Assembly (NCBI RefSeq): GCF_003860125.1
Contig: NZ_RQYL01000025.1
Location: 1 to 64,000 of the forward strand
Direction: 5' to 3'
DNA from: Fretibacterium sp. OH1220_COT-178
GTDB taxonomy: Bacteria > Synergistota > Synergistia > Synergistales > Aminobacteriaceae
Length of the DNA: 64,000 bases
The translations under genes were made by a program, and so were the position numbers. Positions 1 to 64,000 of this stretch are shown in pieces. The notes under the pieces were generated by a model. It did not search any database. It saw nothing but the letters and a program-made list of their open reading frames with translations, and had not been told where the DNA came from. Position 1 is the stretch's first letter. Every line of letters begins with the position of its first letter.

Positions 1-37
1 CTCAATGCAACTTGAGCAGGAAGCAAGGCCGGGGGGG

Positions 38-92
38 ATGACATTTTCTCTGTCCCATTTCACCCTTTCAACCATGACATTTTCTCTGTCCC
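38..92. repeat. Two 19-bp direct repeats, possible IS terminus
   Basis: The 19-mer atgacattttctctgtccc occurs at 38-56 and again at 74-92, with exactly 36 bp between start points. Pairs of near-identical ~20-bp sites spaced like this are typical of multiple transposase-binding sites at the ends of some insertion sequences (for example the IS21 family). No transposase lies in the window, so the element, if real, would extend to the left. The repeat is directly visible; the IS reading is inference. Confidence 0.5.
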
Positions 93-111
93 TTGACAGC
101 CCCGCCTCCGC

Positions 112-1536
112 TCAGTCGTCGCGGCGCGGGGCGAACATCCCCTGAAACGCGTTGTGGGTCTCCCGCGGCAGGACACGGTAGCCCTTCCTCTCCCTGGTCA
201 TCCAGACGCAGTAGTCCTTGCAGAAGGATGCCGCCATGTCCAGCACCGACTTGGAGCGGTGCTCCCGGATCTGCCCGTAGGGATTTTTCAGCACACGGTC
301 CTCGTCGCTGTCCCACCGGAAGGTCCCCAGGGCGTAGCTCAGGGACTGCTCCGCGGAGCCCGAGGGAAAGGCCGGGAGGAGCAGCGAGTGGTCCTGCCAG
401 TCGTAGGTGCCCAGCCCCTGGCCGGGGATGAAAACGACGCGCGGAACGCCGTACATGCGCACGCGGGGGACGGAGAGCATGTCCAGGTCGTAGTCGCAGA
501 GCGTTTCCAGCAGTGCGGCGGCCTCCGCGTGGGGGACGGGAGCGGCGTCGGAGGGGCAGAGCAGCGACGCCGTGCAGCGCGCCGTCTTGGCGGGCACGGC
601 GACGTACTCCCGTTTCTTCGTCAGCATGTTCTTGAGCTCACGGCGCTTCATCAGATCGGAGAACTCGGCGCATCCGTCGGCGATGCGCTGCGCGCGGCGG
701 GCCGCCTTCCCGGCGTCGGCCCGGACATGCAGGATCTTCCGCGCCAGCCTCTTGGTGGACTCGTGCAGCTCCATGAAGCGCTCGGCCTCCGGCAGCCCAA
801 GGGGCTGGGCCTCGTCCTTCCGGGCGCTGGAGATCCGGAGCCCCATCACGCGCTCCGCCTCGACGTACCGGAAGCGCTCCTGCGCCATCGTCTCCCGAAG
901 GGCGTTTTCGGCCTCGCGATACTCCTTGACCCTCATGCCCACCCGAATGGCGGAGAACAGGTTCCGATCCAGGTCGGACGCCAGCTTTTCCGGTTCCGTT
1001 GCGCCTCCCCGCCTTCCCCCGAGGATGCGCAGCAGCTCCGCGTCGCGCCGGGCCTGCAATTCCTCGAGCTGTGCCTCCATGGCCCCGACGCGCTCCTCCG
1101 CGGAGGGGCCGCCAACCGGGTCGGGGCAGGGATTGCCCGTGATCCCCGCCCAGCACTCCGCGATGTAGTCGGAGAAGGCGAGGCACGAAAACACGCCGGC
1201 ACCGGACCGGGAGCCCAGAGCCCGCATCGCGTCGAAGTCCTTGTGGACGGGAGTCACCCTCGTCCCCAGAAAGCCGAAGTCGATGAAGAGCCGCTCGTTC
1301 CCGTCGAAGGTCAGCCGCTCGGGGAGCGCCGCCGTCTGGGCGTCCAGAAGGGCGAAGAGAAGGTCCCAATAGCCGTCCGAAAGCCTTGCATGCAGCTTCC
1401 GGGCCTCGGACCGGTCCTCCGCCCTGCCGGACTCCGCGAGGCGGGCGTGGCGCTCCGCCAGCTCCTCCATCCCGGCCGTCATGCGTTCAATCTCGGGTAC
1501 ATCCCTCCACCGGGGAAAAACGATTCGTTCGTCCAT
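112..1536 (-). CDS. Hypothetical protein, 474 aa, unrecognised family
   Basis: I do not recognise this protein. It is soluble in appearance, with no signal peptide or membrane segment. A charged, Glu/Arg-rich middle (about residues 145-300) is probably helical or coiled coil. The C-terminal part is more globular, with aromatic and Cys residues near the end (a KDYCVW segment). I chose the ATG at 1536 because GGAGG lies six bases upstream of it; the ATG at 1542 abuts the same GGAGG and would be poorly placed. It stands alone between the left-edge repeats and the sirtuin gene. GC-rich codon use matches the neighbourhood, so it is probably a genuine lineage-specific gene. Confidence 0.7.
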   Translation of the reverse strand: MDERIVFPRWRDVPEIERMTAGMEELAERHARLAESGRAEDRSEARKLHARLSDGYWDLLFALLDAQTAALPERLTFDGNERLFIDFGFLGTRVTPVHKDFDAMRALGSRSGAGVFSCLAFSDYIAECWAGITGNPCPDPVGGPSAEERVGAMEAQLEELQARRDAELLRILGGRRGGATEPEKLASDLDRNLFSAIRVGMRVKEYREAENALRETMAQERFRYVEAERVMGLRISSARKDEAQPLGLPEAERFMELHESTKRLARKILHVRADAGKAARRAQRIADGCAEFSDLMKRRELKNMLTKKREYVAVPAKTARCTASLLCPSDAAPVPHAEAAALLETLCDYDLDMLSVPRVRMYGVPRVVFIPGQGLGTYDWQDHSLLLPAFPSGSAEQSLSYALGTFRWDSDEDRVLKNPYGQIREHRSKSVLDMAASFCKDYCVWMTRERKGYRVLPRETHNAFQGMFAPRRDD

Positions 1537-1580
1537 GAACATCCTCCCAAAGAAAATCCGGGGGCCGGCCCCGGCAACGG

Positions 1581-1610
1581 AGGTCGCGCCATCGGCCGAT
1601 GGCGCGACCT
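1581..1610. repeat. Perfect 30-bp palindrome
   Basis: Arms aggtcgcgccatcgg (1581-1595) and ccgatggcgcgacct (1596-1610) are exact reverse complements with no spacer. A second perfect 12-bp palindrome (ggggccggcccc) lies at 1561-1572. Both sit between the 3' end of the sirtuin gene and the start of the hypothetical gene, both read leftwards. No T-tract follows on the minus strand, so this is either a U-less terminator or a protein-binding site. Confidence 0.6.
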
Positions 1611-1663
1611 CGTCCCCGCACCGCAGCCTCCACGGGCAAAACGCCGCAGGCCCCGGACGGCCC

Positions 1664-2389
1664 CTATTCCCGACCGAGGGAGAGCAGCCTCTCCCTCAGC
1701 AATTCCATGCCGCGGCAGGCGCCCTCCCGGATCACGGTGAAGCCCGTTCCGCCCGGCAGCGACACCTCGTTGGGGTCGATCAGGAACGCGGGCGTTGCGG
1801 GCCGCAGATCGTGGACCAGTCCGGCGGCGGGGTAGACGTTAAGGGACGTGCCCACCACGGCGAAGATGTCCGCGCCGCCCACCCACCGCGCCGCCTCCGC
1901 AATCTTCGGAACGGCCTCTCCGAACCAGACGATATGCGGCCGCAGCGGCGCACCGTCCGCGTCCGTCTCCCCGAACTCCAACCGGCCGTAGCCGATGTCG
2001 CGGACCCGCGATTCGTCCCGGACGCTGCGCACCTTCGTCAGCTCCCCGTGCAGGTGCAGCACCCGGGTGCTGCCCGCACGCTCGTGCAGGTCGTCCACGT
2101 TCTGGGTGACGATCGCCACGTCGAAATCCTCCTCGAGCTCCGCCAGGATCCGGTGCCCTGCGTTCGGCTCCACATGGGCCAGCTGCTCCCTGCGCTTGTT
2201 GTAGAACTCGATCACCAGCTCGGGGTTCCGGTACCACCCCTCGATGCTGGCGACGTCCATGACGTTGTACTCCTCCCACAGCCCTCCGGCGTCGCGGAAG
2301 GTCTTGAGCCCGCTCTCGGCGCTCATGCCCGCGCCGGTCAGGACGACCAGGCGCCTTCTCGATCCCCGTCCGCCCCCGTCCATCTCCAT
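1664..2389 (-). CDS. cobB: Sir2-family NAD-dependent protein deacylase (CobB-like)
   Basis: This sirtuin would remove acyl groups from lysines using NAD+. Visible signatures are the NAD-binding GAGMSAESGLKTFRD (residues 19-33), TQNVDDLHERAG (95-106), the catalytic-His motif HLHGE (112-116), and RPHIVWFGE and GTSLNVYPAAG further on. Tyr63 and Arg66 in FYNKR match the YxxR pair that in E. coli CobB/SIRT5 favours succinyl- or malonyl-lysine. The cysteines that normally bind structural zinc are absent: the only Cys is near the C-terminus. At 241 aa the length is normal. AGGAGG lies just upstream of the ATG at 2389; an ATG at 2383 is also possible. It appears to be monocistronic. Confidence 0.9.
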   Translation of the reverse strand: MEMDGGGRGSRRRLVVLTGAGMSAESGLKTFRDAGGLWEEYNVMDVASIEGWYRNPELVIEFYNKRREQLAHVEPNAGHRILAELEEDFDVAIVTQNVDDLHERAGSTRVLHLHGELTKVRSVRDESRVRDIGYGRLEFGETDADGAPLRPHIVWFGEAVPKIAEAARWVGGADIFAVVGTSLNVYPAAGLVHDLRPATPAFLIDPNEVSLPGGTGFTVIREGACRGMELLRERLLSLGRE

Positions 2390-2550
2390 CCCCTCCTCCT
2401 GGAAATTTCCCGCGCAAGGTCCGCGGGGAAAGGAAACACGAACGATACGCTATAATGAAAAATTATCGCACATTTACCGCGGCCGGGCGATGAGGAATGT
2501 TTCGGCCCGCCCTTCTCGAGGGACTGAAACCATCATTCGGAGGGATAGTC

Positions 2551-3168
2551 TTGGGAAAACATTACGGTCAGTTGCAGCGACAGGGACGACTGCTGAAGTC
2601 CCGCATCACTGAGGGAATGGTCTTTCTGCGGCGCTTCGTCGGCGCTCCCCGCCAGGTGGGAAGCATCATCCCCAGCTCGCCCTACCTGACCCGGGCGGTC
2701 CTCGACAAGATAGACTGGGACCAGGTGCGCAACGTCGCCGAGCTCGGGGCGGGAACCGGGGTCTTCACCCGAAGCATCGTCCGCAGGGCACGGCCCGACG
2801 CCAAGCTCCTGGTCTTCGAGATCGACCCCGACCTCCAGCGCATGATCGGGGGCGGGCACCCCGGGCTGAAGCTCTACGGGGACGCCCAGAAGCTGCCCGA
2901 GATCATGAAGGACCTGGGCATCGACAAGCTGGACGCCATCATCTCGAGCCTGCCCTTCACCGTCCTTCCCCCCGCGATGACCGCGCGCATCCTGGACGCC
3001 GTGCAGGACACCCTGGCCCCCGGGAGCACGTTCGTGGCCTATCAGTACTCCAAGATCATGAAGGCGCACTTCGAGTCGCGCTTTGCCGAGATCCGCACGT
3101 CCTTCGTCCCCATCAACGTGCCCCCCGCGTTCGTCTACGAGTGCCGCGGCGACCGGCGGGGGGGCTGA
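2551..3168 (+). CDS. SAM-dependent methyltransferase, phospholipid N-methyltransferase-like
   Basis: A 205-aa class I methyltransferase. The N-terminal FLRRFVGAPRQVGSIIPSS (about residues 25-43) followed by VAELGAGTGVFTRS (62-75, SAM-binding motif I) is the arrangement of PmtA-type phosphatidylethanolamine N-methyltransferases, which are related to the KsgA fold. A later ISSLPFTVLPP segment resembles the family's post-motif IV region. The start is placed at a TTG (2551) with GGAGGG six bases ahead. An upstream in-frame ATG at 2497 would add 18 residues that do not look conserved. Substrate is uncertain; the fold and SAM site are clear. The gene is divergent from the sirtuin gene. Confidence 0.75.
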   Translation: MGKHYGQLQRQGRLLKSRITEGMVFLRRFVGAPRQVGSIIPSSPYLTRAVLDKIDWDQVRNVAELGAGTGVFTRSIVRRARPDAKLLVFEIDPDLQRMIGGGHPGLKLYGDAQKLPEIMKDLGIDKLDAIISSLPFTVLPPAMTARILDAVQDTLAPGSTFVAYQYSKIMKAHFESRFAEIRTSFVPINVPPAFVYECRGDRRGG

Positions 3169-3640
3169 GCGCACGAGCCCAGGCGAAACGGGGGCTCCGG
3201 AATACGGGTCAGGATGCTCAGCCGCGGCTACAGCGGAGGCCGAGCCGGTCCGGAGTCCTGCTCATCAAGGGTGGGAACGGCGACCGGAACGCTGCGGGCG
3301 ACAAGCCTCTGTTCCTCTCCGCACGTCTGACCAACGTCGCCATCGCCTGGCCCAGCAGCGGCCGGCGTCGCGATGCTCCTGATCGGATTGGGAGGGACGG
3401 TGAACCAGCTCTACGCGGAGCTCCGCATCCCCACGGTGAACCAGCTCTACGCGGAGCTCCGCATCCCCGTGGTCTCCGTCGGCGAGAAGGGCAAAAGGAT
3501 CCAGAAGAAACTGCTGGGAGACTCCGAGCTCCTGGTGGAGGCGACGCCGGAGGCGCTAGCGGACTGTGCGCTACGGGTGCTCGCCGACCCGGAGCTGTTC
3601 CGTAAGATGAGCGTTGCGGGACGGAAGCACGAGCAAGACC
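3169..3640 (+). pseudogene. Degraded glycosyltransferase remnant (lipid-A-disaccharide-synthase-related?)
   Basis: Frame 3373-3627 encodes a stretch (GEKGKRIQKKLLGDSELLVE through FRKMSVAGRK) resembling the C-terminal end of GT-B glycosyltransferases of the LpxB-related type, where the next residues would normally be RMG. The similarity stops abruptly at AGRK (about 3627), just before the SorC cassette. The upstream part is in other frames and unreadable, so the gene is decayed or truncated. It contains a perfect 36-bp tandem duplication at 3397-3468. Family assignment is tentative; that it is broken is much more certain. Confidence 0.5.
3397..3468. repeat. Perfect 36-bp tandem duplication
   Basis: Units 3397-3432 and 3433-3468 are identical. 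Because 36 is a multiple of three, the duplication adds 12 residues (TVNQLYAELRIP) without shifting frame. Perfect identity inside an otherwise decayed gene indicates a recent event. Confidence 0.95.
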
Positions 3641-3660
3641 TTGAACGAACGCAAGGAAAT

Positions 3661-3697
3661 CGCACGCCTAAACTTGACAGCGTGCGTTTTTTCTTTT
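3661..3697 (+). terminator. Hairpin plus T-tract overlapping the sorC promoter
   Basis: Stem cgcacgc (3661-3667) pairs perfectly with gcgtgcg (3680-3686) across a 12-nt loop and is followed by ttttttctttt. It looks like an intrinsic terminator for anything transcribed through the remnant gene, and it insulates the downstream cassette. Its loop contains the -35 box of the next promoter. Confidence 0.6.
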
Positions 3698-3702
3698 ATT
3701 CT
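3674..3702 (+). promoter_or_regulatory. Strong sigma-70-type promoter for the SorC cassette
   Basis: TTGACA at 3674-3679 and TATTCT at 3697-3702 are separated by exactly 17 bp. Transcription would start near 3709, which rules out the upstream ATG/TTG-like starts near 3705 and supports translation from 3750. The promoter is embedded in the hairpin at 3661-3686, which may double as an operator. Confidence 0.7.
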
Positions 3703-3749
3703 TATTGCAGAAATTTTTTCCAGCAAAAATTTGCAAGAGAGAATTTTAC

Positions 3750-4694
3750 ATGTACCCAAATTCAAAACTTTTGAAAATTGCAGAACTTTACTATATTGAG
3801 CGCCTTTCGCAGTCTCAAATTGCAGCGAAGCTGGGGATTTCCAGTGCTACGGTTTCCCGCATGTTGAACGAGGCATTGGCACGCGGCATGATTCGGGTCG
3901 AGATCAGGGATCCCAAAAAACGCAGTGATAAACTGGAACGAGCGCTTCAAGAACGATGGAAATTGGATCGTGTCGTCGTCGCTAACGGCAGCGTTCAGAT
4001 GGAGGATCGCTACAAGATCTTGGGAAAAAAGACAGCGGAACTTCTTTCAGAATTTTGTCGTGGCAAGAAGACACTGGGACTGGGGTGTGGCAGGACAATC
4101 CTGGAGACGGCTCTGTCGCTTGATCCAGATTTGAGTTTTCCCGAACTCCGGGTCATTCCTCTCATGGGGGGATGGGGTGTCGAGGAGATCGAGAGAGAGG
4201 CCAATCGTTTGGTTGCCCTTATTGGCCAGCGCTGGGGATGCAAGTTTCAATACCTGCTGCTGCCGGCTATCCTGAGTTCTCCCGAGATCCTTACGCTTCT
4301 TTGGGCGGAGCCCCAGATACGCTTGACGACAAACCACTGGCAACATCTGGACGTGGCCCTGTTTTCGATCGGCCCGGAGCTCTGCGCCTCCAACGCCGCG
4401 TATCTGCCCCTGAGCCCGGAGGACATCCGAAAGGCTCATGATCTTGGTACTGTAGGCGATATCTTAGGACGCCTGGTCGACGAACATTCCTGCGAATTGG
4501 ACCTCCCCTTCAACCATTGTCTCGCATCCATCTCCATGGATTTGCTGAGGCAAGTCCCCATCCGCATCGGAGTCGGAGGGGGAGCCGACAAGCTGAAAAA
4601 TATTCGAGCTAGCCTTGAAAGTGGCCTGCTCTCCGTTTTGGTCACAGACTTGGAGACAGCGGAGTATCTGACAGAATTGCCACTGCGTGCATAG
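3750..4694 (+). CDS. SorC/DeoR-type sugar-responsive transcriptional regulator
   Basis: This 314-aa protein begins with a helix-turn-helix (about residues 10-50; SQSQIAAKLGISSATVSRML is the recognition unit). A SorC-type phosphosugar-binding domain follows and includes GLGCGRTILETAL. Such regulators typically respond to the phosphorylated substrate made by a kinase in the same operon, here the FGGY kinase. An in-frame start at 3705 would lie at or before the predicted transcript start, so the ATG at 3750 is preferred even though its ribosome site is weak. It is first in a same-strand cluster with BtpA, ABC importer and kinase genes. The sequence here is clearly AT-richer than its flanks. Confidence 0.85.
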   Translation: MYPNSKLLKIAELYYIERLSQSQIAAKLGISSATVSRMLNEALARGMIRVEIRDPKKRSDKLERALQERWKLDRVVVANGSVQMEDRYKILGKKTAELLSEFCRGKKTLGLGCGRTILETALSLDPDLSFPELRVIPLMGGWGVEEIEREANRLVALIGQRWGCKFQYLLLPAILSSPEILTLLWAEPQIRLTTNHWQHLDVALFSIGPELCASNAAYLPLSPEDIRKAHDLGTVGDILGRLVDEHSCELDLPFNHCLASISMDLLRQVPIRIGVGGGADKLKNIRASLESGLLSVLVTDLETAEYLTELPLRA

Positions 4695-4809
4695 AGGTTT
4701 TTCCAGAAATCCTCCCCCATATTCAACACCACGACAACCGCAACAATACGTACCTGTCTCAGAAAGGCCATTTACCATCATAGACAACTCTACGAGGAGG
4801 AATGCGAGG

Positions 4810-5640
4810 ATGCACGGCAACACGCCCGATTCTTTGATGGAACAAATTTTTGGAGTGAAAAAACCCGTCATGGGGATGGTTCATTTTCCTCCGCTTCCCG
4901 GCTCTCCGCTCTACGACACAGCAGGAGGGATCCAAAAGATAAGGGACACAGCCCTCAGGGATGCAGAGGCCCTCGCAGAGGCCGGATTTGACGGTTTTTC
5001 GTTCAGCAACGAGGGAGATAGGCCTTATCTTTCAAGTGTCGATAAAACAACAGTAGCTGTTATGTCCGCGGTCATATCGGAGGTCTCCAGTCAATTCAAA
5101 AAACCGTTCGGCCTTTCCGTCCTGGCCGATCCCGAGGCCGCCATCGCGATAGGAACGGCGACGGGGGCGGATTATGTCAGGATATTCCTGTCGTGGGTCT
5201 TCGTTGGGGATTGGGGCATTGTCGATCCCTGTGCCGGGGCGTTGCAGCGATTTCGACGAAATTTCGGAGGGATGGGCATGAAGGTATTTGCCAACATCTC
5301 CGGGCACACCGAGCCCTTGGGGAACCGCAGCATCAGGGATATCGCCGCCGGCGCCGTGAAATTCGGCCTTGCGGATGCCGTGTGCCTGGCCGGCACAACG
5401 GCGGGAAGCCCCATCTCCGAAGATGATTTGACTGAGGCCAGGAAGGGAGCTCATGGTGCTCCCGTCATCGCGGGGACCGGGGTCAGCCTGGACAACGTAG
5501 ACAGGATGATGCTCCTCAGCGACGGCGTCATCATGGGAACCAGCATCAAAATCGATGGAGACACGTTCAATCCCATCGACTCAGGCAAGGCGCGGCAGTT
5601 CATGACTAGGGCCAGGGAATTCCGGAAAACCCTGAGTTGA
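4810..5640 (+). CDS. BtpA/SgcQ family protein
   Basis: A 276-aa predicted TIM-barrel of the BtpA/SgcQ family (PF03437). Recognisable segments include the N-terminal VMGMVHFPPLPGSP, GFDGFSFSNEGDRPY, ADYVRIFLSW, VFANISGHTEPLGN and PVIAGTGVSLDNV. The family was named for a photosystem I assembly factor, but in heterotrophs it occurs in carbohydrate operons such as sgc; its reaction is not established. The start at 4810 is supported by gaggagg (4794-4800); a longer in-frame version from 4687 would overlap sorC. Its position between a SorC regulator and a sugar ABC importer suggests a role in processing the imported compound, possibly an aldolase- or isomerase-like step (inference). Confidence 0.85.
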   Translation: MHGNTPDSLMEQIFGVKKPVMGMVHFPPLPGSPLYDTAGGIQKIRDTALRDAEALAEAGFDGFSFSNEGDRPYLSSVDKTTVAVMSAVISEVSSQFKKPFGLSVLADPEAAIAIGTATGADYVRIFLSWVFVGDWGIVDPCAGALQRFRRNFGGMGMKVFANISGHTEPLGNRSIRDIAAGAVKFGLADAVCLAGTTAGSPISEDDLTEARKGAHGAPVIAGTGVSLDNVDRMMLLSDGVIMGTSIKIDGDTFNPIDSGKARQFMTRAREFRKTLS

Positions 5641-5645
5641 GTCCG

Positions 5646-7160
5646 ATGTTCGCCCTCGAGACATTCCATCTCGAAAAGCGTTTCCCCGGGGTCGTCGCGC
5701 TCAACGACTTCAGTCTCGCTGTTCAAAAGGGCGAAGTCCACGCATTGGTTGGCGAGAACGGTGCGGGAAAATCGACGCTGATCAAGATACTCAGCGGCGT
5801 TTACAAACCTACCGCGGGAAACTTCCGTATCGGCGGCAAGCCTATGAGCTTTTCCTCTCCCCGAGACGCCGTCCCCTTTGTGGGCGTTGTCCATCAAGAT
5901 CGGGAGCTTGTACCCCATTTCAGTGGCTACGAAAACCTGTTTCTGGGTATGGAACGGACGGCAATGGGCTTTTTGCAAAAGAAACGTATGAAACGCGAGG
6001 CGTTTGATTTTATGATGCAGTACGGGCTGGATTTCGATCCGGAACTGCCCGCGGAAAAGTTGTCCGGAGGACAACAACAAATGCTGGCGATCCTTCGGAT
6101 TTTGTTCCGAAATCCCGAAATCGTCATCTTCGACGAGCCCACGGCTCCTCTGAGCGTCAAAGAGTGCGACTCGCTTTTCTCCCTGATTCGAGACCTCCGC
6201 ATAAAAGGAGTCACCATCCTTTATATCTCCCATCACCTTTCGGAGGTCCTTCGTCTTTCGGACCGTGTCACCGTGATGCACAACGGCACCAAGGTCGCAA
6301 CTAAGGAAATTTCCGAATCGGACGAGGCGTCGCTAATACGCCTGATGCTTTCGCACGATGTCGTCAACCAGTACCCCAAAGCCGCAATTCATCCCGGGGC
6401 AGAGGTCTTTCGGATGAATATGAAAAAGGAGTCTTCCTCTCGAGCCAGGACAGGAAAGGACGGATTTTATATCCGATCCGGCGAGATCGTCGGCTTTGCG
6501 GGCCTGGTGGGAGCCGGCCGCACTGAGCTGGCCAAAGCCGTCTTTTCAGGCTTTGGCAACGACGGAACACTGGAGCTTGACGGAAAGTCCTTTCGTTCCA
6601 GAAACGCCCGTGAATCCATCGACAAAGGAATTGTCATGATCCCGGAAAATCGCAGGGAGGAGGGGCTAATCGTCGATATGAATGTGGGCGACAACCTCAC
6701 CCTGCCACAGCTCAAGTTATGGACAACGTTGGGGTTCGTGCATTTCCCGGCCGCGAAACGTGCCTCCCGCCAGATCGTGGACCAATATTCTATCAAGGCC
6801 CACGGGTTGGCCCAGGCGGTAAAAACGCTTTCTGGCGGAAACCAGCAGAAGGTCTCCATAGGAAAGTGGTCCTACACGAAAGCCAGGCTTTGGATCTTCG
6901 ACGAACCCACTCAAGGGATTGATGTGGATGCAAAGACGGAGATCTATGCCATTATGGGAAGGCTTGCGGCGCAGGGAGCGGGAATCTGGTTCATCAGTTC
7001 GGAGATCCGCGAACTTCTTGCCATCGCCGATCGGATCTACGTCATGAAGGACAAGAGAATTGTGGCTGAACATCTGCCTCCCTACGATAACGAGGCCATT
7101 CTTTCGGACATGCTTCGGGATCCGGGTGGTTTCGATCCTGAAGCGGGAAGGAAAAGCTAA
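5646..7160 (+). CDS. Sugar ABC transporter ATP-binding protein (RbsA/MglA type, two ATPase domains)
   Basis: A tandem ATPase of about 504 aa that energises a ribose-type importer. The first domain has GENGAGKST, LSGGQQQ, IFDEPTAPLS and SHH (H-loop). The second has the usual degenerate Walker A GLVGAGRTE, then LSGGNQQKVSIGKW and IFDEPTQGIDV. That asymmetry is typical of RbsA/MglA/XylG. An in-frame TTG at 5637 overlaps the btpA stop and could serve as a coupled start; the ATG at 5646 was preferred although neither has a strong Shine-Dalgarno. The next gene starts within its stop codon (TAATG). Confidence 0.92.
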   Translation: MFALETFHLEKRFPGVVALNDFSLAVQKGEVHALVGENGAGKSTLIKILSGVYKPTAGNFRIGGKPMSFSSPRDAVPFVGVVHQDRELVPHFSGYENLFLGMERTAMGFLQKKRMKREAFDFMMQYGLDFDPELPAEKLSGGQQQMLAILRILFRNPEIVIFDEPTAPLSVKECDSLFSLIRDLRIKGVTILYISHHLSEVLRLSDRVTVMHNGTKVATKEISESDEASLIRLMLSHDVVNQYPKAAIHPGAEVFRMNMKKESSSRARTGKDGFYIRSGEIVGFAGLVGAGRTELAKAVFSGFGNDGTLELDGKSFRSRNARESIDKGIVMIPENRREEGLIVDMNVGDNLTLPQLKLWTTLGFVHFPAAKRASRQIVDQYSIKAHGLAQAVKTLSGGNQQKVSIGKWSYTKARLWIFDEPTQGIDVDAKTEIYAIMGRLAAQGAGIWFISSEIRELLAIADRIYVMKDKRIVAEHLPPYDNEAILSDMLRDPGGFDPEAGRKS

Positions 7161-8119
7161 TGACAACAGAGAGAATGAAATTCAGGATATTCTTCTCACA
7201 GTATGGGACCATCATGGCCCTAGCTACGTTGGCGGCTACCTTCGTCGTACTCATCCCCGGCTTTTCCGAACCACGGAACCTGCTGAATATTCTCTATCAG
7301 ATTGCCTTGCTCGCGATCATCAGCGAGGGGTTCACCATGTGTCTGATTGTCGGGGAGCTCGACCTCGCGTTCCCGAACGTGGCCAGTCTGTCCGGTGCCT
7401 TGGCGGCCGGTTTGATCTTTGGCGGAATGGATCCCTGGGCCGCCGTGATGACAGCGCTTGCGACCGGGGTGTGCTTTGGAGTCGTTGCAGGGATTCTAGT
7501 GACTAAGATCGGAATCCCCTCACTCATCACGACGCTGGCATCCGGCATCATTGCGGGAGGTATGGTGTATCTATACACCAAGGGCGTCTCCTTTTACGGG
7601 CAGATGCCGGAGAGCTTCCTGGCTCTGGGACGCGGGCGGATCGGTCCCATTCCCTCCTTGATCGCCATCATGCTGATCGTCGTAGCCTTGTTCCAGTTGC
7701 TGATATCGACGACGCGGATAGGGCGGTATATGCAGGCCACCGGCGCCAATCCAGTAGCATCACGGCTGGCTGGGATAAACACGGATGGGTATAAGATTCT
7801 GGCTTTCGCTTTTTCCGGCCTGGCTGCAGCCTTCACGGGCGTTCTGCTCACCGCGAAATTGGGCTCCGCCAACCCCGAAGGGGCATCGGGTTACATGATG
7901 GACGCCTTTGCCTCGGCGTTGCTGGGCATGACCGTTCTAAGTATGGGACGAGCTAACCCGTTCGGGACATTCGTCGGAGCTCTGATGATCGGAGTCGTTA
8001 ACAACGGCATGACCCTCGCCGGGTCTCCTTATTATTTGCAGGACATCACCAAGGGCATCATCATCATCATCTCCGTCGCGTTGACCTCGTTGCAGAACAA
8101 GAGGCTGAGCGGGGCATAA
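7160..8119 (+). CDS. Sugar ABC transporter permease (RbsC type)
   Basis: A 319-aa, very hydrophobic protein with eight or more predicted membrane helices, belonging to the BPD_transp_2 (RbsC/XylH) family. Typical segments are GELDLAFPNVASLSGALAAG near residue 65 and TGANPVASRLAGI near 190. It overlaps the ATPase gene by one base. Only one permease gene is present, so the channel is probably a homodimer, as in ribose and xylose importers and unlike the two-permease Lsr system. Confidence 0.92.
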   Translation: MTTERMKFRIFFSQYGTIMALATLAATFVVLIPGFSEPRNLLNILYQIALLAIISEGFTMCLIVGELDLAFPNVASLSGALAAGLIFGGMDPWAAVMTALATGVCFGVVAGILVTKIGIPSLITTLASGIIAGGMVYLYTKGVSFYGQMPESFLALGRGRIGPIPSLIAIMLIVVALFQLLISTTRIGRYMQATGANPVASRLAGINTDGYKILAFAFSGLAAAFTGVLLTAKLGSANPEGASGYMMDAFASALLGMTVLSMGRANPFGTFVGALMIGVVNNGMTLAGSPYYLQDITKGIIIIISVALTSLQNKRLSGA

Positions 8120-8169
8120 GAAGGGTCCATTGTGATTCGTCTTTTTTTAGAAAAGGGAGGCCGAGAAAA

Positions 8170-9105
8170 ATGCGGAAGATATTATGTTTGCTCGCTGTTG
8201 TGTTGGGGATGTGCTGTCTTATGGACGGCTTGGCCCGGGCCGAAGAGGTCAGAGTCGGTTTTGTCGCGACGAACTTCGCAGCCGAGGCGCAGGCCCGAAT
8301 CGCAGGAAGGTTCGAGACCACAGCCAAGGAAAAAGGCTGGAACGTGCAGATGCTCAATTCCGCCGGCTCCATCGACACCCAGGCAGCTCAGCTGGACAAC
8401 CTTCTTCAGATGAAAGTCGACGCGGTGGTCTTGGCTATGGCTCACCCACAGGAGATCCGCCCCTCACTCGAAAAACTTTTCGCCGCAGGTATCCCCGTCA
8501 TCACCATTGATTCCGGGTATGTCAAGGGTGTCGTAGCGGACATCACCTCCGATAATTTCGGTATCGGGGCCAGAATGTCGACCTATCTCGTCGATACCTT
8601 GGGCGGTAAGGGCAATATCATCGTCATAAAATTCGAGAAACACCAGGGAAGTCGTCGGAGGGGGAAAGTTCTCGACATCGTATTGAGCGAGTACCCCGGG
8701 ATCAAAGTCCTGGCAGAGTACAGCGTTGTCGCCACCAAGCGTTTTATGGACGATACCCGCTCGGCCATGGAGACCTACGTGACGCGCTTCGGGGATAAGA
8801 TCGATGGGGTTTGGTGCGCTTTCGATCAACTGGGATACGTTGCGGGTGACGTCCTGAGCGAGAAGCTCAAGGGGAAAAAGGTCGTCATCGTCGGAGCGGA
8901 CGGCAATCAAGAAACGATGCGACGCATCGCCAACGGCGCAATGAGCGCCAGTGTGGCACAGCCCTTCGAGGAGATGGCCGCGATGGCTGTCGACATAGTG
9001 GAGAAGCTGACCGCCGGAAAAAGCGTCGCTGAGGTCACGGGTGGGAAAAAGATTTTTTACGCAGAGACCCCGCTCTACGACGCGCTCAATCTGCCTAGGC
9101 AATAG
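8170..9105 (+). CDS. Periplasmic sugar-binding protein (RbsB type)
   Basis: This 311-aa substrate-binding protein has a clear Sec signal peptide ending at LARA (about residue 24) and then EEVRVGFVATNF, the start of a periplasmic-binding-protein type 1 fold. It contains the family's QAAQLDNLLQMKVDAVV-like hinge region and IVGADGNQETM in the second lobe. GGGAGG lies about ten bases upstream of the ATG. It supplies ligand to the RbsC/RbsA-type transporter encoded immediately upstream. The ligand cannot be deduced from sequence alone. Confidence 0.92.
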   Translation: MRKILCLLAVVLGMCCLMDGLARAEEVRVGFVATNFAAEAQARIAGRFETTAKEKGWNVQMLNSAGSIDTQAAQLDNLLQMKVDAVVLAMAHPQEIRPSLEKLFAAGIPVITIDSGYVKGVVADITSDNFGIGARMSTYLVDTLGGKGNIIVIKFEKHQGSRRRGKVLDIVLSEYPGIKVLAEYSVVATKRFMDDTRSAMETYVTRFGDKIDGVWCAFDQLGYVAGDVLSEKLKGKKVVIVGADGNQETMRRIANGAMSASVAQPFEEMAAMAVDIVEKLTAGKSVAEVTGGKKIFYAETPLYDALNLPRQ

Positions 9106-9133
9106 TCAGGTACACAGATGGGAGGCGAGGGAG

Positions 9134-10564
9134 ATACCGTTTTATCTGGGCGTGGATATGGGGAGCTCCTCCATTAAGGCTTGCCTTGTGGACGATTCAG
9201 GCAGAATAGTCCTGAAGGCGTGGAGGGCGGCTCGAGTGACGAGCCCACAGGATGGGTACTTCGAGGTCGATCCCATCGGGACATGGTGGAACAGCTTCCT
9301 CTCGATATGCCAAGAGGTCCTGGAACACGTTGAGGCATCTCAGATACGGGCTCTTTGTATCAGCTCCGTATGCGGCTCTTTCGTTCCCGTGGATGCACGT
9401 TTCGAACCCCTCCACAACGCCATCCTGTACGGGATCGATCGGCGTTCTGCCCGGATCGTACAGGAACTCAACGCTTATTATGGAGAGGATTTCCTGACGC
9501 AAAGGCTTGGTGGGGCGCTCACGACACATTCCATCTTGCCGAAGATCCTTTGGCTGCAAAGGGAGAGGCCTCGGGTCTATAAGCAAACGGCCCACTTTCT
9601 CTCGAGCTTCAATTTTATCTCCGCCCGTCTAACCGGCATTCCTTCCTGGGATTGGCCAACAGCATTCGGAGCGTTGATGCTGGACGCTACAACACTAGAT
9701 TACCCTCAGTGGTTTTTCGAGGACCAGGGCCTTGAGATAGCGCAATTCCCGAGTCTTGGAGGAGGTCTGGAGGTTCTGGGGCCCGTAACCCCTAACATGG
9801 CCGCAACAACAGGGCTCTCTCCCAAGACTCTTGTCATGCGGGGAGCCTGCGACATCAACGCCGAGGCGATGGCCGTGGACGCTGTGCGCGCAGACACGGC
9901 CGTCGCCGTCTTCGGCTCCACAGTGTCCCTTTTGCTGAACACAGCGAGACCGGTACGGGCAAAAGGATTCATCCCTGGATTGTCGCTTCTGCCCGATGTA
10001 TGGAGAATCGGCGCTGCGACCTCCTCTGGGGGCAGGACACTCGAATGGGGAGATGGTTTGTTTGGAAAGGCGTACATCGCTCCCCATCAAAGTCCCACCG
10101 GGATCCTTTTCGTTCCCTACTTGGATGGGGCAAGAAGTCCGTTCCACGATCCCGACGCGACTGGGGCTTTCCTTGGACTCAAATCGCTCCACACTCCGGC
10201 AGACCTTTCGGCCGCGATACGAGAATCTTTGGGCTATGAGTTGGCCCTGCTGATCTCGACGATGGAAAAAGTTTACCCCTTTCCCAATACCCTTGAAGTG
10301 TCCGGTGGGCTCGCCAACATCGGTGACTTGATGCAGATGATGGCAGACATTACAGGGCGAACGCTGCGTCCGTACACCGACAGAGATGCTTCCTACGGGG
10401 ATGCCCGCATGGCCATGACCGCGGATTTTCCTTACGAAAAACTGCCTTGCGTCAGGGGAAACTCCGAGCCCCATTGCGTCGTTCCAGGAAAACGGCGCGA
10501 GTGCTACACGCCGTTCTTGGAGAAATTTGCTCGCAATGCGAGGAGTTGCCTGTCCCCCCTATAG
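9134..10564 (+). CDS. FGGY-family carbohydrate kinase, unusual start
   Basis: Phosphorylates an imported sugar or polyol in the FGGY fold. The N-terminal phosphate loop YLGVDMGSSSIKA, the middle GIDRRSARIVQ, and the C-terminal SSGGRTLEWGDGLFG and EVSGGLANIGDLMQMMAD are characteristic. There is no usual start codon in the right place. An in-frame GTG at 9041 overlaps the binding-protein gene by 65 bp with no ribosome site. The ATG at 9118 is out of frame. Strong Shine-Dalgarno sequence (ggaggcgagggag, 9121-9133) sits right before an in-frame ATA at 9134. I annotate from the ATA (476 aa). Alternatives are the GTG at 9152 or a small frameshift. It is last in the cassette. Confidence 0.82.
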   Translation: MPFYLGVDMGSSSIKACLVDDSGRIVLKAWRAARVTSPQDGYFEVDPIGTWWNSFLSICQEVLEHVEASQIRALCISSVCGSFVPVDARFEPLHNAILYGIDRRSARIVQELNAYYGEDFLTQRLGGALTTHSILPKILWLQRERPRVYKQTAHFLSSFNFISARLTGIPSWDWPTAFGALMLDATTLDYPQWFFEDQGLEIAQFPSLGGGLEVLGPVTPNMAATTGLSPKTLVMRGACDINAEAMAVDAVRADTAVAVFGSTVSLLLNTARPVRAKGFIPGLSLLPDVWRIGAATSSGGRTLEWGDGLFGKAYIAPHQSPTGILFVPYLDGARSPFHDPDATGAFLGLKSLHTPADLSAAIRESLGYELALLISTMEKVYPFPNTLEVSGGLANIGDLMQMMADITGRTLRPYTDRDASYGDARMAMTADFPYEKLPCVRGNSEPHCVVPGKRRECYTPFLEKFARNARSCLSPL

Positions 10565-10633
10565 GAGAAGAACACAAGGCGGGATCCAGGTCTTGGAGCG
10601 ATCAGGGACGCCCCGTCATATTATTAGGGCGAA

Positions 10634-11155
10634 TCATTTCCGGCGCCCCCGCTCGAAGATATAGCCCGTAACGGTCAGCCAGAACATCTCGGCGTCCGGC
10701 TCCGAGTGGCCCGGACGGGCCCAGGAGATGCGCGCCGGGGTGCACGACCCGTCCGTGTGGAAGTACACGATCTCCGGATCGAGACGCCAGCCCTCGCCCG
10801 TCGGAGGGTAGGTCAGCTTGACGGGAGACCAGACCAGCCTCTCCCGCCCGGGGACCGCGGGGTCCTCCGCTTTTGTCAACGCCTCGGCCACGATCCGGCC
10901 GCGCCGGGAATTCCTGCCGGACTCGACGGGTTCCAGCCTCAGGCGGATGGACACCCCCGAGAGGGCGAGGCTCGAAGCCTCCTCCGCGGTACGGCGCAAC
11001 AGCACGGCGGGGGGCTCGCTGTAGCGAAAGATGCGCGGCACGACCATCGCGGCCAGCAGCCCGACGATCCCCAGCACGATCATGATCTCGATCAGCGTGA
11101 AGCCCGACCGCCTTTTTTTATCGGGGCATCCGCCGCGCGTCTCCGCCACCCCCAC
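10634..11155 (-). CDS. gspH: Type II secretion pseudopilin GspH
   Basis: A minor pseudopilin of about 173 aa. The prepilin signal RRSG-FTLIEIMIVLGIVGLLAA, with Glu at position 5 of the mature protein, is plain to see. The rest is a Ser/Arg-rich domain ending EMFWLTVTGYIFERGRRK. GTG at 11155 overlaps the gspG stop (TAGTG) and is taken as the start; a GTG at 11149 is possible. The reading frame remains open further upstream through gspG, but that part is a shadow. This is the last gene of the minus-strand operon, convergent with the kinase gene. Confidence 0.8.
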   Translation of the reverse strand: MGVAETRGGCPDKKRRSGFTLIEIMIVLGIVGLLAAMVVPRIFRYSEPPAVLLRRTAEEASSLALSGVSIRLRLEPVESGRNSRRGRIVAEALTKAEDPAVPGRERLVWSPVKLTYPPTGEGWRLDPEIVYFHTDGSCTPARISWARPGHSEPDAEMFWLTVTGYIFERGRRK

Positions 11156-11583
11156 TAGTCGTCGTTGGTGATGTCGGCGTTGGCGCCCTCCCCGCCCTCC
11201 TCGCCGTCGGGGCCGGTGCTGACGATCTGGATCCGCCCGTTCTTGTTGCGGTAGATGTAGGGGTTGTTCCACGGATCGTCGGGGACCTTCTTCAGATAGC
11301 CGCCCTCCTGATAACGCTTGGGGACGGGCGAGGTGGTCGGCGCCTTCACCAATGCGTCGAGCCCCTGCTGGGTGCTCGGGTAGAAGCCGTTGTGCAGGCG
11401 GTACATCTCCAGCGCCTCCTCCAGCCCCTTGATCTGCGTCCGCGCCGTCGTGCGCTTGGCCTCGTCCACCTGGGACCCGATCCGGGGGACCACCAGCGCG
11501 GCCAGCAGGCCCAGGATCACCACCACCACCATGATCTCGATCAGAGTGAAACCCGACCGGCGCGCCATACGAACCTGTCTCAT
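11155..11583 (-). CDS. gspG: Type II secretion major pseudopilin GspG
   Basis: A 142-aa major pseudopilin. It shows the class III signal RRSG-FTLIEIMVVVVILGLLAALVVPRI and the GspG-specific C-terminal half, including LEMYRLHNGFYPSTQQGLDAL, GGYLKKVPDDPWNNPY and the acidic GPDGEEGGEG/ADITNDD calcium-site region. GGGAGG lies seven bases before the ATG at 11583 and four before another at 11586. Once processed, GspG forms the pseudopilus shaft. The prepilin peptidase needed for this (GspO/PilD) is not encoded in the window. Confidence 0.95.
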   Translation of the reverse strand: MRQVRMARRSGFTLIEIMVVVVILGLLAALVVPRIGSQVDEAKRTTARTQIKGLEEALEMYRLHNGFYPSTQQGLDALVKAPTTSPVPKRYQEGGYLKKVPDDPWNNPYIYRNKNGRIQIVSTGPDGEEGGEGANADITNDD

Positions 11584-11668
11584 CATCAAACCTCCCGCTC
11601 TCCTCTTCTTCAAAATTCAATAGGGGCGCCGGGGTCGGGGGGCGTCCCCGGGAGCCGTTCCAGTCTTA

Positions 11669-12820
11669 TCACTTTACGATCCCCGCCAGGTCGAACACCG
11701 GCGTCAATATCGCCAGCACGATGAACCCCACAGAGAAGCCCAGGATCAGCACCATCGCCGGCTCCATCAGGGTGGAGATCCGTTCCATCCGGGCCTGGGC
11801 CAGCTCCCGGCACTGCTCCGAGACGTTGGAGAGCGCCTCGGCGAGCTCGCCCCCCATCTCGCCCACCCGGATGACCACGACGATCTCCTCCGGGAAACCC
11901 TGCTTCTCCAGAGCGCGGTCGAACCGGTGCCCCGCCTTCACCATCTCCGCCACGTCCAGCCACCGCTGGCCCCGCGGGTCCATCGAGGACGCCATCCGGA
12001 GCGCCTGGACCAGAGGGATGCCCGAGCGCAGCAGGGAGGCCAGGTGCGACGTGACCAGGGCCAGGGTCAGGCGCTCGCGCACCCCCCGCATGAAGGGCAG
12101 GGAGACCTTCCTCCCGCTCCGCTTCATCCAGAACCAGGACGCCAACAGGGCCAGGATCAGCCACAGGCCGTAAGAGGAGAGAAAGGAGGACAGCGCGATC
12201 AGGATCCGGGTCGGCAGGGGCAGCGTCTGGTGCATGTCCTCGAACAGCGCGGCGATCTTGGGGACGACGTAGGTGAGCATGAAGCCGACGACCCCGGTCC
12301 CCACCACCGCCATGACCAGCGGATAGGTCATGGCGCTCCTGATCTTGCGCCTCAGCCCGTCCTCCAGCTTGAACTGGCCGGCCGCCTGCTCGAGGACGGG
12401 GATCAGCGACCCGCTCTGCTCGCCCGACTCCACGACCCGCCACAGGCTCTCCCGAAACGCGCCGCTCTCTGAGAGCGCGGCATGGAACTTCCTGCCGCCC
12501 TCCACCGCCGTCAGAAGCGCGGAGAACGCGGCGCTCATCCGCTTGTCCCGGGCCTGGCGCGCCATGATCTTGAGCGAGTCCGCCAGGGGCAGCCCCGACC
12601 GGAGGTACGACGCCAGGCTCCGGCAGAAGAAGATGTGGGCCTCCAGGGAAAGGGGTCGCACCGCCTGGGCCCGCTTGCGCTCCTCGGCCACCGCGACGTC
12701 GACCACCACGATACCCCGCTCCGTCAGGCGCTCGACGGCCTGCATCGAGGAGGAGGCCTCGACCGTCCCCTTCGTCTGCTTTCCCTTCGCGTCGTAGCCC
12801 GAATAGCTGAAGTACGGCAT
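11669..12820 (-). CDS. gspF: Type II secretion inner-membrane platform protein GspF
   Basis: A 383-aa polytopic protein of the GspF/PilC family. It begins MPYFSYSGYDAKGKQTKGTV, a signature N-terminus. Two T2SSF repeats follow, each with the pattern SGLPLADSLKIMA / SGIPLVQALRMAS, and three membrane helices lie near residues 170, 220 and 360. It anchors the GspE ATPase and the pseudopilus base. Its stop is about 55 bp upstream of gspG in operon order, and its start is 10 bp from the gspE stop. Confidence 0.95.
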   Translation of the reverse strand: MPYFSYSGYDAKGKQTKGTVEASSSMQAVERLTERGIVVVDVAVAEERKRAQAVRPLSLEAHIFFCRSLASYLRSGLPLADSLKIMARQARDKRMSAAFSALLTAVEGGRKFHAALSESGAFRESLWRVVESGEQSGSLIPVLEQAAGQFKLEDGLRRKIRSAMTYPLVMAVVGTGVVGFMLTYVVPKIAALFEDMHQTLPLPTRILIALSSFLSSYGLWLILALLASWFWMKRSGRKVSLPFMRGVRERLTLALVTSHLASLLRSGIPLVQALRMASSMDPRGQRWLDVAEMVKAGHRFDRALEKQGFPEEIVVVIRVGEMGGELAEALSNVSEQCRELAQARMERISTLMEPAMVLILGFSVGFIVLAILTPVFDLAGIVK

Positions 12821-12830
12821 CCTCGCCCCG

Positions 12831-14414
12831 CTAATCCTCTCCGGCCACGCGGACCAGCTCGTCGGGCGAGGTCTTGCCCTGGGCCACGGCCGACAGGCCG
12901 ATCTCCCAGAGCGTCCGGAACCCGTTTGTGCGCGCGACCTCGCGCAGCTTGGAGGCCGAGGCGCCGCTCACGAACGCCTCCTGCACCGCCTCGTCCACCA
13001 CGAACTGCTCGTAGAGGCCGATCCGGCCCCTATAGCCGGTTCCATGGCAGGCCGGGCACCCCGCAGGCGCCCAGGCGCGCTCCAGCCCCTGCTGGGCCAT
13101 GAGCGCCGGCGGCTCCACCTCCCGGCGGCAGTGCGGACACAGGCGGCGCGCCAGACGCTGGGCCACCGTCCCGATCATGCAGCTCGCGGCCAGGTAGGGC
13201 TCGATGCCCATGTCCACCAGCCGGACGATCGCGCCGATGGAGTCGTTCGTGTGGAGGGTGGAGAGCACCAGGTGCCCGGTCAGGGACGCCTGCACGCCGA
13301 TGTGGGCCGTCTCGAAGTCGCGCATCTCCCCGATCATGACGATGTCCGGGTCCTGACGCAGGATGGAGCGCAGCGCCGAGGCGAAGGTCACCCCCGCCTT
13401 CTCGTTCACCTGGATCTGGGCCACCCCGGGCAGCGCGTACTCCACGGGGTCCTCCACCGTGATGATGTTGACCTCCGGCCGGGCCAGCGCCTGGAGGATG
13501 GCGTAGAGGCTCGTCGACTTTCCCGAGCCCGTCGGGCCCGTGAAGAGGATCATCCCGTGGGGGCGCCGGATCAGTCCTTCCAGGACGGCGCGCTCGTTCT
13601 CCTCCATCCCGAGGTCCTCCAGGGTCAGCAGGCCGTGCCCCTTGTCCAGCAGGCGCATCGCCATGCGCTCGCCGTGCTGGGTGGGGACGAGCCCCACGCG
13701 GACGTCCACCGCCCGGTCGCCCAGGGTGATGCCGATGCGCCCGTCCTGGGGCGCCATGTGCTCGGCGATGTCCATCTTGGCCATGACCTTGATGCGGCTC
13801 GTCAGCGGCGCCTGGTGCGTCCGAGGAAGGCGCAGCCGGTCCTGGAGCACCCCGTCCACCCGGAATCGGATCAGGACCTCGTCCTCGTAGGGCTCCACGT
13901 GGATGTCCGTCGCGCGCTGCTTCAGCGCGTCGACGAAGAGGCCGTTCACCAGCCGGATGACCGGGACGTCCACCGAGTCGCTGAGCACGTCCTCGCGGCT
14001 GAGGTCGTCGATGTCCTCGATCCCCTCCATCTTCTTGGCCGCCTCGTCCGCCGCGACGCTGCGCAGGTCGTAGAGCGTGTGCAACAGGTCCGTGACCTCC
14101 TTTTCGGACCGCAGCTCCAGCTCCACGGGAAGGCCCAGCGCCACGCCCAGCATCTGGGCGCGCGGCCAGGCCGAGAGCTCGACCGCCCCGACGACCAGCA
14201 CGCCGTCCTCGACCCGCAGCGGCACGATGCGCCCGGACCGAAGCACGTCGAGCCCCATGCCCTCCGGCAGGAGCTCCGACACCGCACGCGCCTCCGGCAG
14301 GGGCGGAAGGCCGACGGCCGCGTCCACGGCCGAGCGATCCGCGGGAGGCGTCCCCCCTCGCTCCGCCTCGGCCGTGGTCACGCGGTCCTCCCTCAGCGTC
14401 TCCGAGACCGCCAT
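12831..14414 (-). CDS. gspE: Type II secretion ATPase GspE
   Basis: A 527-aa secretion ATPase. The N-terminal domain is followed by GPTGSGKST (Walker A, about residues 290-298), an Asp box and Walker B region (RQDPDIVMIGEMRD), the His box (TGHLVLSTLHTNDS) and a tetracysteine zinc motif (CPHC near 424, CPAC near 450). These are all hallmarks of GspE/PilB. AGAGG lies seven bases before the ATG, and the start is one base after the gspD stop, so translation is probably coupled. It powers pseudopilus assembly with GspF and GspL. Confidence 0.96.
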   Translation of the reverse strand: MAVSETLREDRVTTAEAERGGTPPADRSAVDAAVGLPPLPEARAVSELLPEGMGLDVLRSGRIVPLRVEDGVLVVGAVELSAWPRAQMLGVALGLPVELELRSEKEVTDLLHTLYDLRSVAADEAAKKMEGIEDIDDLSREDVLSDSVDVPVIRLVNGLFVDALKQRATDIHVEPYEDEVLIRFRVDGVLQDRLRLPRTHQAPLTSRIKVMAKMDIAEHMAPQDGRIGITLGDRAVDVRVGLVPTQHGERMAMRLLDKGHGLLTLEDLGMEENERAVLEGLIRRPHGMILFTGPTGSGKSTSLYAILQALARPEVNIITVEDPVEYALPGVAQIQVNEKAGVTFASALRSILRQDPDIVMIGEMRDFETAHIGVQASLTGHLVLSTLHTNDSIGAIVRLVDMGIEPYLAASCMIGTVAQRLARRLCPHCRREVEPPALMAQQGLERAWAPAGCPACHGTGYRGRIGLYEQFVVDEAVQEAFVSGASASKLREVARTNGFRTLWEIGLSAVAQGKTSPDELVRVAGED

Positions 14415-14415
14415 C

Positions 14416-16422
14416 TCATCGCCTCTTCAGGCTCTTCTGGTACAGCTCCCGGAAACGGCGGTCGACCTCCGTCTCCATGGGGCTCAGGTCGAGTTTCCGG
14501 TCCGAGCTCAGGGGCACCGTGACCAGATCCCCCGAGACCGGAACCCCCACCGCCTGACGGGTCGCCTGCCGCATCTGGACGGGATCCGAGATGATCTGGG
14601 GCGTCAGGAAGATGATGAAGTCGATCTTCTCCTTCTCCCTGGACACCTTCTGGAACAGCCCGCCGATCAGGGGGATGTAGGAGAGGCCGGGCACGCGGCG
14701 CCTCAGGGACTTCTCCGTCTCCTTGACGATGCCGCCCAGGATGATGGTCTCCCCGTCGCCGACGACGACCGAGGTCTTGACCTCGCGCTTGGCCGTGACC
14801 GGGGTCACCGATCCCGTGGCGGTCAGGACGTCCTCCGTCGTCTGCTTGATGTCGAGCGCCACCACGTTGCCGCTGCGGATGTGCGGCGTCACCGTCAGGG
14901 TCAGGCCCGTGTCCTTGTAGTCGAAGTTCTGCTGGAGCGCCCCGGGGTTCGCGATGTCGGACGTGGAGCCCTTCAACACGGGGATCACCTGGCCCACCTG
15001 GAACGAGCTCTCCCGGTTGTCCGTGCACATCAGGCGCGGGACGGAGAGGACGTTCACCGCGTCGTACTTCTTCAGCATCTCGATCGTGGAGTAGATCAGC
15101 GCCAGGGGCTTGTAGTTCGTGACGGAATAGGTGGACCCGTTGCGCTCGATCAGCTCCTGTTTCTTGGAGAGCTCGGAGAACCAGCTCATGAACTGCCCCG
15201 GCACGGAGCCCTCGCCCAGCTGCCCCGTGCCGCCCAGCATGATGTTGTCCCAGATCTGGCCGCCGACGATGGACCAGTCGATCCCGGCCCGGTCCAGGTT
15301 CGTCACGTTGACCTCCGCGATGAAACCGCGGATCAGCACCTGCTTGGCCTGCACGTCGATCTCCTCCAGCACCTTCTTCAGCGCGTCGTACTGCCGCTGG
15401 GTCGCCGCGAAGATCAGGCTGTTGGTCGTCAGGTCCGGCACCACCGTGGCGGGGTACTTGCCCTCCTGGTTCGGCTGGAGCATCGCCGAGGCCGCCAGGA
15501 CCTTGCTGAGCTGCTCGGAGGCCGCCGTCGCGTCGATGTTCCGGAGCTTGTAGACGTGGAAGTCGCCGGCCTTGGAGTCCACGTCCAGCTCCTTGACGAT
15601 CGCCGTCGCGCGGGAGATGGCGCCGCGGTCCCCGACCACCACCACCTTGCGGCTCATGGGGTCCGCGACCGCGGAGAGCCCCTGGAGCGGCCCGCCCGTC
15701 TGGGCGATGGCGTTGAGCTGTGCGGCCACCGTCGCCGCATCCCCGAACTTCAGGGAGTACGTCTTGCTCACCCGGGCGCTGGAGGGCGTGTCCATCTTGC
15801 GCAGCAGGTCCACGCCCTTGTTCACGTCCGTGGCCCGGCCCTGGAGCATCACGTCGCGCCCGTTGCCCACCGGCAGCACGACGACGGTCTGCGCGAAGGC
15901 CTGCTGGAGGGCCGGGATGACCGATTCCACGGTCACGTAGTCCAGCGGGACGATGTAGGTGACGGTCTCCTCGCCGTACCCGGGGCCCCCGCGGCCGCGC
16001 CCCACGTCGGTCGAGGGGCTGACCCCACCCTGACGCACGATGGAATAGGCGCCCATGTCCTGAAGCGAGAACCCGTACATCTGCAGGGTGGAGAGCATGA
16101 TCTGCCGCGCCTCGCTCAGCGACGAGGGGCGGGGCGAGATGATGGTGATCTTCGCCGAGATGTTCGGGGGGACGATGATGTTCTCCTGCAGCAGCTCGGA
16201 CATGAACCGAACGAACTTCACCAGCTCCATGTCCTTGAAGTTGAACTGCACCAGGCCGGCCTTGCGCATGGCCTGAGCCGCGGCGATCAGGTCCTTTTCC
16301 TCCGTGGGGGCGGACGCCTCCACCTTACCCTCCGGGGCCGCCAAAGCCGGAGCGGCACAGCTCCCCGCCAGCAGGGACAGCGCCAAAAAAGCCAACAAAA
16401 ATCTCTCATGCATTTTTCTCAA
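14416..16422 (-). CDS. gspD: Type II secretion outer-membrane secretin GspD
   Basis: The secretin channel, 668 aa from the TTG at 16422. That start has GGGGG six bases upstream and gives a basic MRKMHERF leader before a hydrophobic signal peptide; an ATG at 16413 is the alternative. N0-N3 domains precede the C-terminal secretin core, with VPRLMCTDNRESSFQVGQ, LTVTPHIRSGNVVALDI and VPGLSYIPLIGGLFQK all visible. A Cys lies at the end of the leader (LLAGSC), but the lipobox is imperfect, so either lipoprotein or ordinary cleavage at ALA is possible. No pilotin gene is apparent. Confidence 0.95.
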   Translation of the reverse strand: MRKMHERFLLAFLALSLLAGSCAAPALAAPEGKVEASAPTEEKDLIAAAQAMRKAGLVQFNFKDMELVKFVRFMSELLQENIIVPPNISAKITIISPRPSSLSEARQIMLSTLQMYGFSLQDMGAYSIVRQGGVSPSTDVGRGRGGPGYGEETVTYIVPLDYVTVESVIPALQQAFAQTVVVLPVGNGRDVMLQGRATDVNKGVDLLRKMDTPSSARVSKTYSLKFGDAATVAAQLNAIAQTGGPLQGLSAVADPMSRKVVVVGDRGAISRATAIVKELDVDSKAGDFHVYKLRNIDATAASEQLSKVLAASAMLQPNQEGKYPATVVPDLTTNSLIFAATQRQYDALKKVLEEIDVQAKQVLIRGFIAEVNVTNLDRAGIDWSIVGGQIWDNIMLGGTGQLGEGSVPGQFMSWFSELSKKQELIERNGSTYSVTNYKPLALIYSTIEMLKKYDAVNVLSVPRLMCTDNRESSFQVGQVIPVLKGSTSDIANPGALQQNFDYKDTGLTLTVTPHIRSGNVVALDIKQTTEDVLTATGSVTPVTAKREVKTSVVVGDGETIILGGIVKETEKSLRRRVPGLSYIPLIGGLFQKVSREKEKIDFIIFLTPQIISDPVQMRQATRQAVGVPVSGDLVTVPLSSDRKLDLSPMETEVDRRFRELYQKSLKRR

Positions 16423-16525
16423 AGTCGTTCCCCCTTGTCGGGACTTTCTGGGACGCACGCCCCGGCTCGCGCCTTCTTGCGTATCCAAAGCCCGGGCCCG
16501 TCAGGGGCCCCGGCGTCCATCCGGA

Positions 16526-16855
16526 TCATTGCGGCAGGTACAGGACCATGGAGCGCCCGCCCCGGGTCACCCGCACCCGCCGGAAGGGGAGCTCCATGTC
16601 GCCCACGACGGGCACGGAGTCGAGCTCCGACTCCCAGGCCGTCCCCTCCCTCTCGCCCTTGTCGGGCGTGTCCTCCTTCGCGCGGAACTCGAGCCACACC
16701 CTCTGGGCCGCAGCCACGAGCTCCCGCTCCGCCCTGAGCTCCGCCAGGGAGCGCATGGACATCGTGATCAGGCGAAACCCCGCCGCGATCACGAGCCCCG
16801 CGATCGCCACGGCGACCAGAACCTCCATCAGCGTGAACCCGCGTCGCGCACCCAA
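16526..16855 (-). CDS. gspI: Type II secretion minor pseudopilin, GspI-like
   Basis: A short 109-aa pseudopilin. It starts with the prepilin signal RRG-FTLMEVLVAVAIAGLVIAAG, where FTLMEVLVA is the form usual for GspI. The mature region is brief and carries VRVTRGGRSMVLYLPQ at the end. The start is a TTG (16855) with GAGGG seven bases ahead, inside the end of gspC. A 103-bp gap separates it from gspD. The class is clear; the assignment to I rather than another minor pseudopilin rests on position and the signal motif. Confidence 0.75.
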   Translation of the reverse strand: MGARRGFTLMEVLVAVAIAGLVIAAGFRLITMSMRSLAELRAERELVAAAQRVWLEFRAKEDTPDKGEREGTAWESELDSVPVVGDMELPFRRVRVTRGGRSMVLYLPQ

Positions 16856-16865
16856 GGGCCAACCC

Positions 16866-17837
16866 TCAGTGCACGACGTACCGCAGCGCGGTCGGCTTCC
16901 CCTCCCGGGTCACCTCGACGTCGAAACGCTCGCTGTTCATCAGGGAGTTGATGGAGTTCGCGATGTCCGCCATATTGTTGAACGGGATGCCGTTGACGGA
17001 CTTGATGACGTCGCCCTTCTGCACCCCCAGCTGCTTCAGGATGCTGTCGTCCTGGATCCACTGGATCTCGAGCCCCACCTCCCCGTCCTTCGGCCTCAGA
17101 CGGATCTTCTTGAGCTCGTCGAACGGGTTCTGGATCAGATCGTTGACCAGCCCGCTGGGGACCTGCCCCTCCTGTTCACCGGGCTTGGCCGCCACGACGT
17201 TCCCCACCGGGACGCCCGCCGCGGCGGCGTCCGGAGCCGGGACGGACGGACCGGACGAACGCCCCGGCTCGCCGTAGATCAGCTCCTTGACCACGCGCTC
17301 CTCGCCCTTGACGAAGACCGCCTCGCGGTAGGTCACCCACTTGAGGGTATAGACGTCGAAACTCGTGCCGAGGAGCACCAGCCGCACCGTGCCCTTGTCC
17401 TCCAGCCAGGCCCCGGCTCGGGGGAGCGTCCCGCGCAGCACGGCGGTCGCCAGCGAGCCCGTCGCCACCACGTCGGCGCTCCTGGCGGCCGGCTCGGACG
17501 CCACCACCATGGGGGAAACGCGAAACGGGTTGGCCTCGAGAAAGCCGTCCATCACCCCCGCCTGCCGCACCTCGCCTCCGGAGGCCGCGACCGCGGCGTC
17601 CGTGTCGGGGCGCCTCACCCCCGCGGAACGGTCCAGGCCGATGCCCAGACAGACCGCGAACAGCCAGCCCAGGGTCAGCCCCAAAAGCAGGGGCAGCGCC
17701 CAAAGCCAGAGGGAATAGAGCCGCCCTCCCTCCATCCCGGACCGGACCGGGGCCCCGCCTCCCGCGTTCCCCCGCACCCGAATCCGGTTCAGAGCGCCGC
17801 CGAAGCGGTCCTTGATCCCACGCAGCAGAGCGCTCAT
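16866..17837 (-). CDS. gspC: Type II secretion clamp protein GspC with PDZ domain
   Basis: A 323-aa bitopic inner-membrane protein. It has a short basic cytoplasmic N-terminus, one membrane helix (WLWALPLLLGLTLGWLFAVC, about residues 43-62), a periplasmic homology region (ANPFRVSP and AWLEDKGTVRLVLLGT), and a C-terminal PDZ domain (LGVQKGDVIKSVNGIPFNN). GspC links the inner-membrane platform to the secretin. The ATG at 17837 overlaps the stop of the preceding gene (ATGA). The frame stays open far upstream, but that is a shadow of the neighbouring genes. Confidence 0.88.
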   Translation of the reverse strand: MSALLRGIKDRFGGALNRIRVRGNAGGGAPVRSGMEGGRLYSLWLWALPLLLGLTLGWLFAVCLGIGLDRSAGVRRPDTDAAVAASGGEVRQAGVMDGFLEANPFRVSPMVVASEPAARSADVVATGSLATAVLRGTLPRAGAWLEDKGTVRLVLLGTSFDVYTLKWVTYREAVFVKGEERVVKELIYGEPGRSSGPSVPAPDAAAAGVPVGNVVAAKPGEQEGQVPSGLVNDLIQNPFDELKKIRLRPKDGEVGLEIQWIQDDSILKQLGVQKGDVIKSVNGIPFNNMADIANSINSLMNSERFDVEVTREGKPTALRYVVH

Positions 17838-18433
17838 GGGGTCCCCCCCTCGCCGGGCGCGCGGCGCAGGAACCAGCGCCCGTCGGGCTCCTTCACCAGG
17901 GGCAGAAAGTTCACGAGCGTCTCCAGGTTCTCCTCGAAGGCCGGGGGCACGGCCAGCTCGGCCTCGGCCCGGCCGATCTTCATCCGGCCCGGGTCCACCG
18001 TCAGGTACCCCTGGACCCTGAAGTCCCCGTCCGTCCGCAGGCCCTCGAGCAGGACCTCCTTCGGAGAGGCCGTGACGACGACCCCGCCGTCCCCGAACGC
18101 CATCGGAGCGCCCATCGTGACGGTCCCGCCCGTGAAGGCGACCTCGCAGACGGGGGCCAGAACGGCCAGAGACGCCCAAAACGCGGGCCTGAACGTCAGG
18201 GACTCGCAGGTGAAGCGCGTGAACCCGCTGAGGGCGACGTCGCGGACGATAAATCCGCCCTCTGCGGGCTCGACGTTCGAATAGGCCAGTTTCATGCCCT
18301 GCCGCTCCATCCGGGACGCCGCCAGGGACATGGCGAACGCGCCGACCTCGCGCCACGGCATGAAGGTCCACAGCGCCGTCAGGAAGCCGACGAGAAGAAG
18401 CAGCGTCTTGGCCGTTCGCCTCAGCAGCCTCAT
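17834..18433 (-). CDS. gspN: Type II secretion protein, GspN-like
   Basis: A 199-aa protein with a basic N-terminus and one membrane helix (TLLLLVGFLTALWTF). A beta-rich periplasmic domain follows, of the kind seen in GspN (RVQGYLTVDPGRMKIGRAEAEL and similar). Sequence similarity to GspN is faint. The call rests on this architecture and on its place between a GspM-like gene and gspC, with four-base ATGA overlaps on both sides. It may be a lineage-specific accessory subunit. Confidence 0.55.
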   Translation of the reverse strand: MRLLRRTAKTLLLLVGFLTALWTFMPWREVGAFAMSLAASRMERQGMKLAYSNVEPAEGGFIVRDVALSGFTRFTCESLTFRPAFWASLAVLAPVCEVAFTGGTVTMGAPMAFGDGGVVVTASPKEVLLEGLRTDGDFRVQGYLTVDPGRMKIGRAEAELAVPPAFEENLETLVNFLPLVKEPDGRWFLRRAPGEGGTP

Positions 18434-18975
18434 CGGTCCGCCTCCCGCCGCGCGGACGGGCCGTCGCCCTGAAGCGGCCCGATGATGGCGGACACCGTGA
18501 ACAGGCGCTCCTTGCCGGCCGGCAGCGCACGGACCTCCGAGGAGAGGAAGTGAACGCCGCGGGCGGCCAGCTCCCGCACCAGCTCCGTCAGCTCCTCCGC
18601 GTAGAGCCGGTTGACCTCGATCGACTGATTTTTGCCGTCGGGCGCTATCCGGTTCACCCGGCTGCCCAGCGACATGCGCTCGGAGACCTGGGTGAAGACC
18701 GTCGGGACGTCCACGGCCTCGGTCCCCGTCCCGGAGGCCGGCGCGAGGGCCCGATATTCCTCCGCCAGAGCCGTGAGCGTCCGGTAGCGCCCCTCCTGGA
18801 CCGCCAGGCTCGAAACGGCCGCGCCCGCCCAGTCCGCCGTCCACGAGACGGCGACCCACACGGCCAGGGCCGTGAGGGCGAGGCCCATCAGCCGCACCGA
18901 ACCGGCGACCTCGCCCCGAATGACGGAGCGCACGCTGCCGCTGCCAAGGTCGAAATTCAAGCTCCTGAACGCCAT
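18430..18975 (-). CDS. gspM: Type II secretion assembly protein, GspM-like
   Basis: A 181-aa bitopic protein. It has a cytoplasmic stretch of about 27 residues, one membrane helix (LMGLALTALAVWVAVSW), a short coiled segment, and then a small ferredoxin-like periplasmic domain. This is the layout of GspM/PilO, which pair with GspL/PilN to hold the ATPase platform. It lies directly after the GspL-like gene and overlaps the next gene by four bases. The family call is structural and contextual rather than motif-based. Confidence 0.6.
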   Translation of the reverse strand: MAFRSLNFDLGSGSVRSVIRGEVAGSVRLMGLALTALAVWVAVSWTADWAGAAVSSLAVQEGRYRTLTALAEEYRALAPASGTGTEAVDVPTVFTQVSERMSLGSRVNRIAPDGKNQSIEVNRLYAEELTELVRELAARGVHFLSSEVRALPAGKERLFTVSAIIGPLQGDGPSARREADR

Positions 18976-18979
18976 CGGC

Positions 18980-20161
18980 TCACCACCGTACCCTCAAGTC
19001 GAAGCGATACCCCAGCCCGGGGACGCTCTGCGTGTTGTCCAGCTGCGACAAAGCCGCTCGGCCCTCCCAGGCCTTGCGGAAGGTCAGGACGGTGCTCATG
19101 TCCGGCGCCGAGCCGGTGCAGTCCAGACCTTCCGCATTATAGCGCAGCACGTCCAGGGTCACGTCCATGCTGGGGTTCTCCGCGAAGACGCCCCCGAGCT
19201 CGGCCAGGACGTCCTCCAGGCTTCGGCCCTCGGCGTCGCTGCCCCGCAGCTCGGCGATGCGGTCGCGCGCCAGCGTCACGGGGTTGCCGATCCGGCCCGT
19301 CCGACCGGGCTCGAACGCCTCCCGATACAGGGCCTCGGAGCGGGCCCGTACCGCCTCGGCTCCGCTGCGGACCTGATGCCATCTCAGAACGTTCCCCGTC
19401 AGCACCAGGGCCCCCATCAGGAGAACCCACCCGGCCACGCGGGTCAGAAGCCGGACCGACCGTTCGAGCCCCATGGCCCCCTCCAGGGCCGTGCGGGAGA
19501 GGTTCACCGTCCCGATCCACGGATAAAGGGCCAGGCTCTCCCGGGCGATCGCCCCCACCTCCCGGAGGGCCTCCGGCTTCGTCGCGTCGAGGACGAAGGA
19601 CTCCCCCCGCTCCAGTTCCTGGGACCGGCAGTAGCGGTCGTACCAGGCCAGCTCCGACTCCGGGGTCCCCTTGGCTCGGGCGCACCATCGGCAGAGCACG
19701 GGGCGCCCGTCGTTCCACAACAGGGAACAGAGGTTTTCCTCGTCCGCCCACAAGGTCACGCCCGTCCCGCCGACGCGGGAGACGAGCGGCAGGGGCGCGG
19801 GCCAGACGAGCGACGGCAGAGCGGGGAGCTCCGGCACGTCCAGCTCCGCAGCCGAGGCGTACCAGACCATCCCTGCACTGCTGCGGGGCGTCCGCTCCAG
19901 GACCGTCGGGAAGAGCTCCATGCCCCCCGCCTGAGCGCCGGACAAAAAGGGCAGGGTCTGAAGCCGCAGCGCCTCACGGACCCGCATCACGCTCCCGAAC
20001 GGGAACGCGAAGGCCGAAACGGACAGCGAGCGCATCGGGACGAGGATCACGGCACGACGAACGCGCCGGGACGGCGGCACGGGGGAGACGCGCTGCAGCG
20101 CCCCAGCCGCCAGGCGATGGAAATCGATGTTGTCTAAATCGGAGGTCCCTTTCAGAATCAA
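18980..20161 (-). CDS. gspL: Type II secretion protein, GspL-like
   Basis: A 393-aa protein with a large N-terminal cytoplasmic domain (about residues 1-235) resembling the actin-like fold of GspL. One membrane helix (LLTRVAGWVLLMGALVLTGN) and a periplasmic ferredoxin-like domain follow. GspL recruits GspE to the membrane. The start is a TTG at 20161, two bases past the gspK stop, preceded by GGAGG within gspK. Starting at the first ATG (MRSLSV) would cost roughly 42 residues of the cytoplasmic domain. Divergent from proteobacterial GspL, so assigned mainly by architecture and order. Confidence 0.65.
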   Translation of the reverse strand: MILKGTSDLDNIDFHRLAAGALQRVSPVPPSRRVRRAVILVPMRSLSVSAFAFPFGSVMRVREALRLQTLPFLSGAQAGGMELFPTVLERTPRSSAGMVWYASAAELDVPELPALPSLVWPAPLPLVSRVGGTGVTLWADEENLCSLLWNDGRPVLCRWCARAKGTPESELAWYDRYCRSQELERGESFVLDATKPEALREVGAIARESLALYPWIGTVNLSRTALEGAMGLERSVRLLTRVAGWVLLMGALVLTGNVLRWHQVRSGAEAVRARSEALYREAFEPGRTGRIGNPVTLARDRIAELRGSDAEGRSLEDVLAELGGVFAENPSMDVTLDVLRYNAEGLDCTGSAPDMSTVLTFRKAWEGRAALSQLDNTQSVPGLGYRFDLRVRW

Positions 20162-20163
20162 GT

Positions 20164-21162
20164 CTATAATTCCTCCCAACGAACGATCTTCTCGTTCGAT
20201 CTGTCGAAGACGATGTCGAAGGCCGTTCCCCCGGCGGATTCCTCCAGAAACTCGATGCGGACGGAAAAATAGCGGCTCTTGCAGCCCGCGACGTTGGTCA
20301 GCATCGTGGAGGTCTTCGGGGAGAGGCCCGGGATCTTCTGCAGATCGTTCAGGCTGCGCAGGATGTTCCGCCTCCGGTACTCCACCACCCGGCCCGCAAG
20401 GCCCCCGTCCAGGCCGGGCAGAAGCTCGAGGACGTGCAGGGGCGCGACGTTCAGGTTCACTCTGCCCCCGCTCCAGACCGTGCAGAAATCGGCCAGACCG
20501 GGACGGCCGGGGACCCCGTAGAGCAGCTCCGGCGACACCTCCTCCAGAAGCAGAAATTCCGAAACGTCCAGGGGCGGACGGTTGATGAAGCCTTTCCGCT
20601 CCTTGCCGCCGACCCGGGGCCTGTCGTTCCCGTCCATGAAGTCGAGCGCCACGACGGCCAGCTCCCGACGCCCCAGCCGCTGCCACAGGTCCTCCCAGGG
20701 ACGCTTCATCTCGCCCCGGACGGTGTTCTTGTCCGGCAGAAAGAGGCCCCGCAACGGCAGCCGGTCGTCGAGCGGCGCCACCCGGACCGCCCAGAGCCCC
20801 AGGTCGTCCGCGGGCAGAAGAAACGGCTTGAACCACTCCTGAAGCGGGCTGTCGGCGTCGGCCTTGCCGGACAGCTCCGAGATCGCACGGGTCACGGAGG
20901 TCGCCAGCACCTGGGCCATGCTCCGGTTCGTCAGCGCGACGCGCTCCCTGAGGACGCCCCGCACCTGAAGGCGCACGAACCACGCGAAGGCGGTCGCGCA
21001 GGAGATCAACAGCACCCCCATCATGAGCACCGAGATCAGGACGAACCCCCGCCTGCGGGTCCGCCGAAGCGCCGGCGACGACCCGAACCGCCAGGGGCTC
21101 CGCCCCCGAACCCCGCCAAGGGACTCGTCCCTTGGAACCCTTCTACGGATACACGAAGACAT
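20164..21162 (-). CDS. gspK: Type II secretion minor pseudopilin GspK
   Basis: A 332-aa GspK. It has an unusually long basic leader (about 39 residues) before the prepilin-like signal RRG-FVLISVLMMGVLLISCATAF. GspK normally lacks Glu5, and here that position is Ser/Val, as expected. A large inserted alpha-domain includes GGRVNLNVAPLHVLELLPGL and the helix-hairpin-helix-like LQKIPGLSPKTSTML. GspK caps the pseudopilus tip with GspI and GspJ. Its start overlaps the end of gspJ by 20 bp. Confidence 0.88.
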   Translation of the reverse strand: MSSCIRRRVPRDESLGGVRGRSPWRFGSSPALRRTRRRGFVLISVLMMGVLLISCATAFAWFVRLQVRGVLRERVALTNRSMAQVLATSVTRAISELSGKADADSPLQEWFKPFLLPADDLGLWAVRVAPLDDRLPLRGLFLPDKNTVRGEMKRPWEDLWQRLGRRELAVVALDFMDGNDRPRVGGKERKGFINRPPLDVSEFLLLEEVSPELLYGVPGRPGLADFCTVWSGGRVNLNVAPLHVLELLPGLDGGLAGRVVEYRRRNILRSLNDLQKIPGLSPKTSTMLTNVAGCKSRYFSVRIEFLEESAGGTAFDIVFDRSNEKIVRWEEL

Positions 21163-21742
21163 GCTCGAGCCGCTCCTCGTCCTTCCCCTGGCCCCGGGCC
21201 AAGGTAACGACCAGCCCCACGGGGAGGTCGCCCTCGTACTCCTTATGCCGTTCCGAGCGGTCCACGACCTCCACGCCGAAGGCCGTCACCCCGGGGAGGA
21301 CCAGCTGGCCGGTCTCGCCCCGCAGCTTCGCGGCGTCGATCTTCTCCAGGTCCGTCCCCGGCAGGAACCAGCGGTACAGGCCGGGCGGGGTGTCCTCGCG
21401 CAACGGGCCGCCCCGGTCGATCCTGTAGACCAGATTGCCCACGGGCAGATTCTGCTTGGCCGGCGCGGTGCTCGCCACGAACAGAACGTCGTCCTCCACC
21501 CCGCCGAGGGCCCGGTGGTCCTCGACCTTCAGTGCAAAGGGGGCCAGCCTCAGGGCTGCGGCGACATCCCTCCCGATGAACGCGAGCGCGCGCTCGAGCG
21601 CCCCGGCGTCGGCGTCGGCGGCCTGGGTCTCGACGACCCGCCGCACGGCGAACACCACCGGAGCCAGCGCCAGGGTCGTCACCAGGCCCGCCAGCAGGAC
21701 GACGATGAGGATCTCCACGAGCGTGAACGCCCTCCGGGCCAA
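21143..21742 (-). CDS. gspJ: Type II secretion minor pseudopilin GspJ
   Basis: A 199-aa minor pseudopilin. The signal RRA-FTLVEILIVVLLAGLVTTLAL is followed by a beta-rich domain including VGNLVYRIDRGGPLREDT, typical of GspJ. The start is a TTG (21742) with GGAGG about nine bases ahead. The upstream ligase gene ends only 13 bp before it, so the two are almost certainly on one transcript. It would sit near the pseudopilus tip with GspI and GspK. Confidence 0.82.
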   Translation of the reverse strand: MARRAFTLVEILIVVLLAGLVTTLALAPVVFAVRRVVETQAADADAGALERALAFIGRDVAAALRLAPFALKVEDHRALGGVEDDVLFVASTAPAKQNLPVGNLVYRIDRGGPLREDTPPGLYRWFLPGTDLEKIDAAKLRGETGQLVLPGVTAFGVEVVDRSERHKEYEGDLPVGLVVTLARGQGKDEERLEHVFVYP

Positions 21743-21755
21743 ACCGGGGCTCCTC

Positions 21756-23756
21756 CTAGCGGGAGGCGGGCTCCCCCGCGGAGTCCGGGAGCCGGGGCTC
21801 CGAGGACGGGACCGCCTCCGAGACGACCTGCATCCCGCCCGAACTCTGGACGGGCACCATCACCAGGGCGTCCACGACGTTGCCGTTGCTGTCCTGAACC
21901 CCCGGCCGCACCTCCAGCCGGTAGGTCCCCGGCTTGAGGAAGCTCACCAGCTCCTTCAGGATCTCCACCTGCTGGAAGCGCTGCGCCCACTGCAGCAGCA
22001 CGCCCATTTCCTCGGAGTGGGGCTCCCTGCGGAAATGCTGCCACAGGATGTTGAACCCCCTGCCCATGGTCTGGACGTCGTTCGTCTGCTCCCCCACCTG
22101 CAGGTAGTGGTAGCCCAGATTCTTCAGGGCGTCCTGGCGCACCATCGGGTGCCGTGCGGAACGCTCCAGCAGGCCGCGCTGCAACGAGGCCGAGCGGGTG
22201 GAGAGCGCCTGACGCAGCAGGAGGTTCCCCTGGATGCCGCTCCCCAGATAGACCGCGCCCGCCAGGGAGCCCGCCATGAAGAGCACGCCGATCAGGCGGG
22301 TGAAGCCGCTGGAAAAGGTCGCCCGCCAGCCGAGCCGTCCCGTCAGGACCTCGCGGTTCGTCACGGCGAAGGCCAGGGCCAGCCACAGGATGTTCTCGAT
22401 CCGGTGGAACGGGCGCGTCCAGAGCGCGTTGAAGGAGATCAGGGCCACGAGCGAGCAGCCCCAGATAACCTCCGGCGAGAGCCGATCCCTGCGGAACACC
22501 TTGCCGAAGAAGGCGAAGAACCACAGGCCGAACATCAGCAGGAGCAGAACGCCCCCCACCACGCCCGTCTCGCAGAACCACTGGAGGAACTCGTTGTGGG
22601 CCCAGTGCGTGTACTGCCAGTTGTAGTCGTGGGTCCTGAACGCCTCCCGCTGGGCCTCCAGGTAGTGCCATTTGTACTGCCCCACCCCGACGCCCTGGGG
22701 ATGCTGCCTGAACATCGTCCAGGAGGTCGTCCATATCCCGCGGCGCCCCCCGACCGATCCGGCGTCCTGAACCATGTCCACCGTCTTGGCCACCAGCTCG
22801 ACGGCGCGCGCCCGGTTCAGCAGCATGGCCCCGCCGAGCACCGCGGCGAAGAGGAGGATCACCAGCCCCAGGCGCTTGGCGTAGTCCCTGCCGAAGTGGA
22901 CCAGGACGACCAGGCCCAGGACGAACAGCCCCACGAACAGGGAGAGGATCCCCGACCGGCTGGTGCTGTTCCAGAGCCCCCAGATGTTCACCGCCATCAG
23001 CAGAAGGTTCAGGGCGGTCGCGGCGGGATGCCGGCGCCTCCCGTCCGGCCTCACGGCGTAGGCGATGAAGAGGTAGACCGAGCTCATGACGCAGACCGCC
23101 ATCCACAGGCCGAACATGTTCTGCTGGGCGGTGTTGCCGATGTAGTTGTAGGGCGTCGGGAGGATCAGCGAGCTGAGGTCCGCCAGGCCCCCGAGGAGCG
23201 GGACCTCCCTGAGGAAGGCCAGGTCGTTGAGGTTTCTGATCTGCAGCTCGGCGAACAGCACGTTGAGCGCGCCGTTGATGTTGGCCAGCCAGAGCAGCGG
23301 CCGTATGGCCCCGTTGGGGAAGACGGCGACGGTCAGGAGGTAGAAGGCCCAGACCGCGGCGAAGCAGAGCAGCTCGTGCGCCAGGGTCGTGAAGGAGGAG
23401 ATCCTGACCCACGCGACCTGGGCGACGCAATACGCCAGCAGCGCCGCCCAGAGGGCGCCGAAGAGGTCGATGCCGAAGTCGATCCGGTCGCGCCCGTACC
23501 GGAACAGCCGCCATCCCGCCACGAGGAGCGCCGCCGCGATCGGCAGGCCCGTCACCGTCCACTTCATGATGTGCAGCGTGTCGGCGAACGACACTCCGGA
23601 GTAGATCAGGTTGGGGAGCGCCAGCGCCACGAACCACAGAGGGACCAGCAGCGCCGGCGGAACGAGGGGAACGGATGCGGGGAGCACGACGCCCGCATTG
23701 TGCTTGGCCGCTCTGCCGGGGACCGGCCTGGATCGGGAATCCGCCAAACGGAACAC
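21756..23756 (-). CDS. O-antigen ligase/Wzy_C family membrane protein
   Basis: A 666-aa polytopic protein with a dozen or so hydrophobic helices. The Wzy_C/WaaL-type periplasmic loop contains GVGVGQYKWHYLEAQ followed by YTHWAHNEFLQWFCETG; the H-N-x-F-L pattern is characteristic. A soluble C-terminal part (about residues 470-666) looks helical-repeat-like, then beta-rich. Family members join oligosaccharides to lipid A or to pilins. Here it is the first gene of the type II secretion operon, so pseudopilin or secreted-protein glycosylation is a reasonable guess, not a demonstration. The start is a GTG at 23756. Confidence 0.75.
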   Translation of the reverse strand: MFRLADSRSRPVPGRAAKHNAGVVLPASVPLVPPALLVPLWFVALALPNLIYSGVSFADTLHIMKWTVTGLPIAAALLVAGWRLFRYGRDRIDFGIDLFGALWAALLAYCVAQVAWVRISSFTTLAHELLCFAAVWAFYLLTVAVFPNGAIRPLLWLANINGALNVLFAELQIRNLNDLAFLREVPLLGGLADLSSLILPTPYNYIGNTAQQNMFGLWMAVCVMSSVYLFIAYAVRPDGRRRHPAATALNLLLMAVNIWGLWNSTSRSGILSLFVGLFVLGLVVLVHFGRDYAKRLGLVILLFAAVLGGAMLLNRARAVELVAKTVDMVQDAGSVGGRRGIWTTSWTMFRQHPQGVGVGQYKWHYLEAQREAFRTHDYNWQYTHWAHNEFLQWFCETGVVGGVLLLLMFGLWFFAFFGKVFRRDRLSPEVIWGCSLVALISFNALWTRPFHRIENILWLALAFAVTNREVLTGRLGWRATFSSGFTRLIGVLFMAGSLAGAVYLGSGIQGNLLLRQALSTRSASLQRGLLERSARHPMVRQDALKNLGYHYLQVGEQTNDVQTMGRGFNILWQHFRREPHSEEMGVLLQWAQRFQQVEILKELVSFLKPGTYRLEVRPGVQDSNGNVVDALVMVPVQSSGGMQVVSEAVPSSEPRLPDSAGEPASR

Positions 23757-23764
23757 AACCTTTC

Positions 23765-23882
23765 GACCGTATTCGGTCAGGAATTTTCAAACGACAAACG
23801 TCCTTTGCCCATAGGCCTCCATGTTAAGGACGAACGGGCAAAAGCGACATCGGTCAACCTTCTTAAAATCCATCAGGATTTT
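23765..23882. promoter_or_regulatory. Two short inverted repeats between the T2SS operon and ABC exporter
   Basis: The 288-bp divergent intergenic region holds aaaatcc/ggatttt (23865-23871 and 23876-23882, 4-nt loop) and gaccg/cggtc (23765-23778, 4-nt loop). The latter lies just upstream of the ligase start. Both are perfect and could be operators or leader hairpins. I saw no convincing -35/-10 pair for the minus-strand operon. Confidence 0.35.
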
Positions 23883-24003
23883 ACCGCATTTTGGTCGGGA
23901 AAGCCACGCGCCGGGCGGTTCCGTTCGAAGGGGGCCCCGCCGTCCGAAAAAATGCGTCGCTCCCCGAATGCCCGCGAGGTTCGATCCGGAGTGGGACCGG
24001 AGC

Positions 24004-24009
24004 TATAAT
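24004..24009 (+). promoter_or_regulatory. -10 box for the ABC-2 exporter operon
   Basis: A perfect TATAAT lies 36 bp upstream of the first permease ATG. The matching -35 region (around 23980) is poor (ttcgat), so only the -10 element is well supported. Confidence 0.45.
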
Positions 24010-24044
24010 GGACGGACGGGAACCCGACCACGGGAGGTGGAGAG

Positions 24045-25145
24045 ATGTTCGTCCAAAGGATCCGGGCCCTGGTCCGGAAGGAAGGACTGCAGATCGTGCG
24101 CGACCCCAGCAGCATCGTCATCGCGTTCGTCCTGCCGGTCACCCTGCTCTTTCTCTTCGGATACGGGCTCTCCCTCGACGCCAGGGACATCCGGCTCGGG
24201 ATCGCCCTGGAGGACGGGGGACATCCCCCGCGGGACCTGGCCCGGCGGTTCCTCGGCAACCCCTATTTCAAGCCCGACCTCGCCGCCTCGCGTCAGGACC
24301 TGATCCCCGGGCTCCTCACCGGCGACCTCAGGACCGTCCTCGTCATCCCCCAGGGAAGTTCGGCCGCGCTCCACTCCGGGCAAAGGGCCTCCCTTCAGCT
24401 GCTGACCGACGGGAGCTATCCCAACTCCGGCGCCCTGGCCGAGAACTACACGCTCGCCGCGATCCTCCAGTGGGGGGGCGAGCTGTCCCGGACCGCGCTG
24501 CCCATCCCCGTCGAGCCGCACTTCCGCTACAACGACGAACTGGAGAGCCGCTACTCGCTCATCCCCGGAATCGTGGCGGTCATCATGGCCCTGATCGGGA
24601 CGATGCTCACGGCCCTGGTCGTGGCGCGGGAGTGGGAGCGCGGGACGATGGAGGCCCTTTTCGCCACGCCCGTCAGCGCGCTGGAGCTCCTGCTGGGCAA
24701 GCTGATCCCCTACTACCTGCTGGCGATCTTCTCCACGTTCTTCAGCCTGGCCCTGGCCGTGTCGCTCTTCGGCGTCCCGTTCCGCGGCTCGCTGCTCACC
24801 CTCTTCTGCGTGGCGTCGCTCTTCATGATGTCGGCCCTGGGGCAGGGGCTCATCATCTCGACGCTCTCCAAAAACCAGTACGTCGCCTCCTTCGCCGCGC
24901 TGCTCTCCGCGTTCCTGCCCGTGGTGCTGCTGTCCGGCTTCATCTTCGAGCTGGACTCCATGCCGTTCCTCCAGAGGGCGATCGCGGCCGTCCTGCCGGC
25001 GCGCTACCTGGTGACCTGCCTCCAGACCCTGTTCCTGGCCGGGGACGTCTGGCCGCTCCTGATCCCCAACATGATCCGGCTGGGGCTCCTGGGGGTCCTC
25101 TTCCTGGGGCTGACCCTCAGCCGGACGCGAAAACTGCTGGCCTGA
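24045..25145 (+). CDS. ABC-2 type transporter permease (YhhJ/YbhR-like), first copy
   Basis: A 366-aa permease with one N-terminal helix (VIAFVLPVTLLFLFGYGLSL), a large periplasmic domain and five C-terminal helices. It carries the family motif REWERGTMEALFATPVSALELLLGK (about 186-210). YbhR/YhhJ-type proteins form the channel of drug or polysaccharide exporters. GGAGG precedes the ATG. The next gene, a paralogue, starts five bases after its stop. Confidence 0.9.
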   Translation: MFVQRIRALVRKEGLQIVRDPSSIVIAFVLPVTLLFLFGYGLSLDARDIRLGIALEDGGHPPRDLARRFLGNPYFKPDLAASRQDLIPGLLTGDLRTVLVIPQGSSAALHSGQRASLQLLTDGSYPNSGALAENYTLAAILQWGGELSRTALPIPVEPHFRYNDELESRYSLIPGIVAVIMALIGTMLTALVVAREWERGTMEALFATPVSALELLLGKLIPYYLLAIFSTFFSLALAVSLFGVPFRGSLLTLFCVASLFMMSALGQGLIISTLSKNQYVASFAALLSAFLPVVLLSGFIFELDSMPFLQRAIAAVLPARYLVTCLQTLFLAGDVWPLLIPNMIRLGLLGVLFLGLTLSRTRKLLA

Positions 25146-25149
25146 CGCC

Positions 25150-26259
25150 ATGTTTGGCCGCATACGCGCCCTCGTCGTCAAGGAGTTCTACGCCGTCCTT
25201 CTGGACCCGAAGACCCGCTTTCAGGTGTTCGTCGGGCCCTTCGTCATGCTCTTCCTGTTCAGCTTCGCCATCACCATGGAGGTGAGGAACGCCTCCCTGG
25301 CGATCCTGAACCAGGACAACGGGGACCTGGGCCGGAGGCTCGAGGCGGCGTTCACCGCGAGCCCCGCCTTCACGCGTTCCTTCAGCATCTCGAGCGTTCG
25401 GGAGATCGAGCCGGTCATCGCGGAGCAGAGGGCGCTGATGGTCCTGCGCATCCCGGAGGACTTCTCGGCCTCCCTGATGCGGGGCGTCCCGGCGCCCGTG
25501 CAGGTGATACTGGACGGCCGAAAGGCCAACGCCGTTCAGATCGCCTACGGCTACGCCTCCCAGATCGCGGGCCGCTTCGCCCGGACGCTCCGAAAGACCG
25601 TCACCGGGGCCGACGCGCTCCTCTCCATCGAATCGCGCCAGCTCTTCAACCCAAACCACGACTACCTCTGGTTCACCCTGCCGGTGCTCCTGGTGGTGCT
25701 GACCCAGATGCTGGCCCTCGTGGTCTCGGGCATGAGCGTCGCGCGCGAGCGCGAGCTCGGGACGTTCGAGCAGCTGCTCGTCTCGCCCCTCTCCCCCTGG
25801 GAGATCGTGATCGGAAAGACCCTGCCCGCGGCGGCGATCGCCTTCGGGATCGGGATCGCCATCCATCTCCTGGCCCGGACGGTCTTCGGCGTGCCCTGCC
25901 TGGGGAGCCTGGGGCTGCTGGCCTTCAGCTTCCTGCTGTTCATCCTGGCCTGCACCGGCGTCGGGCTCTTCATCTCCTCGCTCTGCAGCACGCAGCAGCA
26001 GGCGTTTCTGGGGGTGTTCACCTGCATGGTGCCCTTCGTGCTCCTCTCCGGGTTCGCGACGCCGATCGAGAACATGCCGGACCCGCTGCAGGCCCTGACC
26101 CTGCTGAACCCCGCCCGACACGTGATCGTCATCGCCCTCGGCGTCTACCTCAAGGACATCCCCCCGGGCGAGGTCATGGCCCAGCTCCTCTGGCTGGGCG
26201 GGATCGCCGCCGCGACGCTCGGCTCCGCCGGATGGTTCTTCAAACGCAGGATACAGTAG
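25150..26259 (+). CDS. ABC-2 type transporter permease (YhhJ/YbhS-like), second copy
   Basis: A 369-aa paralogue of the preceding permease with the same layout: an N-terminal helix, a periplasmic domain, five C-terminal helices, and the motif RERELGTFEQLLVSPLSPWEI. The pair probably forms a heterodimeric channel with the double ATPase encoded two genes downstream. No strong ribosome site precedes the ATG, consistent with coupling to the first permease. Confidence 0.9.
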   Translation: MFGRIRALVVKEFYAVLLDPKTRFQVFVGPFVMLFLFSFAITMEVRNASLAILNQDNGDLGRRLEAAFTASPAFTRSFSISSVREIEPVIAEQRALMVLRIPEDFSASLMRGVPAPVQVILDGRKANAVQIAYGYASQIAGRFARTLRKTVTGADALLSIESRQLFNPNHDYLWFTLPVLLVVLTQMLALVVSGMSVARERELGTFEQLLVSPLSPWEIVIGKTLPAAAIAFGIGIAIHLLARTVFGVPCLGSLGLLAFSFLLFILACTGVGLFISSLCSTQQQAFLGVFTCMVPFVLLSGFATPIENMPDPLQALTLLNPARHVIVIALGVYLKDIPPGEVMAQLLWLGGIAAATLGSAGWFFKRRIQ

Positions 26260-26308
26260 CCCGCCCGGGGCTTCCGGCCCCGGTCCCCTGGAGAAAGGAG
26301 TCTTTGCC

Positions 26309-27340
26309 ATGAAAAAAACGTTCGCCCTCCTGCTCGCGGCCCCGGTGGCCGCGCTCGGTCTGCTCTATGCGACCGGGGAGCTCGACGGACTGCTCGTCCG
26401 CCTCCGCAACGCCGATCCCGGCCGCATCCGCCTCTACGGCAACGTGGAGATCCGGCAGGTGCTCCTGGGCTTCCGCGTCTCCGGACGCATCGAGGAGGTC
26501 CACCGCGAGGAGGGCGAGAGGGTGGTCTCCGGCGATCTTCTGGCCGCCCTGGACCCGCTTCCTTACGAGATCAAACGGACGGAGGCCCGTGGGGCCATGC
26601 TCCAGGCGAAGGCCGCCCTGGACAAACTGCACAGCGGGTTCCGCACCGGAGAGGTGCGGGAGGCGGCCGCGCAGCGCGATCGGGTCCGGGCCGCGCTGAA
26701 CCTCGCGGAGAAGGACTACGAGCGCATTTCGAACCTCTTCGCCCGGAAGGCCGTCGCCAAGAACGATCTGGACCGGGCGACGTCGCAGCGCAACGCCCTG
26801 CGGGCGGAGCTCTCGGCGGCGGAGAACGCCCTGGCCCTGATGCGCGAGGGCTACAGGAAGGAGGACGTCGAGGCGGCCGAGGCGGCCTACGAGACGGCCG
26901 GGGCCCGCTTCAAGGCGGCCGAGATCGCCCTGGCGGACACCAGGCTCTACGCTCCGGCCGAGGGCACCATCCTGACCCGCGTCACCGAGCCCGGCACCGT
27001 CGTCGGTGCGGGGCAGGTCGTCTACGCCCTGGCCCTCGAGCGGCCCATCCAGGTCCGGGCCTACATCCCCGAGCCGGCACTGGGACGGGTCGAGGTGGGC
27101 ATGCCGGCGCGGATCGTCACGGACTCCCACCCCGACGAGCCCATCGAGGGCAAGCTGGTCTTCATCTCCCCGACGGCCGAGTTCACCCCCAAGCAGGTGC
27201 AGACCGAGGACCTGCGCACCGATCTGGTCTACCGCGTCCGGATACTGGTGGAGGACGACGGCGGACGTCTCAAGAACGGCATGCCCGTCACCGTCCTGAT
27301 GGAGGCCTCGGGCGACTCCGGCCCCTCGGCCCCGAAATGA
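26309..27340 (+). CDS. HlyD-family periplasmic adaptor (membrane fusion protein)
   Basis: A 343-aa adaptor with an N-terminal membrane anchor (FALLLAAPVAALGLLYA). Biotinyl-lipoyl-like halves (IRQVLLGFRVSGRIEEV and LYAPAEGTILTRVTEPGTVV) flank an alpha-helical hairpin of about residues 80-200. The typical KEDVEAAEAAYETAGARF repeat of the YbhG/YhiI group is present. It would connect the permeases across the periplasm to an outer-membrane channel, which is not encoded nearby. AAAGGAG precedes the ATG. Confidence 0.92.
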   Translation: MKKTFALLLAAPVAALGLLYATGELDGLLVRLRNADPGRIRLYGNVEIRQVLLGFRVSGRIEEVHREEGERVVSGDLLAALDPLPYEIKRTEARGAMLQAKAALDKLHSGFRTGEVREAAAQRDRVRAALNLAEKDYERISNLFARKAVAKNDLDRATSQRNALRAELSAAENALALMREGYRKEDVEAAEAAYETAGARFKAAEIALADTRLYAPAEGTILTRVTEPGTVVGAGQVVYALALERPIQVRAYIPEPALGRVEVGMPARIVTDSHPDEPIEGKLVFISPTAEFTPKQVQTEDLRTDLVYRVRILVEDDGGRLKNGMPVTVLMEASGDSGPSAPK

Positions 27341-29121
27341 GCGCCGCCGAAAGGGGCGCCGCTCCCGCCGAAAAGCGGGCCTGGCCTGCGGGCGGTTCCG
27401 AGATCGTCATCCAGGACCTGGTCCGGTCCTTCGGCCCCGGACGTCCCGCGCTCGGAGGGATCTCCGCGCGCATCGGGGGCGGACGGATCACGGGGCTGGT
27501 CGGGCCGGACGGTGCGGGCAAGACCACGCTGCTGCGCCTGGTCTGCGGCCTGCTGGCGCCGACCGGGGGACGGATATCGGTACGGGGGAACGACACGGTC
27601 TCGGCCGCCCCGGCCATCCAGGAACAGGTCGGCTACATGCCGCAGCGGTTCGGGCTCTACGAGGACCTCACGGTCATGGAGAACCTGAGCCTCTACGCCG
27701 ACCTGCGCTCCGTGCCCCGGGAGGAGCGGGCCGAACGCTACGAGGAGCTGCTCTCCTTCACCAGCCTGAAGCCCTTCACGGGTCGGCTGGCGGGTCGGCT
27801 CTCCGGCGGCATGAAACAGAAGCTGGGCCTGGCCTGCACGCTGCTGTCCCGACCGCCCGTCCTGCTGCTCGACGAGCCGGGGGTGGGCGTGGACCCCGTG
27901 GCGCGCCGCGAGCTGTGGCGGATGGTCCGCGCGCTTCTGAGCCCGGAGCGGATCGTCGTCTGGAGCACCGCCTATCTGGACGAGGCGGAGGCCTGCGACA
28001 CGGTCCTGCTCCTGAACGAGGGCGATCTGCTCTACGACGGGACGCCCGAGGCTCTGGCGGAGCGCGTCGAGGGGAAGGTCTTCCTGCTGACCGGCGCCGG
28101 CGAGGAGCGCCGGACGCTGATCGCGCCCCTGATGGAGCACGCGGAGACCCTAGACGCGGTGATCCAGGGCTCGAGCGTGCGCGTCCTGACGAGCGACGGA
28201 GGGGCGAAGCTGAGGGGACGGCTGGAGGCGCTCTCCGGGCAAACCGGCCTGCCGCTCGGGATCCGGCCCGCGTCTCCCCGTTTCGAGGACGCGTTCATGC
28301 AGCTCCTGGGCGGGGCCCGGCGCGGCAGCGAGGCGGTAGCGGATTTCTTCGAGGAGAAGCGCGGCAACGGGACTCCGGTGGAGGCCAAAAACCTCACGAA
28401 GCGGTTCGGGGACTTCACCGCGGTGGACGACGTCTCCTTCGCCATCGGCCGCGGCGAGATCTTCGGCCTGCTGGGGCCGAACGGGGCCGGAAAGTCCACC
28501 ACGTTCAAGATGATGTGCGGCCTGCTCACCCCCACGGAGGGCAGCTGTGCCGTGTCCGGACTGGATTTCAGGACGGCGCCCGGCGACGCGCGGGCGAAGC
28601 TGGGCTACATGGCCCAGAAGTTCTCGCTCTATGGGGAGCTGACCGTGCTGCAGAACCTGCGGTTCTTCTCGGGCATCTACGGCCTGCGGGGAAGGGCGGG
28701 CCAGAGCGCCGTGGAGCGCGTGATCGAGACGTTCGACCTCGGACCCTACCTCGCCTCCCCCGCCGGCGAGCTCCCCCTGGGCTTCAAGCAGCGCCTGGCG
28801 ATGGGCTGCGCGGTCATGCACGGACCGGACGTCCTGTTCCTGGACGAACCGACGAGCGGCGTGGACCCGGTGACGCGCCGCGAGTTCTGGACCTGCATCA
28901 ACAGCTTCGCGCTGAAGGGTGTCACCGTGATGGTGACGACGCACTTCATGGACGAGGCGGAGTACTGCGACCGCATCGCGCTGATCTACCGCGGAAGAAA
29001 GATCGCCTCCGGCTCGCCGGACGCGCTCAAGCGGTCCGTGCGCATCGACGGGATTCCGGACCCGACGCTGGAGGAGGCGTTCATCGCCCTGATCGGGCGG
29101 CAGGATGGGGAGGATCGGTAA
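27337..29121 (+). CDS. Double ABC transporter ATPase (RbbA/YbhF-like)
   Basis: A 594-aa protein with two fused ATPase domains. The first has GPDGAGKTTLL, LSGGMKQKLGLAC and LLLDEPGVGVDP. The second has GPNGAGKSTTF, the degenerate signature LPLGFKQRLAMG and FLDEPTSGVDP. The altered second signature is usual for the YhiH/RbbA branch. The start overlaps the HlyD stop (ATGA). With the two permeases and the adaptor it makes a complete inner-membrane exporter of unknown substrate. It ends 28 bp from the convergent spermidine-synthase-like gene. Confidence 0.93.
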   Translation: MSAAERGAAPAEKRAWPAGGSEIVIQDLVRSFGPGRPALGGISARIGGGRITGLVGPDGAGKTTLLRLVCGLLAPTGGRISVRGNDTVSAAPAIQEQVGYMPQRFGLYEDLTVMENLSLYADLRSVPREERAERYEELLSFTSLKPFTGRLAGRLSGGMKQKLGLACTLLSRPPVLLLDEPGVGVDPVARRELWRMVRALLSPERIVVWSTAYLDEAEACDTVLLLNEGDLLYDGTPEALAERVEGKVFLLTGAGEERRTLIAPLMEHAETLDAVIQGSSVRVLTSDGGAKLRGRLEALSGQTGLPLGIRPASPRFEDAFMQLLGGARRGSEAVADFFEEKRGNGTPVEAKNLTKRFGDFTAVDDVSFAIGRGEIFGLLGPNGAGKSTTFKMMCGLLTPTEGSCAVSGLDFRTAPGDARAKLGYMAQKFSLYGELTVLQNLRFFSGIYGLRGRAGQSAVERVIETFDLGPYLASPAGELPLGFKQRLAMGCAVMHGPDVLFLDEPTSGVDPVTRREFWTCINSFALKGVTVMVTTHFMDEAEYCDRIALIYRGRKIASGSPDALKRSVRIDGIPDPTLEEAFIALIGRQDGEDR

Positions 29122-29149
29122 TCCGACCAAATCGTCCGGGGGTTTCCTC

Positions 29150-30760
29150 CTACCGCATCAGGGCGTAGCGCTCGACGGGGGCGAAGGCGTCGGTGAACGC
29201 GGGCACGGACGCCTCGAAGGGCAGGAGCCACTGGTGGTCCAGCAGCTTCAGCATGGCGGGCTCCGGGGCCGGCGGCACGGTGGGCATCTCCCCGGACCGG
29301 AAGGCCACGATCATCAGGTTCTGGCGGGACAGCGCATACTTGGGGTCCGGAGCGGACGCCGGGAAGATCAGCAGCCTCGGGAAGACGGACTCGAGCGCCG
29401 CGTAGATCCCGTGAAAAACACCGCTGCGGGAGCCGTAGAGGGAGGCGATGACGTTGACGATCAACAACCCGTCGGGAGCCAGCAGGTCCCGCATGCGCTC
29501 CGCGGCCTCCACCGTGGTCAGGTGGAAGGGGATCGAATACCACGACCCGAAGACGTCCATGAAGACGGAGTCGTAGGCACCGATGCGCTCGGGGTCCCGA
29601 ACGGCGCGGTTCAGAAAGGCGCGCGCGTCCTCGTGAAAGATGCGGAGGCGCGGGTCCTCGGGCAGCACGAAGTAGCGGCGTGCCGTCTCCGTGACTCCGG
29701 GATCCAGCTCGACGACGTCGAACGAGACCCCGGGGCGCTCCGCCAGGACGTGTCGGGGCACGCAGTAGGCCCCGCCGCCCAGCATCAGGACCCGCTGCGC
29801 ATCGGGCTTGAAGTGGAAGGCCAGATCGTAGAACTTCGTGTAGTCGCTAACCAGCTCGTTCGGGTCGTCCGTGTACATCAGGGACTGTGCCCCCTGAGGG
29901 TCCGTCATCATGATCCGGACGCGCCGGCCGTTCGCCTGATTGCTCTCCACGACGGAGATGTGGTTGTAGGGGGTCTCGATATGGACGCCCACAGGCGCCA
30001 TCGGCATCCCCCCGGACCCGGCCGCAAGCGCGGACCCGGCGAGCACCAGAAAGGCCGAAAGGGAGCCCTTCCAAATCGGGCGATGAAGCAGCAGGGCCAG
30101 GACGGCCAGGACGGCCGAGAGCAGCAGCAGGATGACCCCGGACGGGACCAGCGAGATCAGCACGAACCCGCCCAGGAAGGTCCCCAGGATGCTGCCCGCG
30201 GAGGAGAGCGCCGAGAAGCGCCCCACCGTTCCGCCGGAGGACCCGACGTCGTGCAGGGCAAGGCGGACGACGAAGGGCGACACCATCCCGAGCAACAGGC
30301 TCGGCAGGGCGAAGATCGAGAGCGCCGCCGCCACCGAGGCCAGGTAGAGATTCAGGTCCAGCCCGCTCAGGAAGGACAGGACGGCGTTCCCCGCCCCCGC
30401 CAGCGCCCCCGTCGAGACCGCGGACGCAAGGACGATCCTCGCCAGCACGCGCCGGTGCGGATGCCGGTCCGCCAGGATTCCGCCCATCCAGTTTCCCGCA
30501 CACAGGCTCGCCATGACGACCCCGATCAGGGCGGTCCATACGATCAGGGAGGTCCCCAGAAACGGGGCCACGAGCCTCGAGCCCGTGAGCTCCAGAACCA
30601 TGACGCCCGCACCGCAGAGAAAGGCGGTGACCTCCAGCATGCCGAATCCCCGAGCCGCAGGCGGCCCCTTCCGATCGCTCCTTCCGTCCTCCCCCCGCAG
30701 GGGTACGTCGTCCGAGGACGGCAACGTCTCCGCGGACATCTGAGAAAAATTAGTCTCCAT
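29150..30760 (-). CDS. Membrane protein fused to spermidine synthase-like domain
   Basis: A 536-aa fusion. An N-terminal half with seven to eight predicted helices (starting near GMLEVTAFLCGAGVMVLELTGSRL) resembles half of an MFS transporter. The C-terminal half (from about 255) is spermidine-synthase-like, with LMLGGGAYCVPRHV and FDVVELDPGVTETA (nucleotide/dcSAM pocket) and YDSVFMDVFGS. Fused proteins of this kind are common, but their substrate is not known. The start ATG at 30760 has a weak ribosome site; a downstream ATG (MSAETLP) is possible. The 272 bp upstream, up to trkH, contain no other gene that I can see. Confidence 0.8.
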   Translation of the reverse strand: METNFSQMSAETLPSSDDVPLRGEDGRSDRKGPPAARGFGMLEVTAFLCGAGVMVLELTGSRLVAPFLGTSLIVWTALIGVVMASLCAGNWMGGILADRHPHRRVLARIVLASAVSTGALAGAGNAVLSFLSGLDLNLYLASVAAALSIFALPSLLLGMVSPFVVRLALHDVGSSGGTVGRFSALSSAGSILGTFLGGFVLISLVPSGVILLLLSAVLAVLALLLHRPIWKGSLSAFLVLAGSALAAGSGGMPMAPVGVHIETPYNHISVVESNQANGRRVRIMMTDPQGAQSLMYTDDPNELVSDYTKFYDLAFHFKPDAQRVLMLGGGAYCVPRHVLAERPGVSFDVVELDPGVTETARRYFVLPEDPRLRIFHEDARAFLNRAVRDPERIGAYDSVFMDVFGSWYSIPFHLTTVEAAERMRDLLAPDGLLIVNVIASLYGSRSGVFHGIYAALESVFPRLLIFPASAPDPKYALSRQNLMIVAFRSGEMPTVPPAPEPAMLKLLDHQWLLPFEASVPAFTDAFAPVERYALMR

Positions 30761-31032
30761 GAGAGCTCGAACCCATCGTCATGAAAAGATCACTCCTGTA
30801 TTGCGGCTGAAGAACGCAGCCGTGCGCGGCAGAATTCCAGGGCGCCCCACACGAACGAAACCAACTTGCGCGTGCCCCCTCGAAGAACTCCCCTGGGGGA
30901 TTCCGGACGGCCCCGGTCTTGAAACCCGACCGGGAGTCCGGCACAAAGCCCCCGACCCGGCGAATCCACCGTACGGCAACGCACGGTTTCCCATTCTACC
31001 AGAGAGCGGGGAGGAGGACGAGGGCAAAACGC

Positions 31033-32496
31033 TCAGCGCGTCCAGGTCCCCGGGACGAAGAGCAGGATCACGGCAAAGAGTTCGAGCCGGCCGGCCAGCA
31101 TGCAGAAGGAGAAGAGCCACTTGACCCCGTCGGGCAGCCAGGCGAAGTTCTCGACCGGTCCCAACGAGGCGAGTCCCGGCCCCACGTTGCTGAGGCAGGC
31201 GATGACCCCGGACAGGGACGTCATGAAATCCAGTTTCGGGTCGCCGAAGGCCGTCACCGCCAATGTCGAGATCACCAGAATGGCGATGTAGAGCATGAAG
31301 AAGGCCGTCACGGAGCTCAGGGACCGGCGCGAAACCACCTGCCCGTTGACCCGCGTATTGACGACCGCCCTGGGATGCAGCAGGCTCCAGATCTCCGCAC
31401 GGATCTGCCGCCCCAGAAGCAGGAAACGGACGACCTTGCAGCCCCCGCCCGTGGAGCCCGCGGAGGCGCCGAAGACCATCAGCAAGAGAAGAAGAAAGCG
31501 CGTGAACTCGGGCCAGAGGTCGTAGTTGGTCGTGACGAACCCCGTGGTGGTCATCAGGCTGACGACGTGGAAGGCCGCGCTGCGCAGCGCCGGCTCCACC
31601 CGGTCGAAGAACCCCCCGCGAAGCAGAAAGAAGGCGATCGCAACCGAGGCCGCGACGGTCAAGGCGGCGTACCAGCGCAGCTCCTCGTCGCGAAGGGCAC
31701 TGCGCGCCCGGCCCGTCAGGATCAGAAAATGCAGGGAGAAATTGACCCCGGACGCGAACATGAACAACGTGACCACCCATTCGATATAGGCGCTGCCGAA
31801 ATGGGCTATCGAGGCGTTCTTCGTGGAAAAGCCGCCCGTCGCGATCGTCGCGAAGCTGTGGGTCAGGGCGTCGAAAAATCCCATCCCCCCCAGCATCAGC
31901 AGGACGGTCTCGAGCCCCGTCAGGAGGACATAGACCCCCCAGAGGAAGAGGGCGGTCTGCTGGACCCTGGGGGTGAGCTTCTCGGGCGTCGGACCGGGGA
32001 CCTCCGCCTTGTAGAGCTCCATCCCGCCGACCCCCAGGAAGGGAAGGACGGCGAGGCTCAGGACGATGATGCCCATCCCGCCGAGCCAATGGGTCAGCCC
32101 GCGCCAGAACAGGATGCCCCGGGGCGTCCCCTCGATCCGGGCCAGGATGGTGGCGCCCGTCGTGGTGAACCCGGACATGGTCTCGAAGAAGGCGTCGACG
32201 TAGGATGCCGCCACGCCCGAGAACAGGTAGGGCAGGGCCCCCACGGCCGAGGCGATCACCCAGGAGAACCCCACCACGGCGATGGCCTCCCGTATGCCCA
32301 GCTCCTCGTAGTCGGCCCTGCGCTTGCCCACCAGGAAAAGGAGAAGGCTCACCATCAGGCCGACGGCGAACGACGCCAGCAGAGGGACCCGGTCCCCCGA
32401 GCCGTCGTAGAGCGCCCACCCCAGGGGCAGGAGCATGAAGAGCGAGACGATCAGGGAGACGAGCGAGAGCACGCGAAGGACGATTCCCAACCTCAT
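31033..32496 (-). CDS. trkH: Potassium uptake protein TrkH/KtrB
   Basis: A 487-aa K+ channel-like subunit with four repeated membrane-pore-membrane units. The selectivity-filter segments are visible: TTTGATILARIEG, ATGGFSTKNAS, TTTGFVTTNYDL and LSNVGPGLASLGP, each with the filter glycine. The ATG overlaps the trkA stop by four bases, so the channel and its regulatory subunit are co-translated. Found in the inner membrane, gated by TrkA. Confidence 0.95.
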   Translation of the reverse strand: MRLGIVLRVLSLVSLIVSLFMLLPLGWALYDGSGDRVPLLASFAVGLMVSLLLFLVGKRRADYEELGIREAIAVVGFSWVIASAVGALPYLFSGVAASYVDAFFETMSGFTTTGATILARIEGTPRGILFWRGLTHWLGGMGIIVLSLAVLPFLGVGGMELYKAEVPGPTPEKLTPRVQQTALFLWGVYVLLTGLETVLLMLGGMGFFDALTHSFATIATGGFSTKNASIAHFGSAYIEWVVTLFMFASGVNFSLHFLILTGRARSALRDEELRWYAALTVAASVAIAFFLLRGGFFDRVEPALRSAAFHVVSLMTTTGFVTTNYDLWPEFTRFLLLLLMVFGASAGSTGGGCKVVRFLLLGRQIRAEIWSLLHPRAVVNTRVNGQVVSRRSLSSVTAFFMLYIAILVISTLAVTAFGDPKLDFMTSLSGVIACLSNVGPGLASLGPVENFAWLPDGVKWLFSFCMLAGRLELFAVILLFVPGTWTR

Positions 32497-33866
32497 GGCG
32501 CCATACCGCCGAAGAGTTCCACCGCCTCCCGCATGAGGGCCGTCGAGGCGAACAGGATGAGGTGATCCCGCGGCTGCAGGCGTGTCGTCCCGGTCGGGAC
32601 CGAGATCTCCTGTCCCCTCCCCAGCAGCGCCACCAGGACCCCCTTGGGCAGTCCCAGCTCCGCAAGGGGGATGTCCACCAGTCCGCTGTCCTCCGGGAGG
32701 ACGATCTCCAGCATCTCCGCATCGATCTTCTCGATGATGGAGAGAGCCCGCGTGTGGCCGGGATAGCGGATGGTCCGGAGGATCACCGAGGCCAGGGCCT
32801 CGTTGAGGTCCACGACGGCATCGACCGGCATGTAATTGGGCATGTCATGGTAGAGGTGCCGACGCACGACCGCGATGCTCTTGTGAGCGCCCATGGACTT
32901 GGCGATCGCGGCGTAGATGAGGTTGACCTCGTCCGAGGAGGTGGCGCAGACGTAGCCGTCCGCCTCTTCGATGCCCTCCTCCAGCAACAGGGCCCGGTCG
33001 GCCCCGTCCCCGTTCAGAACCAGGGCCTCGCCCAGCTCGCTGGCCAGCTTCTCGCACTGATGCGGGTCCTGATCGATCAGGCGGATTTTGACGTTGCCGT
33101 ACTCCTTCTGGAGCCTCTGGACCACCTGATAGCCCAGTTTGCCCCCTCCCACCACGAACACCTTGCGCAGCGGCCGCGAGCTCTTGAGCTGAAAGAGCTT
33201 CTCCAGCCTCCAGACCTGCTCCCGATAGGAGACGACGTAGCACAGATCCCCGGCCCTCAGCACCGTATCGCCGTCGGGGACGATGGGCTCCTCCTCCGAA
33301 CGCTCCACGTAGACGACGATGGCGACGAGGTCGGGATGGTCCATGCGGATCTGCTTGAGGGATCGGTCGACCAGGGGCGACTCCTCGGCGATGCGAAAGG
33401 CGTAGATGGCGGCGCGCCCGCCCAGCAGTTCGGCGGTCCGGACGGCCGTGCTGACCGACAGAAGCTCCAGGATCTCCCGTGCGACGGACCGCTCGGGCGA
33501 GATCATGAGGTCGATGCCGAGCTCCTGCCCCCAGGTCGGGGAGTCCGTGAACTCCAGGCCCCGAACCCGGGAGATGACCCTGCGGACCCCCGCGTGGCGC
33601 GCGATCCAGCAGGAGAGCATGTTGACCTCGTCCCGGTTCGTGCAGGCCACGAGAAGGTCGACGTTGCAGCCCTCCCGGACCCCGGCGTCGTAGAGCACCT
33701 GGGGCCGGGCCCCGTTGCCGCAGACGACGCGGACGTCCAGCTCGGCCGCCGCATGTTCCGCGCGCTCCTCGTTCTGTTCGACCAGATTGACGTCGTGCCC
33801 CTCCGCCGCCAGGGTGGCGGCTACGCTGCGCCCGATCTCGCCCGCGCCGACGATGACGATGTTCAT
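32493..33866 (-). CDS. trkA: Trk system potassium regulatory subunit TrkA
   Basis: A 457-aa cytoplasmic protein with two tandem RCK modules. The NAD-binding motifs are MNIVIVGAGEIGRSVAATL at the N-terminus and KVFVVGGGKLGYQVVQRL near residue 230, each followed by a TrkA_C domain. It gates TrkH in response to nucleotides. The ATG at 33866 overlaps the thioesterase stop by four bases. The frame stays open upstream through that gene, but that part is a shadow. Confidence 0.95.
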   Translation of the reverse strand: MNIVIVGAGEIGRSVAATLAAEGHDVNLVEQNEERAEHAAAELDVRVVCGNGARPQVLYDAGVREGCNVDLLVACTNRDEVNMLSCWIARHAGVRRVISRVRGLEFTDSPTWGQELGIDLMISPERSVAREILELLSVSTAVRTAELLGGRAAIYAFRIAEESPLVDRSLKQIRMDHPDLVAIVVYVERSEEEPIVPDGDTVLRAGDLCYVVSYREQVWRLEKLFQLKSSRPLRKVFVVGGGKLGYQVVQRLQKEYGNVKIRLIDQDPHQCEKLASELGEALVLNGDGADRALLLEEGIEEADGYVCATSSDEVNLIYAAIAKSMGAHKSIAVVRRHLYHDMPNYMPVDAVVDLNEALASVILRTIRYPGHTRALSIIEKIDAEMLEIVLPEDSGLVDIPLAELGLPKGVLVALLGRGQEISVPTGTTRLQPRDHLILFASTALMREAVELFGGMAP

Positions 33867-34627
33867 GAGCGGTATGGCTCCCAGGTACAGGAAAATGCGG
33901 TCAAAGGCCGGTCCGATTCGCGGTCGCCGACGATCTCGTAGGCGAACGTCCTCGTCCCGTCCGGGCCCGGCGCCCCGATCTCGCGGGACCGGACCGTCGG
34001 GGACTCGCCCCACCGTGCGCTCGCGCGGAACGAGGCGGACAGCGCCCGCGGGCTGTAGGCCATGAGGTCGATGGGCGTCGCCTCGAAGACCCACTCGAAG
34101 TAGACCGCATGGTTGACGTGTCCATTGCCGTCCAGATCGTGAAAACGGACCGGGTAGACGGCCTCGTGCACCTCGCCTCCCGAGGCGTCGGGGGAGGGGA
34201 TGTCCCGGAAGTCGGGGTCGATCGGCTCGGAATCGCGGAGCAAAAACTCCGGAAGGTGGGCGGAGGGCCGTACGGGGCGCCCTGCGGCCAGATCGATCAG
34301 CAGCCAGGAGGTCTTGGCCCAGACCAGAGGGTCCCCCGCAGGCGTCTCCACCTGAAAGACGCGCAGAGTGCGGTAGCCGTGATTCACGTCATGGTAGGTT
34401 CTGACGACGAAAGGCTCGTCCAGCGCGGGCAGGCGGCGCAGCAGCTCCATCTCGTAACGCAGCAGGACCCAGGAATAGCCGCGTTCCAGCATCTGCATGG
34501 GACTGCCCTCGAGCTCGGCCACCGCCAGGCTGGCGGTATCCTGCAAATGGTCCAGCAGGCCCCGCAATTTCAGCTCGTTGTTGCACGACGCGACGGCCGG
34601 CAGCACCGTAAGTTTCCGAACGTACAT
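33863..34627 (-). CDS. Acyl-ACP thioesterase (FatA-like double hot-dog)
   Basis: A 254-aa double hot-dog thioesterase. Motifs include LLDHLQDTASLAVAELEGSP and RGYSWVLLRYEMEL in the first half. FHDLDGNGHVNHAVYFEWVFEA in the second half carries the catalytic Asn-His pair of bacterial FatA-type enzymes. It releases free fatty acids from acyl carrier protein. It starts two bases after the cysteine desulfurase stop and overlaps trkA by four bases. The link with potassium uptake is unexplained by function. Confidence 0.85.
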   Translation of the reverse strand: MYVRKLTVLPAVASCNNELKLRGLLDHLQDTASLAVAELEGSPMQMLERGYSWVLLRYEMELLRRLPALDEPFVVRTYHDVNHGYRTLRVFQVETPAGDPLVWAKTSWLLIDLAAGRPVRPSAHLPEFLLRDSEPIDPDFRDIPSPDASGGEVHEAVYPVRFHDLDGNGHVNHAVYFEWVFEATPIDLMAYSPRALSASFRASARWGESPTVRSREIGAPGPDGTRTFAYEIVGDRESDRPLTAFSCTWEPYRS

Positions 34628-34629
34628 CC

Positions 34630-35808
34630 TCAGTTTCGCTCCTTCAGCCGCTCGACGGCCCTGTGCAGCGCCTCCAGGAAAAGTTCGATCTCCTGGGGCG
34701 TCGTGAAATAACCCGGGGAGACCCTCAGGCTTCCCTGGGGGAAGCTGCCCAGGGTCCTGTGGGCGACGGGCGCGCAATGCAGGCCCGGACGGGTCTCGAA
34801 TCCCTCCTGGGAGAGCGCGTCGGCCAGCATGCCGTTGTCCACTCCATCGACGTTCAGCGCGAGGACCGAAAGACGGCCCTCCATGCTCCGACGCCCGTAG
34901 AGGACGACGCCCCCGACTCGGGCAAGCCCCTCCATCAGGCGCTCGCCCAGCTCGTGTTCGCGGGCCGCGATCCGGTCCAGCCCGGTCTCGGCGATCCAGC
35001 CCAACGACGCATGGAGCCCGATGATCCCCGGCAGGTTGGGCGTCCCGGATTCGAAGCGGTCCGGAAGCTCCCGGGGCTGTTCCTCCATGTGCGAATAGCT
35101 TCCGGTCCCACCGAGGACCAGAGGTTCGACCCGCTCGGCGAACTCAGGATTCCAGAGGACTCCGCCCACGCCCTGCGGCCCCATCAGCCCCTTGTGGCCG
35201 GTGAAGCAGAGGGCCGCGAGACCCAGGGAAGCCGCGTCGATGGGGAGCACCCCCGCGGTCTGCGCGCTGTCCAGAACCAGGGGGACCCCTGCCGCGGAAC
35301 AGAGCGCCGCGATCTCCCCGAGAGGCTGTATCGTGCCGCAGACGTTGCTGGCGTGAGCCAGGACCACGAGGTCGAAACGCCGCGACGACAGGGCCTCCGA
35401 CAGGGCACGAGGGTCGAGCGCCCCGTCGGCCCCGCAGGGAAGAAGCGTGACCGCGACCCCGGACGCTTCGAGGGCCCTCAGGGGGCGTACGACGGCGTTG
35501 TGCTCCATCGAGGAGGTCAGAACGCTCATTCCGGGCCGGAGAAAACCGCGCAGCACGACGTTGAGGGCCTCCGTGACGTTCGCACAGAAGGTCACCCAGC
35601 GCGGGTCGCCCCCCTCCCAGCCCCCGAGCAGGGCGGCGAGACGGAACCGGCAGTCCAGCACCGAGTTCAGGGTGCCCATGTCGCGCGAAGACGAGGTCCC
35701 GCGGCCGAGGTTTGCGCCCCCGCGGGACAGAAAGTCCGCCATAGCCGCCCCCACGCTGGGCGGCTTCGGCCAGGTCGTCGCGGCGTTGTTCAGGTAGACC
35801 GACGCCAT
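34630..35808 (-). CDS. Cysteine desulfurase-like class V aminotransferase
   Basis: A 392-aa PLP enzyme of the SufS/CsdA-like TIGR01977 type. It opens with VYLNNAATTWPKPPSV. It has SSMEHNAVVRPL (His stacking on PLP), DSAQTAGVLPID (Asp), FTGHKGLMGPQGVGG (PLP Lys) and RPGLHCAPVAHRTLG with the likely sulfur-accepting Cys. It would supply sulfane sulfur for Fe-S clusters or thiolation, but no suf/isc scaffold is adjacent. GGAAGGGGG precedes the ATG. It is first in a four-gene overlapping unit with thioesterase, trkA and trkH, reading away from the origin. Confidence 0.9.
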   Translation of the reverse strand: MASVYLNNAATTWPKPPSVGAAMADFLSRGGANLGRGTSSSRDMGTLNSVLDCRFRLAALLGGWEGGDPRWVTFCANVTEALNVVLRGFLRPGMSVLTSSMEHNAVVRPLRALEASGVAVTLLPCGADGALDPRALSEALSSRRFDLVVLAHASNVCGTIQPLGEIAALCSAAGVPLVLDSAQTAGVLPIDAASLGLAALCFTGHKGLMGPQGVGGVLWNPEFAERVEPLVLGGTGSYSHMEEQPRELPDRFESGTPNLPGIIGLHASLGWIAETGLDRIAAREHELGERLMEGLARVGGVVLYGRRSMEGRLSVLALNVDGVDNGMLADALSQEGFETRPGLHCAPVAHRTLGSFPQGSLRVSPGYFTTPQEIELFLEALHRAVERLKERN

Positions 35809-35820
35809 AGAGAGACCCCC

Positions 35821-36180
35821 TTCCCGAAAAATTACGGTGTCGTTCGCATCATGATATCATTAACTCTCCGAGTGCGCGCTCCGTCCGATCGGTCGAGGAG
35901 CGGGGAACGTCGGTCCGGCGTGGGGATTCCCCCGGTTATCCACAGCATTCGCGGGTTTCGCCTGTGGATAAGTGTATAATCAGGGCGGACCGGCATGGAA
36001 AAAGGACCGAGATGTGGACAGATTTGTGTACCCCCTGAGGAAACCGGTGAAAACCGGGCTCAGATCGACAAGCGACGAGGGCCCCGGTCGCGGCTTTCGT
36101 CCGAACGACCCGTCGCTCGGAGGAGATGAGGTCCTCCCGTGATTTTCAGTGCGACAACTCCATCACAGGGGTGAAACGGA
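35821..36180. other. oriC: Left part of a bipartite replication origin (upstream of dnaA)
   Basis: The intergenic region between the leftward desulfurase gene and dnaA carries a perfect DnaA box ttatccaca at 35936-35944. Its inverted partner tgtggataa lies at 35963-35971, and a weaker tgtggacag at 36013-36021. An AT-rich patch with the 10-bp palindrome atgatatcat (35851-35860) lies to the left. No protein-coding gene is apparent. Transcription diverges from here, as expected at an origin. Confidence 0.8.
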
Positions 36181-37521
36181 TTGCAAAAGGACACGAAGAA
36201 CCTGAAGGAACTGTGGGACGAGATCGTCGGGGGCGCCGACCTGCCCGAGGGGGCGGTGTCGCTCTGGCTGACGACCTGCATGCCCGTGGCGCTGGAGGAG
36301 GACGAGCTGGTCGTCGACACGACCAACCCCTTCACTCAGGAGTACATCACGAAGAACTTTCTGGAGGCGTTGAACCGATCCGCCCGGAACGGGGACAACG
36401 TGAAGCGCATCCGCCTGAAGGCCAGCGTCCATCCCGAGGGGGAGGACAAGCGGAAGGAGTGGGTGGCCCGCGCCGAGGAGGCGTCGCGGAGCCGGAACGA
36501 ACCGGGATGCAATCTGAACCCGCACTACACCTTCTCCACCTTTGTCGTGGGAAAATCCAACCGGCTCGCCCACGCCGCCAGCCTGGCCGTCGCGGAGATG
36601 CCGGGGAAGGCGTACAACCCGCTCTTCATCTGGGGCGGCGTCGGGCTGGGAAAGACGCACCTGATGCACGCCATCTGCCATTACGCGCTCTCGCGTTCGC
36701 AGGGTCTGAGGGCGCTCTACCTCAGCGCGGAGAAGTTTCTGAACGAGTTCGTCCAGGCCATCGGGTCGTCGAAGATGTCCCAGTTCAAGGACCGCTACCG
36801 CAACGTGGACATCCTGCTGATCGACGACATTCAGTTCCTCGGAAACAAGGGGCAGAGCCAGGAGGAGTTCTTCCACACCTTCAACACCCTCCACGAGGGC
36901 AACAAGCAGGTGGTGATCTGCTCGGACCGCCAGCCGTCGGAGCTCCAGAACATCGAGGACCGGCTGATCAGCCGCTTCGCCTGGGGGCTCGTGACGGACA
37001 TCCAGCCGCCGGATCTGGAGACGCGTATCGCCATCCTTCAGAAGAAGGCCACGTTCCGGGAGTACGACATGCCCGACGAGGTCATCCATTTTCTGGCGCA
37101 GCACATCCCCAGCAACATCCGCGAGCTGGAGGGGGCCCTCAACCGCGTCATTGCCTGTGCGGAGCTGTCCGGAGAGCCCATCACCATCGACCAGACGTCC
37201 GTCTGGCTCAAGGATATCCTCCGCATGGACCTGAAGGGCCCGGTGACAATCGAGAGCATCCAGGCCGTGGTGGCGGAGAGCTTCGGGATGAGCCCGGACG
37301 ATCTCGCGAGCTCCAAGCGCACGGCCGACATCGCCCTGGCGCGCCAGATCGCCATGTACCTCTGCAGGGAGCTGACGGAGCTCAGCCTCCAGAAGATCGG
37401 GCACGCCTTCAGAAAAAAGGACCATACGACCGTCATCCACGCCCAAAGGAAGATCGGGCAGCTCATCAAGGGCGACCCCGACGTCAAGCGCACGGTGGAC
37501 AACATACGGAACAAGCTGTGA
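36181..37521 (+). CDS. dnaA: Chromosomal replication initiator DnaA
   Basis: A 446-aa DnaA with a short domain II. The AAA+ core starts near NPHYTFSTFVVGKSNRLAHA. Walker A is GGVGLGKTHLMHA (about 155-167), Walker B LLIDDIQFLGNK, and sensor/box VII NIRELEGALNRV. The C-terminal DNA-binding domain ends with the DnaA-box reader KDHTTVIHAQRKI. The start is a TTG at 36181 with a modest AGGGG about eight bases upstream. Origin sites flank the gene on both sides, which suggests autoregulation by DnaA. Confidence 0.98.
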   Translation: MQKDTKNLKELWDEIVGGADLPEGAVSLWLTTCMPVALEEDELVVDTTNPFTQEYITKNFLEALNRSARNGDNVKRIRLKASVHPEGEDKRKEWVARAEEASRSRNEPGCNLNPHYTFSTFVVGKSNRLAHAASLAVAEMPGKAYNPLFIWGGVGLGKTHLMHAICHYALSRSQGLRALYLSAEKFLNEFVQAIGSSKMSQFKDRYRNVDILLIDDIQFLGNKGQSQEEFFHTFNTLHEGNKQVVICSDRQPSELQNIEDRLISRFAWGLVTDIQPPDLETRIAILQKKATFREYDMPDEVIHFLAQHIPSNIRELEGALNRVIACAELSGEPITIDQTSVWLKDILRMDLKGPVTIESIQAVVAESFGMSPDDLASSKRTADIALARQIAMYLCRELTELSLQKIGHAFRKKDHTTVIHAQRKIGQLIKGDPDVKRTVDNIRNKL

Positions 37522-37543
37522 AAACGGCGGGGACAACTCTCGA

Positions 37544-37718
37544 TTGTCCACAGGCCGACTTCCCCGAACCGACGGCCGCACACAAAATCCACAGGCCGTT
37601 CACGGCGCATCCACAGGAATTTCACAGCGGACAAAACGCGTGAGCGGCGGACGGCGGACGGGATATCCACAGACTTGTTCAGCACTACTGCAACTACTGT
37701 CACCTTAAAAAAAGAAAA
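37544..37718 (+). other. oriC: Right part of origin: DnaA boxes, DnaA-trio-like triplets and A-rich unwinding tract
   Basis: Between dnaA and dnaN, four same-orientation sites share the TCCACA core: ttgtccaca (37544-37552), aaatccaca (37585-37593), gcatccaca (37607-37615) and atatccaca (37663-37671). They are followed by in-register triplets CTA CTG CAA CTA CTG (37685-37699) and then ttaaaaaaagaaaa (37705-37718). This order (boxes, trios, AT tract) matches the basal unwinding system described for Bacillus subtilis, so I place the unwinding site here. The whole 303-bp gap has no gene. Confidence 0.7.
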
Positions 37719-37824
37719 CGGAACGGGTTGTTCGCAACATCCTCCTCCACAGTCCCAAGGAGCCGCAGGACCGCGACCAAGGCGAGGACCGTGAGAGACG
37801 AACGCGAGACCACAGGAGGGAACG

Positions 37825-39030
37825 GTGCAGACGATGAAAATAGAGCTCGACCGGTTGGAGTTTCTCAAGGCCTGGCAGATGGCCGAGCGCTCCAGCAGCA
37901 CAAAAAGCACGATCAGCGCGGTGAGCGGCATTCTGATCACGGCCTCGGAGGCGGAAACCCACCTTCAGGCAACGGACTTCAAGACGGCGATACGCTGCCT
38001 GGCCCAGGGCGTCCGTACCGTCTCCCCAGGCTCGGCGGTCCTGCCGGTCCGCCTCTTCGGAGAGTTTCTCAAGAAGATGCCGCTCGACACGATCTCCCTG
38101 GAGATCGCCAACGAGAGGGGGACGCTCTCGGCGGGCCGGAACCGGACCCGCTTCGCCACGTGGCCCGTGTCGGAATTCCCGGGAATCCCCCGCAGCGACG
38201 GTGCGGATCCCCTGTGCGACCTCCTCGCGGCCGATCTCGTGCGGGCCATCACCGAGGGAGCCGTGGCCAGCTCCACCCCTGCCGACTTCCCGAAGTACCT
38301 GGGCACCTGTCTGCTGAAGATCCAGCAGAACCGGCTCAAGGTCGTCTCGACGGACGGCAAGCGCCTCTCGCTCTCGCAGTGTCCCTGCGAGGCTGAGGCC
38401 GACGCGGAGCTTCTGCTCCCGGTCCCGGCCCTCAGAGAGTTGGGGCGCCTCCTGGCGGGCGGCGACCCGGAGGCCCGCACGCAGGTCCTGTACGACGGCT
38501 CCACCGCCTGGTTCAGGATGGGGGACCTGGAGTTCTCCGTCCGCCGCGTGGAGTCGTCCTTCCCGAACTACGAGAAGATCCTGACGCCCGGGGCCTCGAC
38601 GACGCTCAGGATTCGTCGGGACGAGCTGCTCCCGGCCCTCGAGCGCATCGACATCATGGTGCGCAACACCCTGACCCGCCTCGTGGTCCTCAACCTCTCG
38701 CCCGGCGGGGAGTTCCGCCTGAGCGGCCGGGCCCCCGAACTGGGCACCACGGTGGAGGTCCTGGACGGAAACGTCGACGGCGATCCGCTGCGGGTCGGCT
38801 TCAACGTCGGCTTTCTCCAGGACGGCCTGAAGGCCCTCGGCAGCGGCGAGATCCGCCTGGAATTCAACGGCGAGGAGGGACAGACGAGGCTGCTTCGGGA
38901 GGGCTCGGAGGATTTCCTCTACATGCTCATGCCCGCTCGGCTGAGTCCTCAGGATCTGACCGACGACGAGGAATCCCCTGAGGGACTCGAGGACGTCGAG
39001 GGACCCGTCCCGGAGGAGGAGCCGTTCTGA
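37825..39030 (+). CDS. dnaN: DNA polymerase III sliding clamp (beta subunit)
   Basis: The 401-aa beta clamp, with three repeated domains. It starts MQTMKIELDRLEFLKAWQMAERS and has FPNYEKILTPG at the second-domain boundary and DFLYMLMPAR near the usual C-terminus. The family normally ends there; this one carries about 30 further, strongly acidic residues. I use GTG at 37825 (AGGAGG five bases ahead); the ATG at 37834 would give the more standard N-terminus. It is expressed in the dnaA-dnaN-recF direction. Confidence 0.96.
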   Translation: MQTMKIELDRLEFLKAWQMAERSSSTKSTISAVSGILITASEAETHLQATDFKTAIRCLAQGVRTVSPGSAVLPVRLFGEFLKKMPLDTISLEIANERGTLSAGRNRTRFATWPVSEFPGIPRSDGADPLCDLLAADLVRAITEGAVASSTPADFPKYLGTCLLKIQQNRLKVVSTDGKRLSLSQCPCEAEADAELLLPVPALRELGRLLAGGDPEARTQVLYDGSTAWFRMGDLEFSVRRVESSFPNYEKILTPGASTTLRIRRDELLPALERIDIMVRNTLTRLVVLNLSPGGEFRLSGRAPELGTTVEVLDGNVDGDPLRVGFNVGFLQDGLKALGSGEIRLEFNGEEGQTRLLREGSEDFLYMLMPARLSPQDLTDDEESPEGLEDVEGPVPEEEPF

Positions 39031-39054
39031 CCGCAGCCCTCGAGGGGGTCTGAA

Positions 39055-40101
39055 ATGCGGTTCGAGAGCAGCGCCGTCAGGAACTTTCGGAACCTCGGGG
39101 CCGCGCGCATCCCCTGGGAGCCGGGCCTGAACCTCATTCTGGGCCCCAACGGAGCCGGAAAGACCAACCTCCTGGAGTCCCTGAACCTCCTCTCCGGCTG
39201 GGGTCCCTTCACCGGAAGGGCGGGCTCGGCCGTCGCCTGGGACTCCAAGGACGGGCGCGCGCTTTTGGCCGCCCGGGCCGTCGGGGAGCGGGAGATCGAG
39301 ATCTCGGCGCTCCTCTCGTCCCGAATGACGCTCAAGGCGGACGGCGTTCGGGTCAGCGGCTCGGAACTGCGGGTCCTTCTGCCCACCCTCTCCTTTCTCC
39401 CGACGGACATCGGCCTGATCGACGGCTCGCCCTCCGTGCGGCGGCTCTTTCTCGACCGGCTTTGCGCCCTCTGCATTCCGCCCTACGCGCGGCGTCTCTC
39501 CGAGTACCGGCAGCTCGTTCGGCATCGGGTCGCCCTTCTGAGGCAGGGCCGTTCCCCCCGGGGAACGACCCTGCCCTTTGCGCGCTTGGGGGGCTGGATC
39601 CTCGAGAGCCGGCGCCGGGTGCTCGCCCTCATGGCGGACCGCTCGGACGGCGAAGGGGGGCTCCTGCCCTTCCCGGTCGATCTTCGGGTCGAGCCCGAGG
39701 TCTCAGGGAACGGCAACGACTACCTGTTGGCGGCCCTGGAGGCGAGCGAGGAGCGGGAGCGCCACGCCCGGCGGCCCTTGGTCGGGCCACACCGGGACGA
39801 CCTGAGCATCGTCTGCATGGGGCGGGCCGCCTGCGGCGCGCTCAGCCGGGGACAGAAGCGGCGGCTCGTCCTCTCCCTGATCCTGATGGCGGGCCGTTTC
39901 GTCGAGCGGCACCTTCGTGTCAAGCCGATCCTGCTCTTCGACGATCTCGGCGCCGAGCTGGACGCCGCGGGACGAGCCGCCGCGGGGACGGCACTCCTCG
40001 CGACGGGGTGGCAGGTCTTCGTCACTGGGACGGAACATCCGTTTCCGGAGCTTGCCGGAGGGGCCCGCGTCCACCACCTGACTTCGAAAGATACCGGCTG
40101 A
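39055..40101 (+). CDS. recF: DNA replication and repair protein RecF
   Basis: A 348-aa SMC-like ATPase. It has LILGPNGAGKTNLLES (Walker A, about residues 28-43), the Q-loop-containing LSFLPTDIGLIDGSPSVRRLFLD segment, signature LSRGQKRRLVLSLIL and Walker B PILLFDDLGAELD. It promotes RecA loading at gaps. It sits in the conserved position after dnaN. A ribosome site is weak (gaggggg). Confidence 0.95.
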   Translation: MRFESSAVRNFRNLGAARIPWEPGLNLILGPNGAGKTNLLESLNLLSGWGPFTGRAGSAVAWDSKDGRALLAARAVGEREIEISALLSSRMTLKADGVRVSGSELRVLLPTLSFLPTDIGLIDGSPSVRRLFLDRLCALCIPPYARRLSEYRQLVRHRVALLRQGRSPRGTTLPFARLGGWILESRRRVLALMADRSDGEGGLLPFPVDLRVEPEVSGNGNDYLLAALEASEERERHARRPLVGPHRDDLSIVCMGRAACGALSRGQKRRLVLSLILMAGRFVERHLRVKPILLFDDLGAELDAAGRAAAGTALLATGWQVFVTGTEHPFPELAGGARVHHLTSKDTG

Positions 40102-40173
40102 CCGCATTTTTTTGGAAGACACGGGACGCATCGCTTTTGGGCGTCTCCGATCGCTTCTCTGGAGGGCATTTCC

Positions 40174-42066
40174 TTGTTTCGAGATCGATACGACATCGTT
40201 GTGATCGGCGGGGGACACGCGGGCTGCGAGGCGGCGCTGGCCGGCGCCCGCATGGGCTGCCGCACCCTGCTGCTGACCCTAGGGGTGGACGCCACGGCGC
40301 TGATGCCTTGCAACCCCTCCATCGGCGGCCCCGCCAAGGGGCATCTGGTCCGCGAGATCAGCGCGCTTGGGGGGGAACAGGCCCGTGCGGCCGACGCCTC
40401 GACCCTGATGCTCCGGTGGCTGAACACCTCGAAGGGGGTGGCGGTTCGGGCGCTGCGCGCCCAGTGCGATCCCGTACGCTACGCGGGACACTACAGAACC
40501 CTGCTCTACACGCAGACGAACCTCGACCTGCATCAGGACGAGGTGGTCGAGCTGCTGACCGAGGGAGGGCGGGTCCGCGGCGTGCTGAGCCGTCACGGTT
40601 CGCGCTACGGGGCCCGGTCGGTCGTCCTCTGCTCGGGGACGTACCTCGGGGGCCGCGTCCACGTGGGCGAGGCCGCGTTCTCCTCGGGCCCGATGGGGCA
40701 GACCTCCGCGGACCGCCTGCTCGACTCCCTGGCGGCGCTGGGCCTGAGACAGGGTCGCATGAGGACGGACACGTCGCCCCGCCTGAACCTCGATACGATC
40801 GACCTCGCCTCCGCAGTGCCGCAGCGGTCGGAGGAGGAGCCGCTCTGCTTCGACATCTGGGGGGAGAAACGGGTTCATCGCTCGGATTACGCCTGTTGGT
40901 TCTCCCGGACGACGGAGCGCACCCACGCGATCCTCGAGCGGAACATCCACCGTTCCCCATTGACGACCGGAGCCCTGGACACCCGGGGCCCCCGGTACTG
41001 TCCTTCCATCGAGGACAAGTTTCTGCGTTTTCCGGACCGCAGGACGCACCCGATCGTCTTCGAGCCCGTCTCCTCGGACACGAAGGAGGTCTACGTCCAG
41101 AACTTCTCCACCAGCCTGCCCTACGACGTCCAGGTCGAGATGGTGCGGTCCCTGCCGGGCTGTGCGGACGCCAAGATCATCCGGCCGGGCTATGGAATAG
41201 AATATGTGTATCTCAGCCCTGATCAACTTGCACCTTCTCTCGAGAGCCGCGAGCTGAGGGGGCTTTTTTGCGCGGGACAGGTCAACGGGACCTCGGGCTA
41301 CGAGGAGGCGGCGGCTCAGGGCCTTTTGGCGGGGGTCAACGCGGCCCTCTCCGCGAAGGGGGACCCGCCGGTCGTTCTGAGCCGGTCGGACGGGTACCTC
41401 GGCGTCCTGGTGGACGACCTGACGACCAAGAGCACGGAGGAGCCCTACCGGATGCTGACGAGCCGCTGCGAGCATCGCCTGTTGATGCGCTACGACAACG
41501 CCGATCGGCGTCTCTCCCCTCTGGCCCGGCGTCTCGGCCTGATCGGGGACGGGCGCTGGGCGGAGCTGGAGCGCCGCTGGGAACGGGAGGACCGTGAGGT
41601 CGCACGGCTGGAGTCGGCGCGGATCGTTCCGTCCGAGGGGACGGAGTGCCTTTGCGCCGCATTTGGATCGGAGGCCCCGAGGGAGCCGGCGACGGCCGCG
41701 GCCTTTCTGCGGCGCCGGGGGGTGACGTACCGCCTGATCGAGGCGCTCGTCCCGCCGGAGGTCCCTCTCGAGCCGGAGGAGGCCTTTTACGTCGAAACGA
41801 GCCTTCGGTACGCCGGGTACCTGGAGAAGGAGGCGCGTCTGGCCGAGCGCATGACGGGCATGGATGGAGTCCTCATTCCGGACGGGTTCGACTACGAATC
41901 GCTCGAGGGGCTGTCGTCCGAGGGGCGCCAGAAGCTCGTGCGCTTCCGCCCCCGCTCGCTGGGCGGGGCGCTGCGCATCTCCGGGGTGACGCCCGCCGAT
42001 GTCCAGCTGCTGGCCGTGGTGCTCAAGCGGATGGGCCGCACCCCGGACAGGGGGTGCGCGAGATGA
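40174..42066 (+). CDS. mnmG: tRNA uridine 5-carboxymethylaminomethyl modification enzyme MnmG
   Basis: A 630-aa FAD enzyme that, with MnmE, modifies the wobble uridine of several tRNAs. The FAD motif IVVIGGGHAGCEAALAGARMGC is at the N-terminus. MPCNPSIGGPAKGHLVREI, GTYLGGRVHVGE, GLRQGRMRTDTSPRL and LFCAGQVNGTSGYEEAAAQGL are all family signatures. The start is a TTG at 40174 with ggaggg upstream. The stop overlaps the DciA-like gene by four bases (ATGA). Confidence 0.97.
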   Translation: MFRDRYDIVVIGGGHAGCEAALAGARMGCRTLLLTLGVDATALMPCNPSIGGPAKGHLVREISALGGEQARAADASTLMLRWLNTSKGVAVRALRAQCDPVRYAGHYRTLLYTQTNLDLHQDEVVELLTEGGRVRGVLSRHGSRYGARSVVLCSGTYLGGRVHVGEAAFSSGPMGQTSADRLLDSLAALGLRQGRMRTDTSPRLNLDTIDLASAVPQRSEEEPLCFDIWGEKRVHRSDYACWFSRTTERTHAILERNIHRSPLTTGALDTRGPRYCPSIEDKFLRFPDRRTHPIVFEPVSSDTKEVYVQNFSTSLPYDVQVEMVRSLPGCADAKIIRPGYGIEYVYLSPDQLAPSLESRELRGLFCAGQVNGTSGYEEAAAQGLLAGVNAALSAKGDPPVVLSRSDGYLGVLVDDLTTKSTEEPYRMLTSRCEHRLLMRYDNADRRLSPLARRLGLIGDGRWAELERRWEREDREVARLESARIVPSEGTECLCAAFGSEAPREPATAAAFLRRRGVTYRLIEALVPPEVPLEPEEAFYVETSLRYAGYLEKEARLAERMTGMDGVLIPDGFDYESLEGLSSEGRQKLVRFRPRSLGGALRISGVTPADVQLLAVVLKRMGRTPDRGCAR

Positions 42067-42578
42067 GGGAAGACGCCGCCCGAAACGCGATCCGTGCGGG
42101 CTGCAGGCGACTGGAGCGGGTCGCGTCCCTGAAGGAGCTGCTGGAGGGGATGGTCCCGGGGCAGAGCGATCGCATCAGGCGGCTCGAGGACCTGATGAGG
42201 AACTGGGCTGCGGTGGTGGGGCCCGGGCGGGCCCGGCTCTCGGCCCCCTACGAACTGGAGGACGGGGAGCTCCGGGTCGCCGCCGCGACCCCTCATGCTG
42301 CACAGCAGATCGGCAACATGAAAGGGAACATCCTCCGTGCCCTCAGGGAGCGCTGGGGCTTGGAGGCGGACCGGGTCCGGGTGACTCAAGGTCCGCCTCC
42401 CCTCCGGCGCCGCGTCGCTCAGGACGGACCGCGCCGCAGGCACCCGCGGGTCGTGCTCCCGCCCGAGGAGGTCGAGGCGCTCCGGTCGGCCTGTCCCGAG
42501 GCCCTGTCCGACGAGGCCGCCCTGGGCCTGGCGAGGCTCCGGGCCTTCTTCGCCCGCCGCTTCCCCCATTCCCGGTAA
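42063..42578 (+). CDS. DciA/DUF721 family protein
   Basis: A 171-aa protein whose first half matches the DUF721/DciA family: WAAVVGPGRARLSAPYELEDGELRVAAATPHAAQQIGNMK. DciA loads the replicative helicase in bacteria lacking DnaC/DnaI. The C-terminal 70 residues are Arg/Pro-rich and poorly conserved. It overlaps mnmG by four bases and ends at a strong terminator, closing the origin operon. Its presence fits a role in helicase loading near oriC. Confidence 0.8.
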   Translation: MREDAARNAIRAGCRRLERVASLKELLEGMVPGQSDRIRRLEDLMRNWAAVVGPGRARLSAPYELEDGELRVAAATPHAAQQIGNMKGNILRALRERWGLEADRVRVTQGPPPLRRRVAQDGPRRRHPRVVLPPEEVEALRSACPEALSDEAALGLARLRAFFARRFPHSR

Positions 42579-42586
42579 AGGGCGGG

Positions 42587-42631
42587 AACGACCCGGGGGA
42601 CTTGGGGTCCCCCGGGTCGTTGTGTTTTTTG
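42587..42631. terminator. Strong intrinsic terminator after the origin operon
   Basis: A perfect 15-bp stem aacgacccgggggac (42587-42601) / gtcccccgggtcgtt (42607-42621) with a 5-nt loop is followed by tgtgtttttt. It terminates the plus-strand dnaA-DciA operon and separates it from the convergent DUF1537 gene. Confidence 0.9.
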
Positions 42632-42637
42632 TGTTCG

Positions 42638-43873
42638 CTACATCCAGGGGGCGTTGTCCGCGTTCTCGTTGCGGTGCAGAAAGTACTCCATGCAGTGCAC
42701 CAGGGCCCGTTCGCCCCCCAGCGAGCCGCTCTTCGAGATCATGGGGAGCCCGTCGAAGGGCCCGCCGGACAGGGACAGAAGCGTGATGCCCTCCTGGATC
42801 TCCCGTTCCAGGGTGAGGTTCTCCGCCTTGACCCGCTGGGCGATGCGCACGGCGCAGTCCCCGCCGGTGACGCACAGCCCTCCGATCTTCGTGCGGCCCA
42901 TGATCTCGCGGACGGTATCCGCCATCAGGTCCATGAACCCGTCGATGTTTCCGTTCGGATAGTCGCCCCGGACGAACCTCTTGTCCTCCGTCGTCGCCGC
43001 GAGCAGGATGGACTGCCCGCAGCGCAGCAGGGGCTCCGCCTCGTCCGCTGCCCTCACGCGGTGCTGGTCGGCCTGATCGGTTCCGAGCCCTGCGGTGGAG
43101 ATGCGGACGGGCTGGACGAACCCGTTTTCCATGAGCTGGCGCGCCTGGCGGACGCTTCGCGGGTGGGCCGTCCCGACGACGAAGACGAAGGGTCTCGCCG
43201 CCCTCGCCAGGGCTTCGGCGAGGCCCACGGACCCCACCCAGAGCACGTCCTTGGCGGGCCGGGCCTTCAGGGCCCCGCGCACGATCATCCGCAGGTCCTC
43301 GTCGTTCTCGGCATCGAAACAGCAGCAGCCCTTGTTCTGGAGGATTTCTGCGGTCATGCCCTCCCGGATCTGGTCGCGCAGGACCTCGCGGGGGTGCAGC
43401 CCCGCCTGCGCCAGCAGCTCCGTCGTCGCGGCCGAGCTGGCGGACTGAAAGGTGGTCACGGTGAGGGGCGACATCCGCTCCTGCCTGTCCAGGTAGACGG
43501 TCCCCTCCTCGATCGCCTTGCGGCTTCGGGAAAACGCGGTGGCGACGACGATGGTGTCGAACCCCAGTTCCTGTGCCATGACGCGCACCTCGGGGCCGAC
43601 ATTGCCCCGGAGGCCCGGCTCGATGCGCTTGAAGAAGACGGTGCTGTCCTTCCAGGGCAGCAGATCGCGGGTGACGTTCTCGAGCTTCTGGGCGGCCCGT
43701 TCCGGGCTGTCGAAGAAGGTCTCGGTGTCCAGGGCCACGACGGAGTACTTCCTGAGGGATCCCAAAGACCCCGGGTCCAGGGTCACGGCGGTGCGGTAGC
43801 CCCCGCTCATGAATTTCGCCGCGGTCTCCACGGCTCCGGTGTAATCGTCGGCAACAACCACGTAATCGAACAT
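42638..43873 (-). CDS. Four-carbon acid sugar kinase family protein (DUF1537)
   Basis: A 411-aa protein of the DUF1537 (OtnK/DtnK-like) family, which phosphorylates four-carbon acid sugars such as threonate. The N-terminal VVVADDYTGAVETAAKF (DDxTGA motif), TFFKRIEPGLRGNVGPE-like segment, VGTAHPRSVRQARQL and C-terminal TGGDCAVRIA / LSGGPFDGLPMISKSGSLGG nucleotide-binding regions are clear. AGGAGGAG precedes the ATG. The usual PdxA2-type dehydrogenase and aldolase partners are not adjacent, so the substrate is open. Confidence 0.88.
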   Translation of the reverse strand: MFDYVVVADDYTGAVETAAKFMSGGYRTAVTLDPGSLGSLRKYSVVALDTETFFDSPERAAQKLENVTRDLLPWKDSTVFFKRIEPGLRGNVGPEVRVMAQELGFDTIVVATAFSRSRKAIEEGTVYLDRQERMSPLTVTTFQSASSAATTELLAQAGLHPREVLRDQIREGMTAEILQNKGCCCFDAENDEDLRMIVRGALKARPAKDVLWVGSVGLAEALARAARPFVFVVGTAHPRSVRQARQLMENGFVQPVRISTAGLGTDQADQHRVRAADEAEPLLRCGQSILLAATTEDKRFVRGDYPNGNIDGFMDLMADTVREIMGRTKIGGLCVTGGDCAVRIAQRVKAENLTLEREIQEGITLLSLSGGPFDGLPMISKSGSLGGERALVHCMEYFLHRNENADNAPWM

Positions 43874-43957
43874 GATGCGACTCCTCCTCCAGGCGGCTTG
43901 ATGAAATTTTTTCGAGCTGTCCCGGCCGGACGGCCGGAATGCGGACGAAACGCGATG

Positions 43958-45979
43958 TCACGAATTCTTGAAGAGCGGCGCCAAGATGCGGACGACCTCC
44001 TCGCCGCGTTCCAGAGGCGGCCTTTCGTCCGCCTGCGGGTGTGCGTCCGGGGCGACCCCGAGGGCCGTACAGATCCTCCCGAGGAGGGCCGGGTGCTCCT
44101 CCGAGGGGAGGAACCCCAGAAAGTTGGTCAGAAAGTTTCTCAGGACCGTGCGCTGCTCGTCCTGCAGCCAGAACTGCAGGAACTCGCCGCAGGCCTCGGG
44201 CGTCGGGGGCGACGGCATCCAGAGCCGCCTCAGCGCATCCAGCCGGGCGTGGTCCTCCGTGGAGAGCGAGAGGTAGTCGTCCAGGCGAAGCCTCAGGGCC
44301 TCGAACTGGGCGTGGTCCTGCGGATTCGAGAGGGCACAGGCGAACTCCAGCAGGAGTGCCGCGGTGCAGTAGTCCGCGGAGAGCCGGGCCCCCATCTCCA
44401 GCGGGACGAGCAGGGCCGGATCCTCCCAGCGGTACTCCTTCCCGGCGATGCCGAGGTCCGGGAGGATCAGGTAGCCCTCCACCCGCGCGGTCTCCACCAT
44501 CTTCTTGCGGTCCGTCCCCCTGGGCTTGGAATCCGGTTCGCGGACGATCCCCATCAGATCCGCCAGGGCCGCCAGGGTCGTCTCTGCGGGCTCGGAGAAC
44601 GCCGCATCCGGCGCGGCGTCGCCCCGGATCCTGAGGACGAAGCCCTCCAGGTCCGGCCGATCGGAGAGCGCCGCGGCATCCTCCGCTGCGGCGGCCGGTG
44701 CGACCTCCCGCATCAGGTCCGTCCAGATCGTGACCAGAGGGGCGAAGACGTCGAGGTCCTCGAAAAAGTTGGGAAGCTCCAGCACGCCGCCGGACGCGTT
44801 TTTCTCCGAGGCGAGCGAGGGGTTCGTCGGCACGTACGCGAGGAACACGGAGGTCCTGGGACGGGTGAGGACGAACCCTCCCTTGCAGGCGCTGCGGTAG
44901 CGTGCCGAGAACTGTTCGAACAGGGCCTCGGAGTGCGGCGCGGCCGTCCCCTCCTTCGCAGCCGCGCCGTGCAGGGTCCGGGAGCCCCGCACCAGAGTGA
45001 AGGCTACGATGGCGGGAAGGGGCAGTTTGGAATTGGCGTAGGGGCCCAGCAGCATGCCCAGCAGTTCGTCCGGGACGACGGCGAGGGTCTTGCAGAAGGC
45101 GAGGAGCTGCTCCTCGGGAAGCCAGAGCTTGACGGCCATCCAGGTGACGAACCGGATCAGGCTTCCCCTCAGGCTCTCCCAGCGGAGCAACGGCATGATG
45201 CGCAGGGCCTCGCCGATGCAGACCCCCAGGTCCAGGCGATCGACCAGGACGCGTCGCTCGAGGCCGAAGAGCCACAGGGCCGGGTAGCAGAAGTGGTGAG
45301 GGGGCTGGATACGGCCTCCGGCCAGCCAAGTCAGGTAGACGCCCCGCTGCAGGGGCGTCATGGTCTCGTAGGAGGAGGCGCCGTCGGAGGGCAGGACCGT
45401 ATCGGCGGACGGATACTCGACGGGCAGGGTGATGTCGATGCAGCAGGGTTCGGCGGTGCTGCTGGGCCCGTCCGACCAATAGGTCAGGGGCCCCAGGAGG
45501 ACGAAGTCCCCCAGCTGAAGGGAGCCCGTCTTTCCGCACCAGCGCAGGAGCGACGGGGCCGTCTCCGCTTTTTTGCGCTCCTGCGGAGCGCCGTAGGAGT
45601 AGGGGGAGTCCCCCCCCAGGGTGGGAGGAGCCGCGGAGGAGTACGTGGCGCTCGCCACGGCGCTCGGGGAGCTGATCGGCGCGGCGGCCAAAACGGGGCT
45701 GAGCGGTTCCGGCTCCTCCTGGATGGCGGGAAGCGCAACCGTCTCGAGCCCGGAGTCCTTTTGTTCGTCCGGGACGTCCTTTCCCTCTTCCGGCGCGGGG
45801 GGCGGCGATTTTCCGAGGAGAAGGCGATCGGGCTCGTCCGCCGAGGGCGAATCGAGCTGCAGGACCTCCTCGTTGACGGCGGGCTGTGCCGAAGCATCCT
45901 CGACGGGTCCGCGCTTGGTCTGCTTGAGCAGGGCGCCGACGGCCACAACAACGACAATTCCGATCACGAGAAAAAGCAC
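43958..45979 (-). CDS. Membrane-anchored TerB_N / TerB_C-domain protein
   Basis: A 673-aa protein that starts with a membrane anchor (LFLVIGIVVVVAVGALL), followed by about 130 residues of Pro/Glu/Ser-rich linker. Its central part (from about 202, YETMTPLQRGVYLTWLAGGR through LERRVLVDRL) resembles the TerB_N domain. The C-terminus (about 560-670) resembles TerB_C. Such domains are found in tellurite/chemical-stress and phage-defence-associated clusters, but no other Ter gene is near. The start is a GTG with GGGAGG seven bases upstream. The domain call is from pattern recognition only. Confidence 0.6.
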   Translation of the reverse strand: MLFLVIGIVVVVAVGALLKQTKRGPVEDASAQPAVNEEVLQLDSPSADEPDRLLLGKSPPPAPEEGKDVPDEQKDSGLETVALPAIQEEPEPLSPVLAAAPISSPSAVASATYSSAAPPTLGGDSPYSYGAPQERKKAETAPSLLRWCGKTGSLQLGDFVLLGPLTYWSDGPSSTAEPCCIDITLPVEYPSADTVLPSDGASSYETMTPLQRGVYLTWLAGGRIQPPHHFCYPALWLFGLERRVLVDRLDLGVCIGEALRIMPLLRWESLRGSLIRFVTWMAVKLWLPEEQLLAFCKTLAVVPDELLGMLLGPYANSKLPLPAIVAFTLVRGSRTLHGAAAKEGTAAPHSEALFEQFSARYRSACKGGFVLTRPRTSVFLAYVPTNPSLASEKNASGGVLELPNFFEDLDVFAPLVTIWTDLMREVAPAAAAEDAAALSDRPDLEGFVLRIRGDAAPDAAFSEPAETTLAALADLMGIVREPDSKPRGTDRKKMVETARVEGYLILPDLGIAGKEYRWEDPALLVPLEMGARLSADYCTAALLLEFACALSNPQDHAQFEALRLRLDDYLSLSTEDHARLDALRRLWMPSPPTPEACGEFLQFWLQDEQRTVLRNFLTNFLGFLPSEEHPALLGRICTALGVAPDAHPQADERPPLERGEEVVRILAPLFKNS

Positions 45980-46042
45980 GGGGCCGCCTCCCTTTCGCCG
46001 TCTTATCCGCCGAGGTTCGCCGCGCCTTGCGCCCCTGCGGAG

Positions 46043-47797
46043 TCAAGGGTCTCCGCCGATTCTTTCCCTTCCGGGGCTGCGCCGCGTCGGAGGGGAGGAG
46101 GGAAAAATGGGCACCTCGAGGTTTCGAGAGATGCCTTCATTATATACGTTATCCGGATTTTTTTGGCGCGAAACGGTCCGTGCACGGGATATAATAGTTC
46201 CGCTCCCCGGGGCCGGACCGTCGGTCCGCGGGGCGGCAGGAAGGGAAGTGTGTGGTTTGAGCTGTCTGGCAACCTTCAAGACGACCAGCATGGCGCTGAT
46301 GTTCGAGCGGTCCTGCAGGGAGGCCGGGATCGGAGCGCGCATTGCCCCCGTCCCGCGCAAGCTGTCGTCGAGCTGCGGCCTGGCCTGCGAGTTCCCGTGC
46401 GAGGACAGGGCGAGGGCGGAGGCGCTCGCCGCGGCGCGCAAAATCGAGGTGGCGTCCGTACACGATCTGGAAAAACTGTAGGGAGGCACGAGCCGGCTCC
46501 CTCCCAGAAACCCTCCGAAGAGCCCCCCGATGACGGCGGTGAAGATCCAGGCAAAGCCCTCCTCGCCCAGGGGAATGGCCGCCAGGGCCGTTTGGGCGTA
46601 GGCCTTGACCCCCTCGACGTTCTGCAGCCCGTAGAGGATCCCCATCAGGAACGCCCCGATGACGGCCCCTCGGTAGAGCCCGGTCCCGAACCCCCAATCG
46701 GCGAGGTTCAGGACGATCAGGACGATGGCTACGGGGTAGAGCGTGGACAATACCGGGATCGACAGAAGGATGATCTTGTTGACCCCGGCTACGGACAGCA
46801 CCGCGCTGACCAGGACGATGATCCAGACCAGAGCCCTGTAGGAGAACCTTTGCCGGAGCAGCCTCTCGAAGTATTCCGACACGGTCGACACCAGTCCGAT
46901 GGACGTGGTGAGGCAGGCGAAGATCATGGAGATGGAGAGGGCATATCTGCCGACCCGGCCTCCGACTGCGGAGATGAGGTTCACGGTGATGACGGCGTGG
47001 CTCTCGCTGGCCTGCCTGAAGAGGAGGCTCCCCGAGGCGCCCAGGTAGATGAGCCCGCCGTAGACGAACAGAAAGCCCAGCATGGCCACGAGGGAGGCCT
47101 TGACCGCCATGGCCAGCCCCTCGCCGGTGTTGCCGTGTCCGTGGTGCATGATGCTGCCCATGATGATCCCCGCGAAGGCCATGGAGGCCAGTGCGTCCAT
47201 CGTCTGGTAGCCCCCGGTGAAGCTCATGGCGAAGACGTTCTCGACCGAGGGCTCCCCGAACCCGCCCAGCGGGACGAGAATCCCCTTCATGATGACGAAG
47301 CCCAGCATCAGGATCAGGACGGGGGTGAAATATTTTCCGATCTGCTCGATCATTTGGGAGGGATTGAGGGAGAAGTAAAGGGTGATGCCGAAGAAGACCA
47401 GGGAGACCGCTATGGCGCTCCACGAGATGCCGAGGACGCTTCCCAGTTCGAGGGAGCCCAGGAGGGGAAGCACCCCCACCTCGTAGGTCGTCGCTGCGGT
47501 CCTCGGGATGGCGAACAGGGGGCCGATGCACAGGAGGATGGCGAAGTTGAACGCCTTCGCGAAGGACGGGCTGACCTTGCCTGCGAACCTGTCGATGTCC
47601 CCTCCGGCCTTGAAGGTGGACAAAAGCCCCAGCAGGGGCATGCCGATCCCCGTCACCGTGAAGCCCATGAGGGCCATGACCCATTTTTTGCCTGCGGCGA
47701 TTCCGATGTAGGGCGGAAAGATGATGTTGCCCGCGCCGAGGAACATCGCGAACAAAGCGAAACCTGTGACGAGAATCTCCTTGTTTTTTGCGTTCAT
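46043..47797 (-). CDS. brnQ: Branched-chain amino acid:cation symporter BrnQ, apparent stop-codon loss
   Basis: Residues 1-440 are an ordinary BrnQ/LIVCS transporter: ILVTGFALFAMFLGAGNIIFPP, SFAKAFNFAILLCIGPLFAIPRTAATTYE and GGYQTMDALASMAFAGII, with about 12 helices. The family normally ends near FLGGSRLV (about 46490), but the frame has no stop there and runs on 145 more codons to 46043. That extension is low-complexity, Ser/Arg/Pro-rich, and entirely antisense to the DUF3343 gene. The tail is probably not a real domain; the true end may have been lost by a small indel or assembly error. The ATG at 47797 follows GGAGCGGTGAGAGC. Confidence 0.85.
   Translation of the reverse strand: MNAKNKEILVTGFALFAMFLGAGNIIFPPYIGIAAGKKWVMALMGFTVTGIGMPLLGLLSTFKAGGDIDRFAGKVSPSFAKAFNFAILLCIGPLFAIPRTAATTYEVGVLPLLGSLELGSVLGISWSAIAVSLVFFGITLYFSLNPSQMIEQIGKYFTPVLILMLGFVIMKGILVPLGGFGEPSVENVFAMSFTGGYQTMDALASMAFAGIIMGSIMHHGHGNTGEGLAMAVKASLVAMLGFLFVYGGLIYLGASGSLLFRQASESHAVITVNLISAVGGRVGRYALSISMIFACLTTSIGLVSTVSEYFERLLRQRFSYRALVWIIVLVSAVLSVAGVNKIILLSIPVLSTLYPVAIVLIVLNLADWGFGTGLYRGAVIGAFLMGILYGLQNVEGVKAYAQTALAAIPLGEEGFAWIFTAVIGGLFGGFLGGSRLVPPYSFSRSCTDATSILRAAASASALALSSHGNSQARPQLDDSLRGTGAMRAPIPASLQDRSNISAMLVVLKVARQLKPHTSLPAAPRTDGPAPGSGTIISRARTVSRQKNPDNVYNEGISRNLEVPIFPSSPPTRRSPGRERIGGDP
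46248..46481 (+). CDS. DUF3343 small protein (putative Se/S carrier-like)
   Basis: A 77-aa protein with LATFKTTSMALMFERSCREAGI and the diagnostic PRKLSSSCGLACEF. DUF3343 proteins, typically 75-90 aa, occur in anaerobes and are annotated as putative sulfur/selenium carriers; the function is not proven. The start is GTG 46248 after aggaaggga, or TTG 46257. An upstream TATAAT (46190-46195) could drive it. It lies wholly antisense to the C-terminal read-through of brnQ. Confidence 0.7.
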   Translation: MCGLSCLATFKTTSMALMFERSCREAGIGARIAPVPRKLSSSCGLACEFPCEDRARAEALAAARKIEVASVHDLEKL

Positions 47798-48397
47798 GCT
47801 CTCACCGCTCCTTTGGTCTGTCCGTATTGTGTTCCGGTTTCCCGCGAGAGCCCGCGGGGGTCCATACAGGGCAGATTTGTTCCGAAAGGGCATCCTCCTC
47901 TCTGCGTCCATGGGAAGCGCTCCGTTGGCAGCGAGACGGTGAAGGACTGTATTTCGGGGAAAGGCGCCGCGGTCGCCGAGAGCGCCAGGCTCGATGCGGG
48001 CGGAGCGTCCGTGAAGCGGAACATTCGTGTTCACTCGGGCAGCGACGGGATTGGGGGGGACGAAGCAAGTTCAGGACTTTTCGCCGATTGCCGCTGCATT
48101 TGCTCCATCGGCCGTCGTGTCGGCGGGAGGGATGTCCTGGAGCTAAGCTCCTCTGATTCAGGACAACCCCCCCGCCCCAACAGGATAACAACAGATCAAC
48201 GCTTGTCAAGATTGAGGGGAGAGCCCAAATCCGCAGGCTGCGACGGCTTTATCGAGGATGAAGCGCGTTATTGTATAGGTTAAGCCAATTTTGATCTTGC
48301 ACCCGTTGGGTGCAGGGTGCAGCAGAAAACGTGAAAAACCTGTCTTGGTCACATGTTAAAAATCTTGCCTGCGGTTTGGGGGAGAGTTAGGTCTTCA
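47798..48397. other. 600-bp gene-free region containing the brnQ promoter and leader
   Basis: I see no credible gene. On the minus strand it holds a promoter at 48182-48209 (below), giving a leader of roughly 380 nt before brnQ. The leader includes the palindrome ggagctaagctcc at about 48139-48151 and GC-rich pairing segments. The right-hand 190 bp (48210-48397) lie beyond the stop of the DUF2156 gene and show a short repeat-like gtgcagggtgcag near 48309 but nothing else. Confidence 0.5.
48182..48209 (-). promoter_or_regulatory. Candidate brnQ promoter
   Basis: Reading the minus strand, TTGACA (48209-48204) and TATCCT (48187-48182) are separated by 16 bp. A perfect -35 with a near-consensus -10 in this otherwise GC-rich region is unlikely by chance. 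It would start transcription near 48175. Confidence 0.6.
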
Positions 48398-49330
48398 TTA
48401 AAGCGGGGGAAGCCGGCCTCCTGCGGGGTTATCGCTTTCGGCGAGGAACGCCGGAGCCCGGCCCGGAAGCGTGACCCGATATTTCTTGAGCAGACGGACG
48501 GGGTGATAGGAGAGCTTTGCGGCCCTCAGGCCGGGATCGCCCATGTCCTCCTCGCGGTTCACCCAGGTGTAGCCCGAGCCCTGATGCTTGAGAAAGAGCT
48601 GATTCAGAGCCTGGTAGCTGCCGGCATACTTCGGCAGAGCCTTCTCGAAACGGATGTCCAGGGTCTCCTCGTCGAGTTCCTCCGCGATCGTGTAGCCGAT
48701 GACGGCGCCGTCCACCTTCAGCAGCGCCCCCAAAAGGGGAAAGTCGTCCCATCGCTCGAGGGCGCACCGGATCGCCAGGTCCTCGTCGTCGAGGGAGGCC
48801 CCCTCCTCCCGGAGCCGGCGCCAGTTCGACTGGAAGGCCAGAAGTTCGGGGAAATCCTCCGGCAGCAGGGGGAGGTACTCCCAGTCGTAGCCGGACAGGA
48901 AGGAACGGACGTGCGCCCTTTTCTGGGCGAACTTGCCGCCCTCCAGGGCGATGAGCTCGGAGACGGAGTGGAGGTACTCCCACTCGTCGCGGTCCTCCTC
49001 CACGTGCAGGCGGCTCCGCAGCGAGTCGGGAAACCGCTCGACGATCGCCTCCGGGACGTCCTGCAGGACGTCCCCGGGCACGAAATTGCGGTCGATCGCG
49101 CTCTCCCAGTCGACCGCATCCCAGTTTCCGATGGGCGCGCAGAACCCCGGCTTGTGCCCGTGGGAGCGCAGCCAGCAGAGCTCCCCCTCCCACGCCAGAT
49201 CCAGGGGGTTTGTCCCGAGCCATCCCCATAGGGAAAAGAACGAGTACTCGGCATATCGAACGGGGGAGCGACGGTAAAGCGCGGTATAGGGTTCACGGTC
49301 CTCCCAGGTGAGCGGCCTAAAGGCGAGCAT
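48398..49330 (-). CDS. DUF2156 (phosphatidylglycerol lysyltransferase C-terminal-like) protein
   Basis: A 310-aa stand-alone DUF2156 protein, related to the GNAT-like catalytic half of MprF but without membrane helices. The pattern includes YAEYSFFSLWGWLGTN near the start, then ILCALERWDDFPLLGALLKVDGAVIGYTIAEEL and YTWVNREEDMGDPGLRAAKLSYHPVRLLKKY, the acetyltransferase-like C-terminal region. The substrate is not known for soluble members. It is monocistronic. Confidence 0.8.
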   Translation of the reverse strand: MLAFRPLTWEDREPYTALYRRSPVRYAEYSFFSLWGWLGTNPLDLAWEGELCWLRSHGHKPGFCAPIGNWDAVDWESAIDRNFVPGDVLQDVPEAIVERFPDSLRSRLHVEEDRDEWEYLHSVSELIALEGGKFAQKRAHVRSFLSGYDWEYLPLLPEDFPELLAFQSNWRRLREEGASLDDEDLAIRCALERWDDFPLLGALLKVDGAVIGYTIAEELDEETLDIRFEKALPKYAGSYQALNQLFLKHQGSGYTWVNREEDMGDPGLRAAKLSYHPVRLLKKYRVTLPGRAPAFLAESDNPAGGRLPPL

Positions 49331-49539
49331 GATCGAATCCAGTCCTTCCTTGCATCCGGCATTCCCCGATGCGGTCCCGCACAGGGGCCCGTGCCGGTCG
49401 CTCCGCCGTATGCGACAGCGATTTTCCGATGTTTCCGTTATTTTAAGGGAAGCCGCAGAGGAGCGCTATCCGCAGGTCGGACCAAAGGCCGGCAAAAAGC
49501 GTCCAATTTTGGGGGCCGCCGGGCCGGGACGAAGGCACG

Positions 49540-49576
49540 AAAAAAAGCGGCTGCCGCTCCTGGTGCCGCTTTTTTT
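49540..49576. terminator. Bidirectional terminator next to hup
   Basis: aaaaaaagcggc (49540-49551) and gccgcttttttt (49565-49576) form a symmetric A-stem-T hairpin with a 13-nt loop, effective in both directions. It ends the minus-strand HU transcript. Confidence 0.85.
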
Positions 49577-49604
49577 GTAAAAACTTTGATTTGAAGAGAG
49601 GGGG

Positions 49605-49910
49605 CTACTTCGCTTTCTTCTTGTTGGTCTTGACGGCCAGAACCTTCTCCTTCAGGTCCTTGCCCGGGCGGAACACGGGGACCTTCTTCGCCGGGATCTT
49701 CACGACCTTGGAGGGATCCTGCGGATTGCGCCCCTCGCGCGCGGCGCGCTCCTTAACCTCGAACACGCCGAAACCGACGAACGTGCACTTCTCACCCTTG
49801 GCGAGGGCTCCCTCGATCGAGGCAAAGACCTCCTCCACCACCGGGGTCACGTCCTTCTTCTTCAAAAGCAACTTCTCGGCAATCTCGTCAATAAGCTCAG
49901 CTTTGGTCAC
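49605..49910 (-). CDS. hup: HU-family DNA-binding protein
   Basis: A 101-aa nucleoid protein. MTKAELIDEIAEKLLLKKKDVTPVVEEVF, FVGFGVFEVKERAAREGRNP and the C-terminal FRPGKDLKEKV are classic HU. The arm contains GRNPQDPSKVVKIPAK with the proline that intercalates DNA. The start is GTG at 49910, with GGAGG eight bases ahead. Its own promoter lies just upstream, as does a terminator downstream. Confidence 0.96.
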   Translation of the reverse strand: MTKAELIDEIAEKLLLKKKDVTPVVEEVFASIEGALAKGEKCTFVGFGVFEVKERAAREGRNPQDPSKVVKIPAKKVPVFRPGKDLKEKVLAVKTNKKKAK

Positions 49911-50232
49911 GACTTACACCTCCACAATAAGGATTTTTCTGCATTCTATCAGCCTTTATGAAATATGCAAGTAGTTTTGGGAGCAAAAATGACGTTGCAG
50001 CAACTTCTTAAGGCTTTTTTGATTAAAAATGAACATCAAGACCTACTTGACATGAGCCTTCAGAACCACAAAGGGCAGTTTTTCTCGTCCTTTCAGCGCC
50101 TTGGCGCTCCACTCCCTCAGGTTTTCAACTGTTACATTCCCGTAAGACAAAAGCAAGGTTCGCTTCAGGTCTCCCTGTTATCCTCGGCATGTCCGAACAA
50201 AACGAACGGAAAACGAAGGGAGAGCGTATGCG
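49911..50232. other. Divergent intergenic region between hup and pstS
   Basis: This 322-bp region is distinctly AT-rich. It contains the hup promoter at its left end. Toward pstS there is a TTGACA (50047-50052) without a good -10, an inverted repeat agcgcc-tt-ggcgct (50095-50108) and weak PHO-box-like heptamers CTGTTAC-ATTC-CCGTAAG (50129-50146). No gene is apparent. Confidence 0.45.
49943..49970 (-). promoter_or_regulatory. hup promoter
   Basis: On the minus strand, TTGCAT (49970-49965), a 16-bp spacer and TAGAAT (49948-49943) predict a transcript start near 49936 and a leader of about 26 nt that includes the GGAGG site. Confidence 0.65.
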
Positions 50233-51081
50233 ATGAGAAAGCGGGGCAAATCTTTTGCGGTTTGGCTGTACGGTCTGATGCTGTTTTGGGGGATGGGGGG
50301 CTCCGCGCGCGCCGGGGAGCTGACGATCAACGGGTCCACGACGATCCTGCCCTTTGCTCAGGTGGCGGTGGAACGCTTCATGGCCTCCCGTCCGGAGGTG
50401 CGCATCTCCCTGTCGGGGGGCGGCACCGGAAACGGGATCAAAGCCCTGATTGACGGGACGGCCGACATCGCCAACGCCTCCCGCGCCATCAGGCAAGGAG
50501 AGGCCGAGCGGGCGCGGGGCAAGGGCGTGAACCCGGTGCGCTTCGTGGTGGCGCTGGACTGCATCGTCCCGATCGTTCATCCGGGCAACCCCGTGCGCAG
50601 CCTGACCCTCGATCAGCTGAAGAAGATCTACACCGGCGAGATCGTGAACTGGAAGGAGGTCGGCGGGGAGGATGCGCCGATAGCGGCGGTCGGGCGCGAC
50701 TCGAGCTCGGGGACCTACGGCACCTGGCAGGAGATGGTGGTGGAGAGGGGGGACGTCCAGGGCAGAAAAAGCCGGGTGGCGGCCCGGACCCAGGTCGTCG
50801 CCTCCAGCGGCGCGATGGTGGGCACGGTCGCAGGCAACCGGTTCGCCATCGGATACGACGGCATCGGATACGTCGACGACACGATTCGGGCGCTCAGCGT
50901 CGAGGGGGTCGCGCCCTCCGCCGAAAACGCCAAGGCGGGACGCTATCCGCTTTCTCGCGAACTCTACATGTACACGGCCGGGGAGCCCGCGGGGGACGCC
51001 AAGAGCTTTATCGACTACATGCTCTCTCAGGACGGGCAGAGGATCGTGGAGGACGAGGGGTTCATCCCCGTAAGCCGCTAG
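50233..51081 (+). CDS. pstS: Phosphate ABC transporter substrate-binding protein PstS
   Basis: A 282-aa periplasmic phosphate-binding protein. The signal peptide ends at ARA (about residue 27). The mature protein starts GELTINGSTTILPFAQ, with SGGGTGNGIKALIDGTADIANASR and GRDSSSGTYGTW forming the phosphate site (Ser/Arg/Asp/Thr ligands). AGGGAGAG precedes the ATG. It is the first gene of a complete pstSCAB-phoU-regulator cluster. Confidence 0.95.
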   Translation: MRKRGKSFAVWLYGLMLFWGMGGSARAGELTINGSTTILPFAQVAVERFMASRPEVRISLSGGGTGNGIKALIDGTADIANASRAIRQGEAERARGKGVNPVRFVVALDCIVPIVHPGNPVRSLTLDQLKKIYTGEIVNWKEVGGEDAPIAAVGRDSSSGTYGTWQEMVVERGDVQGRKSRVAARTQVVASSGAMVGTVAGNRFAIGYDGIGYVDDTIRALSVEGVAPSAENAKAGRYPLSRELYMYTAGEPAGDAKSFIDYMLSQDGQRIVEDEGFIPVSR

Positions 51082-51173
51082 GAGAAACGGCCAAACCATT
51101 AAGGTCTATAAAGATCAATCGGTTTCTACTCTAAAATTTTGGAGAGAAGCACCTGCAGAACGTTCTTTCCTTG

Positions 51174-51217
51174 CCGCACGCCTCCTCCGGGAAGAGGGGT
51201 GCGGCCGCACGAGGAGG
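51174..51217 (+). promoter_or_regulatory. Possible RNA switch over the pstC ribosome-binding site
   Basis: The pstC Shine-Dalgarno gaggagg (51211-51217) is exactly complementary to cctcctc (51181-51187). The competing hairpin ccgcac/gtgcgg (51174-51179 with 51199-51204, plus four inner pairs) would free it, and gtgcggccgcac (51199-51210) is itself palindromic. Mutually exclusive structures may set the lower expression of PstC relative to PstS. Confidence 0.4.
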
Positions 51218-51224
51218 TGTTGTC

Positions 51225-52130
51225 ATGAGGGAGATTCGTCGGGCTCCGTCGCGGACCTTCGGCGGTTCGGGCGACCGGATTGCCGGGGGGAGCGTTCTGG
51301 CCGTGTCGGCCGTCTGCATCCTGGTCCTGGGGTTCATCCTGTTCTTCCTGGTGCGGGAGAGCCTGCCCGTGCTTCGGCAAGTCCGTCTGAAGGACCTTCT
51401 TTTCGGCGTGGACTGGTATCCTCAGGAGGAGCCGCCCGTCCTCGGCATGGGGGCCCTGATCGGGGGGACCGTCGCGGCCTCCCTGCTCTCGACCCTGATC
51501 GGCCTTCCCACGAGCCTGGCCGCTGCGGTGTTCACCGCCGAGATCGCGCCGGTTTGGCTGCGTGCCCTCCTCAAGCCCCTGCTGGAGGTTTTGGGGTTCG
51601 TGCCCTCCATCGTCTTCGGCTTTATCGGGATGGCGCTCGTCGCGCCCTGGATGCAGAAGCATCTTCATGTCCTGACGGGCCTCAACCTGCTGACGGCTTC
51701 GATGCTGCTGGGGGGCATGATGATCCCGGTCGTGGGGTCCCTGGCGGACGAAGCCCTCCGGGCGGTTCCGGAGGAACTGCGCGCCGCTTCCTACGCCATC
51801 GGGGCCACCCGATGGGAGACGCTTTCCAGGGTGGTGCTGCCCGCGGCTCTGCCCGGCATCGCCTCCGCCTCCCTCCTCGGGATCATGCGCGGCATGGGCG
51901 AGACGATGGTGGTCCTGATGGCCGCGGGGGGAGCGGCCATTCTGCCGGCCTCCCCCTTCGATCCCGTCCGGCCTCTGACCTCGACGATTGCCGCGGAGAT
52001 GGGCGAGACCCCCGTGGGCTCCGCTCACTACCACGCGCTCTTCTTCGCGGGGTTCATCCTGTTGCTGCTCACCCTGTCGATCAACATCCTGGCCGGCAAA
52101 CTGGAGAGGAAGGGGGCGAGGAGCTCGTGA
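51225..52130 (+). CDS. pstC: Phosphate ABC transporter permease PstC
   Basis: A 301-aa permease with six helices. It has the periplasmic domain insertion after the first helix, EELRAASYAIGATRWETLSRVVLPAALPGIASA (the EAA loop), and RPLTSTIAAEMGETPVGSAHYHALFF, diagnostic of PstC. The ATG at 51225 has gaggagg seven bases ahead. A 143-bp gap separates it from pstS; the pstA start overlaps its stop (GTGA). Confidence 0.95.
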   Translation: MREIRRAPSRTFGGSGDRIAGGSVLAVSAVCILVLGFILFFLVRESLPVLRQVRLKDLLFGVDWYPQEEPPVLGMGALIGGTVAASLLSTLIGLPTSLAAAVFTAEIAPVWLRALLKPLLEVLGFVPSIVFGFIGMALVAPWMQKHLHVLTGLNLLTASMLLGGMMIPVVGSLADEALRAVPEELRAASYAIGATRWETLSRVVLPAALPGIASASLLGIMRGMGETMVVLMAAGGAAILPASPFDPVRPLTSTIAAEMGETPVGSAHYHALFFAGFILLLLTLSINILAGKLERKGARSS

Positions 52131-53017
52131 CGGGTGGGCGCCGCTCCCCTGCCCTGCCGGGTTGTGGGCTCGGGGTGGGGCGAAGGAGGCTCAAGGACAG
52201 GCTGGCCACGGCGTTTTTCGTCCTTGCGGCAGCCCTTCTGGGGCTCCTGGTATTCTTCATGTTCTCCTTCGTTCTGAAGCAGGGATGGGGCGTTCTGTCC
52301 TGGGATTTCCTGACGGAGCCTCCCCGCGACGGCATGAGCGCGGGGGGCATCTGGACTCCCCTGGTGGGCACCGTGCAGCTGACCCTTCTGTCCATGGTCG
52401 TAGCGGTTCCGATCGGCGTCGGCACGGGCCTCTATTTTTCCGAGTACGCCGGAAGCTCCCGGTTCGCCCGCCTGGTGCGCCTGGCCCTTCGCTCCCTGGC
52501 CGGGGTCCCTTCGGTGATCTTCGGGCTCTTCGGCCTTTCCTTCTTCGTGATCTTTCTTCGGTTTGGCCCCTCCATGCTCGCGGCGGCCATGACTCTGGCC
52601 TGCCTGGCCCTGCCCCTCATGGCCACCGCCTCCGAACAGGCCTTTGCCGCGGTTCCCGAGGAATATCGCGCCGCCTCCTTCGCCCTGGGGGCCACGCGCT
52701 GGCAGACGATATGGCGGGTGATCCTCCCCTCGGCCTCACCCGCCGTCCTCACCGGGGTCGTTCTGTCGATCGGGCGGGTCGCCGGAGAGACGGCCCCGAT
52801 CATCTTTACGGGCGCCGCCTTCTATACGCAGGGGACGGCCCGAAGCGTTTTCGACGAGGTGATGGCCCTGCCCTACCATGTTTACGTCCTTGCGACCGCG
52901 GGGACACAGGTCGAGAAGACGCGCCCCATCCAGTATGGGGCCATTCTGGTCCTTGTGGGGCTGATTTTGGGGGTCAGCGCCTTGGGGGTCCTGCTCCGGG
53001 CCCGCCTGCGCAAATGA
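52127..53017 (+). CDS. pstA: Phosphate ABC transporter permease PstA
   Basis: A 296-aa permease. It has WDFLTEPPRDGMSAGGIWTPLVGTVQLTLLS, the EAA loop EEYRAASFALGATRWQTIWRVILPSASPAVLTG, and GRVAGETAPIIFTGAAFYTQ, the PstA signature. The start is GTG 52127, overlapping the pstC stop, with gaggag just upstream. The frame stays open into pstC, but that is a shadow. Confidence 0.95.
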   Translation: MTGGRRSPALPGCGLGVGRRRLKDRLATAFFVLAAALLGLLVFFMFSFVLKQGWGVLSWDFLTEPPRDGMSAGGIWTPLVGTVQLTLLSMVVAVPIGVGTGLYFSEYAGSSRFARLVRLALRSLAGVPSVIFGLFGLSFFVIFLRFGPSMLAAAMTLACLALPLMATASEQAFAAVPEEYRAASFALGATRWQTIWRVILPSASPAVLTGVVLSIGRVAGETAPIIFTGAAFYTQGTARSVFDEVMALPYHVYVLATAGTQVEKTRPIQYGAILVLVGLILGVSALGVLLRARLRK

Positions 53018-53098
53018 GGACCGAAACTTTGCCGTGGCGGGGGGCCGCAGCCATCCCCGCCGCTTCGCCACGGATTGCGGGAACGGGAGGAAGAAAGG

Positions 53099-53896
53099 AT
53101 GAGCAGGACGAACGAATCCCTTGGGGAACGCGGGGCGCCATCGCCCGTTCACATCTCGACGCGGGGGCTCGACCTGTACTACGGCTCTGCCAAGGTGCTC
53201 AAATCGGTGACCTTCGACATCTACAGAAACACGGTTACGGCCTTCATCGGTCCGTCGGGCTGCGGAAAGAGCTCCTGCCTCCGGTGCTTCAACCGGATGA
53301 ACGACTTCATCTCCGGGGCCCGGGTCGAGGGGACCGTAGAGATCGACGGGCACGACGTCTATGCGCCCGCGACGGACGTCATCGGTCTGCGCCGCCGCGT
53401 CGGGATGGTCTTTCAGAAGCCCAACCCCTTCCCCATGTCGATTTACGACAACGTGGCCTATGGGCCGCGCTTGTTCGGAGTCCGGGACCGGGATGTCCTG
53501 GACGGCATCGTACGCAGGAGCCTCGAGTGGTCCGCGCTCTGGGAGGAGGTCTGCGACAAGCTGGGGAGCAGCGGTACGGGCCTGTCGGGGGGGCAGCAGC
53601 AGAGGCTCTGCATCGCCCGTGCCATCGCCACCGAGCCGGAGATCCTGCTCATGGACGAGCCCACAAGCGCCTTGGACCCGCTCGCCACCCTCCGCATCGA
53701 GGAGCTGATCCGCGAACTGAAGGAGCGCTTCACCGTCGTCATCGTGACGCACAACATGCAGCAGGCCGCCCGCATCTCCGACCGCACGGCCTTCTTCCTC
53801 GCGGGCGAGCTGATCGAATACGGGGATACCGCGAGGATCTTCACATCCCCAAAGGAGAGGCGGACGGGCGATTATATCACGGGCCGTTTTGGATGA
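53099..53896 (+). CDS. pstB: Phosphate ABC transporter ATP-binding protein PstB
   Basis: A 265-aa ATPase. It has the PstB-specific [23 protein letters not shown] (Walker A), [24 protein letters not shown] (Q-loop), [30 protein letters not shown] and [17 protein letters not shown]. The ATG at 53099 has gggagg/aaagg upstream; an in-frame TTG at 53075 would add eight charged residues. It ends 247 bp before phoU, a gap with AT-rich sequence that may carry a second promoter. Confidence 0.96.
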
Positions 53897-54143
53897 TGTC
53901 CTGTTTATTCTTATAAAAACGATATTTTCGGAAAATAAAACGCTCTGAGTTGTACACAAAAGACCTTTTTTCGGGGACGGCAAAGAAGGCGAATCTCGGG
54001 TTTACCCACAATATGCACATAGCTTGTTCACATTTTCGAGTCGTTTTTGTGGAATAATATCTGGAGGACGTGTTCCGGGACGATCCCTCCGGCCGGTGTT
54101 CCGCTGGGGGCGGGATGAGATTGGACGAGGTGATGGAGTTCCG

Positions 54144-54836
54144 ATGGCGATTCACACGAGAAAGGCTCTTGAGGCCGATCTGATGGAGATTCGGCGCCTT
54201 CTCCTGAGGCTGGGCAAACTGGCGGGAGAGGCGCTGATGCGCGCGGTGAGCGCCCTCGAGGATACGGACAGGGACGCCGCAAAGGACGTCATCGCCGGGG
54301 ACGACCTTCTCGACGAACTGACGGAGCGTATCGAGGACGCGTGCATGAAGTTCGGTGCGCGCTATCAGCCCTTGGGCGAGGATCTCCGAGCAGTGATATC
54401 GGCCATGCACATGGCCGTCGATCTGGAGAGGATCGGCGACTATGGGGTCAACATCGCCCGTTCGGTCCTCGGCCTCGGAGGCGAGAGGGCGATCGCTCTC
54501 CCGTCCGACCTCCCGAGGATGAAGGAGGTCCTCCTCGCCATGCTGGATCGGGTCCTGACCGCTTACGAGGTCTCCGACGCCGCCATGGCGGAGGAGGTCT
54601 TCGCGATGGATGAAGAGGTGGATGCCCTGGAAAAGCGGGTGATGCAAAAACTCTTCGCAGCGATGATGGAATGTCCGGAGCGTTTCGAAAAGGCCTTTTT
54701 GCTGATCGGCGTCGCGCGCACCCTGGAGCGGGCCGGGGACCATCTGACGAACATCGCCGAAAGGGTCGTCTACATATGTTCCGGAAGAATGCCGAAGGCC
54801 TCCGACTACAAGGCCCCGAGGGATTCGGATGCCTAA
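54144..54836 (+). CDS. phoU: Phosphate transport regulator PhoU
   Basis: A 230-aa protein with two PhoU repeats, each a three-helix bundle with the metal-binding E/D-x-x-x-D pattern (DLERIGDYGVNIARSV and TLERAGDHLTNIAERVVYI). PhoU links PstSCAB to the sensor kinase and keeps the regulon off when phosphate is plentiful. The ATG at 54144 has GGAG five bases ahead; an earlier open frame from 54024 has no ribosome site. The next gene overlaps by eight bases. Confidence 0.94.
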   Translation: MAIHTRKALEADLMEIRRLLLRLGKLAGEALMRAVSALEDTDRDAAKDVIAGDDLLDELTERIEDACMKFGARYQPLGEDLRAVISAMHMAVDLERIGDYGVNIARSVLGLGGERAIALPSDLPRMKEVLLAMLDRVLTAYEVSDAAMAEEVFAMDEEVDALEKRVMQKLFAAMMECPERFEKAFLLIGVARTLERAGDHLTNIAERVVYICSGRMPKASDYKAPRDSDA

Positions 54837-55542
54837 GACCAGGGTTTTGGTGGCGGACGATGAAAAGGCCATCCTGGACCTGGTGCGCCAGCTTTTTTTG
54901 CGCAGGGGCTACGAGGTCTTTGCCGTCGAAAATGGCGACGCCGCACTGGAGGCCGTCTACAACCTGCGCCCCGATTTGCTCGTCCTGGACCTGATGCTTC
55001 CCGGGATGGACGGCTGGGAGGTCTGCCGACGCATCAAATCGGATTCGGCGATTCAGGATACGCCGGTGCTCATGCTCACCGCGCGCCGGGAGGAGCGCGA
55101 TGTCGTCGAAGGGCTGAACCTGGGAGCCGACGACTATGTGCGAAAGCCCTTTTCGACGACGGAGCTCGCGGCCAGAGCCGCCGCGATCCTGAGGCGCTGC
55201 GGCAAGGGCAGGCAGGAGGAAGATTTTTGGGCTTGCGGGGAACTGCGGATCGACCGCAGAAACGAGGCCGCCTTCTTGCGGGGCAGGGAGCTCCGGCTGA
55301 GTGCGACGGAATTTCGCCTTCTGGAGCGTCTGGCCGCGCATTATGGCGTGACGGTCACCCGCGAAAACCTCCTTTCCGGCATATGGCGATCTCAGGATTG
55401 CACCACCCGGACGATAGACGTCCACATCTCCAGGCTGCGCAAGAAACTCGATGACGGCGAAGAACCTGCGTTGGTCATCCAATCGCACCGTGGAAGGGGT
55501 TATCGTCTGAGCCTGGAGGAAAGGTCGTCCGAGACCGATTGA
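54829..55542 (+). CDS. phoB: PhoB-type response regulator
   Basis: A 237-aa OmpR/PhoB-family regulator. The receiver has VADDEKA (acidic pocket), LVLDLMLPGMDG (phosphorylated Asp near residue 53), MLTAR and YVRKPFS. The C-terminal winged helix has LRLSATEFRLLERLAAHYGVTVTRENLL and RTIDVHISRLRKKL. It is translationally coupled to phoU, so phosphate-starvation control of this cluster is the natural reading. Confidence 0.9.
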   Translation: MPKTRVLVADDEKAILDLVRQLFLRRGYEVFAVENGDAALEAVYNLRPDLLVLDLMLPGMDGWEVCRRIKSDSAIQDTPVLMLTARREERDVVEGLNLGADDYVRKPFSTTELAARAAAILRRCGKGRQEEDFWACGELRIDRRNEAAFLRGRELRLSATEFRLLERLAAHYGVTVTRENLLSGIWRSQDCTTRTIDVHISRLRKKLDDGEEPALVIQSHRGRGYRLSLEERSSETD

Positions 55543-55654
55543 TCTTGCCGATGATTTTGTCCTTGCCCGCAAAATCCGCCCGGCCTGCGAACGATCGGGA
55601 GGATAAATCAGCCTCTCGAGGGCGGACGACCCTCGTCAAGGAGGAGAACAATGC

Positions 55655-57409
55655 ATGGGATTGAAACGAAAGATGGCCTTGGCCTTCATCGTCTTGATGA
55701 GCACCTCGATGGCCTTCAGCCTGTACTTCTTCTACAAGGAGGTCGGTTCGCGGATTTTGAACGAAAATCTGGAACGAATGCGGTACTTTACGCGCCTCCT
55801 GGAGCACGAATACGAGGAAAACGGCCTGGAAGGATTGAGGGAGAAGGTCCGGGAACTGGGGGACTGGCAGGGGCGGGTAACCCTGGTGGGTGATGCGGGT
55901 CGGGTTCTCTACGATTCATCGAGGCAGCCCTTCGAAAATCACGCCCAGAGGCCGGAGATCGTCGAGGCCGGAAAAAGCGGAGAGGGAGTTTCCCTGCGCT
56001 ACAGCTCCACGGTGGGCGCACGAATGCACTACTACGCCCTTGCATTGAAAACAAAGGGGGCTGCGGAAGTCCTTCGCCTTGCCTGGCCCTTGCCTGCCCT
56101 GACTCAAATCGGAAGGGGGCTGACCTGGCGATTTTTTGAAAACATTGCCTGGACCTCGCTGCTGCTTCTCCTCTTCATCATCTGGTTCTCCCGTCGCATC
56201 TTTCTTCCTCTGGATCGGATTGTCGAGGCATCCTCAGCCATCAGGGAGGCCAAAGACCTTCATTTTCCCCTGTTCGGGGAGCCCGAGCTGCAAAAGCTCT
56301 CCATGGCCCTGAACGATATGGCCGAGCGTCTCAAAAATGCGACCGAGGCCCTTCAAATCAGCCGGGCGGAGCTGCGCCACATTCTGGAGGCGCTGCCCGT
56401 AGGTGTCTTGCTGACGGGGGCCCATCGCGAGTTGCGCTGCGTCAATCCGGCAGCCCTGGAACTCCTTGGAGCCGATGAGGCGAAAGCAGGACAAGCCATA
56501 GAGAGGCTGCTTCCCGCAGAGCTGTACGCTCTCCTCGAAAAACGGGACTTCAGGGGAATCGTCGGACTGCCCCACAATAAGAGGATCCGTCTTGCCGTTT
56601 GCGCCATTGCCCTGGGAGACGGCTGCCTGATGGTGATGCGCGACGTATCCGCGGAATATCGCCTGGAGACGATGCGGCGCAACTTCACCATCGAAGCGGG
56701 ACATGAGCTTCAAACCCCCCTGACCGCGATTCGTGCGGCCGCCGAACTCCTTCTGGACGGGATGGAGGATGAGGAGTCGAGGACACTCGCGGAGACCGTC
56801 CTTCAGCAGCAGGAGCGGATGACGGATCTGATCGACGATCTCCTGTTGCTGGTGAAACTGGATGATGAAGCGGTCGGACGGGAGGAGCTCTGCGAGGACG
56901 ATCTTGCGGAGATGCTGAATTTTATCGCGGAAGAGTTCCGAGGACATCCTCTGGCCCGAAAGATGGTGATCGAGACCCATTTGCCACAGGAGGCCCCGTT
57001 TTTTTGCTCCCGCCCGGAGCTGCTGCGGGCCCTTTCGAATCTACTGGACAATGCGGTGAGGGCCTGCGCCAAGAAGTATGAGAAGGAAGGGGGGAAAGGG
57101 GGAAGAATAAGGTTTTCCCTGTCCGACCTGGAGGAATCATGGATCGTTGCGGTATCGGACAACGGCCCCGGCTTTGATCCAGAGGAACTTCTTCGTTTGC
57201 GCCAGGAGCTTCTCGATGAACGTTTGCCCTATTACGAGGCGCGTAATGGGCGGAGGGAAAAGTGGGGGCGAAATGGACATGGACTCGGCATCGCCATAGC
57301 GGTTCGGGTCGCCCGGGCCCATGGGGGCACCGTCGAATTTGCCGATTGCTCCGCCCTTGGCGGGGCCGAGCTGCGGCTCGTTCTGCCGAAGTTTCACGTG
57401 AAACGGTGA
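55655..57409 (+). CDS. phoR: PhoR-type sensor histidine kinase
   Basis: A 584-aa membrane kinase. A first helix (about 7-26), an extracytoplasmic domain, a second helix (about 167-183), a HAMP-like linker, a PAS domain (about 235-335) and HisKA/HATPase follow. The H-box is FTIEAGHELQTPLTAIRA: Gln replaces the usual Arg (HELRTPL), and EAG replaces VSH. N-box NLLDNAVRA, DNGPGFD and GHGLGIAI are intact. aaggaggag precedes the ATG by about ten bases. It follows phoB by 112 bp. Confidence 0.9.
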   Translation: MGLKRKMALAFIVLMSTSMAFSLYFFYKEVGSRILNENLERMRYFTRLLEHEYEENGLEGLREKVRELGDWQGRVTLVGDAGRVLYDSSRQPFENHAQRPEIVEAGKSGEGVSLRYSSTVGARMHYYALALKTKGAAEVLRLAWPLPALTQIGRGLTWRFFENIAWTSLLLLLFIIWFSRRIFLPLDRIVEASSAIREAKDLHFPLFGEPELQKLSMALNDMAERLKNATEALQISRAELRHILEALPVGVLLTGAHRELRCVNPAALELLGADEAKAGQAIERLLPAELYALLEKRDFRGIVGLPHNKRIRLAVCAIALGDGCLMVMRDVSAEYRLETMRRNFTIEAGHELQTPLTAIRAAAELLLDGMEDEESRTLAETVLQQQERMTDLIDDLLLLVKLDDEAVGREELCEDDLAEMLNFIAEEFRGHPLARKMVIETHLPQEAPFFCSRPELLRALSNLLDNAVRACAKKYEKEGGKGGRIRFSLSDLEESWIVAVSDNGPGFDPEELLRLRQELLDERLPYYEARNGRREKWGRNGHGLGIAIAVRVARAHGGTVEFADCSALGGAELRLVLPKFHVKR

Positions 57410-57543
57410 GCCCCTGATCCTTGATCGTTGCCTGGAAGTCATTGCAGATATCGAAAAAGAGTCTATTGGGCTTGATCATTGCTGATCTTCAGATGGGCCT
57501 TCTTTCGGGAGAGGACGCCAACGACGGGAAGGAGGAGCAAAAA

Positions 57544-58194
57544 ATGGAGACCATCACCCGGGCGGCTATGCGGGAGGCGGATCGCCGGGCGATCCAGGAC
57601 TTCGGCATACCCGGACTTTTGCTCATGGAGAACGCGGCCGTGGCGGTCGTGAGGGAGATCTGGGGGGCGGAGTCCTTCACGGTGCTCTGTGCTCCGGGAA
57701 ACAACGGTGGAGACGGCCTCGCCGTGGCCCGGCATCTGCTGATCCTGGGCCGGAGGGTCGAGGTGTTTCTGATCGGGGATCCGGAGGGGGGCAGCGCGGA
57801 CTTTCGGACGAATCGGGACATCCTGGAGCGGGTGGCGCCCGGCAGAACGAGGGGCTTGGACGAGGGGAACATCGGTGCCCTGGAGCGCTCCGCGGCACGC
57901 AGCCAAGTTTGTGTGGACGCCCTGTTCGGAACCGGCTTGACGCGTTCGATCGGGGGCCTCCACCGGCGTGCGGTGGAGGCGGTCAACGCCTCGGCCTCCC
58001 ATATCGTCGCCGTGGACCTCCCGTCGGGGATCGACGCGGATACGGGCGAGGTCCTGGGCGTCGCCGTACGGGCGAGCCGGACCATCACCTTCCATAAAAT
58101 GAAACGCGGCCTCTTGCTGGCTCCGCAATATGCGGGCGCCGTGACGGTCGTCCCCATCGGCATCCCCGGACCGGAGATCCCGCCGCCCTCCTGA
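57544..58194 (+). CDS. nnrE: NAD(P)H-hydrate epimerase (YjeF_N domain)
   Basis: A 216-aa epimerase that repairs damaged NAD(P)HX. The YjeF_N pattern is complete: MREADRRAIQDFGIPGLLLMENAA, VLCAPGNNGGDGLAVARHL, VDALFGTGLTR and HIVAVDLPSGIDADTGEVLG, with TFHKMKRGLLL near the end. In many bacteria this domain is fused to the ADP-dependent dehydratase; here that domain is missing, so the dehydratase must be elsewhere or absent. GGAGG lies eight bases before the ATG at 57544. Confidence 0.93.
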   Translation: METITRAAMREADRRAIQDFGIPGLLLMENAAVAVVREIWGAESFTVLCAPGNNGGDGLAVARHLLILGRRVEVFLIGDPEGGSADFRTNRDILERVAPGRTRGLDEGNIGALERSAARSQVCVDALFGTGLTRSIGGLHRRAVEAVNASASHIVAVDLPSGIDADTGEVLGVAVRASRTITFHKMKRGLLLAPQYAGAVTVVPIGIPGPEIPPPS

Positions 58195-58255
58195 CGCGAT
58201 TCAAATTTCATCTTCATTGCGGGAGCATGGAGAAAGGTGGGAAACATCGAAAAAG

Positions 58256-58337
58256 TTGCGGATGATTTGATTCATAATGTAAAATGAATAGGTGTGTTTT
58301 CAGGCGAGGACTCCTGATTGCGGTGGGAGTTCTTTTT
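58256..58337 (+). promoter_or_regulatory. Promoter and terminator-like leader of the chemoreceptor gene
   Basis: TTGCGG (58256-58261), an 18-bp spacer and TAAAAT (58280-58285) suggest a promoter. Just downstream, ggactcc (58308-58314) can pair with ggagttc (58326-58332), followed by five Ts, forming a terminator-like hairpin only about 16 nt into the transcript. Readthrough control is possible but speculative. Confidence 0.4.
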
Positions 58338-58397
58338 CGTGTTGTGTGGTCTTGTCTTGAGATTTTTGTGCTTTTGCGACTGAGGGGAGACGGAGAG

Positions 58398-60437
58398 ATG
58401 ACGATCAAGGGCAGGCTGTTGGGAACGGTTCTGGGGGGCTTTCTGGTGCTTTTTGTCCTGATGGGCGCCGCCTATCTGTGGGGCGGCTCTAAGCTGGACG
58501 CCCTGCTGAAGGAGGCGGGAACGGAGAGCGTGGTCCAGTCGGCCGTGGGCATCCGCGAGGTCCTGGAGCAATCGGCCTCGGTCCTCGAGACCTCCGCGGG
58601 CTCCCTGCGGCACGCCTATCTGGACCTCGGAGCGGTCTCGCGCGACGCAATGGCCCGTGCCGCCGCCGCCCTCCTTCACGAGGTCAGGGACAGAGGCGTC
58701 AAGGATTTGTTCTGGGGGTACGAATCCGACGGCCGCTTTGCCGACGGAAATGGAGATGAAGTTCCGGAGAGTTTCGATGCAAGGGAGCGCCCGTGGTACA
58801 AACTGGCCGTCTCGGCCGGGGCGGGGGAGGTCGTCTGCACGGAGCCCTATCGGTTTCATGTGGGGAACGCCCTGGGCGTCACCATGGCCCTTGCCGTCCG
58901 GGACGACTCCGGCAGGCTGCTCGGGGTCGTCGGGGCGGACCTGGACCTGGAGGCTCTGGGAGCCCAGGTGGCGGAGCTCAGGCTCCTCGGCCAGGGGGTC
59001 GGCGTGCTGGTGCAGAGGGACGGCCTGATCGTCGCCTCCACCAGGAAGACGGACATCATGAAGGCCAATCTCCTGACGGATTCGGACTTTCCCGAGGGGC
59101 TCCGTCAGGCGGCCCGGCGCATGACCGCGGGTGAGACCGGCGTCTCCGAATATTTTCTGGACGGGGAAAAGCGTTTGATGTTCCATGCCCCGGCCGGGTA
59201 CGGCCTCTACTTCGGAACGGCCTTCCCCTACTCGGTCGTCTCCGGGCTTCTCCGGAGCCTGGTCCTGGTCCTGGCGGCCGTCGCGGCCACGCCCCTCCTC
59301 CTCGTCGCCCTCTCCTTCTTCTGGATCATCCGCGGGATGACGCGCTCCATACGCAAGCTGACCTCGGGGATGGAGGGGCTGGAGGCGGGGGACCTCTCCA
59401 CGCGCTTCGACGAATCGGGACGGGACGAGTTCGCCCGGGTCTCCGGAATGCTGAACCGGCTGGCGGCCTCTCTGGGGGAGATGATCGGCTCGATTCGCTC
59501 CCAGGTGTCCGAGAGCGCCCGGCAGGCGGAGGGGCTGGAGGGAATCGCGAAGGGCCTGCTGGCCTCCATGGAGGAGGTCGGCGGGCTGATGGGCCGTTCC
59601 AACACCCTTCTCGGGGAGAGCGCCTCCGCGCTCGAGTCCGTCAATGCCGCTATCGGGGAGGTCGCCTCGGGGGCTCAGGCCAGCGCCCACGCCGCCACGG
59701 AGGGGGCGAGCCAGTCCTCCCTCGTCAGCGACGGCACCACGGAGGGGGTCCGCAACGTGGGGCGGATCGTGGAGGGCATGAGGGCGGTGGAGCGCCGGTC
59801 CGGCGAGACGACGGAGCAGATCGAGCACCTGGCGCAGTCCGTCGAGGCCATCTCCGGATTCGTGACCTCCATCACGTCGATCGCGGACCAGACGAACCTT
59901 CTGGCGCTCAACGCCGCCATCGAGGCGGCGCGCGCGGGCGAGGCGGGGCGCGGCTTTGCGGTGGTGGCCGAGGAGGTCCGCAAGCTGGCGGAGGAGTCCG
60001 GCAACGCCGCAAAGGAGGTCAGCAAGCTGATCGAGACCCTCCAGCAGCGGTCCGGCAGCTCCCTTTCCGCGACCAGGGAGATGGTCCGGCACCTGGAGGA
60101 GCTCGTCGCCGGGGCCGAGTCGGTCGACAAGGAGCTCCAGAGCGTCTTGGGGGCGACGAACAGCCTGAACGAGTCGATCCAGAACGTCGCGGCGGTGTCC
60201 GAGGAACAGGCCGCCTCGGCGGAGGAGATGACCGCATCCGTCCAGAGCGTGACCACCTCCATCCAGGAGGTCGTCGAGGTGCAGGAGGAACTCGGCCAGG
60301 CGGCCGTGAACACGGTGGACGTGGCCAACGATATCGCCCGGCACGCCCAGAGTGTGGCGGAGGCGGCCGAGGGGCTGAAGGGCCTTGCCGACCGATTCCG
60401 CACCGGGGAGGACGGGATGCCCGCCCTGAAGGGATGA
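58398..60437 (+). CDS. Methyl-accepting chemotaxis protein with dCache sensor
   Basis: A 679-aa chemoreceptor. It has a first helix ([19 protein letters not shown], about 10-28), a periplasmic dCache_1 domain to about residue 275, a second helix, HAMP, and the signalling hairpin with its tip near [20 protein letters not shown]. The dCache domain has the amino-acid-type RPWY element, but PY is followed by RFHVGN rather than x-Asp, so the standard amino-acid motif is incomplete. The ATG at 58398 has ggag upstream. No chemotaxis pathway genes are adjacent. Confidence 0.92.
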
Positions 60438-60451
60438 TCTCGGCCTTGAGC

Positions 60452-60480
60452 CGCCGGGGGGCACTCCCCGCCCCCCGGCG
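60452..60480. terminator. GC-rich hairpin after the chemoreceptor gene
   Basis: A perfect 11-bp stem cgccggggggc (60452-60462) / gccccccggcg (60470-60480) with a 7-nt loop, but no T-tract. A U-less terminator or RNA 3'-end stabiliser. Confidence 0.5.
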
Positions 60481-60526
60481 TGGCGGCGCAATGGGGTGAA
60501 TGGCCCGCCTTTGTCCGCCGAATTCC

Positions 60527-60535
60527 TGCTATAAT
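60527..60535 (+). promoter_or_regulatory. Extended -10 promoter for cvpA-mutS2
   Basis: TGCTATAAT contains a perfect TATAAT with the TGn extension, which can compensate for the poor -35 here. It lies about 105 bp upstream of the cvpA ATG. Confidence 0.5.
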
Positions 60536-60639
60536 TCCTCCGAACAAGCAAGCGTTGGATCCGGTTTCCGGATACCTGCCCCTATTCCGACCCTCGGGCC
60601 CTCGGGGATTCGGGCAAGACGACGGAGGAGAAGAGCATC

Positions 60640-61269
60640 ATGAACTTTGCCTTTATGTTCGATATCGCAGCGGGTTGTCTGCTGGCTTTTTTTGTCGTGC
60701 GCGGGGCCCTTCGAGGGCTTTCGGGCGAGCTTGTCGCGTTGATCGGGCTTGTCGCCAGCGTCTTTTGCGGCTGGACCTTCGCGCGTCCCGCGGCCGAGCT
60801 CGTCGTGGGGTACTTCCCCTCGTGGGACCCCACGATCGTCGCGCTGGTCTGCTCGGTGGCAATCTTCATCGCCGTATCGCTGGTCTTCTCGCTTCTGGGA
60901 CGTCTCCTGCGGCTCCTCATTCAAGCGGCGAACCTGTCGATGACCGATCACTTCCTCGGCGTGTTCTCCGGCGCCCTGCGCGCCTTTTTCGTGGTCCTGT
61001 TCCTTTATGGGGCCGCCACGATCTTCTCCCCCGTCCTCCCCACGGCGTGGCTGGACGAGAGCTACGCCATGAGGGGCGCCGCCGTCGTCTGGCCGCCCCT
61101 CGTCGGCTTCATGTCCGACCGCGGATGGATCGATCTCGACCGGCTCGCGCCCGCGGAGCTCGAGGTCTCCCTGAAACGCCGGGGCACCCTCTCGGCCGAC
61201 GCCGTCGCCGTCATGCCCCCGGCCAGTCCGGACAAGGTCGTCGAGGGAGGAACCGAGCCCAGGCCATGA
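60640..61269 (+). CDS. CvpA family membrane protein
   Basis: A 209-aa protein with four membrane helices in the first 150 residues. It carries the CvpA pattern: FDIAAGCLLAFFVVRGALRGLSGELVALIGL, then FARPAAELVVGYFP and LSMTDHFLGVFSGALRAFFV. A Pro-rich cytoplasmic tail follows. CvpA is required for colicin V production in E. coli; its general role is unclear. The mutS2 start overlaps its stop (ATGA), a common pairing of these two genes. Confidence 0.88.
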   Translation: MNFAFMFDIAAGCLLAFFVVRGALRGLSGELVALIGLVASVFCGWTFARPAAELVVGYFPSWDPTIVALVCSVAIFIAVSLVFSLLGRLLRLLIQAANLSMTDHFLGVFSGALRAFFVVLFLYGAATIFSPVLPTAWLDESYAMRGAAVVWPPLVGFMSDRGWIDLDRLAPAELEVSLKRRGTLSADAVAVMPPASPDKVVEGGTEPRP

Positions 61270-63620
61270 TCGTCGCACCGCCCGTACAGGAGCTCCTGGA
61301 GTTTAGAAAGGCCCTCCAACCCTTCAGGGACCGGCTTCGCGGCGCTTTGGGGCTGTGCGCTCTGGACGCCCTGGAGCCCTGCCGGACCTTCGAACAGCTG
61401 GAGAAGCGCGCGGCCCTCCTGAGGTCCTGGATCGATTTTGTCGACCGCAGGGGGGAGATCGCCTGGAATGCGGAGGCCGCGCCGGCGACCCCGCTCTTCG
61501 AGGGGGCCAAGCGCAGCGGCCTTCTCTCGGGCGAGGAGCTTCTGTCGGTTCGGACGCTGCTTGCCGCGGCTCGGCGCGTTCGGGAGGGGCTGGCCGAGGC
61601 CGTGGAGGACTTTCCCCTTCTGGGGGGCCTGCGGGACCGGCTGCGGGACTTTTCCCCCGAGCTCGAGGCCCTGTCCGTGATCGAGGACTCCGGCCGGCTG
61701 GCCGACGGCGCGTCGCCCAGGCTTCAGGCCATCCGCGGGGAGCTGGAGGCCCTGAAGCGCTCGGGACGCCGTACGGCCGCGCGCCTGCTGGAGGACCCCC
61801 ACATCGTGAACATGCTGCAGGAACGCTCCCTGAACTGGCGGGACGGGCGCTTCCTGCTGTTGGTGCGCCAGGAGTACATCAATCGCTTTCCGGGCCTGAC
61901 CGTGGACCGCTCCGGGTCGGGGAACTCCGTCTACATGGAGCCCCGGATGCTCTCATCCGTCAACAACGGCCTGATGCTCAAGACGCGGGACGAACGCGAC
62001 GAGGAGCGCCTCATCCTTCTGGAGCTCACCCGCAGGGTCCTGTCGCGGGAACGGGCGATCGCCGACGCGGAGAGGGTCCTGGGCGAGCTGGACCTGTTCT
62101 CCGCGTCCGATGTCCTGATGCGCACCCGGGGCTGGGTGATGCCGGAGCTCACGCGAAAACGGGCGTTTCGGCTGGTCGGGGCCCGGCATCCGTTGCTCAA
62201 GGACGCCGCCGTCCCGGTGGACGTCCGCTGCGGAGAGTCCTTCGGGACGCTGGTCGTCACGGGCCCAAACACGGGGGGCAAGACGGTCGTGCTCAAGACC
62301 GCCGGGGTGTGCCTGACGATGGCCTGGTCGGGGCTTCCCCTGCCCGCGCGGGACGGCACGTCGGTGGGAAACTTCGACGCCCTCTACGCCGATATCGGCG
62401 ACGAGCAGAGCATCGAACAGAACCTCTCCACCTTCAGCGCGCACCTGAAGAACATTATCGGGGTCCTGGGGGAGGCGACGTCCTCCTCGGTCGTCCTGCT
62501 GGACGAGCTGGGCGCGGGGACCGACCCCCAGGAGGGGGCCGCGCTGGGCGTGGCGATCCTCGAGACGCTCCGCCGGAGGCGCAGCCTGGTGCTGGCGACG
62601 ACGCACCACAATCCCATCAAGCAGTACGCCCTGACGACCCCCGGCGTGGAGACGGCCAGCATGGAGTTCGACGCCGAACGCCTCTCCCCGACCTACCGGC
62701 TCCTCATGGGGGTACCGGGAAAGAGCAACGCGCTGATGATCGCACGCCGCTACGGGATGCCGGAGGCGGTTCTGGAGCTGGCTCAGGGGAGTTTGGACGC
62801 GCGAACGGCCTCGGCGGAGGACCTGATGGGCGAGCTCAACGAACGTCGATCGGCGCTGGAGCGGGCGGAGCGGGAGTTCGGGGAGACCGTACGGGAGACG
62901 GAGCGCCTGAAGCAGCTCTATCGGGACCGCGTGGCGGAGATCGATTTTCAGAGGGACAGGATTATGGAGGCGGCGGACCGTCGTGCCGCGAACCTGCTGA
63001 GCCGGGCGGAGGAGACGTCGCGCGGCATGATCCGGGATCTGGAGGAGACGATGAAGACGGCGGCCCATCGGGGTTTGAACGACAGGCGTCAGGAGATCCA
63101 CAGGCTCCGCAAGGGGATGGAGCGGCGTCAGGCCAAACGGGTGGAGCGGGAGATCGAGGCCCGGCCCAAGTCCTTTGTGGTCGAGCCCGGGGCCACGGTT
63201 CAGGTGGCCGGCAGCGGGGTCGTCGGGCTGGTCGAGTCCGTCAGAAACGGCAAGGCCCGGCTGACGGCGGGCCCCATGCGTCTCGAGGTCCCGGTCGACC
63301 GGCTCGTCGCCACGGATCGGAAGGCGAAGGTGGCGCTGCCGCCGGCGGACACCACGACCGCCATGCGGCGCGAGACCGTGCCCTCCTCCCTGATGCTGCG
63401 GGGCATGAACGTCGACGAGGCCCTGCCGCTGCTGTCGAACTATCTGGACCGGGCCTACCGAGGCAATCATGCGAGCGTCACGATCATCCATGGCCGCGGG
63501 GAGGGCGTGCTGCGCCGGGAGGTCCACGCGCTCTGCGCGCGGCTCAAGTACGTCAAGGACTATCGCCTGGGCGGTGCGGGCGAAGGCGGGTACGGCGTCA
63601 CCATCGTCAGTTTCGCCTGA
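61266..63620 (+). CDS. mutS2: MutS2 family ATPase with Smr domain
   Basis: A 784-aa MutS2. The ATPase core has VVTGPNTGGKTVVLKT (about 330-345), TFSAHLKNIIGVLG, SSVVLLDELGAGTDPQEGAALG and LATTHHNPIKQYA. A long coiled coil (about 520-640) leads to a KOW-like segment and the C-terminal Smr domain (about 705-784). The Smr HGRGEGVLRREV motif is present, but the LDLRG motif reads LMLRG, losing its Asp. MutS2 acts in recombination control and rescue of collided ribosomes rather than mismatch repair. Confidence 0.95.
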   Translation: MIVAPPVQELLEFRKALQPFRDRLRGALGLCALDALEPCRTFEQLEKRAALLRSWIDFVDRRGEIAWNAEAAPATPLFEGAKRSGLLSGEELLSVRTLLAAARRVREGLAEAVEDFPLLGGLRDRLRDFSPELEALSVIEDSGRLADGASPRLQAIRGELEALKRSGRRTAARLLEDPHIVNMLQERSLNWRDGRFLLLVRQEYINRFPGLTVDRSGSGNSVYMEPRMLSSVNNGLMLKTRDERDEERLILLELTRRVLSRERAIADAERVLGELDLFSASDVLMRTRGWVMPELTRKRAFRLVGARHPLLKDAAVPVDVRCGESFGTLVVTGPNTGGKTVVLKTAGVCLTMAWSGLPLPARDGTSVGNFDALYADIGDEQSIEQNLSTFSAHLKNIIGVLGEATSSSVVLLDELGAGTDPQEGAALGVAILETLRRRRSLVLATTHHNPIKQYALTTPGVETASMEFDAERLSPTYRLLMGVPGKSNALMIARRYGMPEAVLELAQGSLDARTASAEDLMGELNERRSALERAEREFGETVRETERLKQLYRDRVAEIDFQRDRIMEAADRRAANLLSRAEETSRGMIRDLEETMKTAAHRGLNDRRQEIHRLRKGMERRQAKRVEREIEARPKSFVVEPGATVQVAGSGVVGLVESVRNGKARLTAGPMRLEVPVDRLVATDRKAKVALPPADTTTAMRRETVPSSLMLRGMNVDEALPLLSNYLDRAYRGNHASVTIIHGRGEGVLRREVHALCARLKYVKDYRLGGAGEGGYGVTIVSFA

Positions 63621-63651
63621 GCCCGTCCGGTCAGGACGGAGGGGGAGCGAT

Positions 63652-64000
63652 TTGACCGAACCGACGACCGAAAAAAAACTGGAGGTGCTGAAGGGCCTGC
63701 TGCGGGGTCTGGGCCGTGCGGCCGTGGCCTTTTCCGGGGGGGTGGACAGCGCCCTGCTGGCCGCGGCCGCCCACGACGCGCTGGGCGACGGCTGCGTGGC
63801 CGTCACCGTCGACTCCCCTCTGCTTGCCGCGGATGAGCGGGAGGATGCCCTCAGCCTCGCTCGGACGCTGGGTTTGCGGCATTTTCTGATCGAGCTGGAC
63901 GAGCTCTCGGACCCGGCCTTCGTCGCGAACCCTCCGGACCGCTGTTACGTGTGCAAGCGGATGCGCCTCGCCCGCATGGCGGACTGGGCGCGGGAGCGCG
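63652..64000 (+). CDS. larE: LarE-type ATP-dependent sulfur transferase (partial)
   Basis: The gene runs off the right end of the window. The N-terminal part has the PP-loop VAFSGGVDSALLAAAAHDALGD, VTVDSPLLAADER and PPDRCYVCKRMRL, the region that in LarE carries a Cys used as sulfur donor for the nickel-pincer cofactor. The start is TTG 63652, with GGAGGGGG just upstream. Without the rest, a related tRNA-thiolation or NAD synthase-like enzyme cannot be fully excluded. Confidence 0.85.
   Translation, partial: MTEPTTEKKLEVLKGLLRGLGRAAVAFSGGVDSALLAAAAHDALGDGCVAVTVDSPLLAADEREDALSLARTLGLRHFLIELDELSDPAFVANPPDRCYVCKRMRLARMADWARER

Follow-up and report, generated by a model that had tools for sequence, protein, structure and literature searches.

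A putative Bacillus-type replication origin with a gapped DnaA-trio array between dnaA and dnaN in Fretibacterium and other Synergistota

Which sequence elements would open the chromosome of Fretibacterium sp. OH1220_COT-178 for replication, and are they those of Bacillus subtilis? The stretch analysed here (the window, 64,000 nucleotides) has the usual gene order dnaA, dnaN, recF, mnmG. The initiator gene dnaA lies at 36181..37521 on the forward strand (TIGR00362, E 3e-160) and the sliding clamp gene dnaN at 37825..39030 on the same strand (TIGR00663, E 1.5e-51). From the dnaA stop at 37521 to the dnaN start at 37825 they leave a gap of 303 bp, for which an original prediction proposed a bipartite oriC with a DnaA-trio-like unwinding element.

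In B. subtilis, the basal unwinding system of oriC (BUS; incC) is composed of DnaA-boxes #6/#7, a GC-rich spacer and DnaA-trios (PMC6669920, PMC8287927, PMC10721633). A DnaA oligomer starts from the proximal box, and adjacent subunits of this oligomer take hold of the two leading bases of every trio (PMC10721633, PMC8287927). Pelliciari et al. (2021; PMC8287927) predicted box-trio systems in 85% of 2070 bacterial origins (1755), missing 15%; their search asked for a box with at most two mismatches, a spacer of 0-16 bp, most commonly 13 bp, and at least three consecutive 3'-NAN-5' trios. Origins without matches, they suggested, might have trios lacking the middle adenine (PMC8287927). Such a system in the window is expected rather than surprising, as it is already predicted in so many origins. 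The main text of PMC8287927 does not name Synergistota, and our search of the literature on Synergistetes or Synergistota with DnaA or the DnaA box found nothing on origins of the phylum.

Boxes, spacer and triplets in the window

The gap contains five TCCACA motifs, all on the forward strand, where 0.15 would be expected; none of 20,000 Markov-1 shuffles reached this number. Four same-orientation boxes with this core had been predicted and all are present: TTGTCCACA at 37544..37552 (one mismatch, distal), AAATCCACA at 37585..37593 and GCATCCACA at 37607..37615 (two mismatches each), and ATATCCACA at 37663..37671 (one mismatch). A fifth box-like site, TCCTCCACA (37743..37751, forward strand, two mismatches), lies beyond the trios. 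ATATCCACA, an imperfect consensus that stays within the published two-mismatch limit, is the putative proximal BUS box positioning the trios, and its orthologue is kept in the dnaA-dnaN gaps of relatives. Upstream of dnaA, an inverted pair spans 35936..35971, made of TTATCCACA (35936-35944) and TGTGGATAA (35963-35971) with starts 27 bp apart; as predicted, both boxes are perfect. The box cluster beside dnaA and dnaN that is looked for in an oriC is thus formed by five sites in the gap and a perfect pair before dnaA.

The proximal box is followed by a spacer of 13 bp (37672..37684), which falls in the published range and on its mode. Inside it, at 37675-37683 on the forward strand, TTGTTCAGC is a possible weak second box, with four mismatches and an offset of +3 bp. 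Next comes the triplet array CTA CTG CAA CTA CTG (37685..37699, forward strand). Its bottom strand, 3'-GAT GAC GTT GAT GAC-5', would supply trios 1, 2, a defective 3, 4 and 5; the sixth triplet is TCA. The five in-register triplets that were predicted hold as to position and register, though the third is no trio: CAA, or 3'-GTT-5', has no central adenine, the defining base of a DnaA-trio. For this reason the window fails the strict published rule, the array being broken into 2+2 with no three consecutive 3'-NAN-5' trios. Under a relaxed criterion, at least four of five triplets fitting YTR in register after the spacer, the window scores 4/5 at the modal 13-bp spacing; the chance of this is 2e-5 for a fixed 13-bp spacer and 4e-4 for any spacer from 0 to 16 bp. 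Beyond the triplets, positions 37700..37719 are 75% AT, compared with 42% for the gap, and form a candidate helicase-loading or unwinding region. The predicted A-rich tract is found within it, at about 37706-37719.

The window's DnaA was aligned with 8btg (B. subtilis numbering). It has N187, I193, K222, E228 and the arginine finger R264 in place, and at trio-binding ISM positions the substitutions are conservative (I190 to V, R202 to K). Judged by the roles of these residues in B. subtilis (PMC10721633), the protein would retain what trio binding requires.

Conservation of the register across Synergistota

DnaA was detected in 139 of 188 Synergistota genomes, and we compared 90 dnaA regions, the window included. 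Throughout the phylum, a succession of a DnaA box, a 12-13 bp spacer, in-register TTA/CTA triplets and an AT-rich tract recurs in these 90 gaps. Boxes and register being present in the relatives, the objection that relatives might lack them fails, and the predicted B. subtilis-like order of boxes, trios and AT-rich DNA gains support, qualified by the interruption at trio 3. At least three of the five triplets fit YTR in 68 gaps, and 60 of these have a spacer of 12 or 13 bp (13 bp in 42, 12 bp in 18). Over the 90 gaps, the mean length of the longest NTN run linked to a box is 4.7, versus 0.86 in dinucleotide shuffles.

We then anchored gaps blindly, by the box and trio 1 only, which gave 83 gaps from 48 genera. 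The central T (the trio adenine) occurs at trios 1-6 with frequencies of 1.00, 0.89, 0.71, 0.54, 0.88 and 0.82; in the two shifted-frame controls it ranges over trios 2-6 from 0.06 to 0.24 and from 0.20 to 0.51. By genus, trios 5-6 are better kept than trios 3-4 in 21 cases and worse in 4 (Wilcoxon p = 0.003, a guide only, since genera are not independent). The commonest patterns are 111111 (25 gaps), 111011 (23) and 110011 (7). Of the 83 gaps, 20 do not have the three trios in a row that the strict rule asks for, some of them being among the few mis-anchored gaps (e.g. L023 and L075) that add noise to the set. The window's own array is eroded relative to relatives in genera g11, g9 and g7.

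Could the YTR periodicity be incidental, the boxes marking an origin or a titration or autoregulation site, and unwinding taking place in 37700-37719 in the manner of E. coli? The interrupted array of the window and the presence of the AT-rich tract would suit such an arrangement, but we regard it as improbable: register and 12-13 bp spacer are conserved over 48 genera, trios 5-6 keep their central T at 0.82-0.88 when the anchoring takes no account of them, and the signature hardly occurs outside the dnaA-dnaN gap (see below).

The second box varies more. Many other families of the phylum have a clear second box directly next to the first, with about 4 bp left before the trios. In the window's genus group the abutting slot reads GA[GC]TTGTTC or GAGTTATCC, which permits only a weak second box at a 3-bp offset. 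Whichever the arrangement, the conserved quantity is the total of 12-13 bp.

The box pair before dnaA recurs with the same 27-bp spacing in ten other genera of the family (g4, g7, g9, g11, g12, g14, g15, g16, g17 and g19) and with 26 bp in g13. This recurrence supports the bipartite layout of the original prediction. The pair is a candidate for the upstream half of a bipartite origin, for dnaA autoregulation, or for both. Its perfection and conservation could also mean that the cluster at 35936-35971 is the true origin, and that the downstream gap only titrates DnaA or regulates dnaN. We consider this very unlikely, as the conserved trio signature is found downstream of dnaA and not upstream, and both halves can form one bipartite origin.

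The signature with and without DnaA

We searched the 188 whole genomes for TTATCCAC-N13-15-YTAYTRYTR, with the reversed pattern as a control. The signature gave 32 matches, the control 5. Comparison with DnaA positions places 29 of the 32 just downstream of dnaA; the other three are an oriC-like cluster of 12 boxes in G057, a site in G005, where DnaA had no match, and one elsewhere (G153).

The G057 cluster (L256, 1900-2220 of G057:C145) belongs to a DnaA-bearing genome of genus g10, from the window's family, and combines 12 perfect boxes with a trio array of five CTA triplets. It adjoins a gene resembling a trkH-like ORF of the window, on a contig without dnaA; the oriC of G057 seems detached from dnaA, in what is a fragmented assembly. 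About ten of the family's genera share another conserved box cluster away from dnaA (L240, at G000:C23:25503-25581; L237-L239, L241, L242 and L244-L253). It ends in TTATCCAC-TTATCCACA, with one more perfect box about 70 bp upstream; in G030 and G031 its distance to dnaA is about 72-91 kb. In the other genomes, the cluster was not accompanied by the genes that neighbour it in the window's genome. It is possibly a site of DnaA titration or reactivation.

Genus g10 itself, represented by Synergistaceae MAGs from rumen and gut (goat, sheep, red deer, reindeer), some of them labelled uncultured Fretibacterium, offers a natural control. The C-terminal DnaA domain PF08299 is absent from 40 of its 43 genomes, and from 27 of 30 among the high-quality ones (examples are G046, G080, G083, G085 and G086; loci L042-L071 and L175-L201). 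We considered a diverged DnaA and rejected it: outside the three DnaA-bearing genomes, matches to PF00308 are weak, none exceeding 38 bits, lack the C-terminal DnaA domain and resemble other AAA+ proteins. The gene dnaN is found in 40 of the 43, with changing neighbours and no boxes. In the 400 bp before dnaN, boxes with at most one mismatch number 0.11 per DnaA-less locus (n=37) versus 3.6 in DnaA-bearing gaps, and 2 of 37 such loci have at least four of five YTR triplets, versus 54 of 89 DnaA-bearing gaps. The trio signature was found in none of the 40 DnaA-less g10 genomes, versus two of the three that keep DnaA. Where DnaA is gone, then, boxes and trios are gone as well, and their loss beside dnaN ties these sequences to the protein.

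Genus g10 appears to have lost dnaA, in one or two events compatible with the DnaN tree, although a systematic binning gap may mimic such a loss, all its genomes being MAGs. This rumen genus is probably a more surprising by-product of the analysis than the origin. Free-living bacteria without dnaA are documented among cyanobacteria (PMC7198777); a literature search on DnaA absence in Synergistota returned no report. In one DnaA-less g10 genome, the sparsely sampled GC skew of an 829-kb contig (G086:C1, L156-L173) switches sign at several points, similar to the multiple switches reported for DnaA-independent cyanobacteria.

Loss of DnaA in the same family, together with the erosion of the window's array relative to g11, g9 and g7, invites the thought that its triplets are a chance pattern in a decaying former origin, the species having moved to DnaA-independent replication. 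An intact dnaA with conserved key residues, and the retention of boxes, spacer and 4/5 trios at a chance of about 2e-5, leave this hardly credible.

The original prediction also made the origin depend on GC skew, and here the outcome is divided. In the complete relative G030 the skew switches at dnaA: it is positive over some 900 kb to the right of the gene and negative on the other arm. In the window, whose genome is in 105 contigs so that skew is limited to the stretch itself, cumulative skew falls to a broad plateau at about 26-40 kb, gap included, and then rises. It has no sharp minimum at the gap, and is consistent with an origin there without pinpointing it. Sparse skew samples from G038, the closest single-contig relative, gave no clear switch.

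Altogether, the recurring order of box, spacer, triplets and AT-rich tract, its nearly exclusive adjacency to dnaA and its absence from the DnaA-less genus lead us to read the gap as, very probably, the chromosomal oriC, with a gapped variant of the Bacillus-type basal unwinding system (box, spacer and DnaA-trios).

A model for a gapped trio array

Our data bear on the sequence and its conservation, on spacing and register, on how far the signature is unique in the genome, on its loss together with DnaA and on the skew switch of one relative; DnaA binding, oligomer growth, base capture and unwinding are carried over from work on B. subtilis. By this analogy, DnaA would bind the proximal box at 37663-37671, with help from the gap's three boxes upstream of it and probably also from the inverted pair before dnaA. 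From there, a DnaA-ATP oligomer would extend along the bottom strand of 37685-37702, each subunit adding 3 nt, and capture the 3'-GA dinucleotides of the trios; strand opening would thereby reach the AT-rich tract, where the helicase would load.

The window shares with the B. subtilis BUS its location between dnaA and dnaN, a same-strand box with further boxes upstream of it, the 13-bp spacer, bottom-strand triplets of the 3'-GAT-5' type with 3'-GAT-5' first, an AT-rich tract after them and a DnaA that retains most ssDNA-binding residues. It differs in its third trio, trios 3-4 being relaxed across the phylum, and in the weakness of its second box. The outer trio pairs would hold most of the sequence information, while one or two in the middle could do without their central adenine. 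We give about even chances to a general form of this idea, in which Synergistota use a gapped array of about six slots: DnaA would read trios 1-2 and 5-6, slots 3-4 would have no need of base-specific binding, and the oligomer would bridge one or two defective trios. That the subunits over trios 3-4 require no specific base is a hypothesis drawn from conservation alone, and it makes a testable prediction as to which DnaA subunits must capture a base.

Box-trio origins were known already; the present analysis contributes an alignment across the phylum, the gapped pattern of trios and the joint disappearance of boxes and trios with DnaA. The alignment fits the deviant trios suspected by the BUS authors behind the 15% of missed origins. 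Standard searches miss the mid-array gap of Synergistota, for the published rule wants three consecutive A-centred trios, and middle trios that are dispensable phylum-wide would give a concrete reason for part of that 15%.

The window's boxes flank dnaA and its trios lie between dnaA and dnaN, in contrast with the oriC of Helicobacter pylori. The two are alike in having two box regions and a DnaA-trio motif, the H. pylori origin being described as bipartite with box clusters on either side of dnaA (PMC8235120). As a separate observation, the reading frame after mnmG (window 42000-42600, within the forward-strand ORF 41646-42578) looks by eye like the helicase operator DciA/DUF721.
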